From a virus: a stretch of DNA of 37,098 nt. This document shows positions 1 through 37,098 of the stretch, piece after piece. A model generated the notes under the pieces. The model had not been told where the DNA came from and searched no databases. It was given only the letters and a program-made list of their open reading frames with translations. Each line of letters opens with the position of its first letter. Position 1 is the stretch's first letter. Position numbers and translations under genes: made by a program. The DNA lies in the IMG/VR virus record IMGVR_UViG_3300014962_000023, positions 1-37,098 of that record; one strand, 5' to 3'.

Positions 1-77
1 GGGTCGCTGCCCGCCGAGGCGTGCGAGGAGGCGTGGGCGGTCGGCGTGCGGGAGTCGGTGAACCGGGAGTCGTTGCC
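1..77. repeat. Terminal direct repeat, copy 1 (contig circularity)
   Basis: These 77 bases are identical to the last 77 bases of the window (37022-37098). A perfect overlap of this length is what a short-read assembler leaves at the ends of a circular contig, and the fibre gene reads in frame across the join. It is therefore probably not a biological terminal repeat. The unit genome would be 37,021 bp. Confidence 0.93.
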
Positions 78-1154
78 CTGGGCGACCTTGCCCGAGGTCG
101 TGCCGAAATCCGGCACGAGGTTGCCGGCCGAGGTCGTCAGGCCCGTGCCGAGGCTGAGGGCAATGGTCGAGGTGCCCGACGTCCAGGTGACCGGGGCCGT
201 CGCACTGAGGGAGCCGAGGCTGCCGGTGTCGCCGCGAGGAATGGTGATGTCGAAGACCGCCGCGCTGGAGGTGCCGGAGTTGGTGACCGTCGCCGAGCTG
301 CCCGCCGCCCCGGTCGTGACCGTGCCGATGGTGATGGTGGCCGCGGCCCCCGTGGCGCCGGTGGCTCCCGTCGGCCCGGTCGGTCCGGTCGGGCCGGTAG
401 GACCCGTGGGCCCGGCAGGGCCGGTGGCCCCCGTCGCGCCCGTCGCGCCGGTGGCGCCGGTGTCGCCGCGCGGGATGGTCAGGTTGAGCGTCTGCGTCGG
501 CGCCGTGCCGGTGATCGTCGACGATGCCGAGCTGCCCGCCGCCCCGGTCGTGACCGTGCCGATGGACAGTGAGTTGGCCGGGCCGGTGGCGCCGGTGGCG
601 CCCGTGGGCCCCGTGGCGCCCGTCGAGCCCGTCGGTCCCGTCGGCCCGATCAGCGAGGTCGAGGAGCCCCAGGCGCCGCCGGTCTTCGGCCCGTAGATCG
701 TCGTGGCCGTCGTGTTGATGTAGAAGTCGCCGTCCTCGCCGGTGCCCGACGAGGGCGCCCCGGCGCCGCTGAGGACCGAGAATCCGCGCGGGCCGCGGAT
801 GTCGCTCCAGGCGGTGGGGTCGATGACCGGCTCCAGCTCGGACATATCGACGGTGACGAGCGAGGCCGGGAGCAGGACGGTCTTGGACGTCGACTGCCCG
901 CTAATGGTCTCGGTGATCAGGTACGCCCAGTTCTGGTCCACGTCGGTGTCGTCGGTGGCGACCAGGGTGGCCGTGAACGTGCCCGAGGAGTCCAGCGTGG
1001 CAACCACGGGCAGGACCGGGATGACGACGTCGCCCACGGAGTCCCGCAGCCACAGGGTCGGGAGAAAGGCCACGGTGCCGGTCAGGGGCGTGCCGTCCGC
1101 GGCGATGTACTTGCCGGTGACGACCACCGTGGACAGGTTCGAGGGGATAGCCAT
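1..1154 (-). CDS. Collagen-like tail fibre protein, N-terminal part (continues at 36328-37021)
   Basis: This is the 5' part of a 615-aa gene that crosses the window ends; the circular gene is 1848 nt and in frame through the junction. ATG at 1154 overlaps the TGA of the upstream S74 fibre (TGATG). Residues 1-110 form a beta-rich head that probably attaches to the baseplate. Two blocks of Gly-X-Y triplets (GPTG/GATG, about 580-650 and 348-468) flank two copies of a hinge module containing [13 protein letters not shown] and ending IPRGDTG. Downstream comes the [12 protein letters not shown] motif seen in many siphovirus fibres. Collagen-like triplets form trimeric stalks, so the likely role is receptor binding or an adhesive side fibre. 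The structural role is firm; the receptor is unknown. Confidence 0.88.
348..468 (-). repeat. Collagen-like Gly-X-Y coding repeat, block 2
   Basis: On the minus strand this encodes consecutive Gly-X-Y triplets (GATG then GPTG runs). The DNA shows near-exact nine-base periods such as ggcccggtc. Such tracts recombine and vary in length among related phages. Confidence 0.85.
580..650 (-). repeat. Collagen-like Gly-X-Y coding repeat, block 1
   Basis: This shorter Gly-X-Y tract ([13 protein letters not shown] type) precedes the first hinge module of the same fibre. A hinge of about 40 residues separates it from block 2; that hinge is repeated once more after block 2, which points to internal duplication of stalk plus hinge. 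Confidence 0.8.
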
Positions 1155-3322
1155 CAGCCCTCCAAGGCTTCGACGCGGGCGGTGAGGTCGGCGATCTGGG
1201 CTTGCTGGTCCTTCACGACCTGGAGCAGGCAGGCCAGGACGGCGCGGGTGTCGACGTTGCGGGGCTCGCCGTTGGCGTCGTACTCGGCAGCCTGCGGGAG
1301 TTTCGCGGCCACGTCCTCGGCGATGAAGCCGACATACCGCTGCCCGTCGTCGACCAGGGACTCGAAGTCGACGGGCGTCAGGGTCAGCACGGCGGCCGCG
1401 TCGATATCGGAGCGGGCTCCGAGCTTGTCGGCGGGCACGCCCACGAGCCCGTCGCCCAGGGCGCGGACGTCGGTCTTGATCCGGACGGTCGAGGTCTGGA
1501 TGCGCAGCTGGCGGTCGCCGGCTACCGCGCAGTTGACGTTGGCGGTGCCGCCGGCCGTCGCGGCCTCGATGCCGTAGGAGTAGACGTTGCCGCTCGCGTC
1601 GATGCGGAATGCGCGGTTGATTCCGCTGTAGCCGAGGGTCACCGGACTGGACGTGTCCAGGGAGCCTGATACTGTCAGCGGCCCGGTCGTCACTGCCGCG
1701 TAGGCGGTATTGGCCTTGTTGCTGAAGTAGACGTTGTCGGCGAAGCAGTTGAGCCCGCCGCTGGCTCCCAGGACATAGGCGCGCACGGTTCCGCCGCTGT
1801 AGAACTCAATGGCGTCGTAGGTTCCCAGCGGCGTGGACGAGGCGTCAACCATGCGAATGCGGCCGCCGTTGCCGGAATTGGTGACGATGGTGGCGCCGGA
1901 GATGGTGCCGCCCGACACGGTGGCGCCCGTGATCGTCGACCCCGATGTGATGGCGCCCTTCACTGTGACAGTCCCGTCCGGCTTGGCCTGGAATACTCGT
2001 TCGGTGCTGGAGTAGACCTCGACGCCTTCCGCGGAGGAGATCCGCACGCGGGCGCCGGTGTCCTCGGCCGTGGTTCGGATGACTTCGCCTCCGACCAGCT
2101 TGGCAGTGATGGCCCCGGCGACGATGGCCCCGGCCGTGATGGCCCCGGCGGCGATCTGCTTGGCGGTGACGACGTTGGCCGAAAGCATGTCGGGGCCCCA
2201 GTCCGAGACGACCCAGGCCGAGCCGTTGTACCGCTTCTGGGTCATCCCGCGCACGGGCCCGACGGCTGTGCCGCCCGTGGCAGACCCGGTGGCCGCGGAC
2301 ACGGTGACGGTGCCCGAGGCGCCCGCGTAGCCGACGTTGGAGGCGGTGCGGGCGTAGGTGAACGTGGTGGCGCTGGGCGTCGAGGCGACGGTGTAGGTGC
2401 CGTTGAACGTGGCGTCGACCCCGGCCACGACGACGGTCCAGCCGATGGCGAGGTTGTGGGCGGCGCTGGTGGTCAGGGTCGCCACGTTGGACGTCAGCTG
2501 CTTGGCGCTCACGGCCAGGGCGTCGATGCCGACCGTGAAGGTCGAGGCGTCGGCCGCGGTGATGGTGCCCGCGCGGTTGAAGCCCGAGCCCGAGGCGCCG
2601 GTGATCGTGACCGTGTCGGCCACCGCGAACGGGTGGCCGGAGGCGGTGTAGACGATGGAGGCGCCCGAGGCCGCGGCGCTGGTCAGGGCCTTGGACAACG
2701 CCGAGTTGTCCAGCCAGATGTCCCCGTCCTTCGGGGACGTCGGGGTGGTGGAGCCGACCGTCGTGGTGATGCCGCCGATGGCGCGGGCGTCGAAGGAGAT
2801 CGAGTCGGCGCCGATGGACGCGGTGCCGTACTGGCCCGTGGACACGAATCCGGCGGCGGCCGACGCCTGAGCCGAGGCCGGGGACCTCTGGCCCTGCTCG
2901 TCGACCACGATGACTTTGGCGTAGTACGTCGTCCCGGCGGTCAGGCCCGTGACGGTCGTGGTGCCCGGCCGCGACAGGGTCGCCTTCAGCGTGCCCGAGG
3001 AGGGCGTGAACCCCGTGGAGGACGAGACATGCACCTCCGCGTACATGCCCGCCGGGTAGGCGTTGCCCGACACGTCCAGCCCTGTCCACGTCACGTTCAG
3101 GCCCGCGATGATCCCGACCAGCGTCGGGGCCGCCGGGGCGGTGGCGATATCGGCGTAGGCGGGCGGCGCCGGGTCGGCGGCCACGCCGCCGGGGTCCGGC
3201 ATCGTCACGGTCGGCACGGTGGAGGCGGCGAGGGAGGAGATGCCGACCGACTGCACGTCGACGGTCGCCTGGAGCTGCTCCTCCCAGAGTCTGGGCGGGC
3301 GCCGGAATTCGCCGTCAGGCAT
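1154..3322 (-). CDS. Tail fibre / central tip protein with fibronectin III domain and C-terminal S74 chaperone
   Basis: 722 aa. The region around residues 40-130 resembles a fibronectin type III fold ([13 protein letters not shown], then [19 protein letters not shown]). The middle is Gly/Ala/Thr-rich beta structure with hexapeptide-like repeats ([26 protein letters not shown]). The last 110 residues match the intramolecular chaperone of the endosialidase type (Peptidase S74): [20 protein letters not shown] and a C-terminal coiled coil ([16 protein letters not shown]). In that family the chaperone drives trimerisation and is then cleaved off. The gene overlaps the upstream Tal-like gene by 8 nt and is coupled to the collagen-like fibre by TGATG. 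The likely role is host recognition. Confidence 0.87.
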
Positions 3323-5129
3323 CCAAGACCTCCAATTCCGGCGTGTAGGTGGCCGTACCGGCCTCGTCCTTCATGGCGATGGACAGCACGCGGGCGCGGC
3401 TCCAGCCGCTGCCCGTCGGCGCAGGGACACCGATGAGATCGCCCACCTTGAAATCGGTGTAGGGGTCAGCGCCCGGCACGGGGATCGCATCGGCGGCCGA
3501 CGCGGTGATGCGCACTTTCCCGGTACGCCGGATGATCCGGTCGGCGACGACGCGGGCGGTGGCCTCGGACCTCGTGCGGCCTACCTCCACGTACATTTCC
3601 CGGCGGCCGTAGGTGTCGACGTTGACGTTCTTGACGGTCCAGCCGTCCTTCGACCGCACGAGCGCGGCGGTCTTGAGTTTCCGTTCGGCCACCGTGGAGT
3701 AGGTCAACAGGTTGCGGCCAGGGAACAGGCGGACGGTGCCGGACAGGTCGGCGCCCCGCGACTCGTAGGCGTCCAGCCAGGTCTGGGAGGGACGGACGCG
3801 GAAGTCCACGCCGAGGTCGACCATTTCGTCGAGCACCTGGAGGAGGGACACGCCGCACTTGAGGGTCATGTCCACGCCGGTCGTCCACGCGGTGGATTCC
3901 GAGTCGGTCGAGGTGTCGAAGGTGGACATGTTTAGCGCGGACAGGCGGTAGACGCCGCGGGCCTGGGCCTCTTGGATGAGCGTCTTGAGGATCATCGCCG
4001 GGCGCCATTGGGGCTCGACGTCGGTGACTTCCCAGTTGGTCGTATCCGTGCGCCGGATCAGGTCGCCGGGCTTGCCGTTGGTCATCTTGCGCACCGCGCA
4101 GAGGAATCCGGCGGTGTTGTCGGACTGGACTGTCAGGTCAATGGTGGAGTCGGCGGTGATGTCGACGGCCGACCCGCCCGCCGTGGTCGACAACTTGAAA
4201 TCGTTGTCGGTGACCGAGATCAGGTAGTAGGTGTTTCCAACGGTCAGCCCGTTGGACTTGGAGCGGTCGGTGATCTTCACCTTGGTTCCGCCCACGAGCC
4301 CGTGGCCGGACGCGCTGACCTTGTCGTCATCCTTGGACACGCTGAGGTCTTTGGCGAAATACGGCTTACCGTTGCGGACCCGCGCGGCCAGGACGTGCGT
4401 GCCCTTGCCGAGGTCGACGGTGTAGGTCGAGAACTGCGACCACGTCGGCGCGTTCGCCGACCAGTCGGCCGAGTCGATAGCCAGCGTCCCGTCGACGTAC
4501 AACTGGAGGGAGTTGTCGGCCGTCGCCCACACGCGGACTTTGGTCGGCTCCGTCAGAGTGAACGTGGAGCGGAACCAGTTGACGGTGCCCTCGGGGACGT
4601 TCTGCGCCGTCGGGGATGTCTTCCAAATCCACTTGGCCGCGCGGTCGACGTTCGCCCACTTGGCCGGATTCTTGGCCCGCGCCGTGGTGTCGGATTCCCA
4701 GGCCACGCCTAGCGGTGCGCTCCAGTTGCCGGCCACCTTCCACGGCCCGTCCGGGCTCGCGTAGTTGAAAGGACGGTCGGGTGCGGTGTACGGGAGTAGG
4801 CCGCCCTGCGGGTAGACGACGGCGTCGTCGAGCCAGCACAGTACGCCACGCCCGGAGGCGTGAATGATCTTGCGGCCGTCGGAGTCGACGCGCGTGCGAT
4901 CGAGCGTTTCCACGACCCACGCGAACACGGCCGCGGAGTTGTAGTAGACGCGCACGACGGCATCCCTGACGAGGAGGTCAGCGTCCGGTGATCCCCATGG
5001 GACCGTGACCTGACCGAAGCCCGGCTCATTGAACGAGTCCACGAACTGCTTGTCCTGACCCTGAGCGATATACCCGGTGAGGGTCGCGCCGGTCGGATCG
5101 AAGACGCGCAGCTCCAGGCCGCTGCTCAT
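3315..5129 (-). CDS. Minor tail (Tal-like, siphovirus ReqiPepy6 Gp37-like) protein
   Basis: 604 aa from ATG at 5129, which overlaps the distal-tail stop as ATGA. The N-terminus (residues 1-115: ELRVFDPTG, DLLVRDAVVRVYYN, GRGVLCWLDD) and C-terminus (about 390-604, ending VLSIAMKDEAGTATYTPELEV) look like the gp37-like / prophage endopeptidase tail family that forms the baseplate hub. Residues about 120-265 form an insertion rich in Trp with a jelly-roll look (NWFRSTFTL, VRVWATADNSLQLYVDG), like a PA14 or galactose-binding domain. Position after the distal tail protein and before the fibres supports the hub role. Confidence 0.82.
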   Translation of the reverse strand: MSSGLELRVFDPTGATLTGYIAQGQDKQFVDSFNEPGFGQVTVPWGSPDADLLVRDAVVRVYYNSAAVFAWVVETLDRTRVDSDGRKIIHASGRGVLCWLDDAVVYPQGGLLPYTAPDRPFNYASPDGPWKVAGNWSAPLGVAWESDTTARAKNPAKWANVDRAAKWIWKTSPTAQNVPEGTVNWFRSTFTLTEPTKVRVWATADNSLQLYVDGTLAIDSADWSANAPTWSQFSTYTVDLGKGTHVLAARVRNGKPYFAKDLSVSKDDDKVSASGHGLVGGTKVKITDRSKSNGLTVGNTYYLISVTDNDFKLSTTAGGSAVDITADSTIDLTVQSDNTAGFLCAVRKMTNGKPGDLIRRTDTTNWEVTDVEPQWRPAMILKTLIQEAQARGVYRLSALNMSTFDTSTDSESTAWTTGVDMTLKCGVSLLQVLDEMVDLGVDFRVRPSQTWLDAYESRGADLSGTVRLFPGRNLLTYSTVAERKLKTAALVRSKDGWTVKNVNVDTYGRREMYVEVGRTRSEATARVVADRIIRRTGKVRITASAADAIPVPGADPYTDFKVGDLIGVPAPTGSGWSRARVLSIAMKDEAGTATYTPELEVLDA

Positions 5130-5926
5130 AGGTACGCCGCCCGGTAGGTCAGCCGTACCGAGCCGCCGCCGGTCAAGGTGAAGGTGTTGATTCCCGGCGC
5201 CAGGGTCATCCAGAAGTACGAGGCGTTGGAGTCGCCGGAGGTGACGTACTGGATACGGTTGTTTGCTCCCTGTACCGCAGTGAAGTCCTCGACATCCAGC
5301 AGGACGCTGGAGGCCGCCGTGGAGGCGCCGTACTGGACCCAATCGCCCGTGGTCGTGTTCGTCAGCCGCTGTGTCGATGCCGTGTTGTTGAACCGCACGC
5401 TGACCTTGTGCGTCCACACGTCGCCGGGGACCAGGATGGAGAAGGAGCCAGTCTTGGCGCCTGTGTCTATGGTCTCCGTCTCGTACCAGAGCCCGTCCAG
5501 TAGGGAGAATTCAGCGACTACGCGGGCAGCGTTGGCCGCCTCTTGGCCGATGCTGTCCAGTCCGCCAACGTAACGGGCCTCCGCTGAAGTAATCAGCGTT
5601 ACTCCGTTCCCCTGCAGCAATTCGCGGCGGATTGTCACGGGTCGGCCACCGTTGAAACAGAGGGACATGAAGCCGCGTAGCCTGTCGTGGAAATTGGCGC
5701 GGCGGCGTTCGTCCGTGCGATTGGTGGCTACCTCGCCGTAAATAAGACCGCCAATGCTGAATGGACGCGCCCCGATCCACGGAAGCGTAGGCGTGGCGCC
5801 GGGACGTCCTGGCACGCGGAAGTCGTCTTGCAGTACCGGGGGAGTGGCCACGCCGCCAGACAATTCCTGCACCGCAGTGAGGTACGCCCTCACCGTGACG
5901 TCATTGATGAAGTATTCGTCAGCCAC
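5126..5926 (-). CDS. Distal tail protein (Dit-like)
   Basis: 266 aa. I chose the GTG at 5926 because GGGAGG lies 6 nt upstream; an upstream ATG at 5962 would deepen the overlap with the tape-measure gene, whose stop is at 5919. Early residues contain YFINDVTVRAYL and the proline-rich VPGRPGATPTLPW, typical of actinophage distal tail or minor tail proteins that follow the tape measure. The middle has a partner-binding-like segment (NFHDRLRGFMSL), and the C-terminal half is an all-beta carbohydrate-binding-like fold. It should form the ring joining tail tube and baseplate hub. Confidence 0.8.
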   Translation of the reverse strand: MADEYFINDVTVRAYLTAVQELSGGVATPPVLQDDFRVPGRPGATPTLPWIGARPFSIGGLIYGEVATNRTDERRRANFHDRLRGFMSLCFNGGRPVTIRRELLQGNGVTLITSAEARYVGGLDSIGQEAANAARVVAEFSLLDGLWYETETIDTGAKTGSFSILVPGDVWTHKVSVRFNNTASTQRLTNTTTGDWVQYGASTAASSVLLDVEDFTAVQGANNRIQYVTSGDSNASYFWMTLAPGINTFTLTGGGSVRLTYRAAYL

Positions 5927-8570
5927 CGAAACCTCCCACGAAAGCCAGGCGCCGAAGCGCACGAGGGAGACTGTCTGCGGCCCGTTCGCTTGGGGCAGAC
6001 TGCACGGTCACGGACTGGATTGTGAAGCGCCGGGAGTTGTCAACTGTCGAGGTGGTCTGCGCTCCCATCATGGCGGCGACCTGGTGCGCGGGCATGATGT
6101 AGCCGTTGGTCTCGGGAACGAACATCTCCGTGCCGAGTTCGCCGATTCTGCGGACGGAGCCCTTGCGGACATTGCCACCAACGGCCGTAGCCGTCCCATC
6201 TCTGCCTTCTGAGCCTTGAGTGTTGGCCCAGTTGGTGCGGACGTTCGCCGTCCACCAGTGGTCCTCAAGGGAGGCCAGCCAGGCGAGCAGGCTCTGGACG
6301 CTGGCAGTTGCCGAGTCCACGCCATTCACGCTGACGTTGGTGAAGTATTCGGGGGCCAGCGAGCCGAGGCCCTCCTTGCCGATGAGGCGCCAGACGGCCT
6401 CGCGCTGCTTGTCTGTCATGCCGGCGGCTTCCATGCCAGCCTCAATGGAGTTTCGGTACGCCTGATTAGCGGCTTCGACCGAGCCGGTTTCCTTGTATTT
6501 CGCGACAGCGACCTCACCGGCGGCGCGGACGGCGGCGTGCAGGGCCTTGCGGTTCGCGACGCCCTTCTTGGTCATGTCGTCCCAGGTGACGCCGTTCTCC
6601 TTGAGTGCGTCCTTGAGTGCGAAGAAGGCATCTCGGGAGGACAGGACAGCGTCTTCTAGGCCTAGTGCATCGTCCATGAATTTCTGGACGGACGCCGTGA
6701 AGATGTCTACCTGTTCCGCCGCCGATGCTGCCGCAGCTGCCACTTCGGTTAGCCCTTGCTTGAGCCATTGCCCAGTGTTTCCCGTTTCGCCAGCCGCCTT
6801 TGCCATGCCAACGACGGATTCGGCCGCACTGTCAACGCCCTGGGTCAGATTGACTCCGTAGGTCTCGGCCATTTGGAGAGCCTCGCTGCGAGAGACTCCC
6901 ATGCTTGCCGCGACGCGGTCTACTACTGCGTTATACGTTGTCAGCGCGCTTTGGGCTTCCTCAATCTGCTTTGCCCCAATATCAAAGAATCCATCTCCTC
7001 GCATTGATGGAGGCTTAATCCAGTCGCTGATATTGGATAGGGCAGCTCCTGCGGCAAACCCAATCTTCTCAAAGTCCCAATATGTAGGACTCATGAACTG
7101 GTCGCGCTTGCTAGTTAAGGCGTCAAGATTCGCCTGCAGTTGTTGAAGGTCGGTCGGCTTTCCGCTGTTAAGCGCATTGATCATGTCGTCAATAGAAGAC
7201 GTTAACTGGTCGACGCCCGACTTTGCGGCTATCGCCTCAACGCCGATAGTGACGATGGCCGTGATTGCCGTTGCCTTGCCCAACAGTGCGAGCTTCTGCC
7301 CGGTCGTGGTGGCTGTAATTCCCAACGTTGTCAAGGCCAACTTGACCTTGGCGATCTGAGGAAGAATGAGCATGGCCGCCCCACCAGCAGCGCCCAGCGC
7401 AATGCCAATTCCCAGGACTGGTGATGGCAGGCCGCCAACAACATTGACGAGCCCAGTAGCGGTCTGAGTCAGCTTCCGCAAAGCATCGTTACCGCTTGAG
7501 CCGGACTGAATGAGGGCCGTTTCAATTGATCCGCGCAACTGCTCAAGATCGCCGGCAAGGTTGTTCATCATTTGGCCGGCCATATCGGAGGCAGCCCCTG
7601 TGTCATCCACAGCCGCCGTGTATTCGCGAATGCCAGACTCGCCCTCCTGGTAGAGGACATTGGCTGCGCGGACAGCGTCGGCACCGAAGATGACCCCCAT
7701 AGCGGCATTGCGAGCCTCAGGGGTGAGGTCTTTCATGGCGCCTTGCAGTTGGCCAGCGAATTGAGCAAGTCCGACGAATTTGCCCTGCGAGTCGTAGGCG
7801 CTGATTCCTAGTTCGTCCATTGCGCGCTGCGCTTCGGCCGACTGGGGAGTCAACCGCTGAAGCATGGACTTGAACGACGTTCCGGCGTCCGATCCAACTA
7901 GGGCGTTATCAGCGAAGGCAGACAGGGCGCCGACGGTTTCCTCAATGCCAAGGCCGGTCTGCGCAGCGACAGAGCCGGACTGGCTCAGGGCTGCGCCAAG
8001 TTGCCCGACGTCCGCGGCTGACTTGTTGGCGCCCGCGGCCAAAAGGTCCGCGATGTGGCTGACGTCGCCTCCCGCCAGGCCGAACATGTTCATGGCTTGG
8101 GCCGAGATCGTGGCAGCGTCGGCGAGCTCGAGGCCGCCAGCGGCCGCCAGGGACAGAGAGCCAGTTAGCGCGCCGCCCAGGATGTCCGAGGTGCTCAGAC
8201 CGGCCTTGGCCAGTTCAGCCTCAGCGGCCGCTGCCTCAGATGCCGAGAAGGACGTGTCCTGCCCGGCCGTGACGGCGGCATCGCGAAGTCGCTCAAGGTC
8301 GGATGCAGAGGCGTTGGAGACTGCTCCCACGAGGGACATCTGCTTGTCAAAGTCGATGAACGCCTTGGCGGCGAGCCCGGCCCCGAGGACCAGGGCGCCG
8401 CCCATGATCTGACCGCCGCGCCCCAGGGCCTCCATCTTGGCGCCCGCGGTCTGCAGTCGCCCGGACGCGCTGTTGCCGAAGTTGTCGACGGACTGGCCAG
8501 CGCGCGCCATGGCTTGCTGAAAGTCGGTCGTGATCGCCTGGAGTCGGACGACGACGGAGCGGTCAGCCAT
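5919..8570 (-). CDS. Tail tape measure protein
   Basis: 883 aa, the largest protein in the genome. ATG at 8570 is preferred over GTG at 8576 because GGAG sits 7 nt upstream of the ATG. The N-terminus (VVVRLQAITTDFQQAMARAG), the Ala-rich helical region and the repeated motifs of the TP901-type core (FDKQMSLVGAVSNASASDLERLRDAAVTAG; ANVLYQEGESGIREYTAAVDDTG) identify the family. A hydrophobic stretch of about 80 residues lies near residues 380-455 (VLGIGIALGAAGGAAMLILP). It sets tail length and is ejected with the DNA. By length a tail of roughly 120-130 nm would be expected, which is an inference from the usual length rule. Confidence 0.94.
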   Translation of the reverse strand: MADRSVVVRLQAITTDFQQAMARAGQSVDNFGNSASGRLQTAGAKMEALGRGGQIMGGALVLGAGLAAKAFIDFDKQMSLVGAVSNASASDLERLRDAAVTAGQDTSFSASEAAAAEAELAKAGLSTSDILGGALTGSLSLAAAGGLELADAATISAQAMNMFGLAGGDVSHIADLLAAGANKSAADVGQLGAALSQSGSVAAQTGLGIEETVGALSAFADNALVGSDAGTSFKSMLQRLTPQSAEAQRAMDELGISAYDSQGKFVGLAQFAGQLQGAMKDLTPEARNAAMGVIFGADAVRAANVLYQEGESGIREYTAAVDDTGAASDMAGQMMNNLAGDLEQLRGSIETALIQSGSSGNDALRKLTQTATGLVNVVGGLPSPVLGIGIALGAAGGAAMLILPQIAKVKLALTTLGITATTTGQKLALLGKATAITAIVTIGVEAIAAKSGVDQLTSSIDDMINALNSGKPTDLQQLQANLDALTSKRDQFMSPTYWDFEKIGFAAGAALSNISDWIKPPSMRGDGFFDIGAKQIEEAQSALTTYNAVVDRVAASMGVSRSEALQMAETYGVNLTQGVDSAAESVVGMAKAAGETGNTGQWLKQGLTEVAAAAASAAEQVDIFTASVQKFMDDALGLEDAVLSSRDAFFALKDALKENGVTWDDMTKKGVANRKALHAAVRAAGEVAVAKYKETGSVEAANQAYRNSIEAGMEAAGMTDKQREAVWRLIGKEGLGSLAPEYFTNVSVNGVDSATASVQSLLAWLASLEDHWWTANVRTNWANTQGSEGRDGTATAVGGNVRKGSVRRIGELGTEMFVPETNGYIMPAHQVAAMMGAQTTSTVDNSRRFTIQSVTVQSAPSERAADSLPRALRRLAFVGGFGG

Positions 8571-8901
8571 GCTCACTCTCCTTCGTCACGTAGAAAAGAC
8601 GACCGTCGAGGTCGTCTGAGCTCTTGTTGTCGGCGTCGCGCCAATGCCGCTTCTCGGCATCAATTTCGGCGCAGGCGTAGCAGACTGCCGTGGAGGAATT
8701 CCATTGGTCCGCCCGCTCGGGGTCCATGGATTCGTCTCGAGGATGCCCGCAGCCGCTACACCTCAGGCGCTGTTCGGCCATGTATTCGAGGGCTAGTTCG
8801 GTGTCCTCGGGGAGCCAGAGCGGCTCGCCTGCCATTGGCAGGGGGCGCCCGAGAACGATGCTGCGTGGCATCCGATAGTGGTGCGCTAGTTCCGCTTCCA
8901 C
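8563..8901 (-). CDS. Second tail assembly chaperone-like protein with Cys motifs
   Basis: 112 aa from GTG at 8901, overlapping the first chaperone gene by 16 nt and the tape measure by 8 nt. It has two CXXC pairs (CSGCG near residue 48; CYAC near residue 73) that could bind zinc. Position between the first chaperone and the tape measure is that of the lambda gpT equivalent, and proteins of this Cys-rich type are usual there in actinophages. A -1 shift near the end of the upstream gene would join the frames, but no slippery heptamer is visible, so independent initiation is more likely. Confidence 0.7.
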   Translation of the reverse strand: MEAELAHHYRMPRSIVLGRPLPMAGEPLWLPEDTELALEYMAEQRLRCSGCGHPRDESMDPERADQWNSSTAVCYACAEIDAEKRHWRDADNKSSDDLDGRLFYVTKESEHG

Positions 8902-9437
8902 TCTGAGTCGGTCGTCATGGCGGAGGCGTCCAGAACTTTTGGGACCTCAACTACTCCGCCCTGAGCCGCGAGGCACGCGCGCCAGAGTCGCTCAAGTTGC
9001 CCGACGGTCCACTCGTCGTACTTGCGAGCCCACCAGGCTTCGGTCGTTCCTTCGGGCTCAAGGCACGATGCGGCCATGAGGGCTGGCGGGAAGGTGTCGG
9101 GGTTGAACTCAATGGCCTGGCCAACATCCTCGGCCGCCTTCTTGTGCTCGTCGGTCGGCGGGTGCGCCTTCCGCAAGTCGGTGTAGACGCGGCGGCCAAC
9201 GCCAGCAAACACAAATTCCACCTCGGCGGCCGCGGCCTGGTCTCGCAACTCCACGACCTGCGCCGCAATAGCGGGCGCCACGGGCGTGCGGTTGGTCCGC
9301 TTGTCAATGGAATCCTCGGCGCGCATCTTCTCCTCGAGGCGCTGAATCTCCAGCACCAAGTCGGAGTCAAGGCACACCGAAGCGCGGACCTTGGTGGGCT
9401 GATAGGCGGCGTCAATGTCGGACGCGGATAGAGCCAT
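8886..9437 (-). CDS. Tail assembly chaperone (gpG-like)
   Basis: 183 aa, ATG at 9437 with GGAG upstream. Helical and charged, with motifs VRASVCLDSDLVLEIQRLEE and WWARKYDEWTVGQLERLW. Proteins of this size between the major tail protein and tape measure coat the tape measure during tail assembly. The segment EFVFAGVGRRVYTDL resembles the core of the actinophage chaperone family. The ORF ends in TAG inside the start of the next gene. Confidence 0.8.
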   Translation of the reverse strand: MALSASDIDAAYQPTKVRASVCLDSDLVLEIQRLEEKMRAEDSIDKRTNRTPVAPAIAAQVVELRDQAAAAEVEFVFAGVGRRVYTDLRKAHPPTDEHKKAAEDVGQAIEFNPDTFPPALMAASCLEPEGTTEAWWARKYDEWTVGQLERLWRACLAAQGGVVEVPKVLDASAMTTDSEWKRN

Positions 9438-9520
9438 GGCGGTACTCCTGACCTCCTGACCGAGGTGGTGGGGTGCGGTGGGGGCGCCGGTCAGGGGTAC
9501 GCCCCCACCGCGGTCAGTGC

Positions 9521-9994
9521 TTAGGCCACGACTCCGTCAGTGACGGTGCCGGACACGGCCCACGTCACGGTGAAGCGCTGGGCCTCGTTGTCGCCCGACT
9601 GGCTCGGCTCGCGCGAGATCACGGAGCCGGGGTAGACCTCCACCTTGTTAGCCGAGGCAGCGGCCGTGGTCGATCCTCCGAAACGACGCACGATGATGTA
9701 GCCGCTAGCGCCGCGCGTGAGGGTGGTCCAGGCGGTGTCTGCGGAGTCATCGCGGTACAGCTGCAGGGTCAGGCTGTCTCCACCGTAGGAGCCGGGGAGA
9801 TTCTTGTTCTGCAGGTTCGCAATGTCGGATGCGTCGATAGTCGTACCCGAGACCGGAGTCTGCAGGCCGTCGCGGCGCATGAAGGGCGTGAGCTCGGTGC
9901 CGGCCGTGATCTCGGTGGTCGTCGGCGCGGCAGTATTCGCGACGGTCGGGACAAACCAGACCCGACCCTCACCAGTGAATCCCTTACGGGCCAT
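9521..9994 (-). CDS. Major tail protein (tail tube)
   Basis: 157 aa, ATG at 9994, 2 nt after the TGA of the 51-aa gene. The sequence is mostly beta strand (SLTLQLYRDD, SGYIIVRRFGG, QRFTVTWAVSGTV), small and Gly/Thr-rich, as tube proteins of actinobacterial siphoviruses are. Its place before the tail chaperones and after the tail terminator matches the standard order. It should be the most abundant tail protein. Confidence 0.86.
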   Translation of the reverse strand: MARKGFTGEGRVWFVPTVANTAAPTTTEITAGTELTPFMRRDGLQTPVSGTTIDASDIANLQNKNLPGSYGGDSLTLQLYRDDSADTAWTTLTRGASGYIIVRRFGGSTTAAASANKVEVYPGSVISREPSQSGDNEAQRFTVTWAVSGTVTDGVVA

Positions 9995-9996
9995 GG

Positions 9997-10152
9997 TCAG
10001 TTCTCCTTGGGGTTAGCCGGCTTGCCGGCGGGTGATCCAGCGGGCTTGCTGGCGTCTTCGGGCGTCCAGCCGGAGGTCTCCATGAGCGTCTGAGCGGTGG
10101 ACTCGGGGACGTCGATGGGCTGGCCCGGCAGGTCGGGATGGATGAGCCGCAT
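9997..10152 (-). CDS. Small protein between tail terminator and tail tube genes
   Basis: 51 aa, with ATG at 10152 preceded by GGAGG at a good distance; it ends at TGA 9997-9999, immediately before the tail-tube gene. The N-terminus MRLIHPDLPGQPIDVPES is followed by a Pro/Lys/Ala tail. Short proteins of this kind, with a conserved acidic-proline N-terminus, often lie here in actinophages; their function is not known. Tight spacing and a strong ribosome site make it a real gene. Confidence 0.72.
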   Translation of the reverse strand: MRLIHPDLPGQPIDVPESTAQTLMETSGWTPEDASKPAGSPAGKPANPKEN

Positions 10153-10162
10153 GAGGGCCTCC

Positions 10163-10606
10163 CTAGGGCGTGGTGTGGATGGCGTACCGATCTACCGAGA
10201 GGTAGAGCGGAGGAGTCACGTCGTCGTCGCGACGGACATTGATGGAGTCGGACAGTTCAATGAGTCCGACAGTTCGGCCGGTGACCGAGATGGCGCCGAC
10301 GGCGAGGACCGCGGCCCGGCCGCGGTCGCGGATAGAGTCAGCCTGTTCGGCGGTCTTGCCGACATAGGAGACCTGGATGGTCTGTACGGCGTCGGCGTTG
10401 GGATCAGAGACCGTGCCGCCCTCAAGGAGCGTCTGTCCGGGCCATACGACCGCGTAGCCGTTGAAGGCTGAGTTGATATTAGGCGTGTCGCCCTGCCAGC
10501 CTCCGGCAGTTGGCCGGTCGCCGTAGCCAGCGCGATTAGTCCCGAGGGCAGCGTTGAGTGACGCCACGACCGCTACCGCAATCGGGCGTTCGGTGGGGAC
10601 GCTCAC
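10163..10606 (-). CDS. Tail terminator-like protein
   Basis: 147 aa, start ATG overlapping the stop of the upstream gene (ATGA at 10603-10606). The alternating strand/helix pattern (PIAVAVVASLNAALG, AVQTIQVSYVGKTAEQADSIRDRGRAAVL) fits the gpU/tail-terminator fold that caps the tail before head joining. The gene order (connector, stopper, gp10-like, this gene, tail tube) supports the call; sequence alone would not decide it. Confidence 0.7.
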   Translation of the reverse strand: MSVPTERPIAVAVVASLNAALGTNRAGYGDRPTAGGWQGDTPNINSAFNGYAVVWPGQTLLEGGTVSDPNADAVQTIQVSYVGKTAEQADSIRDRGRAAVLAVGAISVTGRTVGLIELSDSINVRRDDDVTPPLYLSVDRYAIHTTP

Positions 10607-10995
10607 CGGATTGAATCCTCAGCCGCGTCGGCCAGGGCTTCCTCAAACCTAGGGCCCTCGCGATCCAGGGCGGGGCCCATATGCGCGTTTGGGCCTGAGT
10701 GCGTGCCGCCGTACTCAAGGATGGGCCCAAGGAAGCCTTGTAGGCCCGCTCCCAGTTCGCGGTCGGGTCCGATTTCGGCCATGACGCCACCAGCTGCGTA
10801 GTAGGTGTCATAGGTAATGGACGACGGGTACTTGGGCGCGTGGCGCAGCCCGCGAGCAAAACGGCGGGCTTCGGTCTTCACGTTCAGCGCGCCCTTTTGG
10901 ATGATCTTGCGCGCGTCATTGCCCAAAATCTTGGGGGCCGCGGTGAGGTCGGCCACAAGTTCGTCAATTTCGCTTGTGTCAATGATGAAGCGCAC
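10603..10995 (-). CDS. HK97 gp10-like head-tail / tail completion protein
   Basis: 130 aa from GTG at 10995, which overlaps the previous TAG (TAGTG); GAGG lies 9 nt upstream. The N-terminal helix with SEIDELVADLTAAPKILGNDARKII and the C-terminal HMGPALDREGPRFEEALADAAED are typical of the gp10-like family, including the YPSSITYD/GPILEYGG core. These proteins lie between the stopper and the tail terminator and help in neck or tail completion. Confidence 0.78.
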   Translation of the reverse strand: MRFIIDTSEIDELVADLTAAPKILGNDARKIIQKGALNVKTEARRFARGLRHAPKYPSSITYDTYYAAGGVMAEIGPDRELGAGLQGFLGPILEYGGTHSGPNAHMGPALDREGPRFEEALADAAEDSIR

Positions 10996-11387
10996 TACTT
11001 CATCACCTCGCACGTCAGTCTGCGCGCGCTGATTTGTGATCCGACGGTCACGGCCTGGACGCGCAGGGCCATGCCGACAAGGCGCGGGTCGTCGGCGGCC
11101 GCGGAGATGCTGACCTGGTCATCGGTACGAATAGCCGTGGACGACACGGGGATGGACACGACATAGGTGTCCAGCGTGTAGACGTCGTCGCCTGCCGAGA
11201 CGCGGCGGTCGCCGCCCGTGGGAGCCTTCACCCGGCAAGGTCCGCTGTAGACAGTGGTCCGGGCGGGCTCGGTGAAGGTGTCGGTCGCGGGGTCATAGAC
11301 CTGCGTTCCGGTGCCTGCACGAGTGATGGTGCATGTCTCGGTCATGAGCCGAGCGGCGGCGGCGCGGGCTCCCTCGAGGACGGGCAT
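10995..11387 (-). CDS. Head-tail stopper-like protein (DUF6093 type)
   Basis: 130 aa. MTETCTITRAG near residue 15 and the beta-barrel pattern (YSGPCRVKAP, YVVSIPVSST, GMALRVQAVTV) match the actinophage head-closure family often labelled DUF6093. The start overlaps the previous stop by one base, and the end overlaps the next GTG. It should close the portal-connector channel and dock the tail. Confidence 0.75.
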   Translation of the reverse strand: MPVLEGARAAAARLMTETCTITRAGTGTQVYDPATDTFTEPARTTVYSGPCRVKAPTGGDRRVSAGDDVYTLDTYVVSIPVSSTAIRTDDQVSISAAADDPRLVGMALRVQAVTVGSQISARRLTCEVMK

Positions 11388-11980
11388 TAGTCCTCCATGA
11401 CGTAGGCGCCGCGGCCGTACTTGGCGCGCAGGCGCTCGGCAACGGCGGGCGGTACGGACATGCCAGGCGCAGAGGAGCCTGCCTGGTAGGAGACGGAATA
11501 GTCATCAATGCGCTCCGACTGAAGCGCGCCGGGGTCCATGGAGCCCGTGCGCTTGAGTTGCTGGAACGCCTGGAGGACGAGCGCACAGGTGATCTGTACG
11601 AGGTCGGCCGGAATCGCTGTGGCCCCGTGTGTGTAGGTGACTTCCATGACCGCGTATTTCAGGGTCGTCGTGGTGTATCCACTGACCGCGTACACGGAGT
11701 CGTCGCCGTCCCAGTACCACTCGGTCACTGGTGTGAGCGTTGTGCCATTGACCTTTACCGTGTCGACGCTGCGGACAGGAAACTCAACCAGGTCAATCTC
11801 GACGTCATCCCACTCCACTCGCTCGCGGATGGTCGTGGTAGCACCCTCGACGCGCTGTCCGATGACGGACTGGAGGTATCCCGTGGCGTCGGCGATAAGC
11901 GCCGTCACCTGGTCAGCCTCAGTGGCCGTCAGTGCGCGCCCAAGGCGGGTGCTCACGTCGGAAGCGGTCGCGAATGCCAT
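11387..11980 (-). CDS. Head-tail connector (adaptor) protein
   Basis: 197 aa. The N-terminal helical half (FATASDVSTRLGRALTATEADQVTALIADATGYLQSVIG) is the usual gp6/gp15-like adaptor signature; the middle is beta-rich and includes FPVRSVDTVKVNG and EWYWDGDD. It follows the capsid gene by one small ORF and precedes the stopper. It is expected to form the ring below the portal. Confidence 0.82.
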   Translation of the reverse strand: MAFATASDVSTRLGRALTATEADQVTALIADATGYLQSVIGQRVEGATTTIRERVEWDDVEIDLVEFPVRSVDTVKVNGTTLTPVTEWYWDGDDSVYAVSGYTTTTLKYAVMEVTYTHGATAIPADLVQITCALVLQAFQQLKRTGSMDPGALQSERIDDYSVSYQAGSSAPGMSVPPAVAERLRAKYGRGAYVMED

Positions 11981-11981
11981 G

Positions 11982-12164
11982 TCAGTCCTTCGGCTCTGCC
12001 TTGGCGGTGGGGCGCTTGGGCTTCTCGGGGTCGTCCACGACGGTCAGTTCCCCCGCCGCAACACGCTTGTCGAAGTAGTCGCGGTCAATTTCGGAGCCGA
12101 TGATGAGGCTGACGACAGCCCCAGCCGGTCCCCTGACCCACACCTTCTCGGTCTTCTCGGTCAT
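11982..12164 (-). CDS. Small head-region protein
   Basis: 60 aa; the stop lies one base before the connector start. The sequence has a short beta N-terminus (EKVWVRGPAGAVVSLIIG), then FDKRVAAGELTVVDD and a Lys/Pro-rich tail. Similar short proteins with the phrase KRVAAGEL occur between capsid and connector genes of actinophages; I know no assigned function. A small head decoration or connector accessory is possible but unsupported. Confidence 0.65.
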   Translation of the reverse strand: MTEKTEKVWVRGPAGAVVSLIIGSEIDRDYFDKRVAAGELTVVDDPEKPKRPTAKAEPKD

Positions 12165-12224
12165 GCAGTTCCTTCCGGTGTGACCGGATAGGGGGCCGGG
12201 CTAGTGCCCGACCCCCTTCCCAGG

Positions 12225-13073
12225 TCAGGAGACGGTGACGTCTGCGGTCGCGAGCGCCGTGGGGCGGACGACCTTGGCGCCGTAGAGGTGCAGGCCCTTC
12301 ACGAAATCCGCGAAGCGCTTCTCCATGCGACCCTGCTCGACCGAGACGATCTGGTCGGCGTAGGTAGTTGCCATGGGGTGACCGGCGACGATGATCTTGC
12401 CGGTGGATGCGCCGGCCGGGGCGTTGTTCGACTTGTAGATGTCGAAGCCCAGGGCGCGGCCGATGTTGCCGTTGAGGATCGGGCCGGTGCTGCCGTAGGA
12501 GTTGGCCGTCACGAAACGGGTGTCCTGGAGGAAGTAGCCCTCGAGGGACGGGGTAACCACGACGTAGCGACCCTCGGTCGGCACGTTGGACTCGTCAAGC
12601 TTGATGCTCAGGTCAATGAGCAGCTTGAATGCGGTGTCGGCCGAGTTGACCGACTTGGCGCCGAGGGCGTTGCCCGAGTCGACGCCGGTCTTGAGCAGGC
12701 CGGCGACGTAGGAGTCAGCCGTGTCGCGCAGCTTGTACGACGCCTGTCCCAGGGCCTGAGCCATGAGCGACGCGGCGTTGCGCGCTTGGCGGGCATGAAC
12801 GTCGTCAACCTGGAAGGAGAACGACTTAGCCTGGTCGACCACCAGCGTGGTCTCGGCATCCGTCAGCGCCTGGATGGTGATGTCGCTGTCGGGGGTGTAC
12901 GTGGAGACCGTGGGGTCGGACACGTTCACGATGTGGACGGTGTCGCCCTGAGTGGCGATGTCGCCCACGTAGTCGCGGTTGCAAACGGTCGGAGCAGCGA
13001 AGACGAGAGCCTTCTTGAGCGAGACGAGGACCTCTGCTGCCCAGACCTCGGACTGTGCCTTGGTGATAGCCAT
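12225..13073 (-). CDS. Major capsid protein (P22-coat-like, HK97 fold)
   Basis: 282 aa. N-terminal SEVWAAEVLVSLKKALVFAAP followed by DYVGDIATQGDTVHIVNVSDPTV, then FQVDDVHARQAR, is the pattern of the P22 coat-like capsid family of actinophages. The C-terminal part has GFDIYKSNNAP and MATTYADQIVSVEQGR. It lies directly after the scaffold gene. ATG at 13073 is preceded by GAAAGG. It builds the procapsid shell. Confidence 0.9.
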   Translation of the reverse strand: MAITKAQSEVWAAEVLVSLKKALVFAAPTVCNRDYVGDIATQGDTVHIVNVSDPTVSTYTPDSDITIQALTDAETTLVVDQAKSFSFQVDDVHARQARNAASLMAQALGQASYKLRDTADSYVAGLLKTGVDSGNALGAKSVNSADTAFKLLIDLSIKLDESNVPTEGRYVVVTPSLEGYFLQDTRFVTANSYGSTGPILNGNIGRALGFDIYKSNNAPAGASTGKIIVAGHPMATTYADQIVSVEQGRMEKRFADFVKGLHLYGAKVVRPTALATADVTVS

Positions 13074-13097
13074 GGTGGCCTTTCTGGGGGTGAGTGA

Positions 13098-13682
13098 TTA
13101 GGACTTGACGCCCAGGACGTCGTCGAGTTGCCCCTTGAGCCGGGCTTCAACGATCTGTTCTGGAGTCATCCGCTGCAGGTCTGCTTCTGTCAGCTGCACC
13201 GGCTGGTCGCCCTTTGGCCCGGCGTCCGGCGAGCCGAACTTCTTTCCGGGTGCTGGGGCGGCCTTTGCAAACCGCTCAACGGCGGCGTTGATGGCTTCTT
13301 CGTCCACGCCTTCGGTGGTCACGAACTTGGACACGTCCACCAGGTCAATGAGGGCATCGACATCGGCAACCTTTCCGGCTGCCGCTGCCTTGAATGAAGC
13401 CTCAGCGAGTTTCTTCTGGAACTTGCTAGCGGCGACCTGTTGGCCGCGCTGCTCGGCTTCAGCAATGGCTTTCTCTGTGTCCGTCATGCGCTCGGACCGG
13501 AGTTTCTCCAGTTCGCGCATGGCGTCATGAGAAGCGCTTTCATTCTTACGCGAGAGCGCCTTCCATTTCTCTGCCTCGGCCTTCCAGTCCCGGTCGGCTT
13601 CCTCCGTGGAGGGAGGCGGCGGGGTGGTGGTGTCAGTCGTGTCGGTTGATTCGTTGCCCATTTCGGGCGTCTCGTCTGCCAT
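13098..13682 (-). CDS. Scaffolding protein
   Basis: 194 aa starting at ATG 13682; GGGAG is 6 nt upstream, better than the ATG at 13703. The protein is highly charged and helical: an acidic Thr/Pro-rich N-terminus, a coiled coil about residues 30-90 (DWKAEAEKWKALSRKNESAS, then MRELEKLRSER), and a Lys/Gln-rich C-terminus ending LTEADLQRMTPEQIVEAR. This is the classic scaffold composition, and the gene sits directly before the capsid gene. Confidence 0.88.
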   Translation of the reverse strand: MADETPEMGNESTDTTDTTTPPPPSTEEADRDWKAEAEKWKALSRKNESASHDAMRELEKLRSERMTDTEKAIAEAEQRGQQVAASKFQKKLAEASFKAAAAGKVADVDALIDLVDVSKFVTTEGVDEEAINAAVERFAKAAPAPGKKFGSPDAGPKGDQPVQLTEADLQRMTPEQIVEARLKGQLDDVLGVKS

Positions 13683-13736
13683 CTGGTCTCCCGTTTCGGG
13701 CAATCGGCTCCCTTGCGGAGCCGGAAACTTGTGTGG

Positions 13737-14843
13737 CTACCTGTTGCCGGCGCGTGTCCAGATGTCCGCCGGGAAGCCCATGTCGCGCAGGAGCGACTTA
13801 CTGCTTCGGTCAAAGTCAGGCGTCCAGCCGGAGCGCACGTAGCCGTAGCGGCTGAGGAGCGCCTGGGCTAGTTCGCGGTCGTCGCCGGCCAGTTGATAGA
13901 TGGAGCGCGGTGTCAGGCGGGCCTGTCCGGCTCGCTCGAGGTATCCAGGCCCTCGGAGAGCGCCGTCGCCGGTGCGGCCGGGAATCGCCATCGTGCGGCC
14001 AGCGCGGCCCTGCCGGATCGTCGTTCCCTCGTTGGTGGCCTGCAGCCTGGTGCCGTTCTCCAGGTCAAAGCTGTAGAGGCTCCCCTTCTTGCGGGAGATA
14101 TTCACGACCTGGTTCATGTCTGCGCCATCGCGGATGGCTTGAGCATTTGCTTGGCCGAAGATGCGGTCTTGTTCCTGGGCGCTCAGGGAGTCGAAGTAGC
14201 CCTGCGGGTTCGTGCGCACGTCTTCGACCCCGGCGGCTTCGGCGTAGGGGACGTGGACGCAGTCGCAGCGCGGATGGCGCTGGAATCCGTCACTCCAGCG
14301 GTAGACGCGACCGGCGAGGATGACGCAGCGGGGGCAGGACGGCGTCTGCAACATCCGCACGTAGCCAGTGACGTTCGTGGCCATGGTGATGCTGGCGTGT
14401 GTCGCGTTACTGCCAGCTTGCTGGACTTCACTCAGGGCTAGGTTCACCATGCGCATCCCGGCCGATAGCAGGGACTCGCTCGGTGGGGCGCCCGCTGTGA
14501 TGGCTTGGCCAGTGCTGGCGATGACCGAGCCCATGGCGGCCTCAAGTGTGATGCCGCTGGCAGTAGTCCCCGCGAAGGCTGCGGGGTCAGTAGTTCCGAC
14601 CATCCCGGCGTCAAAGCCCTGCGCAGCTCCCTGCGCTAGGACGTAGGCGCTGGCGCTTGCCGCCGCCAAGACCTGTCCGGCGGTCACGACCTGGACGGCA
14701 TTGGGTTGGATAGCGGCCCAGGATGCGCCGATGGCGGCGATGTCAACTTCTCGCCACCAGGACTGGATAGCCCTGGCGGTGCGCTTGGCGATGGCGGCCT
14801 GTTGCCGGTAGTACGTGGCGGCGACCGACTGCGCGGTGGCCAC
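13737..14843 (-). CDS. MuF-like minor head / capsid morphogenesis protein
   Basis: 368 aa, GTG start 3 nt after the portal stop. The N-terminal two thirds are helical and Ala-rich. The segment CPRCVILAGRVYRWSDGFQ followed by RHPRCDC near residues 175-200 is the Cys/His signature of the MuF-like minor head proteins that follow portal genes. The C-terminal region includes LTPRSIYQLAGDD. It is probably ejected or helps procapsid assembly; I see no protease or toxin fusion. Confidence 0.86.
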   Translation of the reverse strand: MATAQSVAATYYRQQAAIAKRTARAIQSWWREVDIAAIGASWAAIQPNAVQVVTAGQVLAAASASAYVLAQGAAQGFDAGMVGTTDPAAFAGTTASGITLEAAMGSVIASTGQAITAGAPPSESLLSAGMRMVNLALSEVQQAGSNATHASITMATNVTGYVRMLQTPSCPRCVILAGRVYRWSDGFQRHPRCDCVHVPYAEAAGVEDVRTNPQGYFDSLSAQEQDRIFGQANAQAIRDGADMNQVVNISRKKGSLYSFDLENGTRLQATNEGTTIRQGRAGRTMAIPGRTGDGALRGPGYLERAGQARLTPRSIYQLAGDDRELAQALLSRYGYVRSGWTPDFDRSSKSLLRDMGFPADIWTRAGNR

Positions 14844-14846
14844 GGG

Positions 14847-16280
14847 CTAGGCCGTGGGCTTGGGGCCCGCGAACGCGGCCAGGTCCCCGACCATGAGCCG
14901 GTCCAGGGATGACGCGCGCAGCGATTCCACTCGCGCTAGCTCGCTGTCGGACAGTCCATACTTCTCCGCAAGCCAGGCGAATGGGAAGCCAATGGTCTGC
15001 AACTTGAGGAGCGCGTCCACGAGCTGCGCTTCGGAGCGCGTCTCAGAGTCGCGCCACAGGACACGGCCACCGCGGCAGGCATCGGCTAGTGCAGCGTCGT
15101 CCTGAGTGAGCGCAACCAGGCGGAAAACCTCGCGGACGGCCGGGGAGAAGTAGGTCTGCATTTCGTTGACCTTTTTGGCCAGCCCAGCCTCAGCCGCGCG
15201 CAGCGACTCCGCGGACAGGTTTGCCATCTTCCCGACCAGGTAATGCTGCGGGGTGCGGGTCTGCGCGGCTAGGTGGCCCACGGCCACCTCAACGACGTCA
15301 GTGAAGACCTTGAGGTCGGCGGCATTCCATTGCCCGATGCTGGCGTTCTGGCCAGTGAGCCACAGCATTCGGCCTTGCTCAAGCTGTGGAATCTCCACGG
15401 GCTTCTCGCCGACAATCTGCCCATTTGAGTCGAGCACGGGGATCATGGGCATTTCCGCGCCCATGACTACGCGCGCCGGCAGGGAAGCGAAATCCGCGGC
15501 TGTGAACAGATACGCCCAAAGGAGGTTGATGGCGTCTTGGAGCGCCATCGCGCCCTGAATCTCGGAGAGCGGGGCCTGTCCCAACATCGGCCGGTTGGGA
15601 AATTCCACGATGGGGACTTCTCCGAGTGGATTGGGTAGCGGCCAGGGCTCCCCGGCGACCGTGCGCTGATCCCATTTGCGGTCGTCATTTCCCCACTTGG
15701 AGACCGGGCGCTGGAACTTCCACACGGCGGACGGCGTGTAGAGCGTGGCGTACTCGGTGTCGTCGTCGCGCCATGCCTTGAGCGCCGAGCGACGCACGCG
15801 GGGGCGCTCGCTGTCGTAATCGACGATGACCTGGGAGGGGTGTTCCCAGGTCATGAGTGGCTGGTCCGTGTCTGGATCGCCCCAGACGAGGACATAGGAC
15901 GTCGCAGCAATCCCGGACTCGAGGAAGCCTTGGGAGGACTGCAGGTCCATGTCGTTGCGCTTCCACACGTCCCATAGGGCGCGCTCTACGTCGTTGACGG
16001 TGGAAGCGTCGTCCAGGCGGAAGCCGGTGACCTCGAGGCGTTCGGCCGGTGAGTCTGCGATAACGCGACACCAGTTGTCGGAGAACTGTCCGAGGTTGCG
16101 TTCCATCTGAAATTCGCGGAAGCGGTCGGACACGAATTCTAGTCGCTGGTCTCCGCGGTAGTAGGCGTCGCACTTCTCAACACCCTTGGATCGGGCGATG
16201 AGCGACTTATGGAGGCGGTTCAGGGTCGCTATAGCCATGTCGCGCTCGCTGGCGCGCGGCTCAAGGGCCATTACCGTCAT
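14847..16280 (-). CDS. Portal protein (SPP1 gp6-like)
   Basis: 477 aa, with AAGGAGG upstream of ATG 16280. Landmarks are YYRGDQRLEFVSDRF near residue 40, NWCRVIADSPAERL, YVLVWGDPDTDQP and the C-terminal QTRTPQHYLVGKMANLSAESLRAAEAGLAKKV helix. All are typical of the SPP1-gp6/phage portal family in actinophages. It forms the dodecameric DNA channel at one capsid vertex and is the docking site for terminase. It follows the large terminase gene by 9 nt. Confidence 0.93.
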   Translation of the reverse strand: MTVMALEPRASERDMAIATLNRLHKSLIARSKGVEKCDAYYRGDQRLEFVSDRFREFQMERNLGQFSDNWCRVIADSPAERLEVTGFRLDDASTVNDVERALWDVWKRNDMDLQSSQGFLESGIAATSYVLVWGDPDTDQPLMTWEHPSQVIVDYDSERPRVRRSALKAWRDDDTEYATLYTPSAVWKFQRPVSKWGNDDRKWDQRTVAGEPWPLPNPLGEVPIVEFPNRPMLGQAPLSEIQGAMALQDAINLLWAYLFTAADFASLPARVVMGAEMPMIPVLDSNGQIVGEKPVEIPQLEQGRMLWLTGQNASIGQWNAADLKVFTDVVEVAVGHLAAQTRTPQHYLVGKMANLSAESLRAAEAGLAKKVNEMQTYFSPAVREVFRLVALTQDDAALADACRGGRVLWRDSETRSEAQLVDALLKLQTIGFPFAWLAEKYGLSDSELARVESLRASSLDRLMVGDLAAFAGPKPTA

Positions 16281-16289
16281 CGGCCCTCC

Positions 16290-17921
16290 TTAGGCGACGT
16301 AGACGTAACTCGGTGAATTGGCGAGCAGGCCGGCGGCGAGAACATCGCCCGCGGCCTCGCAGGCAAGTGCATCGGCAATGACCATGTCGATCTTTTGGTG
16401 ATCGGCTGGCTTCCCAATGGCGATGCCGCCTGGTCGGCGGACCTTGCGCGCGTTCGCCAGGTGCGCCCGCAGGATCGGACAACCGTCGTGGTCGTAGGAA
16501 CCTGACGCGGTGTCAGTCGATAGGCGCTCGAGGGCGGCGGCCATCTGCCGGGTGCGGTAGGTGGGCCAGATGATGACGCGGCGGTCGCCGTAGCGAGCGA
16601 TCCAGTTGTCAAGTTCTGACTGCCAGAGTTCGTGGTCGGCGTACATGCGCACGACCTCGTAGCGGTCGAACAGTTCCTCAATGGCGGCATTGACCTCTGA
16701 GCGCGGAACCTCGCCGCCATGCTCGGCCGGGGCCCAGAATGTCGGCTTGCCGTCCGCGAACGTGGGGGTGAAGCCGTAGGGCTTGCCGTTGGGCAAGTTG
16801 AGCCAGCGGGCGCGAATGACCGTCCAGTCGTCGTACTGCGATCCGTCAAAGCCGAGCACGATCTTGGCCTTGTCGGGGACGACCTGCGCATTGGTAAGCA
16901 ACTCCCAAGCCGCGAGCTGGTCGCGGTTCCACCAAGCGTCTGACCCGGCGACGATGCGATTGCCGAAGAAGCGCTCGGCCTGGGCCGGGTCTTTCTCCAG
17001 TAGCTCGGCGGCTTCGGCCTCAATGGCGTCAAGGTCGACCCATCCGCCCGTTTTGGTCTTGACGGAGTCGCCGTAAACGATTCGGTGAATCTTCCGGCGC
17101 TCGCGCTTGTCGGTGTACGACAGGCCCAGCGGAGCCGAAGCGTGGTCGCGGTAGACGTCCATTGCGCGAGACTCGGCGGTGCGTTGGGCGACGGAGTCTT
17201 CCGACGGGTCCCATGCGTTCGTGAATTCGACTGCGCGGCCGCCCATTCCAGCCAGGCCGCGGCGTTGAATCTCGGCCACCTTGACCATTCCGGTGGTGGG
17301 GAACCAGATACCGGTCTCGTCCTGGGGGACGAACGTGACGCGCTGGCCTAGTCGGGACTTGGCCGAGGATGTGACGACGTCGATGCGGCCGCCGCCGGGT
17401 AGGCGGATAAATTCCTCGCCAGTCTTGGGGATGACCTCGGCGAGCGGCCCGTATTCGATCATTGGGCGCAGAGCGTCGTAGATGTTGTCGGTCTGTTCCT
17501 CGGACGTGGCAGTGACCTGGATGAGTGGCGTGGGCCATGCGCGCCCCATGGGCTCGCCCGGTTCGTATTCGTAGAGCCATCCGCATCCGCAGCCGTGGTC
17601 TCGGCAGTCGTAGACCTCGCCGCCACCGGCCCAGCCCGCGAACAGCGCGGGGCCGACGGCCTCGAGGCAGATCATGGCGGCCGCGAGGGGTGACTTGCCC
17701 CATTTCTGCGAGCGCACCAGCTGCGAGCGGCGATGCACGAATGCCGTGGCCATCTGCCCGTACTCGGCGTCAGGGTTGACGTCGTAGTGGTTGGCGAGAA
17801 AGGTCGCTTGCTCGCGCGTCAGGAAGAATGGCCGGCCGCGCTCAAAGCCGTCCGGGATGACGGCGTGCGCTTCAATCCACTCAAGTGCGACGAGTAGCGG
17901 GCGGTCAGCCTGCCGAGCCAT
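16290..17921 (-). CDS. terL: Terminase large subunit
   Basis: 543 aa. The ATPase has a Walker A-like RSQKWGKS (residues 70-77) and a Walker B with catalytic acid in VTFVPQDETG (D201, E202), followed by a coupling segment near VEFTNAWDPSEDS. The nuclease domain shows the acidic triad in LGFDGSQYDDWT, RMYADHELW and KIDMVIADALA. It overlaps the small subunit gene by 17 nt. It cuts concatemers and pumps DNA through the portal. Confidence 0.96.
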   Translation of the reverse strand: MARQADRPLLVALEWIEAHAVIPDGFERGRPFFLTREQATFLANHYDVNPDAEYGQMATAFVHRRSQLVRSQKWGKSPLAAAMICLEAVGPALFAGWAGGGEVYDCRDHGCGCGWLYEYEPGEPMGRAWPTPLIQVTATSEEQTDNIYDALRPMIEYGPLAEVIPKTGEEFIRLPGGGRIDVVTSSAKSRLGQRVTFVPQDETGIWFPTTGMVKVAEIQRRGLAGMGGRAVEFTNAWDPSEDSVAQRTAESRAMDVYRDHASAPLGLSYTDKRERRKIHRIVYGDSVKTKTGGWVDLDAIEAEAAELLEKDPAQAERFFGNRIVAGSDAWWNRDQLAAWELLTNAQVVPDKAKIVLGFDGSQYDDWTVIRARWLNLPNGKPYGFTPTFADGKPTFWAPAEHGGEVPRSEVNAAIEELFDRYEVVRMYADHELWQSELDNWIARYGDRRVIIWPTYRTRQMAAALERLSTDTASGSYDHDGCPILRAHLANARKVRRPGGIAIGKPADHQKIDMVIADALACEAAGDVLAAGLLANSPSYVYVA

Positions 17922-18381
17922 TGACGGCCTTCAGCCGTTCACGCATCGAAGTGGCGTTGCTGGTCCGCCCGACAGTTGTGGTCTCCACGCGACGCGAGCC
18001 GATCTCGTCGGTGGAGATTTTCCAGCGCAGCGACGCCATGCCCGGCGCGGTGAGCCCGAGCGCGTCGGCCTGTTGCCGCTGCAGTGTCCGCAGAGACGTC
18101 GGCGCGAGTGGCTGCGTCGCCTCGCACCAGTTACGGACGTACATGGCGACTTGGTCCTGTAGGTGAAGTTGCTCCCAGATGACCGCCTGGGGCATTCTCC
18201 AGAGCTTCGCCCAGTAGCCCTTTTCGGCCGGCGACTGCTTGGCGAGCGGCCACTTTGGGGTAGCACCCTGACGGCCCTCGGCCGGAAGCGTTGTCCAGCC
18301 GGGGTCTGACTTCCGGTCACGAGCCAAGGCGTTCGGGTCTGGCGGTGGGCCTGACCGGACTCTCTTTCCTCCGCTGGGCAT
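17905..18381 (-). CDS. terS: Terminase small subunit
   Basis: 158 aa. I chose ATG 18381 because GGAGGGGGCGAA sits just before it; an in-frame ATG at 18396 is possible. The motif RKSDPGWTTLPAEGRQG, then KLWRMPQAVIWEQLHL, is typical of small subunits found before this type of large terminase in actinophages. A helical region with ALGLTAPGMASLRWKI follows. It should recognise the packaging site, probably near an upstream region with HNH and DnaA-box-like sites. The start of the late operon is near here. Confidence 0.85.
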   Translation of the reverse strand: MPSGGKRVRSGPPPDPNALARDRKSDPGWTTLPAEGRQGATPKWPLAKQSPAEKGYWAKLWRMPQAVIWEQLHLQDQVAMYVRNWCEATQPLAPTSLRTLQRQQADALGLTAPGMASLRWKISTDEIGSRRVETTTVGRTSNATSMRERLKAVNGSAG

Positions 18382-18455
18382 TTCGCCCCCTCCCATTTCG
18401 GGTTCAGGTAGAACGGATTCGGGGTTACGCTGGCTGCAAGAGATCGGGGGATCGC

Positions 18456-18749
18456 ATGAGCGACGAACTAGACGGTGTCATTGAGGACGCCATCCGTGAA
18501 GGTTGGGTCATTCAGTCGAGTCATGGCGGGACGACAGTCCTGCGGAAGCGCACCGGCACCAAAGCCTGGGAGCATTTCTCGTGGGCGTTGGCAACGGGAC
18601 TTTGCTTACTGCTGGCCCTAAATGGCGTTCCGCTGGCGTGGCTTGGCGTCATCGGATTCCCAATCCTGTGGGTCCGAAGCGCGCTAGAGACTCAGACGCT
18701 GACCATCTATCGAGACCAGGTCGGCGAGGTCGTCCAAGTCTTCAAGTGA
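18456..18749 (+). CDS. Small membrane protein on the opposite strand
   Basis: 97 aa; ATG 18456 is preceded by GGGGG. The N-terminal 45 residues are soluble and acidic (MSDELDGVIEDAIREGWVI), followed by two closely spaced hydrophobic segments (residues about 47-58 and 60-75: TGLCLLLALNG, VPLAWLGVIGFPILWV) and a short cytoplasmic tail. It is one of five plus-strand genes and lies between HNH and terminase genes. A possible -10 (TACGCT, 18426-18431) lies upstream with a poor -35. Small membrane proteins transcribed apart from lytic genes are often lysogenic or superinfection-exclusion factors; that is inference only. Confidence 0.68.
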   Translation: MSDELDGVIEDAIREGWVIQSSHGGTTVLRKRTGTKAWEHFSWALATGLCLLLALNGVPLAWLGVIGFPILWVRSALETQTLTIYRDQVGEVVQVFK

Positions 18750-18796
18750 GAAGCCCTGAACCCTCCTGACCCTTTTTTCTCCTCACCCGCGGTCCT

Positions 18797-18854
18797 CTGT
18801 CCACAGGGCCGAGGGGGTTATCCCCAGGGGTCGGGGGTGCCTGTGGATAACCCC
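18797..18854. other. Cluster of DnaA-box-like sites in an inverted repeat
   Basis: Three nonamers resemble DnaA boxes: CTGTCCACA at 18797-18805 (one change from the actinobacterial TTGTCCACA), TTATCCCCA at 18818-18826, and TGTGGATAA at 18842-18850, whose complement TTATCCACA is a perfect consensus box. The last two lie in an inverted repeat GGGGTTATCC (18814-18823) / GGATAACCCC (18845-18854). They sit in the 183-nt gap between the plus-strand membrane gene and the HNH gene; the rest of the gap shows only a T6 run at 18773-18779 without a clear hairpin. This could be a replication origin or a host-DnaA-responsive site. Confidence 0.5.
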
Positions 18855-18932
18855 GATCCGACCTTGCGATGCGTGGCCGTGGGGCATCCGGCGACTGCGC
18901 TGAGGACTGTGGTGGGGGGCGTGGCGTGGGCC

Positions 18933-19283
18933 TCAGGCACCGGCGTTCCATCCGCCCGGCTGGTCGCGGGCAGTGCGCTTGCTATGACACGAGTGGCACA
19001 GGCCCCGCAGGTTGGCGGGCTCGTGACCTCGAGGTCCGTTCGGTCCGAGCCCGTCGACGTGGTCGACGTCGGTGGCCCAGTGAAAGCAACCCTCTCCCTG
19101 GCATAGCGGGTAGGCAGCGAGGTAGGCGGCGCGCGTCTTACGCCATGCGTTGCCGTATCCGCGACTGGCGGCCGACCCGCGACGTCGGTCACTCACTGAC
19201 TTGCACGTCGAGCATTTGCCCGATCCGAGGTGAAGGTTGGGGCAGCCGGGGGTAGCACATGCCCGCATCCGCTCTGGCTTCAT
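18933..19283 (-). CDS. HNH endonuclease (terminase-associated)
   Basis: 116 aa. ATG 19283 has AGGGA 5 nt upstream; the first residues MKPERMRACATPGCPN lead into a Cys-rich zinc site (CPN...CSTC). The catalytic core is DVDHVDGLGPNG, then HEPANLRGLCHSCHSKRTA near residues 72-105, with the H-N-H order intact. HNH proteins beside terminase genes assist cos cleavage or packaging in HK97-like systems, so cos-type packaging is plausible here. It lies 15 nt downstream of a terminator, which suggests read-through or antitermination is needed to express it. Confidence 0.9.
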   Translation of the reverse strand: MKPERMRACATPGCPNLHLGSGKCSTCKSVSDRRRGSAASRGYGNAWRKTRAAYLAAYPLCQGEGCFHWATDVDHVDGLGPNGPRGHEPANLRGLCHSCHSKRTARDQPGGWNAGA

Positions 19284-19297
19284 GGCATCCCTACATG

Positions 19298-19326
19298 CAA
19301 AAGCCCAGACCGTCTGGCCTGGGCTC
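19298..19326 (-). terminator. Rho-independent terminator at the end of the early operon
   Basis: On the minus strand, AGCCCAG (19325-19319) pairs with CTGGGCT (19308-19302) and is followed by TTTT (19302-19299). An inner palindrome CCAGAC/GTCTGG (19305-19317) offers an alternative fold. It lies 52 nt after the stop of the 214-aa gene and just before HNH, so it separates early from late genes. Confidence 0.7.
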
Positions 19327-19377
19327 GGGCATACGTCGCCGAACCCAGGATGACACAGTCGTCGTCCATCGCGCAAC

Positions 19378-20022
19378 TCACGCGCCGATGACCAGGCCGA
19401 GTCGCCGCAGCTCGGTCTCGCCCCAGGTCTCCCCGCACTGCCGGCACGTGACCGACAGTCGGCCGTAGCGGTCCTGGTACAGCGGGCCGCTGCACTCGCC
19501 GGTCTCAGGATGCACGACCGGGCAACGGCCGACAGGCCGTGGCGCATGGTCACCGATGGCCGAGTGCAGCGAGGACTTCACCTCGCGCAGCTCGGTGGCG
19601 AACTCGTCAACCCACGGCTGCGCGATGACCCACGAGACCTGGGCGACGAGGAACGTCGACTCGCCCAGAATGGTGGCCACGGTGGTTCGCGCGGTGATCT
19701 CCCGTTCCTCGCGGATCATGCGAGCCCAGGACTCCAGGATGGCCAGCACGGGCAGGATGTCGCCAGCGTGGCGGTGGACAGTCCTTCGGTCACCGAGTGC
19801 CACCACGTCCAGTCGCACAGGTGCCGGCGGGTCCACGCGCTTGCCGCGCACCTGGCGGCCATCGTCCACGGCGGTGCCGGGCTCCAGGAATTCGGGCAGG
19901 AGGGCGCACGTCTCGACGATGTCCTCCAGCGTTTCGGCCAGCCAGCGGCTGTGGCCGACGCAGGTGAGGGCGCCTTCGATGGCGGATTTGGGATCGCGGT
20001 GGGGCAGGACGCAGTTGCTCAT
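19378..20022 (-). CDS. Zinc-ribbon protein of the early operon
   Basis: 214 aa; GAGGAG lies 5 nt before ATG 20022. The N-terminal 140 residues are helical, with no motif I recognise except a conserved-looking ALLPEFLEPGTAVDD. The C-terminal 50 residues contain CPVVHPETGECSGPL and VTCRQCGETWGETELRRLG, four cysteines in a zinc ribbon plus a helix-turn-helix-like end. Actinophages often carry such a protein before the terminase module, sometimes proposed as a late regulator. A DNA-binding role is likely but not shown. Confidence 0.75.
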   Translation of the reverse strand: MSNCVLPHRDPKSAIEGALTCVGHSRWLAETLEDIVETCALLPEFLEPGTAVDDGRQVRGKRVDPPAPVRLDVVALGDRRTVHRHAGDILPVLAILESWARMIREEREITARTTVATILGESTFLVAQVSWVIAQPWVDEFATELREVKSSLHSAIGDHAPRPVGRCPVVHPETGECSGPLYQDRYGRLSVTCRQCGETWGETELRRLGLVIGA

Positions 20023-20030
20023 CGGGCTCC

Positions 20031-20402
20031 TCAGAACTCGGGCTCGTCGGGGATCGCGTGGCGTGGCGTGGCATCGTCGGGGAGCGGTAGCGTGCCGAGG
20101 CGGCGGCCGCATTGGTGCGGGGCAAGGCGCGGATGGCGTGACGGTGCGGTGATGTTCCAGACCCATCGGGACGTGGCGGTGCGGTCGTCGTGAAGGTCGT
20201 AGGTGGTCAGGCCCGCGCGCAGGGCGTCGGCCTCGCCCTGGTCGTCAAGGCCGTAGGGCTCCAGCCGGGTGGTGAATCCGCCGGCGATGCCGAGCAGGAC
20301 GGCCGCCTGGCACCTCGGGCAGGTGTCGGGTCGGAACTTCTCCCGGGGGGTGGAAGGGTGGAACTTCCACCCTAGGTCGTCGCGCCCCCCCGCCGAATAC
20401 AT
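20031..20402 (-). CDS. Small CPRC zinc-binding protein
   Basis: 123 aa if ATG 20402 is used (ATG 20426 is an in-frame alternative; neither has a strong ribosome site). The core begins with CPRCQAAVLLGIAGG and has DDQGEADALRAGLTTYDLH followed by a basic WNITAPSRHPRLAPHQCGRRL end, a pattern I associate with a conserved actinophage zinc protein next to the primase gene. The first 25 codons run through one octamer-repeat cluster (GWKFHPST is encoded by it), so that DNA element and coding sequence overlap. The start is uncertain. Confidence 0.62.
   Translation of the reverse strand: MYSAGGRDDLGWKFHPSTPREKFRPDTCPRCQAAVLLGIAGGFTTRLEPYGLDDQGEADALRAGLTTYDLHDDRTATSRWVWNITAPSRHPRLAPHQCGRRLGTLPLPDDATPRHAIPDEPEF
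20348..20372. repeat. Octamer repeat cluster A (GGGTGGAA, two direct plus one inverted)
   Basis: GGGTGGAA occurs at 20348-20355 and 20356-20363 in direct tandem, and its complement TTCCACCC at 20365-20372, with one base between. Cluster B (20464-20489) is the mirror arrangement. I did not notice the octamer elsewhere in the window. Iteron-like; possibly part of a replication origin or an autoregulatory operator. Confidence 0.75.
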
Positions 20403-20463
20403 CTTGAATGTAGGTGAACCCCTCATAGAACTACCGTTTCCGGCAATTTCGCGGACGGTGTCA

Positions 20464-20489
20464 GGGTGGAAGGTTCCACCCTTCCACCC
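20464..20489. repeat. Octamer repeat cluster B (one direct plus two inverted)
   Basis: GGGTGGAA at 20464-20471 is followed after 2 bases by TTCCACCC at 20474-20481 and again at 20482-20489. It starts just after the stop codon of the prim-pol/helicase gene. Between clusters A and B lies a 91-nt segment with a lower-GC part (about 20395-20450). The pair forms a symmetric element of about 140 bp. Confidence 0.75.
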
Positions 20490-20493
20490 CTGT

Positions 20494-22878
20494 TCATGCG
20501 GGCCTCCCGGCGCCCATGGAGTACCGCGCGACGTCGCCTTCGGACTCGTGCGTCTCGGTGATCCACTCCAGAGCCATGGCCTTGGCAATGGCCGCCTCGT
20601 AGCGGTCCCGGTAGCCGCTCTGTAGCGATCCGCGCAGGCACTTGCGCGTGCAGTGCTCGACCTCCTCGGAGTGCTTGGCGACGTGCTTGGCGATAGTCCT
20701 CGCGCAATTGAGGACCGTGTCGTCGGCCTCCTGCACGGCGATGCGCTGCTGCACGGCGGCTACCTTGCGGGATTCGCTGGCAGCCTTCTGAGCGTCCTGT
20801 GCCTTGCGGGCGACGGCCTCGCGGACGAGGTCGGAGGACGACTGGAGGGTGGCGGCCAGGTCCCACAGGAACGGGGTCACGGCCAGGCGCTCGCCGGGGT
20901 TGAGCAGGGCGCCCAGGGCCGTCGCCGTCTTGAGTCGGACGAGCCCGGCGTGGGACTCCAGGCCCAGGCTGCCCGTCCCGGTGACGCGGGCGTGATGCGC
21001 CTCGCGCAGCTCCTCGCGCACGGAGTCGTCGACCGCGACGTAGTCGACGTCCAGGCCGTGGCGGTTGTCGAACCGGGGCGGCCGCCACGGCCTGGCGCTG
21101 GGCCACTCGGGCAGGTCGCGGGGCGACGGCACGGACGGGTCGATGGTGGACGCCCACAGGAACCGCTGAGGAAGTCCCCGATCCTGACGATCCTCGGCCA
21201 GCAGGAAGGACGCGGCGGCGGGCTGGATGCCCAGCAGGGCGGCGCCCCGGTACTGCCCGTCCTCGACGTTGAGCCGCAGGCCGGACGCCCGAGCGGAGTA
21301 GGAGAAGCCCAGTCGCTCGCCTGACCACATCTTCAGCAGGGTCTGCTCGGTCACCTGGCCCTGGCGCTTGATGAGCTCGGCCAGGGCGCTGCCCTCCTCG
21401 TCGAGCACGAGCACGCCGCGGTAGGCGAACTCCAGGCTCTTGCCCGGCTTGCTGTCGGGGTCATCGCGGTCGGCAGGGGGGAAGTCGTAGAACAGGCTGA
21501 CGATTCCCTCGCCGGACCCGAGCGGCCCCTCGGTGACGGGGTGGTTTCCCTCGCGCGGGATCGTCCCCAGGTAGTCGTCGGCTGCCCGGCGTGCCCCGCC
21601 CTTGCCCGTCCCGCTGGGCCCGATGAGGGCCACGAACAGGTTGGGCGTGGAGCGGCCGCCGATGATGGGCGGAATCTTGTACTGCCATGGGATGTGCTGC
21701 GCGACGCGGGCCAGGGCGCAGCCGAGGACGGCGTCGGCCGACACCATGCGCGAGTGCGCTGCCTGCCGGACCTCGGTCAGGACGGGGTGAGCCGTCCAGA
21801 AGTCGGCCGGGATGGCCGCCTCGGGATTCCATGCGGCCGGGGTGGCGTAGTCGACGGGCGGCGTGCCGTAGCCGCTCAGGGCCAGGTGGCGCGCGGCCGC
21901 GGACAGGTCGCCGCCGTGGCTCAGGTGGGCGTACACCTGGCCCTTGCTCATGGCGACCTCGATGGGGAAGTCGGTGCTGGAGGAGAAGCACCAGAACGGG
22001 CCGTCCTCGATGGTGCTCGCCGAGTGCCCCTCGCGCGGGTCCTTGCCCGGCCTCACCCAGTAGTCATGGCCGTCGTCGCCGTGGTGGGAGTAAATCCAGC
22101 CGGCGGGCTCAAGGATGTCCCGCCAGGTCACGCGCGCCCGGTAGTCGTCGAAGGCGCTCAGGCCGGTCGCGGGCCGCGCGGGGGATAGGGCGACGACCGT
22201 CGGGGCCACGGGCTCGGGCGCGGACTCCACGACCGTGGCCGCCTGGTCCAGCGCGAGGTTGAGCAGAAGATGAAGCATGTCGCGCTCCTCGGCCGTCACC
22301 TCGGCCACGGCGGCCGGGCTGGCATCGGTCAGGAGCATGTAGACAGCCCCGTCGGCATGGCCGCGCCGGGCCGACGTCGGGGCGACGATGACGAACCCGC
22401 CCTCGCCGCGAGTCTCGGCGAGCACCTTCTCGCCGTCCATGGCCAGTTTCGTGTTGCCCTTGGCCGGGCCGTCGACGACGCGGATGAAGACATGGATGCC
22501 GCCGCCGGCCGACAGTTCCGCGCAGCCGTGGATGACGCGGGCCAGCAGCTCCTTGAGCCCCGCGAGCTGCATGGTCTCGGCCAGCGCGATGACCGCCTCC
22601 AGTCGCAGGGCCAGCGGCTCCTGCGGCCCCTCGATCTCCAGCATCTCCACGTTGCCCGAGGCCACGCCGCAGATGACGCCGATGCCGGTGTAGCGCCCGG
22701 TCGACAGCCAGGCGTGCAGCGTCTCCCAGTCCGGCCTGGCGTGCTGGTACTCCTTCCACCGCCCGAACGGCCGCTTGCCTCCGTCCTCGTGCGAGGGGAT
22801 GACGCAGAAGCCTGCGTCGTACCAGGCACGGGCTGCCTCGATCAGCGGGCTCTCTGCGCTGGGCTGGGCCACGGTCAC
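20494..22878 (-). CDS. Bifunctional DNA primase-polymerase / helicase
   Basis: 794 aa from GTG 22878, with GGAGG 4 nt upstream; a second GTG at 22872 is possible. The N-terminal prim-pol domain (to about residue 190) starts PLIEAARAWYDAGFCVIPSH and has an acidic metal site EMLEIEGP (E-I-E in place of D-X-D, as in many actinophage members) and GGIHVFIRV. The C-terminal domain (about 360-790) is a P-loop ATPase with Walker A GPSGTGK (about 420-426) and Walker B VLVLDEEG (about 489-496). It should start and drive phage replication. Octamer repeats lie immediately downstream. Confidence 0.9.
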   Translation of the reverse strand: MTVAQPSAESPLIEAARAWYDAGFCVIPSHEDGGKRPFGRWKEYQHARPDWETLHAWLSTGRYTGIGVICGVASGNVEMLEIEGPQEPLALRLEAVIALAETMQLAGLKELLARVIHGCAELSAGGGIHVFIRVVDGPAKGNTKLAMDGEKVLAETRGEGGFVIVAPTSARRGHADGAVYMLLTDASPAAVAEVTAEERDMLHLLLNLALDQAATVVESAPEPVAPTVVALSPARPATGLSAFDDYRARVTWRDILEPAGWIYSHHGDDGHDYWVRPGKDPREGHSASTIEDGPFWCFSSSTDFPIEVAMSKGQVYAHLSHGGDLSAAARHLALSGYGTPPVDYATPAAWNPEAAIPADFWTAHPVLTEVRQAAHSRMVSADAVLGCALARVAQHIPWQYKIPPIIGGRSTPNLFVALIGPSGTGKGGARRAADDYLGTIPREGNHPVTEGPLGSGEGIVSLFYDFPPADRDDPDSKPGKSLEFAYRGVLVLDEEGSALAELIKRQGQVTEQTLLKMWSGERLGFSYSARASGLRLNVEDGQYRGAALLGIQPAAASFLLAEDRQDRGLPQRFLWASTIDPSVPSPRDLPEWPSARPWRPPRFDNRHGLDVDYVAVDDSVREELREAHHARVTGTGSLGLESHAGLVRLKTATALGALLNPGERLAVTPFLWDLAATLQSSSDLVREAVARKAQDAQKAASESRKVAAVQQRIAVQEADDTVLNCARTIAKHVAKHSEEVEHCTRKCLRGSLQSGYRDRYEAAIAKAMALEWITETHESEGDVARYSMGAGRPA

Positions 22879-22959
22879 TCGTCCTCCATTCGTCTTGCGG
22901 TTGTCCCCACGCCCGACTTGCACGGGCAGGCGGCCTGGTCCGCGGTGGGGGGTGTGGTG

Positions 22960-23409
22960 CTACTTGCGCGCGCCGATCTTGCCGAGTGCGGCCGCCAGCG
23001 CCGGGTTGCCCGACTCCTCGGCGACCTCGGCGATCTCGGGATCGGCGCCCAGCTCGCGGCCGGTCAGGTACGCCGTCGCGGCCTTGACCGCCTCCGGCTC
23101 GCCCGAGGCGTCGATGAGAATCCACGGCGGGGACTGGCCCGGCTTGGCGGTGCCGGTGCCCATGACGCCGAGCACCTTGGCGCCGATGCGGGCCTTCAGG
23201 CCCGACGTAAGCACCTTGTTGAACCACAGCACGCCCTCAGTGGTATCCGACGCGGTGATGTCATGCACGGTCACGCGGATGGCGTCCGAGGCGCCCATGG
23301 CGGTGGGCATGTTCTCAATGAACTCCTCGGGCTCGACCACCAGCAGGTGGCCTTCGAGGTCGGCGGGCTTCAGGATCGAGCCCCCTCCGGCAGGTGCGGA
23401 GAATTCCAT
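22960..23409 (-). CDS. Recombination-associated protein (possible ssDNA-binding role)
   Basis: 149 aa, 11 nt after the RecB-like exonuclease and in the same direction. The sequence is beta-rich (GHLLVVEPEEFIENMPTAMG, IRVTVHDITAS, GVLWFNKVL) with a helical Ala-rich C-terminus (GNPALAAALGKIGARK). Proteins of this size next to a Cas4/RecB-like nuclease and before the primase are common in actinophages and resemble OB-fold single-strand binding proteins. I see no catalytic motif. The role is an inference from position and fold pattern. Confidence 0.7.
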   Translation of the reverse strand: MEFSAPAGGGSILKPADLEGHLLVVEPEEFIENMPTAMGASDAIRVTVHDITASDTTEGVLWFNKVLTSGLKARIGAKVLGVMGTGTAKPGQSPPWILIDASGEPEAVKAATAYLTGRELGADPEIAEVAEESGNPALAAALGKIGARK

Positions 23410-23420
23410 GGCAGTTCCCT

Positions 23421-24233
23421 TCAGTTAGTTGCGGTGTAGGGGGAGAGCGGCTTGGCCTTGTATGCCTGCCGGACGGCCACGGCCGCCTGGGCGAGCGCCC
23501 AGCCGTGATCGAGGTCCAGCAGGTACAGGTCGCACCGTGCCTGCCCGGCGGGCAGGTGGATCATGAGGCCGACGGACTGGTTCACGCCCAGGTCGGCCAG
23601 GGGGGCGATGCGCTCGTGGTCCTTGTAGAGCGTGCCGCGCGCGTACATGGCGATCTGCTGCGTGACGCCGTGCGGGTAGTCCGGCTCGTGCTGGCCGGTC
23701 TTGATGTCGGCCACCACTAGGCCCTCGGGCGTGGGCAGCGTGACCAGGCGGTCGAAAGAGCCCGCGGCCTGGAGCTCGTCAATGACGACGAACAGCTCGG
23801 CCGCCTCCACGCGCAGGCCGGCGGTGGCATCGCGGTAGGCGATGAGGTCGGCGCGCATGGGGTCGGCGGGCGCGACGATGCGGTCGACGTCCTGCCCGGC
23901 GTCCACCTTCTCGGTGAAGGAGTGCAGGGCCGTGCCGATGTTGGCGGCCTTGTCCGACTGCGCGGCCGCCAGGGCCGACTCGACGACCTCGTTCAGCGCG
24001 CGCTTGTCGTCGCCCTTGGCGGCGGCCATGGACACGAGGTCGGGGCGCGCGGCCATGCCGATGGCGGTCTGGCGGCATTTCCACTGGGTCAGCGCGGTCT
24101 TGTCGTCCAGCGCCTTGGCCAGCGTCGAAACGCGCGTGTAGGGAACCGGCTTGCCGCCGCCCGGCGGGACGATCAGGGGGCGGCCCCAGCGGTCGCGTGC
24201 CACCGCGTCGACGGTGGCGAATGCTGCTGTCAT
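23421..24233 (-). CDS. Cas4/RecB-like exonuclease (PD-(D/E)XK)
   Basis: 270 aa. An early motif VPYTRVSTLAKALDD, the helix with ANIGTALHSFTE near residue 100 and the catalytic GLVVADIKTG (about residue 182) followed by a QIAMYARG helix define the RecB/Cas4-type PD-(D/E)XK nuclease. Such genes in actinophages replace a lambda Exo in recombination. There are no four conserved Cys of an iron-sulfur Cas4 visible, so a RecB-like exonuclease is the better label. A 79-nt gap separates it from whiB, which could hold a promoter. Confidence 0.87.
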   Translation of the reverse strand: MTAAFATVDAVARDRWGRPLIVPPGGGKPVPYTRVSTLAKALDDKTALTQWKCRQTAIGMAARPDLVSMAAAKGDDKRALNEVVESALAAAQSDKAANIGTALHSFTEKVDAGQDVDRIVAPADPMRADLIAYRDATAGLRVEAAELFVVIDELQAAGSFDRLVTLPTPEGLVVADIKTGQHEPDYPHGVTQQIAMYARGTLYKDHERIAPLADLGVNQSVGLMIHLPAGQARCDLYLLDLDHGWALAQAAVAVRQAYKAKPLSPYTATN

Positions 24234-24312
24234 GTCTCCTCGTTTCGTTGCGTTGATGGTGGTCCAGTGAGCCGACCCAATAGGCCGTCGGCGGGCGTCA
24301 GGGCGGAAGAAT

Positions 24313-24699
24313 TCATCGCGCCACGGGGAGTTTCCCCACCGAATCCACAGCTGTGGAGAACCGCGCCATCTGGCGTCGCTGCTCGGTGCTCATGCCGCCC
24401 CAGATGCCGGCGTCCTCGGCCTGGTCGATGGCGTGCGCCAGGCACGCATCGCGGACGGGGCACAGCGTGCGGCAGATCGCCAGCGCCATGCGGTTGCCCC
24501 AGTCTCCGTCGCGCGACGTCGGCCACCACCACTCGGGATCGAACTGGCGGTCGCGGCAGGCGCCGCGCTGGGCCCATTCGCCGGGCGGCATCTTGTGGAC
24601 GCTGTCGCGGCAGGCACTGCACACCTTGATGCCGCGCGAGGGCTTGATGGCGCGCACGCGGCCGCACATCGCGCACGGTCGGCGCTCGGAACCGCTCAT
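24313..24699 (-). CDS. whiB: WhiB-family iron-sulfur transcription regulator with N-terminal zinc motif
   Basis: 128 aa; start overlaps the previous stop as ATGA. C48 in RGACRDRQFDPEWWWP, then ICRTLCPVRDACL (C76, C80, C86) and the signature GIWGGMSTEQRR form the WhiB domain, which binds a 4Fe-4S cluster and contacts the primary sigma factor. An extra N-terminal zinc-ribbon-like part has CAMC (residues 9-12) and CSAC (27-30). The middle cysteines are spaced C-X3-C where the family norm is C-X2-C. It probably regulates phage or host promoters; phage WhiB proteins can repress host whiB genes. Confidence 0.93.
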   Translation of the reverse strand: MSGSERRPCAMCGRVRAIKPSRGIKVCSACRDSVHKMPPGEWAQRGACRDRQFDPEWWWPTSRDGDWGNRMALAICRTLCPVRDACLAHAIDQAEDAGIWGGMSTEQRRQMARFSTAVDSVGKLPVAR

Positions 24700-24845
24700 G
24701 GCCTGATCTCCTTTCGCAAGAGCTCGACGTAGGTCCACAGCTCGTCGCGGACCGCGCCTTCGGTCGGATAGGTGGTGGCCCAGACGGTGAAGTCGTGGAG
24801 GGCCTTCAGCAGGCCGTCGCGGCGGCCCCTGTCGTAGTCGCTCAC
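24696..24845 (-). CDS. Small early-operon protein, unknown
   Basis: 49 aa from GTG 24845, overlapping the previous stop as GTGA; an in-frame ATG at 24860 is also possible. Sequence is helical (DGLLKALHDFTVWATTYP, DELWTYVELLRKEI) without a recognised motif. The tight couplings on both sides make it a real translated gene. Excisionase or regulator are possible for a protein this size, but nothing visible supports either. Confidence 0.62.
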   Translation of the reverse strand: MSDYDRGRRDGLLKALHDFTVWATTYPTEGAVRDELWTYVELLRKEIRP

Positions 24846-24979
24846 CGCTGACACGGGCATACGTCCACCTCCGCGTTCTCGCCGTCGAAGGACAGCACCC
24901 GCACCAGGCCGTCTCGGCAGCCGCGGTGGCAGGAACGCGCACCTTGGGCGGTGACCGGCGCGGAGGATTGCGCGCTCAC
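24842..24979 (-). CDS. Small Cys-rich protein (possible zinc finger)
   Basis: 45 aa from GTG 24979, GTGA-coupled to both neighbours. Cysteines lie in CHRGC (residues 17-21) and CPC (41-43), a spacing that can bind one zinc. The central DGLVRVLSFDGENAEVDV is a small beta hairpin. This resembles short zinc-ribbon proteins common in actinophage early operons; the function is unknown. Confidence 0.6.
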   Translation of the reverse strand: MSAQSSAPVTAQGARSCHRGCRDGLVRVLSFDGENAEVDVCPCQR

Positions 24980-25440
24980 GACCGGCACCCCCTCGGCAGT
25001 CGGTCGAACTTGGCCAGGCCGACCGTGTACGGCTGCCACACCCACGCGACGATCTGGTCCTCGGACCACTCCATGTAGTCCCGCCGGTCGACGCCGTCGC
25101 CGTTCGCGCTGATGCCCCACGGCCGCCACGAGTATTGCTGCCAGATGCGGTGCGCGGCCTTGGCGTTGGACAGCGCGTCGAGCGGCGAGGCGGGCCAGTA
25201 GCGGGTGCCGCCCCAGGCCGACTCCTGCAACTGGAAGAGGCCATACGAGCCGTTGCCCACGGCCTGCGGGTTGTGGTTCGACTCGCGCCAGGTGATCCCG
25301 TAGCCCGTGCGTACTGATTCGCCCTTGAATCCCGCGGCCTTGAGCACCTGGACGATGGGGTCACGGCACGGCTTCACGTCGGCGGCCGGGGCCAGCGCCA
25401 TGATGGCGGCGAGCCCGGCGGCGGCGAATGAAATACTCAT
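24976..25440 (-). CDS. Secreted lysozyme-like / lytic transglycosylase protein
   Basis: 154 aa from ATG 25440 (ATGA coupling). Residues 1-25 form a signal peptide or anchor (ISFAAAGLAAIMALAPAAD). The rest is a lysozyme-like fold: catalytic Glu in ITWRESNHNP, then GNGSYGLFQLQESAWGG, and IWQQYSWRPWG. It cleaves glycan strands in family members. Its place is odd: it sits between a PAPS-reductase-like gene and whiB in the early operon, far from the lysis cassette. It may modify the wall of the infected cell or block superinfection. Confidence 0.78.
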   Translation of the reverse strand: MSISFAAAGLAAIMALAPAADVKPCRDPIVQVLKAAGFKGESVRTGYGITWRESNHNPQAVGNGSYGLFQLQESAWGGTRYWPASPLDALSNAKAAHRIWQQYSWRPWGISANGDGVDRRDYMEWSEDQIVAWVWQPYTVGLAKFDRLPRGCRS

Positions 25441-26249
25441 GTCCAGCAATACCCTTCGTCGCATTGGTCCGTGTCGGGGCTGAAGCCGGGGAGCATGTCT
25501 TGGGCTTCAGCAATGGCCTCGCGTAGCGGTCGCGCAAATCGCGTGAGGTAGACGCGGTCTTTGCCCAACTTGGAGCGGCGAGCGTTGAGGGTGTCCTCCA
25601 ATTGGGCGGAACGTTCAAATAGTTCGGGCTCGTCGCGGCGCATCTCGGCCCACATCTGCGGTCGATGAAATGGGCAGAAGAAGCACGAGGACTTTGGAGG
25701 CACGGGCAGACCCGCGTCGGCGATGAGCTGCTGGCACGCCGAGCGGTCAAGTCCCAATTCCACTAGCGGGTAGACGGGCCGCTCGTAGGGCTCAACGCGC
25801 TTATTACTCACGCGAATGATCTCGTCGGTACTGATGCCAATGCACACGGTGGCAGGGTCTTCCTTGCTGGCTCCCTGAACCTTGAGCCACTTGCCTACGA
25901 CTTTGATCTTGAAATCTGCCGTGCACAAGCGATTGCCGGGTGCGCCGTTGTCCATGCGGACGGGGATCGGCAACGAACGGGAACCTTCCTTCATGAGACG
26001 GCCCCACAGGGTTTCGGTCGTGCCGTCGCGCTTGACGCGGTCCAACTCATGCACGAGCAGTCCACGCTCACCGGCCCACGGGATGGCGACGTCGCGAACG
26101 TAGTCAAGGGTGGCCGGGTGCTCCGAGTCGTCGCCCACGTTGGCGAACAGGGCGTCGGTGACCTCGTAGCCGAGGCGGCCCTGGCAGGCCAGCACAAGCA
26201 TGGCCGTGGACTGCACGCCACCGCCGTAGGAGATGACTGTGAGGCTCAT
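25437..26249 (-). CDS. PAPS reductase / DndC-like adenine nucleotide alpha-hydrolase
   Basis: 270 aa, ATGA-coupled at both ends. The PP-loop is TVISYGGGVQSTAM (residues 4-17). A CXXC pair occurs in SSCFFCPFHRP near residue 190, and a C-terminal Cys pair in QCDEGYC. The family is widespread in actinophages, with proposed roles in sulfur metabolism or DNA phosphorothioation (DndC). No dndB, D or E neighbours are present, so a role in DNA modification is not shown; a sulfur or nucleotide-activation role is also open. Confidence 0.85.
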   Translation of the reverse strand: MSLTVISYGGGVQSTAMLVLACQGRLGYEVTDALFANVGDDSEHPATLDYVRDVAIPWAGERGLLVHELDRVKRDGTTETLWGRLMKEGSRSLPIPVRMDNGAPGNRLCTADFKIKVVGKWLKVQGASKEDPATVCIGISTDEIIRVSNKRVEPYERPVYPLVELGLDRSACQQLIADAGLPVPPKSSCFFCPFHRPQMWAEMRRDEPELFERSAQLEDTLNARRSKLGKDRVYLTRFARPLREAIAEAQDMLPGFSPDTDQCDEGYCWT

Positions 26250-26599
26250 GGTGTCTCCTCAGGCATCCCGTAGCCCGCTGCCCTCAGCAGCGCCACGAGG
26301 TCGGACAGGCAGAGGACGGCCGGCCACTGCTCGATGGACGCGGGGCCCTGGCCGTCGAGGCGCAGGACGCCGATGCCCAGCACGCCGTCGGCCGCTCGCT
26401 CGTTGAGCTGACGCATCAGCGCCGGCAGGTCGAGGCCGCGACGGGCCTTGATCTCCAGGTCGATGCCGACGAGGCCGGTGACGTCGGAGCCCGAGCGCCC
26501 CGCGCCGACGGGCTCGGCGTGCGGGAAGCCGTTGTCGCGGAGGTAATCGGCGACGATGCGCTGGGAGGCGTAGCCGCGGTGCTTGCGGGACTGAGTCAC
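26246..26599 (-). CDS. PD-(D/E)XK nuclease, Holliday-junction-resolvase-like
   Basis: 117 aa from GTG 26599 (GTGA coupling). N-terminal RKHRGYASQRIVADYLRDNG is the resolvase-type helix; GRSGSDVTGLVGIDLEIKARRG holds the D and E-X-K catalytic residues; LPALMRQLNERAADGVLGIGV completes the core. The size is that of small junction resolvases. Probably resolves recombination intermediates before packaging. The first 60 bases are repeated almost exactly at the start of the gene at 26994-27170. Confidence 0.8.
   Translation of the reverse strand: MTQSRKHRGYASQRIVADYLRDNGFPHAEPVGAGRSGSDVTGLVGIDLEIKARRGLDLPALMRQLNERAADGVLGIGVLRLDGQGPASIEQWPAVLCLSDLVALLRAAGYGMPEETP
26540..26599 (-). repeat. 60-bp direct repeat, copy in the nuclease gene start
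   Basis: The first 20 codons of the nuclease gene match the first 20 codons of the gene at 27111-27170 at 55 of 60 positions, including third codon positions. The repeat ends at the codons for ADYL; after it the two genes are unrelated. Confidence 0.9.
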
Positions 26600-26997
26600 G
26601 AGTCGGCCTCGGGCGTGTGGATGACACAGAGGGGGCCGTATTCGTGGTTCAACGCCTTCCAGGTGTAATTGACGTCATCCGCGACGCGCCGCCACCCCAG
26701 TTTCGAAAAGTAGAAGGTGTGCTGCCACGCATCCCCGTAGTCATCGAGGACTACCGATCCAAGCGGAGGCTCGGGCGGAAGTGCGCGGGAGACGATTTCG
26801 ACGTCAGTGACGGCATTGGAGAAGCCGCCATTGGCGTCACGGCGGAGGACCACGGACCCGACCCAGAGCGACTGGTATTCATCGACCCAGCAACTCCCGG
26901 CGATATCGAAGCCGGGGCGCCTACTGCGCGCGCCAACCGACACCCGCACGTAGTCGCCGGGGTTGAGGCTGGCGATGGTCTCTTCGATGCTGCTCAC
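26596..26997 (-). CDS. Early-operon protein of unknown function
   Basis: 133 aa from GTG 26997, GTGA-coupled to both neighbours. It is beta-rich and Trp/Tyr-rich: LNPGDYVRVSVGARSRRPG, SCWVDEYQSLWVGSVVLRR and WQHTFYFSKLGWRRVADD. The pattern is that of a compact beta-barrel with a short tail. I recognise no family. Translation coupling and normal codon use indicate a real gene. Confidence 0.66.
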   Translation of the reverse strand: MSSIEETIASLNPGDYVRVSVGARSRRPGFDIAGSCWVDEYQSLWVGSVVLRRDANGGFSNAVTDVEIVSRALPPEPPLGSVVLDDYGDAWQHTFYFSKLGWRRVADDVNYTWKALNHEYGPLCVIHTPEADS

Positions 26998-27170
26998 GAC
27001 GCCGCCTTGGGCGCGTCCAGGTCGCCGATGCACTCGGCGGCCGACATGAGGCAGCCCTGCCAGTAGGCCGCGCGCGAGCGCACGTCGTCGAGGTCCTGGC
27101 CGTCGGCCCAGAGGTAGTCGGCGACGATGCGCTGCGAGGCGTAGCCGCGGTGCTTGCGGCATTGAGTCAT
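26994..27170 (-). CDS. Nuclease-fragment chimera, first gene of the early operon
   Basis: 58 aa, ATG 27170 with GGAG upstream. Residues 1-20 (MTQCRKHRGYASQRIVADYL) copy the start of the resolvase-like nuclease; residues 21-58 (DGQDLDDVRSRAAYWQGCL, then SAAECIGDLD) are different and look like the end of another small helical protein. No catalytic residues remain. It may be a decoy or subunit-interfering fragment, or a recombination product; it is also the leading gene after the divergent operator. Confidence 0.62.
   Translation of the reverse strand: MTQCRKHRGYASQRIVADYLWADGQDLDDVRSRAAYWQGCLMSAAECIGDLDAPKAAS
27111..27170 (-). repeat. 60-bp direct repeat, copy in the early operon's first gene
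   Basis: Same 60-bp element as at 26540-26599, with five differences. It begins at the start codon of its gene, so it could have been copied with a translation initiation region. Confidence 0.9.
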
Positions 27171-27187
27171 TTCCTTCTCCCAGGTAG

Positions 27188-27218
27188 TTGACAAGGTGTA
27201 GGTACACCGTGCTACGGT
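27188..27218 (+). promoter_or_regulatory. Rightward promoter of the RHH operon
   Basis: A perfect -35 TTGACA (27188-27193) is followed after 19 nt by TACGGT (27213-27218), matching TAnnnT. The spacing is long, which suggests activation or repression by a bound protein. The ribosome site AAGGGGG lies at 27234-27240 and ATG at 27246. The operator palindrome covers everything after the -35. Confidence 0.6.
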
Positions 27219-27230
27219 GTACCTACACCT
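27194..27230. promoter_or_regulatory. 37-bp palindromic operator between divergent operons
   Basis: Perfect 17-bp arms (27194-27210 and 27214-27230) flank GCT. Each arm contains its own 14-bp dyad: GGTGTAGGTACACC (27195-27208) and GGTGTACCTACACC (27216-27229). The dyad centres are 21 bp apart, two helical turns, which suits two protein dimers on the same DNA face. It overlaps the rightward promoter and lies 24 nt from the first early gene on the other strand. Confidence 0.85.
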
Positions 27231-27245
27231 ACTAAGGGGGACGAC

Positions 27246-27464
27246 ATGGGAACTCGATTCACTACCATCAGCCAGCGCAAGTGGGCGACAATGGGCGCCG
27301 CCTACACCGACCAGTGGATCGGCACGCGGGTGATCTTCACGGGCTGGAACGGCGAGCGCCATGAGGGGGTCATCTCCCGCTTTGACGGGAACTACCCCGT
27401 CGCCACATTCGCCGACGGACGCTGGGCGCGACTTGACCGCACCATTGAGATCGTCAATGCCTAA
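27246..27464 (+). CDS. 72-aa protein of the plus-strand switch operon
   Basis: 72 aa, ATG 27246 with AAGGGGG upstream. The N-terminus is basic (FTTISQRKWATMGAAYTD); the rest looks like a small SH3/KOW-like barrel (GTRVIFTGWNGERHEGVISR, ATFADGRWARLDRTIEIV). It overlaps the RHH gene by 8 nt, so both are translated together. It could be a partner or antagonist of the RHH protein; I do not recognise the family. Confidence 0.7.
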   Translation: MGTRFTTISQRKWATMGAAYTDQWIGTRVIFTGWNGERHEGVISRFDGNYPVATFADGRWARLDRTIEIVNA

Positions 27465-27600
27465 CGCGCCCAAGACTCCAGCCCGCAACATCCGCATCCC
27501 CGACGACCTCTGGCTCGCCGCGCAGGATAAGGCGGCAGCCAAGGGGGAGTCCGTGTCCGATGTGGTGCGTCGGGCGCTGGAGCGGTACGTCAGTCGCTGA
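27457..27600 (+). CDS. Ribbon-helix-helix (CopG/Arc-like) DNA-binding protein
   Basis: 47 aa. The ATG lies 8 nt inside the upstream gene. NIRIPDDLWLAAQDKAAAKG then ESVSDVVRRALERYV has the short strand, helix A, turn and helix B of the RHH fold, as in CopG and Arc. Such proteins dimerise and insert a beta ribbon into the major groove, usually at tandem or palindromic operators, like the 37-bp palindrome 227 bp upstream. Autoregulation and repression of the divergent early operon are likely; it is the only plausible repressor I see. Its stop is 1 nt from the end of the convergent methyltransferase. Confidence 0.82.
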   Translation: MPNAPKTPARNIRIPDDLWLAAQDKAAAKGESVSDVVRRALERYVSR

Positions 27601-27601
27601 C

Positions 27602-28663
27602 TCATGCGGCCACCTCCGCGACGCGGGGCAGCAGCAGCGACAGGGCGAGCGCGGCCTGCTGCGGCACGACCCCATTGCCTAGTGCCTTGAGTTGGTCGTT
27701 GCGGCTGATCCCGATGGCGGGGTCGGTGACGTGGCCTGCGGGCAGGCCCATCATCCATTCGACGAACGCGGGGCTCAGCCGTGGTTGTCCGGTTCGCCCA
27801 GGCTCAGTGGGGGCTGGTGCGGGTCGTCCGATGGTGCGTTCCCATCGGGCGATGGCGGGGCGGTAGTCGCCCCAATTGATGCGAGTGCGTTCTCCAAGTT
27901 CTGCGGCTGATCCGATGGCCGAGCCCAGATATTCTGGTTCCTGTCCTCGCCGTTCTGCGCGCGTGGCGTCGGCAACATCCGCTGAGCCTCGATCGCCAGC
28001 GATCTCCCGTGCGGCGCGGGCCTGCCGTCCGACGACATCTGACGCGGGGCCCACTCGTCCCACCACTCCAGCGTCTTGCCCTCGCCCATGTCGTTGACCG
28101 CTGGCGTCGGCAGCAGCGCCGCCGCCACGTTCGCCAGCGAGGCGTAGTCCGTCGTGCTGCTCGGCAGGCCACGCGAGTGATCCGCTACCGGGGTAGGCAA
28201 CGATGAAGAGTCGGGCGCGCTGGTGGCAGGCACCGGCGTCGGACGCTCGTACAAGTCCCCATTCCGCAGACCACCCCACGCTGGCAAGGTCAGCGAGGAC
28301 AGTGTCAAAGCCCAAAGTGAGGTGACCTCGGACGTTTTCCAGCACGACGAGCCGGGGTCCCAGGTCGCGAATGGCGCGCAGGACATGAGGCCATAGGTGT
28401 CGGACGTCATCGGTTCCCTTTCGCTTGCCCGCGTGGCTGAACGGCTGGCAGGGGTAGCCGCCGGTGAGGATGTCCACGGGCTCCAGCTGCGTGAAGTCCA
28501 CGGCGGTCACGTCGCCGTAGTTGGGGACGTCGGGCCAGTGGTGGGCCAGGATCGCGGACGGGGCCTTGTCGTACTCAACGTGCCACGCGACCTCGCCCCC
28601 CAGGACCGACTGCACGCCCATGTCCAGGCCGCCGTAGCCGGAGAACAGGGAGCCGATCCTCAT
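27602..28663 (-). CDS. C5-cytosine DNA methyltransferase
   Basis: 353 aa from ATG 28663, ATGA-coupled to the Lsr2-like gene (an upstream in-frame start at 28681 is unlikely). Motif I is SLFSGYGGLDMG (residues 5-16); motif IV GGYPCQPFSHAG has the catalytic C72; motif VI is VVLENVRG; motif VIII QRARLF; motif X GNGVVPQQA near the C-terminus. The linker between VIII and IX, with repeated VADA-type units, is the target-recognition region. No cognate restriction enzyme is beside it, so it probably protects phage DNA from host restriction. Confidence 0.93.
   Translation of the reverse strand: MRIGSLFSGYGGLDMGVQSVLGGEVAWHVEYDKAPSAILAHHWPDVPNYGDVTAVDFTQLEPVDILTGGYPCQPFSHAGKRKGTDDVRHLWPHVLRAIRDLGPRLVVLENVRGHLTLGFDTVLADLASVGWSAEWGLVRASDAGACHQRARLFIVAYPGSGSLAWPAEQHDGLRLAGERGGGAAADASGQRHGRGQDAGVVGRVGPASDVVGRQARAAREIAGDRGSADVADATRAERRGQEPEYLGSAIGSAAELGERTRINWGDYRPAIARWERTIGRPAPAPTEPGRTGQPRLSPAFVEWMMGLPAGHVTDPAIGISRNDQLKALGNGVVPQQAALALSLLLPRVAEVAA
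27775..28410 (-). other. Alternative +1-frame ORF inside the methyltransferase (probably a shadow)
   Basis: 211 codons are open in the +1 frame relative to the methyltransferase. The product is rich in Ser/Pro/Trp with repeated LPTP units (SSLPTPVADHSRG, LLPTPAVNDMGEGK, MLPTPRAQNGEDR). LPTP units are the +1 reading of VADA units of the methyltransferase, and SSCWKTS is the +1 reading of VVLENV. Proteins of this look are annotated in other actinophage genomes, so I record it, but a frame shadow is the simplest explanation. Confidence 0.2.
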
Positions 28664-28839
28664 GCGCGGCTCATCTCCCACTCCGCGTACCGCTGGTAGA
28701 CGTCGGCAGGGATGCGGCCGCGGCGGCCGACGTCAAGGCCGCGCTCGGCGGCCCAGGCGCGGACCACGGCGGGCGTCGGGCGGGTGGCGGCCTTCACCTC
28801 GACGGCGAAGGCGGGGTCCATGCGGGTCTCGTCGGTCAT
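28660..28839 (-). CDS. Lsr2-like DNA-binding mini-protein
   Basis: 59 aa. AVVRAWAAERGLDVGRRGRI then PADVYQRYAEWE is the C-terminal AT-hook-like DNA-binding domain of Lsr2, including the RGR motif that enters the minor groove of AT-rich DNA. The N-terminal dimerisation domain of full Lsr2 is missing. A short Asp/Thr-rich start precedes it. It is coupled by ATGA to both neighbours. It could compete with host Lsr2, the xenogeneic silencer, for prophage or early promoters. Confidence 0.85.
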   Translation of the reverse strand: MTDETRMDPAFAVEVKAATRPTPAVVRAWAAERGLDVGRRGRIPADVYQRYAEWEMSRA

Positions 28840-29060
28840 GAGGTCTCCTTCATTGCGGATACGAGCTGGTCGAATTGGGCGCGCTCCGCGGCCGTCAGCT
28901 CTCCGGCCTGGCGGGCGAGGAGGTACAGGAATGTCTGGCGGTTGGCCCGCAGGCGGGCGGCCCAGATGCGCTCGGTGCGGTCGACGCCGCGCCAGTAGCC
29001 GAGGAATGCGCACACGGCGCCGGTGCCCAGGGCCAGCCACACGGCGGCGGCGGCGCTCAC
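28836..29060 (-). CDS. Small membrane protein 2 of the MTase operon
   Basis: 74 aa from GTG 29060, GTGA-coupled to the upstream gene. One hydrophobic segment (residues 2-22: AAAVWLALGTGAVCAFLGYW) is followed by a helical cytoplasmic part (IWAARLRANRQTFLYLLARQ, LTAAERAQFDQLVSAM). It resembles N-terminally anchored accessory membrane proteins of actinophages. The function is unknown; a link to superinfection exclusion is speculative. Confidence 0.62.
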   Translation of the reverse strand: MSAAAAVWLALGTGAVCAFLGYWRGVDRTERIWAARLRANRQTFLYLLARQAGELTAAERAQFDQLVSAMKETS

Positions 29061-29254
29061 TCGGGCCGCCGGTCGTCGGCGCGGAGGTAGCGGTGGGAGT
29101 CGGCGTCGAGCACGCGCAGGTGCCGCTCGTAGGTGTGATGCCGGCGCCGGTTCTCCCGCTGCTCCCGCTCCCGGCGCGAGTCCTGGAACTGGAAGGCGAC
29201 CATGAGGACGCCAACCCCGACGGCGACGCCGCCCAGGAAGATGAGTGGTTCCAT
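29057..29254 (-). CDS. Small membrane protein 1 of the MTase operon
   Basis: 65 aa, ATG 29254 with GGGGG upstream. One transmembrane segment at residues 3-22 (PLIFLGGVAVGVGVLMVAFQ) is followed by a very basic, His/Arg-rich tail (SRREREQRENRRRHHTYERH). It is the first gene of a four-gene leftward operon with the second membrane protein, Lsr2-like protein and methyltransferase. I recognise no family. Confidence 0.62.
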   Translation of the reverse strand: MEPLIFLGGVAVGVGVLMVAFQFQDSRREREQRENRRRHHTYERHLRVLDADSHRYLRADDRRPE

Positions 29255-29608
29255 TGATGCCCCCTTGCTCCACCCCCTGGAGGCGGGGCGGTCACCGGAG
29301 GCACCGGATCAATGACCTGGGGCTCGACCGCCCCGCCTGCCGCGGACCGGGGGACGATGACGCGGCAGGGCAATTCCTAGACCTGATCCGGCGGCATTTC
29401 CGCGAGCCTGTTTTCGTGCAAGCCGTTGCGGGATGCGCCACGCGCGCGGCGGTCATTGACTAGTCAGGCGTCACCTGGGAGTGCATTTCTTCTGACGGAA
29501 ATCACAGCGAATCGTTATGAACTCGGGGTGTCGATAAACCGATTCCCATGCGACAGTAGGGATTGCGGGCTCAACCGGAGGCCGCGACGCAGTCAGAGAC
29601 GGCACCTG
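29255..29608. other. Divergent intergenic region between MTase operon and integrase
   Basis: No credible gene in either strand. It holds a 13-bp perfect inverted repeat, AGGCGGGGCGGTC (29281-29293) with GACCGCCCCGCCT (29326-29338), and a 10-bp palindrome TGACTAGTCA (29455-29464). Promoters for the leftward operon and the integrase should be here or just downstream; I cannot pick convincing -35/-10 pairs. Confidence 0.5.
29281..29338. repeat. 13-bp inverted repeat upstream of MTase operon
   Basis: AGGCGGGGCGGTC and GACCGCCCCGCCT are perfect complements separated by 32 nt (29294-29325). The left arm is 27 nt upstream of the first membrane gene. No T-run follows, so it is more likely an operator or RNA structure than a terminator. 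Confidence 0.7.
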
Positions 29609-29650
29609 TTCGTAATCGAGTGGTTCCTGGTTCGAGTCCAGGTGCAGGAG
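29609..29650 (+). other. attP: Candidate attP core: 3' half of a Thr(CGT)-like tRNA
   Basis: The segment reads as the 3' part of a tRNA: anticodon loop TTCGTAA with CGT at 29611-29613, five-base stem strand TCGAG, variable loop TGGTT, T-arm CCTGG (29626-29630), loop TTCGAGT (29631-29637), CCAGG (29638-29642), acceptor strand TGCAGGA and discriminator G (29650). The 5' side does not pair, so this is not a tRNA gene. Phage integrases of the tyrosine type commonly use such a segment to integrate and restore the host tRNA. It lies about 195 nt upstream of the integrase start. Confidence 0.82.
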
Positions 29651-29845
29651 CAAGAGGGGTAGAGATGTCCGTTTCGGGCATTTTGCGACCAGTGTGGGAT
29701 ACATCACACAAAATTTCGCGACACGGGTGCGTTACATGCCCCGTTTCAGCCCCCTTCGCCCCATCTCAACGTCCTTTGATTCGCGTGCCGAACGCGCACG
29801 AGAGGTCGACGATGTGGACACCAACTACGGCATCGGGGGATATGA

Positions 29846-30679
29846 ATGCCTGGATTTTCACGAGCACGGGGGACAAATTCTGGGGGGGGGGGGCTCGATG
29901 ACTATGTTTCCTGGCTGCAAGCCTGGGGCGCGTCATCGGGCACCATCCGCCTGCGGATTGCCCACCTGAGCCGCTTTAGCGCCCACGCCAGCCTGTTCAA
30001 TGCGACCGAGGACGACATCGTGTCCTGGCTCATGCAGCCAGGATGGAAACCGCAGACGCGGGCCAGTTACCGCTCGACGCTGAAGTCGTTCTACGGCTGG
30101 ATGGTCAAGACCGGCCGGCGCGAGGATGACCCGACGGCCAACACACGGCCGATCAGGACGCCCCATCAGGTCCAGCCAGTAGCGACCAAGCAGGCCCTTG
30201 ACGCCGCCCTGGCCGCCGCATCCGACCAGGACAGGCTGGCCCTGCTGCTGGCCGGGTACGCCGGGCTCAGGCGCGCGGAGATCGCCTCACTCCATTCGGC
30301 CGACATCCGGCAGGACCACATCGTGGTCATGAAGGGAAAGGGCGGCAAGCAGCGGAAGGTGCCGATCCACGACCGGCTCCGGCCGGAGCTCATGGCTGCC
30401 CAGGCCCGCGGGGGGTATGTCTTCCCCGGTGCCGTCTCCTGGGAGCCGGTGTCGGCCGACGCGATGGGCAGGCGCCTGGCCAGGGCGATGAACTCCAAGG
30501 AGACGGGGCTCACGGCCCACTCCCTGCGAAGATTCTTCGGGACCGAGGTCTACCGGAACTCGAAGGACATTCGCGCGGTCCAGGTGCTCCTGGGCCATTC
30601 GTCGCTGGCCACCACCCAGTCCTATGTCGGCTTCTCTGACGAGGACTTGACGGCGGCCGTGGCTACACTCAGCGCATAG
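29846..30679 (+). CDS. int: Tyrosine-type site-specific integrase
   Basis: 277 aa. SAM-like core-binding domain at residues 17-90 (LDDYVSWLQAWGASSGTIRL) and catalytic domain from about 115. Catalytic residues: R142 (AGLRRAEI), K165 (KGKGGKQRKVP), H225 and R228 (AHSLRRFF), H251 (LLGHSSLATT) and Y260. The start is delicate: codons 13-16 are a run of 12 G, and only ATG 29846, with GGGGGA 5 nt upstream, is in frame at that tract length. The core domain begins directly after the tract and no other in-frame start lies between, so translation must cross it. An in-phase alternative ATG (29842) needs 11 or 14 G. Confidence 0.9.
   Translation: MPGFSRARGTNSGGGGLDDYVSWLQAWGASSGTIRLRIAHLSRFSAHASLFNATEDDIVSWLMQPGWKPQTRASYRSTLKSFYGWMVKTGRREDDPTANTRPIRTPHQVQPVATKQALDAALAAASDQDRLALLLAGYAGLRRAEIASLHSADIRQDHIVVMKGKGGKQRKVPIHDRLRPELMAAQARGGYVFPGAVSWEPVSADAMGRRLARAMNSKETGLTAHSLRRFFGTEVYRNSKDIRAVQVLLGHSSLATTQSYVGFSDEDLTAAVATLSA
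29882..29893 (+). repeat. Homopolymer of 12 G in the integrase start region
   Basis: Twelve consecutive G form codons 13-16 of the integrase frame. It is the longest homopolymer in the window. Slipped-strand mispairing at such tracts switches frames in phase-variable genes of several bacteria; sequencing or assembly error is the alternative. Confidence 0.9.
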
Positions 30680-30688
30680 GGGGAAATC

Positions 30689-30943
30689 ATGAGCAATCAG
30701 CCACAACCGCCGAACCAATACCCGGTCGGCTCCATCGTCAACGGCCACGTCTGGACGGGGACCGACTGGGTGCCCGTCCAGGTCGTCCCGCCGCCGCCGC
30801 AGCCAGCGGCGCCGGTTCAGTTCAAGCAGCCACTATCGGCGAAGTTCCAGGAGCAGCCGGCCGCTGTGAAGGTAGGGGTCATCGCGGCCAGCCTCGTGGT
30901 GTTCCTCATCGTGATCCTGGTCTACGGGCTCCTGAGGGGCTGA
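30689..30943 (+). CDS. Small proline-rich membrane protein
   Basis: 84 aa; ATG 30689 follows GGGGGAAATC and lies 9 nt after the integrase stop, so the two are co-transcribed. The N-terminus is Pro/Gln-rich (SNQPQPPNQYPVGSIVNGHV) with the WTGTDWVPV motif of actinobacterial membrane proteins, then a C-terminal transmembrane helix (VGVIAASLVVFLIVILVYG). It is probably a lysogeny-expressed surface protein; superinfection exclusion is a guess. Confidence 0.75.
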   Translation: MSNQPQPPNQYPVGSIVNGHVWTGTDWVPVQVVPPPPQPAAPVQFKQPLSAKFQEQPAAVKVGVIAASLVVFLIVILVYGLLRG

Positions 30944-30954
30944 CCGTAACGACA

Positions 30955-30995
30955 AAAGCGCCCCCCGCTACCACTGGTAGTCGGGGGGCGCTGTC
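30955..30995. terminator. Bidirectional terminator between converging operons
   Basis: GCGCCCCCCG (30958-30967) pairs with CGGGGGGCGC (30982-30991), extended by CTACC/GGTAG around a 3-nt loop with one bulged T. An A4 run on the left serves as the U-tract for leftward transcription, and TGTCGTTGT on the right is weaker. It ends both the integrase transcript and the lysis/MPE operon. Confidence 0.88.
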
Positions 30996-30999
30996 GTTG

Positions 31000-31224
31000 T
31001 CATTCGCTGTCGTCGGCCTGGTCCTCGTCATCCTCGTCATTGAATGTCCGCATGATCCCGTGGCCGCGCAGCTCGCTGAGCGAGTCCGTGAACGCCTTCA
31101 CCGTCTGAGTCGCGACGTCGGCCACGGCATCGGGCGCGTAACCGCTCAGGCCCTCGACTTGGATCTCCGCCCAGACCTCATTGAAGCAAAGGGTCACGGT
31201 GACCGAAACGCCGAGCGCGCTCAC
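31000..31224 (-). CDS. Small acidic protein, last gene of the lysis/MPE operon
   Basis: 74 aa from GTG 31224 (GTGA coupling; GGAGG upstream). The N-terminal half is beta-rich (GVSVTVTLCFNEVWAEIQVE); the C-terminus is an acidic stretch (FNDEDDEDQADDSE). It lies just before the bidirectional terminator. I recognise no family; a DNA mimic is suggested only by the acidic tail. Confidence 0.62.
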   Translation of the reverse strand: MSALGVSVTVTLCFNEVWAEIQVEGLSGYAPDAVADVATQTVKAFTDSLSELRGHGIMRTFNDEDDEDQADDSE

Positions 31225-31484
31225 TTCACTGCCTCCGCGATGAGCAAATACCCGACCGCGTCCACGAACCCATCCCTGTGGCCCTGGTTGGCGATCCTGG
31301 CTACCTTCACCAGGACCATGCACATGGCGACGTCGCGGGCCGTGACCGTGGTGCCGAGGTAGGCCGCCCACAGGTCGGCCGTGCGCTGCATGTTGTCCGC
31401 CGGCGTGCCGTAAATCTCAGCGCGCTGGCCGCCGACCAGGGCCAGGGCCTCGTGGCATAGGGTCGGGTCGATTTCCTTCGCCAT
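31221..31484 (-). CDS. DUF6378-like phage protein
   Basis: 87 aa. ATG 31484 shares one base with the previous TAA (TAATG). EALALVGGQRAEIYGTPADN, then LWAAYLGTTVTARDVAMCMV and ARIANQGHRDGFVDAVGYL is the pattern of DUF6378, a small helical family frequent in phages, sometimes near nucleotide-metabolism genes. The D-X-V-G-Y-L end is well kept. Its function is not known. Confidence 0.85.
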   Translation of the reverse strand: MAKEIDPTLCHEALALVGGQRAEIYGTPADNMQRTADLWAAYLGTTVTARDVAMCMVLVKVARIANQGHRDGFVDAVGYLLIAEAVK

Positions 31485-32677
31485 TAGAGGATCTCCAGTC
31501 CCGTCCATTGGCCTGCCGCGGTCATGAGGGTGAGCACTCCGGCCCTCGGGCCGCCGCCGTTTCCGGCGTCGAACCAGGGCGAGCCGGGGTCGACGGTCGG
31601 CGCCGTGATGGCCGTGCGCCCTGAGTCGTCGATCACCCTCAGATGATGGAAATGCCCCGAGAGCAGGAGATCGGCGGCCCCGATGCGCTTGCGCGCGTGG
31701 GCCATGCGCGCCCACCAGGCATGGGCCCGGTCGGGGATCTTCCACTGGTGGCCGTGGGCGACGCCGATGACGGTGCCAGCCGCCTCGATGGTGACGGTGA
31801 GGTCGTCGACCTCGGGGGTGACGATCTCGACGTGGTCGAATCCGCCGGCTAGGTGCAGCGCGTCGGCGACTTGCATGGACGCCTCGACGGCGAAGGAGTC
31901 AGTGGCCGGGGCGGCGATGCCCATGAGCCGGTGCGCCTGGTCGTGATTGCCCGGAGCCGTCGGGATGACCAGGCGGTCGGCCAACGGCGCCAGGGCCTTG
32001 ACGTGCTCGAGCAGCAGCCGCCGGATCACGCGCAGTTGCTCGGTCAGGGACAGGTCGGCGGTGAGATGGACTGCCCCCGATTGACTGGTCACGCCCTCGC
32101 AGAGGTCGCCGAGACTGGCCAGGACGATGGTGCCGACAGGGCGCCGCTTGCGCTCGCGCTTCAGCCGCGCGATGGAGGCGTCCAGGCCGTCGAGAATGCG
32201 GCCCACGGTCTGCTCGCTGCCCTCGCCGTAGGCCGTCTTGCCGATCTGCCAGTCCGAGATGCAATGGACATAAGCCCATTCGCCCTGTACGCCCGTCGTG
32301 CGTACACGGGGCCTAGGCTTGCCGACCGCGGCCACGAGCTCGTCAATGTCGGCGACGGTCCGAGCGGGCTCGACGGCGTAGCGACGGCGGGTGACGGGCT
32401 CGGTGGTGGCCTTGTCCCCGACCGCGTGCCTGACCCATGCCTGCGGGTCGTGCTTGACCTCCACCAGGCGCACGGACCAGCCCGGTGGAATGGAGACGCC
32501 AAGGGCACGGACCTCGTCCGCCCATGTCTCTTCGCTGCCGGGCTGGCCCGTGCCGAGGGTGACCACGTCGGCCCTACCCGACGGGTCGTAGGAGACCGAT
32601 GGCGTCCAGCCGCTCGGCAGGCGGCCGCCCTCGTACTGCCCTGACGGTTGGGCCGCCGCCAGGTCTTCCAGGTTCAC
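31484..32677 (-). CDS. Calcineurin-like metallophosphoesterase
   Basis: 397 aa, ATGA-coupled to the HTH gene. An N-terminal 130 residues of unknown fold precede the metallophosphoesterase core: ISDWQIGK (residues 140-147, metal ligand D142), LGDLCEG (189-195), APGNHD (241-246), a histidine in VAHGHQWK (about 310) and SGHFHHLR (about 341-348). The usual DXH is DXQ here, as in related actinophage proteins. Likely a nuclease or phosphatase; in actinophages this gene often accompanies a small HTH protein. Confidence 0.87.
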   Translation of the reverse strand: MNLEDLAAAQPSGQYEGGRLPSGWTPSVSYDPSGRADVVTLGTGQPGSEETWADEVRALGVSIPPGWSVRLVEVKHDPQAWVRHAVGDKATTEPVTRRRYAVEPARTVADIDELVAAVGKPRPRVRTTGVQGEWAYVHCISDWQIGKTAYGEGSEQTVGRILDGLDASIARLKRERKRRPVGTIVLASLGDLCEGVTSQSGAVHLTADLSLTEQLRVIRRLLLEHVKALAPLADRLVIPTAPGNHDQAHRLMGIAAPATDSFAVEASMQVADALHLAGGFDHVEIVTPEVDDLTVTIEAAGTVIGVAHGHQWKIPDRAHAWWARMAHARKRIGAADLLLSGHFHHLRVIDDSGRTAITAPTVDPGSPWFDAGNGGGPRAGVLTLMTAAGQWTGLEIL

Positions 32678-32919
32678 CCGCTCTCACCGCACTGGCAGTC
32701 CCCGCGCCGGTGCCGCTGCACCGTGTGATGAGAGACGGCGTGCCCCATGTCGCGCAGCGCAGCGACGATGGTCGTGCCGCCGGCGTGCGGATTAGCCAAC
32801 GCCCGCCGCAGGGTCTCAGCAGTCTTGGCGTCCAGGTCGGCCAGGAGCAGCGCGACGCCGCACGCGGGGCCCTTCTTGACGCGATAGTTAGGGTCAGCCA
32901 ACTCGTCGAGCGAGGGCAT
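32674..32919 (-). CDS. Small helix-turn-helix DNA-binding protein
   Basis: 81 aa, 5 nt after the amidase. TLRRALANPHAGGTTIVAAL then MGHAVSHHTVQRHRRGDCQC is a helix-turn-helix with the H-X-X-T-V-X-R-H-R-R-G pattern of a known actinophage family. It is ATGA-coupled to the metallophosphoesterase. It may be a nuclease specificity factor or a late regulator. Confidence 0.83.
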   Translation of the reverse strand: MPSLDELADPNYRVKKGPACGVALLLADLDAKTAETLRRALANPHAGGTTIVAALRDMGHAVSHHTVQRHRRGDCQCGESG

Positions 32920-32924
32920 GGGAA

Positions 32925-33569
32925 TTACCTCCCCAGGAACGACTTGACCCGCGACGTGAGGGTGGGCGCGGGGGCGTCCCAGAGATCCTGGGCAGCCGTG
33001 CGGAACTTTCCAGGGTTGTAGAGCGTGTCGGTTTTGCGGCCGTAGGTGGGCAGCCGGTAGTTGGCGACCCCGCCCGTCCCGTCGGTCCAGTCCTTGTGGT
33101 TGATCAAGCGAGAGAAATCGGGGAACGCTTCGGGTCCGGCGACCTCGCGCAACGCGCAGGCGATGGCGGCCCCGGCCTTGAACATTTCCGGCGTGAAGTC
33201 CTTGTCAGTGCCCCAGGACTCGTGTTCGATCTGCCAGCAGTAGAGGTGCGCCAGGTCCTTGGGGATGCCAGCAGCTGCCCACGGTCCTCCGGTGCCCGAG
33301 CCCCAGGCGCTGCCGGCGGCGAAGACGATGATCTCGCCTGTGCGCCGCACCACGGAGTTGCAGTAGGGGTAGGAGTCTGACCGCGCGGCGGCCCATTCCA
33401 CGGCCCCGTCGCCCACGCCAGCGAGGTGATGCTCGACGACGCCACGCAGGCCGTAGGTCCAGGGACGGCAGCGAGTCTTGGCGCCCCCATCGATGGTCAC
33501 TTTGACCCCGGCGCGCTTGCCCCACTTTTTGATGGCGCGGACGATCTCGGTGTACGTCGGCTGCTTCAT
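32925..33569 (-). CDS. Endolysin: N-acetylmuramoyl-L-alanine amidase (PGRP/Amidase_2 type)
   Basis: 214 aa. Zinc site residues are visible in RGVVEHHLAG (H47), and LINHKDWTDGTGG (H158), with IEHESWG in between. The catalytic domain fills residues 1-175; the short C-terminus ending TLTSRVKSFLGR is not a full cell-wall binding domain. ATGA-coupled to the second membrane gene. It should cut the peptidoglycan stem peptide at host lysis. Confidence 0.85.
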   Translation of the reverse strand: MKQPTYTEIVRAIKKWGKRAGVKVTIDGGAKTRCRPWTYGLRGVVEHHLAGVGDGAVEWAAARSDSYPYCNSVVRRTGEIIVFAAGSAWGSGTGGPWAAAGIPKDLAHLYCWQIEHESWGTDKDFTPEMFKAGAAIACALREVAGPEAFPDFSRLINHKDWTDGTGGVANYRLPTYGRKTDTLYNPGKFRTAAQDLWDAPAPTLTSRVKSFLGR

Positions 33570-33841
33570 GCGCTCGGGTCCTTGTCGTCGGTTCCGAAGA
33601 CGTCATGGACGTCCGCCGTGACGCCGGTGCCATTGCCGAAGGCGGTATCGACCGGATTGATCGCGCGTATGACCGTGGGCAGCGCCGCGGCGAAGCCAGC
33701 GGCGATCCATGTGCGCACATCGGTGGAGTCCACGGCGAATACGTCGGCCCCGTCGGCGAGGAACATGGCCAGCACGATGGCGATGAACGTGCGCAGGAAT
33801 GAGGCCAGCGGCGAGCGGGCGAACCAGTCCCAGAACTTCAC
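33566..33841 (-). CDS. Holin-like membrane protein
   Basis: 91 aa from GTG 33841 (GTGA coupling; GGAG 7 nt upstream). A transmembrane helix at about 13-29 (LRTFIAIVLAMFLADG) and a second hydrophobic helix at about 45-60 (WIAAGFAAALPTVIRAI) resemble the r1t-type holin pattern. The C-terminus is acidic. Position just before the amidase supports the holin role. Confidence 0.77.
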   Translation of the reverse strand: MKFWDWFARSPLASFLRTFIAIVLAMFLADGADVFAVDSTDVRTWIAAGFAAALPTVIRAINPVDTAFGNGTGVTADVHDVFGTDDKDPSA

Positions 33842-34083
33842 TTGTCGTCTCCGATCTGAAGGTGATGGATGATGCGGTCGACCTTGGCCGCGACATCGGG
33901 CAGCGACTTGCCGCCGTTCGACGTGGGCTGAATTAGCGAGGTGTACGTCTCGACCTCTTCGCGGATCACGCGGCGTAGCCATTTGCCGAGCCAGCGCCCG
34001 ACGACAGCCAGGGCGCCGACGAGAATGGAAGTGATCGTCAGCCACGTGAGCAGCTCGCTGGCTTCATTGAGGTAGTCGGGCAC
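33838..34083 (-). CDS. Small membrane protein of the lysis cassette
   Basis: 81 aa from GTG 34083. A transmembrane helix near residues 12-30 (LTWLTITSILVGALAVVGRW), then basic WLRRVIREEV and PTSNGGKSLPDVAAKVDRI. The pattern is common in actinophage lysis modules (DUF2746-like). It may be the antiholin or a second holin. Confidence 0.75.
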   Translation of the reverse strand: MPDYLNEASELLTWLTITSILVGALAVVGRWLGKWLRRVIREEVETYTSLIQPTSNGGKSLPDVAAKVDRIIHHLQIGDDK

Positions 34084-34087
34084 GGTG

Positions 34088-34210
34088 TCATCTCTTTCGG
34101 TTCAGCCAGTCTCGGCATCTGACATGGGAAAACCCCCGGAGTCGGGGGCTGAAATGGGCGATGGCGTGGGCTAAATGGATCAGCCACGGGTCGAGCCGAG
34201 GCAGTCTCAT
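34088..34210 (-). CDS. Putative 40-aa ORF spanning a terminator hairpin
   Basis: ATG 34210 has AAGG upstream, and TGA lies at 34088-34090, 4 nt before the lysis gene start. The product is basic and Trp/His-rich (PWLIHLAHAIAHFSPRLRG). The intrinsic hairpin at 34133-34148 lies inside it, which is unusual for a coding sequence. It may be a leader peptide or spurious. Confidence 0.35.
   Translation of the reverse strand: MRLPRLDPWLIHLAHAIAHFSPRLRGFSHVRCRDWLNRKR
34129..34150 (-). terminator. Rho-independent terminator upstream of lysis genes
   Basis: On the minus strand CCCCCG (34148-34143) pairs with CGGGGG (34138-34133) around a four-base loop, followed by TTTT (34132-34129). It would end the tail-gene transcript, so the lysis cassette needs read-through or its own promoter. 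Confidence 0.75.
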
Positions 34211-34409
34211 GGGCTACCTTCGTCGGCCCCCGGAAGCGACAGCATGGCGTGCCTTACTGTCGGCTATTCGCGACATGCCTGGAGTGTCAGGCTTTCGTGA
34301 CAGCCGGTAACTCCTCAATTACCGGCTGTGGGCATATCCGCTCACGGCTCTACAGGCCAGACGGCCTTGCGCGGGTCGGTCGTCGTGTCGGGAACGTCAG
34401 AGTTTCGGA
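34211..34409. other. Intergenic region between tail and lysis modules
   Basis: 199 nt without a convincing gene. It contains the perfect hairpin at 34300-34329 and a short minus-strand ORF of 20 codons (ATG near 34276) that stops just before the 40-aa ORF. I see no convincing promoter. Confidence 0.5.
34300..34329 (-). other. Perfect 11-bp hairpin with GAGGAG in the loop
   Basis: ACAGCCGGTAA (34300-34310) and TTACCGGCTGT (34319-34329) are perfect complements. On the transcribed minus strand the eight-base loop reads TTGAGGAG, a Shine-Dalgarno-like sequence. No T-run follows. It could be an RNA processing or translational control element for the lysis leader, or a protein-binding site. Confidence 0.7.
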
Positions 34410-34646
34410 CTACGGCAGGACGATGTTCTCGATCTCGGCATCGGTGAAGCCGAGAGCCTTGAAGCGCGCAATGGCAGCGGCCCTGGCCGCGAGCCTGTCC
34501 GCTTCGGCCTGGTCCCGTGCGGCCTGCTCCGCAGCGGCAGCAGCCGCGTCGGCCTCGCGCTGCGCGATCTCCTCCGCAGTCAGCGGGCGTTCGGTGACTT
34601 CGCCTGTTTCGCAGTTGACGATGACGGCGATGGGTGTGTCAGACAT
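34410..34646 (-). CDS. Small helical tail-module protein
   Basis: 78 aa. VNCETGEVTERPLTAEEIAQ, then a long Ala/Glu coiled coil (residues about 20-60) and a short end with KALGFTDAEIENI. Such proteins accompany phage tail fibres and are sometimes annotated as fibre accessory or XkdW-like. It is the last gene before the hairpin and terminator. Confidence 0.75.
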   Translation of the reverse strand: MSDTPIAVIVNCETGEVTERPLTAEEIAQREADAAAAAAEQAARDQAEADRLAARAAAIARFKALGFTDAEIENIVLP

Positions 34647-34661
34647 GGGTTACTCCTAAAG

Positions 34662-35174
34662 TCAGGCGCGGGTGATGCCGTACAGGAAGAAAGACGAGTC
34701 GGCCTTGATGTTCGCGGAGTAATAGGATGTGATGTCTATTTGCGTGATCGCTGCCGTATTGCTCCACAGACCAGCCGCCGCATAGATGATGGACGTAGCG
34801 GAATTGTTCTCCATCGTTCCCTCTATTGACACGGACTTGTTGGTCGATCCGGCATAGTTGGGGATATAGAAGATGCCGTTTCCGAAAGTGTTGGCGGTGG
34901 CAGTTGACCCGCAGCAGACGACGTAGATGGCGGTGTCGGTTGCCGATGCTGCTGAACTAGACCCGGCATTGCCGACGAGGTAGCGACCGCTTAGGTTCGC
35001 TGAACTGCTATTGAACTGAATCTTGATGTAGTCGTCGACGGCGCTGGCGCGCGAGGTGCGCGCCGAGCAGACCAGGGCTAGGTCGGTCATGTTGCCGGGG
35101 ATGGACGAGAAAGTGACAGTAGCCGTGTCAGCCCCGAGAGTCTGCTTGGCAATCAACTTCATGGTCGTCGCCAT
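34662..35174 (-). CDS. Tail-tip paralogue 3
   Basis: 170 aa from ATG 35174 (GGGGG upstream; GTG 35177 is possible). AKQTLGADTATVTFSSIPGN followed by MTDLALVCSARTS, and the C-terminal ITSYYSANIKADSSFFLYGI, are shared with the two paralogues upstream. This all-beta family is frequent in phages as a baseplate or receptor-binding accessory. Codons are more AT-rich than in the head genes. Confidence 0.78.
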   Translation of the reverse strand: MATTMKLIAKQTLGADTATVTFSSIPGNMTDLALVCSARTSRASAVDDYIKIQFNSSSANLSGRYLVGNAGSSSAASATDTAIYVVCCGSTATANTFGNGIFYIPNYAGSTNKSVSIEGTMENNSATSIIYAAAGLWSNTAAITQIDITSYYSANIKADSSFFLYGITRA

Positions 35175-35211
35175 CACGCACCCCCTGTCCGAAACTCATT
35201 GGTTAGTGACA

Positions 35212-35730
35212 TCACGCCGCCTTGATTCCGTAGAGGCTGAAGACGGAACCCGACTTGAAATTGGATCCCTGGGCTGAAGTTATAGCTATCGTCGTGATGG
35301 CACTGGTCGAGCGCCAGAGGGCAACTGTGCGATCTACCGATCGGTTTTCGGCGGTGGCAGAGGATGCCGACAGAACGGTCTTGTGGGCGCTGGTGTTTGC
35401 GTAAGACATGAAATCAAGGACTGTGACGCTAGGCGAAGTATTGCTGCTAGCGGACGGGTTGAACCGGGCGCAATATAGATATGTCTGGCTGCTGGTTCTA
35501 TCGGAATAGGTAGTGCCTCCCGATCCTTGGAGGCGAGTGCTGCTGTAGTTGCTCGCCGAATCTGAGTTGAACCGAATAGCGAGTGCCTCAAAGTCATCAG
35601 CGGTTCGATCCGTGCGTCCAGTTGCCACAAGGCGAAGGTCGGTGTATCCGCCTGGTATAGATGAGAACGTCACGCTTGAGGCATCTGCGCCTAAGGTCTG
35701 TGACGCGATCGGCTCGTAGGTCACAGCCAC
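35212..35730 (-). CDS. Tail-tip paralogue 2
   Basis: 172 aa from GTG 35730 with AGGGGG 5 nt upstream. ASQTLGADASSVTFSSIPGG, YTDLRLVATGR, IRFNSDSASNYSSTRLQGSG and IAITSAQGSNFKSGSVFSLYG set the family; it is the most typical of the three. The region upstream shares a short cccctgtc element with paralogue 3, consistent with tandem duplication. Confidence 0.8.
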   Translation of the reverse strand: MAVTYEPIASQTLGADASSVTFSSIPGGYTDLRLVATGRTDRTADDFEALAIRFNSDSASNYSSTRLQGSGGTTYSDRTSSQTYLYCARFNPSASSNTSPSVTVLDFMSYANTSAHKTVLSASSATAENRSVDRTVALWRSTSAITTIAITSAQGSNFKSGSVFSLYGIKAA

Positions 35731-35767
35731 GGCAGCCCCCTGTCAGTAATCATCGGATTCATGGCGG

Positions 35768-36331
35768 TCACCGCATCCCGTACAAGGCAGCGGTGGAGTA
35801 TTGGGCATAATTGGCATTGCTGATAAGAGTGATTCTTGAGATTGCGTTTGTCACAGGCCAAAGAACCGATGTAATCGAAACAACGCCGTTGCCGTTAGAG
35901 TCCCAGCCAGAGAGCGTCCTGACTACCTTATTTTTGGATGTTGAGCCGTAGTCAAGAATGTCAATTATGTCTGCTCCGAATATGTTGGTACTACTTCCAG
36001 AGGCAGTTGCGCCTTCATGGATGTACCCATATGTCGCAGTATCAGACAATGCTGTTGCTGACGAACCGTTGCCAGCAAGGGTATGTCGTCGGTAAGTGGT
36101 CGTAGAGTCGTTATTAAATCGAATACCTACATAGTCGGACGGATCAGTAGCGCGTGTGCTCCTCACTGTTAGGCGCACCTGCAAGTGACTGAACCCGCTG
36201 GGGATGTCTAGGAAATCAAGACTGGCGGCCCCGCCGCTGCCCACCGTCACCGTGGCAATCGACTCAAACGCACCCGCAGGCAGCATCCCGAACGACGCTT
36301 GCGCCCCCAGCGACGCCACCATCGGGCTCAT
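35768..36331 (-). CDS. Tail-tip paralogue 1
   Basis: 187 aa from ATG 36331, which overlaps the fibre stop as ATGA with GGAG 9 nt upstream; the ATG at 36346 would also fit but has no better site. [40 protein letters not shown] and [20 protein letters not shown] correspond to segments of paralogues 2 and 3. This is the most divergent and most AT-rich copy. Confidence 0.8.
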
Positions 36332-37098
36332 CGGTACTGGCTCCAAGCACCGAGAACCGTATTGGACGAGGCGCCCTTAATGATCGTGAACGTGAACACG
36401 TCAATCCCGGCAGTCTGGTTCGCCTGCGAGGCGGTCGGCGGCTTGGAGTTGCCCAGCCACTTCACCGTGGCCGCAGAGCCGTCGATATTGATCGTCGTCG
36501 GGTAGTAGGCCGTCGTACCGTTGCTAATCATCCACACGATCGTGATGGAGTCGCCGGTCGCCAGCATCGAAGCCAGCGTCGTCGTGCTGTTGCCCCGCAT
36601 GTTGATCGTGTGATTAGCCGAGGCGTCGGTGGAGTAGTACCAGATGGTCGAAGTCTTGGCGTCGATATTGATCGTGCCCGTGGCCGCTGAGGCGACCACA
36701 TTGCACCGCTCCTCCGGCCCGAGGTTGACGAGGTTGGACAGCAGCGCCGTCCACGACGCGGCAGAGCCGTCCGTGGTCAGCACCTTCCCGCCGTTGCTCG
36801 TCTGCGTCGGCAGCCCCGAGGCGGCAGCCGCCCACTTGATCCCAGCCGCACTAGCAGCGTCAGCGGTCAGGACATAGCCATCCGTCCCGGCAGCCAGCGC
36901 CGAAGGCGTGCTAGCCGCCGAAGCCCCCAGCACCACGCCCTTGGCAGAAAAGAGGGCATTACTGACCTTCGCCGCCAGGTCCGTGGTCAGGTTCGTCACC
37001 TGGGACTGGGCGAGGGTGACGGGGTCGCTGCCCGCCGAGGCGTGCGAGGAGGCGTGGGCGGTCGGCGTGCGGGAGTCGGTGAACCGGGAGTCGTTGCC
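36328..37098 (-). CDS. Collagen-like tail fibre protein, C-terminal part
   Basis: 3' part of the gene that starts at 1154 (37022-37098 duplicates 1-77). After the stalk it continues [17 protein letters not shown], then [40 protein letters not shown] (twice in variant form), and a C-terminal beta domain with [20 protein letters not shown] and [11 protein letters not shown], ending VLGAWSQYR. The [10 protein letters not shown]-type repeats are common in phage fibres. The C-terminal domain is probably the exposed tip. Confidence 0.88.
37022..37098. repeat. Terminal direct repeat, copy 2 (contig circularity)
   Basis: Exact copy of 1-77. See copy 1. Positions 37022-37098 should be dropped to obtain the unit genome. 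Confidence 0.93.

Follow-up and report, generated by a model that had tools for sequence, protein, structure and literature searches.

The Arc and Mnt proteins of phage P22, small ribbon-helix-helix (RHH) proteins of the immI region, control the antirepressor gene ant. CopG of plasmid pMV158, an RHH autorepressor of 45 aa, acts on a symmetric element that covers the promoter of its own gene, which precedes repB in the operon that sets plasmid copy number. In E. coli, dimers of the RHH protein RelB bind TGT[A/C]A hexads arranged as adjacent 12-bp half-sites and autorepress relBE (PMC2812701). Mycobacteriophage morons and other prophage-expressed loci have their own promoters, and some lie in reverse orientation inside early operons (PMC8092301, PMC6426596).

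The locus described here displays similarities to each of these systems, along with clear differences. It encodes a small phage RHH protein of a family (phrog_6506) that is labelled Arc-like repressor, but in contrast to P22 Arc/Mnt, the RHH gene is the last of a two-gene operon in which the other gene is exchanged from phage to phage. As with CopG, a short RHH protein is paired with a symmetric element that covers the promoter driving it, whereas the RHH gene again comes last and the partner is a variable cargo gene. The predicted placement of an RHH protein on paired palindromes recalls RelB and relO, and the 12-13 bp spacing class of the family resembles relO; RelB, however, carries a C-terminal toxin-binding region and has RelE as co-repressor, while here the sites are spaced by 21 bp and nothing recognisable as a toxin was found. 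The morons share the reverse orientation and the separate promoter, but the published loci are toxin-antitoxin, polymorphic-toxin and defence loci (PMC8092301, PMC6426596). We propose, with a probability of roughly 0.7, that the palindrome is the control element of an autorepressed, moron-like accessory cassette that recurs in many actinobacterial viruses.

The window, which is the whole stretch of DNA that was analysed, is a viral contig of 37,098 bp with the siphophage genes for terminase, portal, capsid, tape measure, endolysin and a tyrosine integrase. Its two ends are identical over 77 bp; the contig is therefore probably a complete genome, either circularly permuted or circularised. The features discussed below are collected in Table 1.

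Table 1. Features of the cassette and its surroundings in the window (strand: +, rightward; -, leftward;., none assigned).
Feature	Position	Strand	Basis or remark
Identical contig ends	1..77 and 37022..37098		77 bp
RusA-start duplication	26528..26598 and 27099..27169		71 bp, 89% identical; copy heads a 58-aa ORF
-35 hexamer TTGACA	27188..27193	+	abuts dyad 1; sequence and consensus across loci
37-bp palindrome with two operator dyads	27194..27230	.	inverted-repeat and dyad pattern scans
Operator dyad 1	27195..27208	.	GGTGTA-GG-TACACC; family-wide motif
Probable -10 hexamer TACGGT	27213..27218	+	19 bp from -35; overlaps dyad 2; consensus only
Operator dyad 2	27216..27229	.	GGTGTA-CC-TACACC; 21 bp from dyad 1, centre to centre
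Cargo gene for P0001 (72 aa, SH3/Tudor-like small beta-barrel)	27246..27464	+	position in relatives, AlphaFold, Foldseek
Putative RHH autorepressor gene, 47-aa P0002, Arc-like	27457..27600	+	phrog_6506, profiles, model
C5 cytosine DNA methylase	27602..28681	-	PF00145, E=1e-36; tail-to-tail with the RHH gene
Mini-Lsr2, 59 aa	28660..28839	-	Lsr2 DNA-binding domain (PF23359)
Probable attP	29614..29652		upstream of integrase; 39 bp match the G001 equivalent at 95% identity

The initial annotation had described a near-perfect 37-bp palindrome with two GGTGTA-NN-TACACC dyads, centred 21 bp apart and overlapped by a TTGACA promoter, and each part of this description holds. Symmetry extends over 34 of the 37 positions, with perfect 17-bp arms around a 3-nt loop, both dyads are perfect, and TTGACA lies upstream of the two-gene pair. 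No other short-loop inverted repeat of the window comes close to the palindrome in length, the runner-up having arms of only 11 bp, and the paired-dyad pattern occurs a single time in the whole window and never in 100 shuffles. Positions 27188-27240 read TTGACA, then AGGTGTAGGTACACCGTGCTACGGTGTACCTACACCT. The next TANNNT hexamer after TTGACA is TACGGT, which is situated between the dyads and partly inside them. A stricter sigma-70 promoter scan returned no score for the TTGACA promoter at the palindrome. Among 33 loci with paired operators, TTGAC or TTGC[AG] stands just before the first dyad in 22 (6% in the background), and in 19 it is followed 16-19 bp on by TANNNT, between or within the dyads (0.15% in the background). 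The first codon of the cargo gene is often found about 30-35 nt past the start of the second dyad in loci of the family. No exact copy of the whole 35-bp operator, symmetric flanks included, turned up in the viral contigs searched, and an Rfam scan of the window identified no family.

The palindrome had also been regarded as a divider between a leftward early operon and a rightward pair of genes. The rightward pair, coding for the 72-aa protein and the RHH protein, stands, but the palindrome does not mark the start of the leftward operon. Since the leftward C5-methylase and mini-Lsr2 genes lie beyond the far side of the pair, the cassette forms an internal island in reverse orientation.

The two ORFs of the island overlap by 8 nt. 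P0002 matches phrog_6506 with E=3e-18 and falls just under the cut-off of Pfam RHH_1 (E=0.0012, 19.1 vs 20.5 bits), and the profile of its family matches the structures of AvtR, SeqA, ORF56 and omega. These profiles place P0002 in the RHH (Arc/CopG) class. Its model, made for the monomer only, displays an extended N-terminus followed by helices at residues 16-28 and 33-46 (pLDDT 91), and the ribbon is presumably of the Arc type, with N-x-R before helix 1. The AlphaFold model of P0001 is a confident small beta-barrel (pLDDT 92.9), for which Foldseek returned SH3/Tudor folds with a probability of 1.0 at E-values of about 0.02-0.1 and above. Sequence searches for P0001, by related loci and by tblastn in the phage collection, found no relatives, and comparison with Pfam, PHROG and PADLOC gave no match. 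Its relatives were detected by position alone, upstream of RHH genes, and occupy the same place in L094, L095, L113 and L169.

The relation between the RHH gene and the palindrome was examined by comparison with other genomes. RHH relatives were gathered from phage records, viral contigs and bacterial genomes, and locus after locus, paired dyads of the general form TGT-NNNN-ACA appear upstream of the RHH gene. In the forward test set of 69 loci, non-redundant at 90% RHH identity, a strict dyad pair lies within the 750 bp examined upstream of the RHH gene in 28, against a shuffle mean of 0.0 and against 3 of 418 control segments taken from the same loci. Another 29 of the 69, about 40%, have no strict dyad within those 750 bp; variant dyads occur among such relatives, as in Hedwig, Ecliptus and L103. 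The same operator type is found at L100, L101, L116 and L123, where it lies upstream of an RHH gene but beyond the 750-bp limit, and the contig of L139 bears an L100-type operator with an RHH gene of its own (L210). The distances between dyad centres fall into two groups, 12-13 bp and 20-25 bp.

The reverse test, in which the DNA pattern alone was scanned over 2.9 million viral contigs, points in the same direction. Two copies of GTGTANNTACAC placed 21 bp apart were matched 15 times, with an RHH gene downstream in 13, and all 8 matches to a pair of GTGTNATNACAC 24 bp apart are followed by an RHH gene. The AT-rich 12-bp form led to an RHH gene in 11 of the 80 loci read, and in 11 of 17 in GC-rich contigs; this form is not specific because the pattern is too simple. 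Divergent RHH proteins that the protein search had missed (L197, L198, L203) were reached through the operator DNA. The proposal that the RHH protein acts on the tandem dyads is thus strongly supported by comparative sequence evidence, namely by co-occurrence in both directions and by the covariation of protein and operator described below. On the strength of this evidence we take P0002 as the almost certain ligand of the palindrome, and the pairing of RHH protein and operator appears very likely. One contig, 3300012668_000076, carries three different RHH genes of the family (L129, L145, L154), which suggests co-existing repressors that possibly differ in operator specificity.

The identity of the dyad centre covaries with a single residue of the ribbon, x in the motif R-x-[ILVF]-R, which is N11 in P0002. 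Dyads of the TGTA-GG/CC-TACA type accompany N at residue 11 in 11 of 11 cases, a count that includes the near variant AG of L004, whereas with any other residue they occur in 1 of 29 (Fisher 5e-9, with no correction for phylogeny and with dyad classes defined once the data were known). The tendency is for A at this position to pair with TGTATATACA and for S/T-F to pair with GTGTCATGACAC; Q, seen in the loci that the DNA scan recovered, tends to accompany GTGTAGCTACAC. Dyad type tracks residue 11 and not overall likeness, because L115 (77% identical to P0002, with T) and L112 (74%, with S) have an operator of the GTGTCATGACAC type, while the more distant L161 (38%), L134 (53%) and L141 (57%) combine N with the dyad type of the window. 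In P22 Arc, bases are contacted via the same ribbon positions. The divergent L198, L203 and L197 extend the possible code, in that GTGTAGCTACAC accompanies R-Q-[IM]-R and GTGTACGTACAC accompanies R-S-V-R.

The cargo gene is variable. Between operator and RHH gene, 52 ORFs from 42 loci fall into 28 families, a figure that is approximate because some ORFs may be miscalled. They include a VG64-family protein with a lipoprotein-like signal in L112 and L168 and, behind looser operators, the Dam methylases (PF05869) of L120 and L130. At L115, the operator lies directly 5' of the RHH gene, with no cargo between them.

The position of the cassette changes as well, differing among the window, G001, G004 and Majeke. 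The sister phage G001 has attP (39 bp, 95%), integrase, mini-Lsr2, RusA and the replication genes in common with the window; there, mini-Lsr2 runs straight into RusA, and the cassette with its convergent methylase is located between the tail and lysis genes. In the window, methylase and cassette lie between mini-Lsr2 and RusA, and in G004 they are also distant from the integrase. The start of RusA is duplicated beside the cassette in the window, and this duplicate may be a scar of cassette insertion. Judged from these genome comparisons, the changing position of the cassette is the behaviour of a moron. The cassette has a promoter of its own, as assigned by consensus, runs in reverse to its neighbours and is mosaic in presence and position.

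The anatomy of the cassette, the pairing of RHH gene and operator, the swapping of cargo and the change of position together argue for the autoregulated accessory cassette as the best explanation, at the level at which sequence can speak. One promoter would drive both the variable cargo gene and the 47-aa RHH repressor overlapping its end. Dimers of the repressor would insert their N-terminal ribbons into the two dyads, which span the -35/-10 region, and would thereby occlude RNA polymerase, an arrangement that would keep the operon's output at a low, self-determined level. Transcription of the leftward early genes would run through the reverse-oriented island in antisense, and expression of the cassette is for this reason expected mainly in the prophage or before the early operon starts. 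Within this model, we infer RHH binding, repression, the timing of expression and a benefit from the cargo. An intact cassette is present in prophi_GD43-6, a prophage described as mostly silent in the lysogen except for a toxin locus (PMC8092301); the published lysogen RNA-seq (PMC8092301; GSE161710) does not single out the cassette.

A convergent methylase gene is a frequent, though not universal, companion of the cassette, and is also seen at Ramsey L010, prophiT46-2 L012, DotProduct L013 and G001/L094. We set aside the view that this neighbour is the main target of the RHH protein, as the window has no dyad near the start of the methylase gene. It is further weakened by the often convergent orientation of the methylase and by the many cassettes that, by eye, have no methylase-like convergent neighbour.

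The initial annotation had viewed the locus as a candidate lysis-lysogeny switch, with the 72-aa protein as a possible co-factor or anti-repressor. In such a switch, P0002 would maintain lysogeny by repressing a leftward lytic promoter that overlaps this operator. The operator lies 24 bp upstream of the divergent leftward ORF (27170), and the window has an integrase, while a search for HTH_3, HTH_17, HTH_31 and HTH_26 domains and PHROG scans of the main ORFs found no HTH repressor in it. The integrase-bearing relatives G001, G004 and G020 are likewise without HTH_3, HTH_31 or HTH_26 matches. The statement that no classical HTH repressor is visible thus stands for these domains and for the PHROG scans, but a DNA-binding protein, mini-Lsr2, is present. 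An immunity repressor would be expected to have binding sites at other, lytic promoters besides that of its own gene, and to keep a conserved place in the int/attP control region. We found no such sites, and the cassette keeps no such place. In the window and the relatives checked, the cassette promoter is the one place with exact copies of the operator sites; this applies to the window itself, to Hedwig (in the form GGTGC-N4-GCACC) and to seven records with the GTGTANNTACAC operator. In the GTGTYATRACAC group, the exact sites are found only near cassettes, L105 and L100 having three or four. Sites with two mismatches at 21924 and 29527 in the window were rejected as chance, such sites being no commoner than chance once the two real dyads are left out.

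The surroundings of the cassette also argue against a switch. Leftward genes are found upstream of the island too, the G001 cassette lies away from the attP-int-Lsr2-RusA block, and between close relatives the position shifts and the partner gene is swapped. Moreover, Majeke, Ramsey, Hedwig and prophiT46-2 combine the cassette or its RHH gene with a separate annotated repressor near the integrase. With sites confined to the cassette, separate repressors in annotated relatives and a mobile cassette, the immunity claim is not supported, and we consider this reading unlikely. Within the window's own clade, the locus may still serve as a switch, with low probability, since no HTH_3-type repressor was found in four related phages that have an integrase (the window, G001, G004 and G020).

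Paired palindromes over the promoter of an RHH autorepressor, together with overlapping genes, are typical of many toxin-antitoxin operons, and the toxin-antitoxin pairs of M. abscessus prophages often lie on the opposite strand inside early genes, some being expressed in the lysogen (PMC8092301). The cassette might accordingly be seen as a type II system such as RelBE or FitAB, with the upstream gene as toxin and the RHH protein as antitoxin and autorepressor. At 47 aa, with helix 2 ending at residue 46, P0002 displays no obvious toxin-neutralising tail and no neutralising region beyond its DNA-binding domain. P0001 is not recognisable as a toxin by Pfam, PHROG or PADLOC, and its fold is Tudor/SH3-like instead. 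PADLOC returned nothing for the cargo proteins as a group, which are unrelated across phages and include Dam methylases and lipoprotein-like proteins, and some cassettes, such as L115, lack cargo in the interval from operator to RHH gene. A toxin-antitoxin function is hence quite improbable. That the palindrome instead acts as RNA, its 17-bp hairpin in the leftward transcript terminating or processing early mRNA, is highly improbable despite the strong hairpin predicted in the window, as a terminator scan gave no call there and relatives keep the two dyads and not the 37-bp hairpin, the spacer being asymmetric in L094 and L095, where both dyads are present with CC at their centre, and the spacing being 12 bp in others.

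Each element of the autoregulated cassette is already known, as are autoregulated RHH repressors in general. What appears new is the chassis with exchangeable cargo and its series of specificities: the family supplies dozens of naturally occurring pairs of repressor and operator that enclose different cargo, and we found no description of such a shared chassis in the literature covered, which included few subscription journals. The pairs form a natural data set for the code by which RHH ribbons recognise bases, a question so far tied to few model proteins. The DNA signature can in addition serve to find accessory gene slots in actinophages, possibly with new defence or host-modifying genes. 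A more far-reaching joint reading, to which we give little credence, would hold that RHH protein and paired operator are a widespread self-regulating slot of actinophages with orthogonal specificities set largely via one ribbon residue, and that the same exchangeable chassis may double as the only immunity device in its smallest carriers, this 37-kb phage among them. Caution is appropriate with genes annotated as Arc-like repressors, which should not be named immunity repressors by default. The small integrase-bearing clade without a recognisable HTH repressor raises the testable question of how its lysogeny is kept up.

The mini-Lsr2 protein comprises little beyond the Lsr2 DNA-binding domain. 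Its gene is divergent from the integrase across attP and is kept in G001, and it is a candidate regulator in this clade without HTH repressors. The probable attP itself resembles the 3' half of a tRNA, with a TTCGTAA loop and a GGTTCGAGTCC T-arm.

What the first reader, a model, noticed from the sequence alone, without database searches (positions are those of the whole stretch)
29835..29905. Possible phase-variable integrase controlled by a 12-G tract and overlapping start codons
A run of 12 G (29882-29893) lies between the start codon and the first conserved residue of the integrase. No in-frame start exists between the tract and the core-binding domain, so translation must cross it. Two ATGs overlap as ATGAATG (29842 and 29846) in different frames: 29846 is in frame at 12 G and has the better-placed ribosome site (GGGGGA, 5 nt); 29842 becomes in frame at 11 or 14 G; a third upstream frame (ATG 29694) needs 13 G. 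Slippage would thus give strong, weak or altered integrase, making lysogenisation a population-level coin toss. Phase variation by poly-G is known for bacterial surface genes; I know of no established case for a phage integrase.
Basis: partly seen in the sequence, partly recalled or inferred. Interest (0 to 1): 0.75.

Follow-up and report, generated by a model that had tools for sequence, protein, structure and literature searches.

The report
Slippery repeat switch in phage integrase
An uncultured phage and a dozen of its relatives carry a slippage-prone DNA repeat (a run of G, a run of C, or AG repeated) inside the first codons of the gene that lets them insert into the host chromosome, so copying errors would be expected to switch or change that gene at random; such switches are known for bacterial surface and defence genes, but I found no report of one in a phage integrase.

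Summary
In detail: a 12-G run (29882-29893) lies in the 5' coding end of an intact tyrosine integrase (29846-30679), with no start codon between it and the core-binding domain. Alone it could be chance or an assembly slip; relatives decide. IMG/VR scans found 10 other contigs with the same attP/leader/integrase layout. Nine have an uninterrupted repeat at this exact place: G9, G9, G10, G11, G13, G13, G16, (AG)16, (AG)22; the tenth has G9 broken by one base. A sister clade has C11, C14, C15, and one member without it. In about 211 kb scanned, G/C runs of 9 or more and dinucleotide arrays of 7 or more occur only at this spot. Near-identical integrases differ in repeat number. A leader start with its ribosome site is conserved; it is in frame with the integrase in 8 of 11 and off in 3, where it stops within 14 nt of a second integrase ATG. 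Best explanation: a simple-sequence-repeat contingency locus setting integrase translation. Unproven: length variation within one population, and any effect on lysogeny. The window phage lacks the second start, so off-frame lengths there should lose the integrase unless another upstream start substitutes.

The parts
29618..29652 (+). attP core: 35 nt of a tRNA 3' end (GAGTGGTTCCTGGTTCGAGTCCAGGTGCAGGAGCA)
   Evidence: Same 35-mer (one variable base) lies about 215-235 nt upstream of the repeat in all nine IMG/VR contigs found with it; that it is the attachment site is inferred from position and tRNA likeness; ARAGORN finds no whole tRNA
29835..29840 (+). Ribosome-binding site GGGGGA of the leader start
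   Evidence: Aligns with GGGGGGA of relatives, 4-5 nt before their leader ATG
29842..29844 (+). Overlapping alternative ATG, in frame with the integrase at 11 or 14 G
   Evidence: Sequence and frame table; not conserved in relatives
29846..29881 (+). Leader codons from start ATG 29846 (MPGFSRARGTNS)
   Evidence: ATG aligns with the conserved leader ATG of relatives; predicted disordered
29882..29893 (+). G12 repeat, coding for Gly4 in the present frame
   Evidence: relatives have G9-G16, (AG)16, (AG)22 or C11-C15 at the same place
29846..30679 (+). Tyrosine integrase, 277 aa, catalytic residues R142 K165 H225 R228 H251 Y260 present
   Evidence: Pfam PF00589 E=1.3e-22, PHROG 1, alignments, model, PDB fold matches
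29800..29814 (+). Alternative start ATG 29812 with GAGAGG site (29800-29805), in frame at 11 or 14 G
   Evidence: Frame table; not shown to be used
30689..30943 (+). Small predicted membrane protein following the integrase; its NGHVWTGT(D/E)W motif recurs downstream of the integrase in L190
   Evidence: tblastn 51% over 41 aa to L190; no family match

Best explanation
The tract is a simple-sequence-repeat contingency locus in the first codons of a phage tyrosine integrase. Ribosomes start at a conserved leader ATG with a strong ribosome site and read through the repeat. When the repeat length is in frame (12 G in this phage), leader and integrase are made as one protein. Slippage of DNA polymerase on the repeat shifts the frame, and the leader ORF then ends early. 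In most relatives it ends close to a second integrase ATG just after the repeat, which would permit a different, probably lower, level of a short form by re-initiation. In the window phage that second start is missing, so off-frame lengths should abolish the integrase unless ATG 29842 or ATG 29812 (at 11/14 G) substitutes. Shown: the repeat, its recurrence with different units and lengths at one site, the conserved leader start, the frames, the intact integrase. Inferred: slippage within populations, the change of integrase level, and the effect on lysogeny.
For: Ten other contigs with the same layout have at this exact site G9, G9 broken by one A, G9, G10, G11, G13, G13, G16, (AG)16 or (AG)22; a sister clade of the same phage lineage has C11, C14, C15. 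Pattern scans that did not use the integrase (tRNA T-loop + spacing + G9 or C9) returned 7 contigs in the whole of IMG/VR, 6 of them these integrases. In about 211 kb every G/C run of 9 or more and every dinucleotide array of 7 or more lies at this site. L193 and L194 integrases are identical in protein after the repeat (97% DNA) but have 16 and 22 AG units. The leader start and ribosome site are conserved. Leader in frame in 8 of 11, off in 3 (P=0.009 against 1/3, uncorrected for relatedness, where one search's script mislabelled the window row). In off-frame members the leader stop lies at -2, -2, +14, +5 and +5 nt from the second ATG. Precedents: the pglX G tract of Streptomyces (PMC4365076); mycobacterial NucS does not repair 1-2 bp indels (PMC11551767).
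Against: No read data: no length mixture within one population was seen. The off-frame G13 and G16 calls rest on assemblies and could be one base wrong. Most relatives have a second in-frame ATG after the repeat, so the integrase may be made whatever the frame. L043 has lost leader and repeat and L234 has it interrupted, so it is not essential. The window's own leader has poor codon usage and little protein likeness to the conserved leader. The host is unknown.
Confidence: 0.68

Rival explanations
1. Neutral linker expansion. The leader and junction form a disordered linker that tolerates Gly, Pro or Glu-Arg repeats; the repeats grow by slippage without being selected for switching, and selection merely keeps them in frame. 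Off-frame members are assembly errors or are rescued by the second start.
For: Leader predicted disordered; in-frame alleles in the majority; all the G runs of 12 or less in the attP clade are in frame; L234 interrupted, L043 lost.
Against: Pure repeats are easy to break synonymously and are not favoured by codon usage (Gly: GGC 59%, GGG 18%; AGA 14 of 760 Arg codons), yet G, C and AG repeats recur at one site in the lineage and nowhere else in these genomes.
Confidence: 0.2
2. The repeat is a translation-initiation element: an overgrown purine-rich Shine-Dalgarno or spacer that tunes start at the second ATG, with no role for the reading frame.
For: G runs and AG arrays are Shine-Dalgarno-like and lie 3-12 nt before the second ATG in several relatives; L026/L027 have G9CG6 just before ATG.
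Against: C runs cannot pair with the anti-Shine-Dalgarno and lie 40 nt or more upstream; the window has no in-frame ATG after the tract; the leader start and in-frame reading are conserved.
Confidence: 0.07
3. The repeat is kept as a homopurine-homopyrimidine DNA element (for example triplex-forming) between attP and integrase that affects recombination or transcription; frame effects are incidental.
For: All units seen (G, C, AG) are purine/pyrimidine strands; no A or T run of 9 or more and no mixed repeat was seen there.
Against: It does not explain the conserved leader start or the excess of in-frame lengths.
Confidence: 0.03
4. Sequencing or assembly artefact.
For: Poly-G is a known short-read artefact; L187 shows what junk looks like (a 52-base run at a contig end).
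Against: Independent contigs from different metagenome accessions have repeats of three unit types at one site, flanked by aligned unique sequence. An error of one base in length stays possible.
Confidence: 0.02

Closest known systems
Poly-G phase variation of pglX in the Streptomyces coelicolor Pgl phage-defence system (Sumby and Smith 2003, as described in PMC4365076)
   Same: Coding G tract whose length change switches a gene on and off in a high-G+C actinobacterium
   Different: Host defence methyltransferase gene with 8 G; switching measured. Here a phage integrase, 9-16 G or C or AG arrays, leader start, second start after the repeat; switching not measured
Poly-G/C contingency loci of Campylobacter, Neisseria and other bacteria (general knowledge)
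   Same: Homopolymer or short repeat at the 5' coding end of a gene, reading-frame switching by slippage
   Different: Surface and modification genes of bacteria; no phage integrase known to me, and none found in the searches
Integrases of Gordonia and mycobacteriophages (Rahul, EricDab, Liefie, Brujita)
   Same: Same tyrosine-integrase family, about 37-41% identical for Rahul, EricDab and Liefie; Brujita integrase is the best PDB fold match
   Different: No repeat at the 5' end in the isolate phage loci fetched (L001-L024); in several the integrase lies directly behind an immunity repressor gene
Site-specific inversion systems of phages such as the haloarchaeal phage phiCh1 (title cited in PMC8371274)
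   Same: Phage-encoded reversible variation
   Different: There a recombinase varies adhesin genes; here the recombinase gene itself would be the variable gene, by slippage

Membership tests
Simple-sequence-repeat contingency locus (phase variation) | Repeat of short units inside or next to the start of a gene, longer than chance | tested here: met
Simple-sequence-repeat contingency locus (phase variation) | Change of unit number moves the gene in or out of frame with its start | tested here: met
   Frame tables for window and relatives
Simple-sequence-repeat contingency locus (phase variation) | Repeat number differs between close relatives | tested here: met
   AG16 / AG22 in L193/L194 (protein body identical, 97% DNA); G9 / G10 in L236/L238 (95% DNA)
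Simple-sequence-repeat contingency locus (phase variation) | Several lengths coexist in one population; reversible switching | not testable with these tools
   No raw reads and no isolate
Simple-sequence-repeat contingency locus (phase variation) | Expression differs between lengths | not testable with these tools
   Needs reporter fusions
Phage tyrosine integrase | Catalytic R-K-H-R-H-Y set and two-domain fold | tested here: met
Phage tyrosine integrase | Adjacent attachment site in a tRNA 3' end | tested here: inconclusive
   tRNA-like 35-mer upstream of the integrase in all relatives found with it, but attB was not found in 395 + 148 genomes and ARAGORN finds no tRNA
Integration-dependent immunity module (Brujita/BPs type) | attP inside a repressor gene directly upstream of the integrase | tested here: not met
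   No conventional repressor gene called or matched at 29290-29840

The most novel reading that the evidence does not exclude
A lineage of temperate phages uses simple-sequence-repeat slippage in the integrase gene to keep standing subpopulations with different capacity for lysogeny (fused, short-form or no integrase). The repeat unit has been replaced (G, C, AG) while the position of the switch was kept, which points to selection for hypermutability itself.
Probability: 0.55. Interest if true: 0.9.

Novelty: new variant of a known kind. Interest (0 to 1): 0.8.

Why it matters
Lysis-lysogeny decisions of phages are usually explained by regulatory circuits. A hypermutable repeat in the integrase would make the ability to integrate a heritable, randomly switching trait of the phage population: bet-hedging written in DNA that can be read directly from metagenome reads. 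It would extend contingency loci from bacterial surface and defence genes to a phage's core lysogeny enzyme, and give a natural system for measuring slippage during phage replication.

Tried and rejected
1) The 11-G frame as the true frame: ATG 29842 gives better codon usage and a Trp at the spacing seen in isolate integrases. Rejected as decisive because most relatives' leaders also score badly in the leader frame, the close relatives lack the Trp, and the Trp codon is merely T plus the G run. 2) Single-protein scans of IMG/VR and genomes found nothing; profile scans did. 3) No nucleotide match among phage records. 4) The host: attP sequence not found in 395 genomes of one actinobacterial class or, with a shorter pattern, in 148 of another. 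5) RNA polymerase slippage or programmed frameshifting: disfavoured because C runs and AG arrays occupy the same site. 6) Pure artefact: rejected because independent contigs carry different units. 7) L074 (G12) and L044 (C16) begin only 47 and 16 nt upstream of their repeats, so their leaders cannot be read; not counted. L026/L027 (G9CG6 before an ATG) differ in layout; not counted. 8) Actinobacterial genome relatives (L207-L233) have no such repeat at the integrase start. 9) Literature: no paper found on a phase-variable phage integrase; the library is open-access only.

Full report
OBSERVATION. The window is an IMG/VR virus record of 37,098 bp with a 77-bp direct terminal repeat and tailed-phage genes: tape measure, head-tail adaptor, major head protein, maturation protease, portal, terminase, DNA polymerase/primase, exonuclease, endolysin. 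The 12-G tract at 29882-29893 is exact; the next longest homopolymer in the window has 7 bases. Frames: ATG 29846 reads into the integrase at 9, 12 or 15 G; ATG 29842 and ATG 29812 at 11 or 14; GTG 29814, ATG 29736 and GTG 29694 at 10 or 13. The first in-frame GTG/ATG after the tract is at 30020/30032, already in the core-binding domain.

THE GENE. The 277-aa product is a tyrosine integrase (Pfam PF00589, E = 1.3e-22; PHROG 1) with the catalytic set R142, K165, H225, R228, H251, Y260 present and invariant among relatives. The predicted structure (mean pLDDT 84) leaves the leader (residues 1-13) disordered and starts helix 1 of the core-binding domain at residue 15, so the tract codes the junction just before the folded enzyme. 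The best solved match is the integrase of mycobacteriophage Brujita. The closest isolate protein is about 41% identical (Gordonia phage Rahul). A tRNA 3' end at 29618-29652 is the likely attP.

RELATIVES. A profile scan of IMG/VR brought 80 integrase loci. Among them G/C homopolymers of 8 or more occurred only at the 5' end of the integrase: L025 G13, L026/L027 G9, L044 C16, L046 C11, L050 C14, L051 C15, L074 G12. Two pattern scans that did not use the integrase at all, a tRNA T-loop followed at a set distance by G9 or by C9, returned 7 contigs in the whole collection: L025 (G13), L190 (G16), L191 (G13), L046, L050, L051, and one piece of poly-C junk. A scan with the attP 35-mer returned 9 contigs; every one has this integrase, with the repeat site about 215-235 nt downstream: L234 (a G9 broken by one A), L235 G9, L236 G9, L238 G10, L239 G11, L025 G13, L191 G13, L190 G16, and L237 = L193 with (AG)16 in place of the G run. 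L194, found by protein, has (AG)22. These phages share further genes with the window, and so do the C-run phages (exonuclease, polymerase/primase, RusA-like protein). In about 211 kb made up of these contigs, the window and isolate controls, every G/C run of 9 or more and every dinucleotide array of 7 or more units lies at this one place.

ANATOMY ACROSS RELATIVES. Before the repeat lies a conserved leader start: a GGGGGGA-like site, a few nt, ATG, then mostly MG(R/K)H(E/K)... The C-run clade has its own conserved leader. Reading frame through the repeat: in frame in the window, L193, L194, L234, L235, L236, L238, L239; off in L025, L190, L191 (its script mislabelled the window row, whose 277-aa ORF in the same output shows that it is in frame). 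In the C-run clade L050 is in, L051 and L046 are off. The in-frame excess is 8 of 11, P = 0.009 against 1/3, uncorrected for relatedness. In the off-frame members the leader ORF ends at -2, -2, +14, +5 and +5 nt relative to a second integrase ATG after the repeat, a layout that could permit re-initiation. The window lacks this second start.

LENGTH VARIATION. L193 and L194 have integrases that are identical in protein after the repeat (to the nearest percent) and 97% in DNA, but 16 and 22 AG units. L235, L236 and L238 (about 95% DNA identity) have G9, G9, G10; L234 and L239 (95%) have an interrupted run and G11. L043, 92% identical in protein to L050, has no leader or repeat. So the site changes fast in length and unit while the gene changes slowly. 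Variation within one population was not testable here.

MECHANISM. I favour a contingency locus: DNA slippage on the repeat moves the leader in or out of frame with the integrase. In frame gives leader-integrase; off frame gives a short leader plus, in most relatives, a short integrase by re-initiation; in the window phage off frame would give none, or another N-terminus from ATG 29842 or 29812. Slippage at the DNA level fits the mix of units on both strands. Background: Pgl phase variation in Streptomyces is attributed to a G tract in pglX, with switching at 10^-2 to 10^-4 (PMC4365076), and mycobacterial NucS does not repair 1-2 bp indels (PMC11551767), so indels could persist in an actinobacterial host; that the host is actinobacterial is inferred from homology and G+C content only. 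The effect on lysogeny is inference.

ALTERNATIVES. Neutral linker growth is the main rival: the junction is disordered and in-frame alleles dominate. Against it, pure G or AG repeats are easy to break synonymously (Gly is GGC 59%, GGG 18%; AGA 14 of 760 Arg codons), they recur with three units, and they occur nowhere else in these genomes. Ribosome-site tuning cannot explain C runs or the window. A triplex-forming DNA role is possible but does not explain the frames. An artefact is excluded for the repeat, not for plus or minus one base.

LIMITS. No reads, no host, no expression data. Off-frame calls in G13 and G16 rest on assemblies. Literature searches covered only an open-access library and found no phase-variable phage integrase.

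Noticed in passing
window 1-77 and 37022-37098: 77-bp direct terminal repeat, so the record is probably a circular (complete) genome from a short-read assembly with k of 77.
   Followed up: partly
window 29290-29840: No recognisable repressor or excisionase gene beside attP and integrase, unlike several Gordonia and mycobacteriophage relatives; the immunity gene of this lineage is unidentified.
   Followed up: partly
window 30689-30943; L190 7207-7326: Small membrane protein with the motif NGHVWTGT(D/E)W follows the integrase in the window and in L190; no family match.
   Followed up: partly
window 30959-30990: Strong G+C-rich inverted repeat (GCGCCCCCCG...CGGGGGGCGC) between the convergent genes after the integrase module; looks like a terminator.
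   Followed up: no
window 25440-26249: Phage-encoded phosphoadenosine phosphosulfate reductase-like gene (PHROG 424).
   Followed up: no
L044 1-32, L074 1-59, L194 1-73, L197 1-13: Contigs begin at, or a few tens of bases before, the integrase repeat or its expected position, as if assembly broke at a site of variable length.
   Followed up: no
L074 48-120: G12 lies directly before an integrase that seems to lack the first part of the core-binding domain; truncated gene or chimeric contig end.
   Followed up: no
L043 460-600: Close relative of the C-run phages without leader and repeat; the integrase starts right after a GAAGGGG ribosome site. A possible locked-on form.
   Followed up: partly
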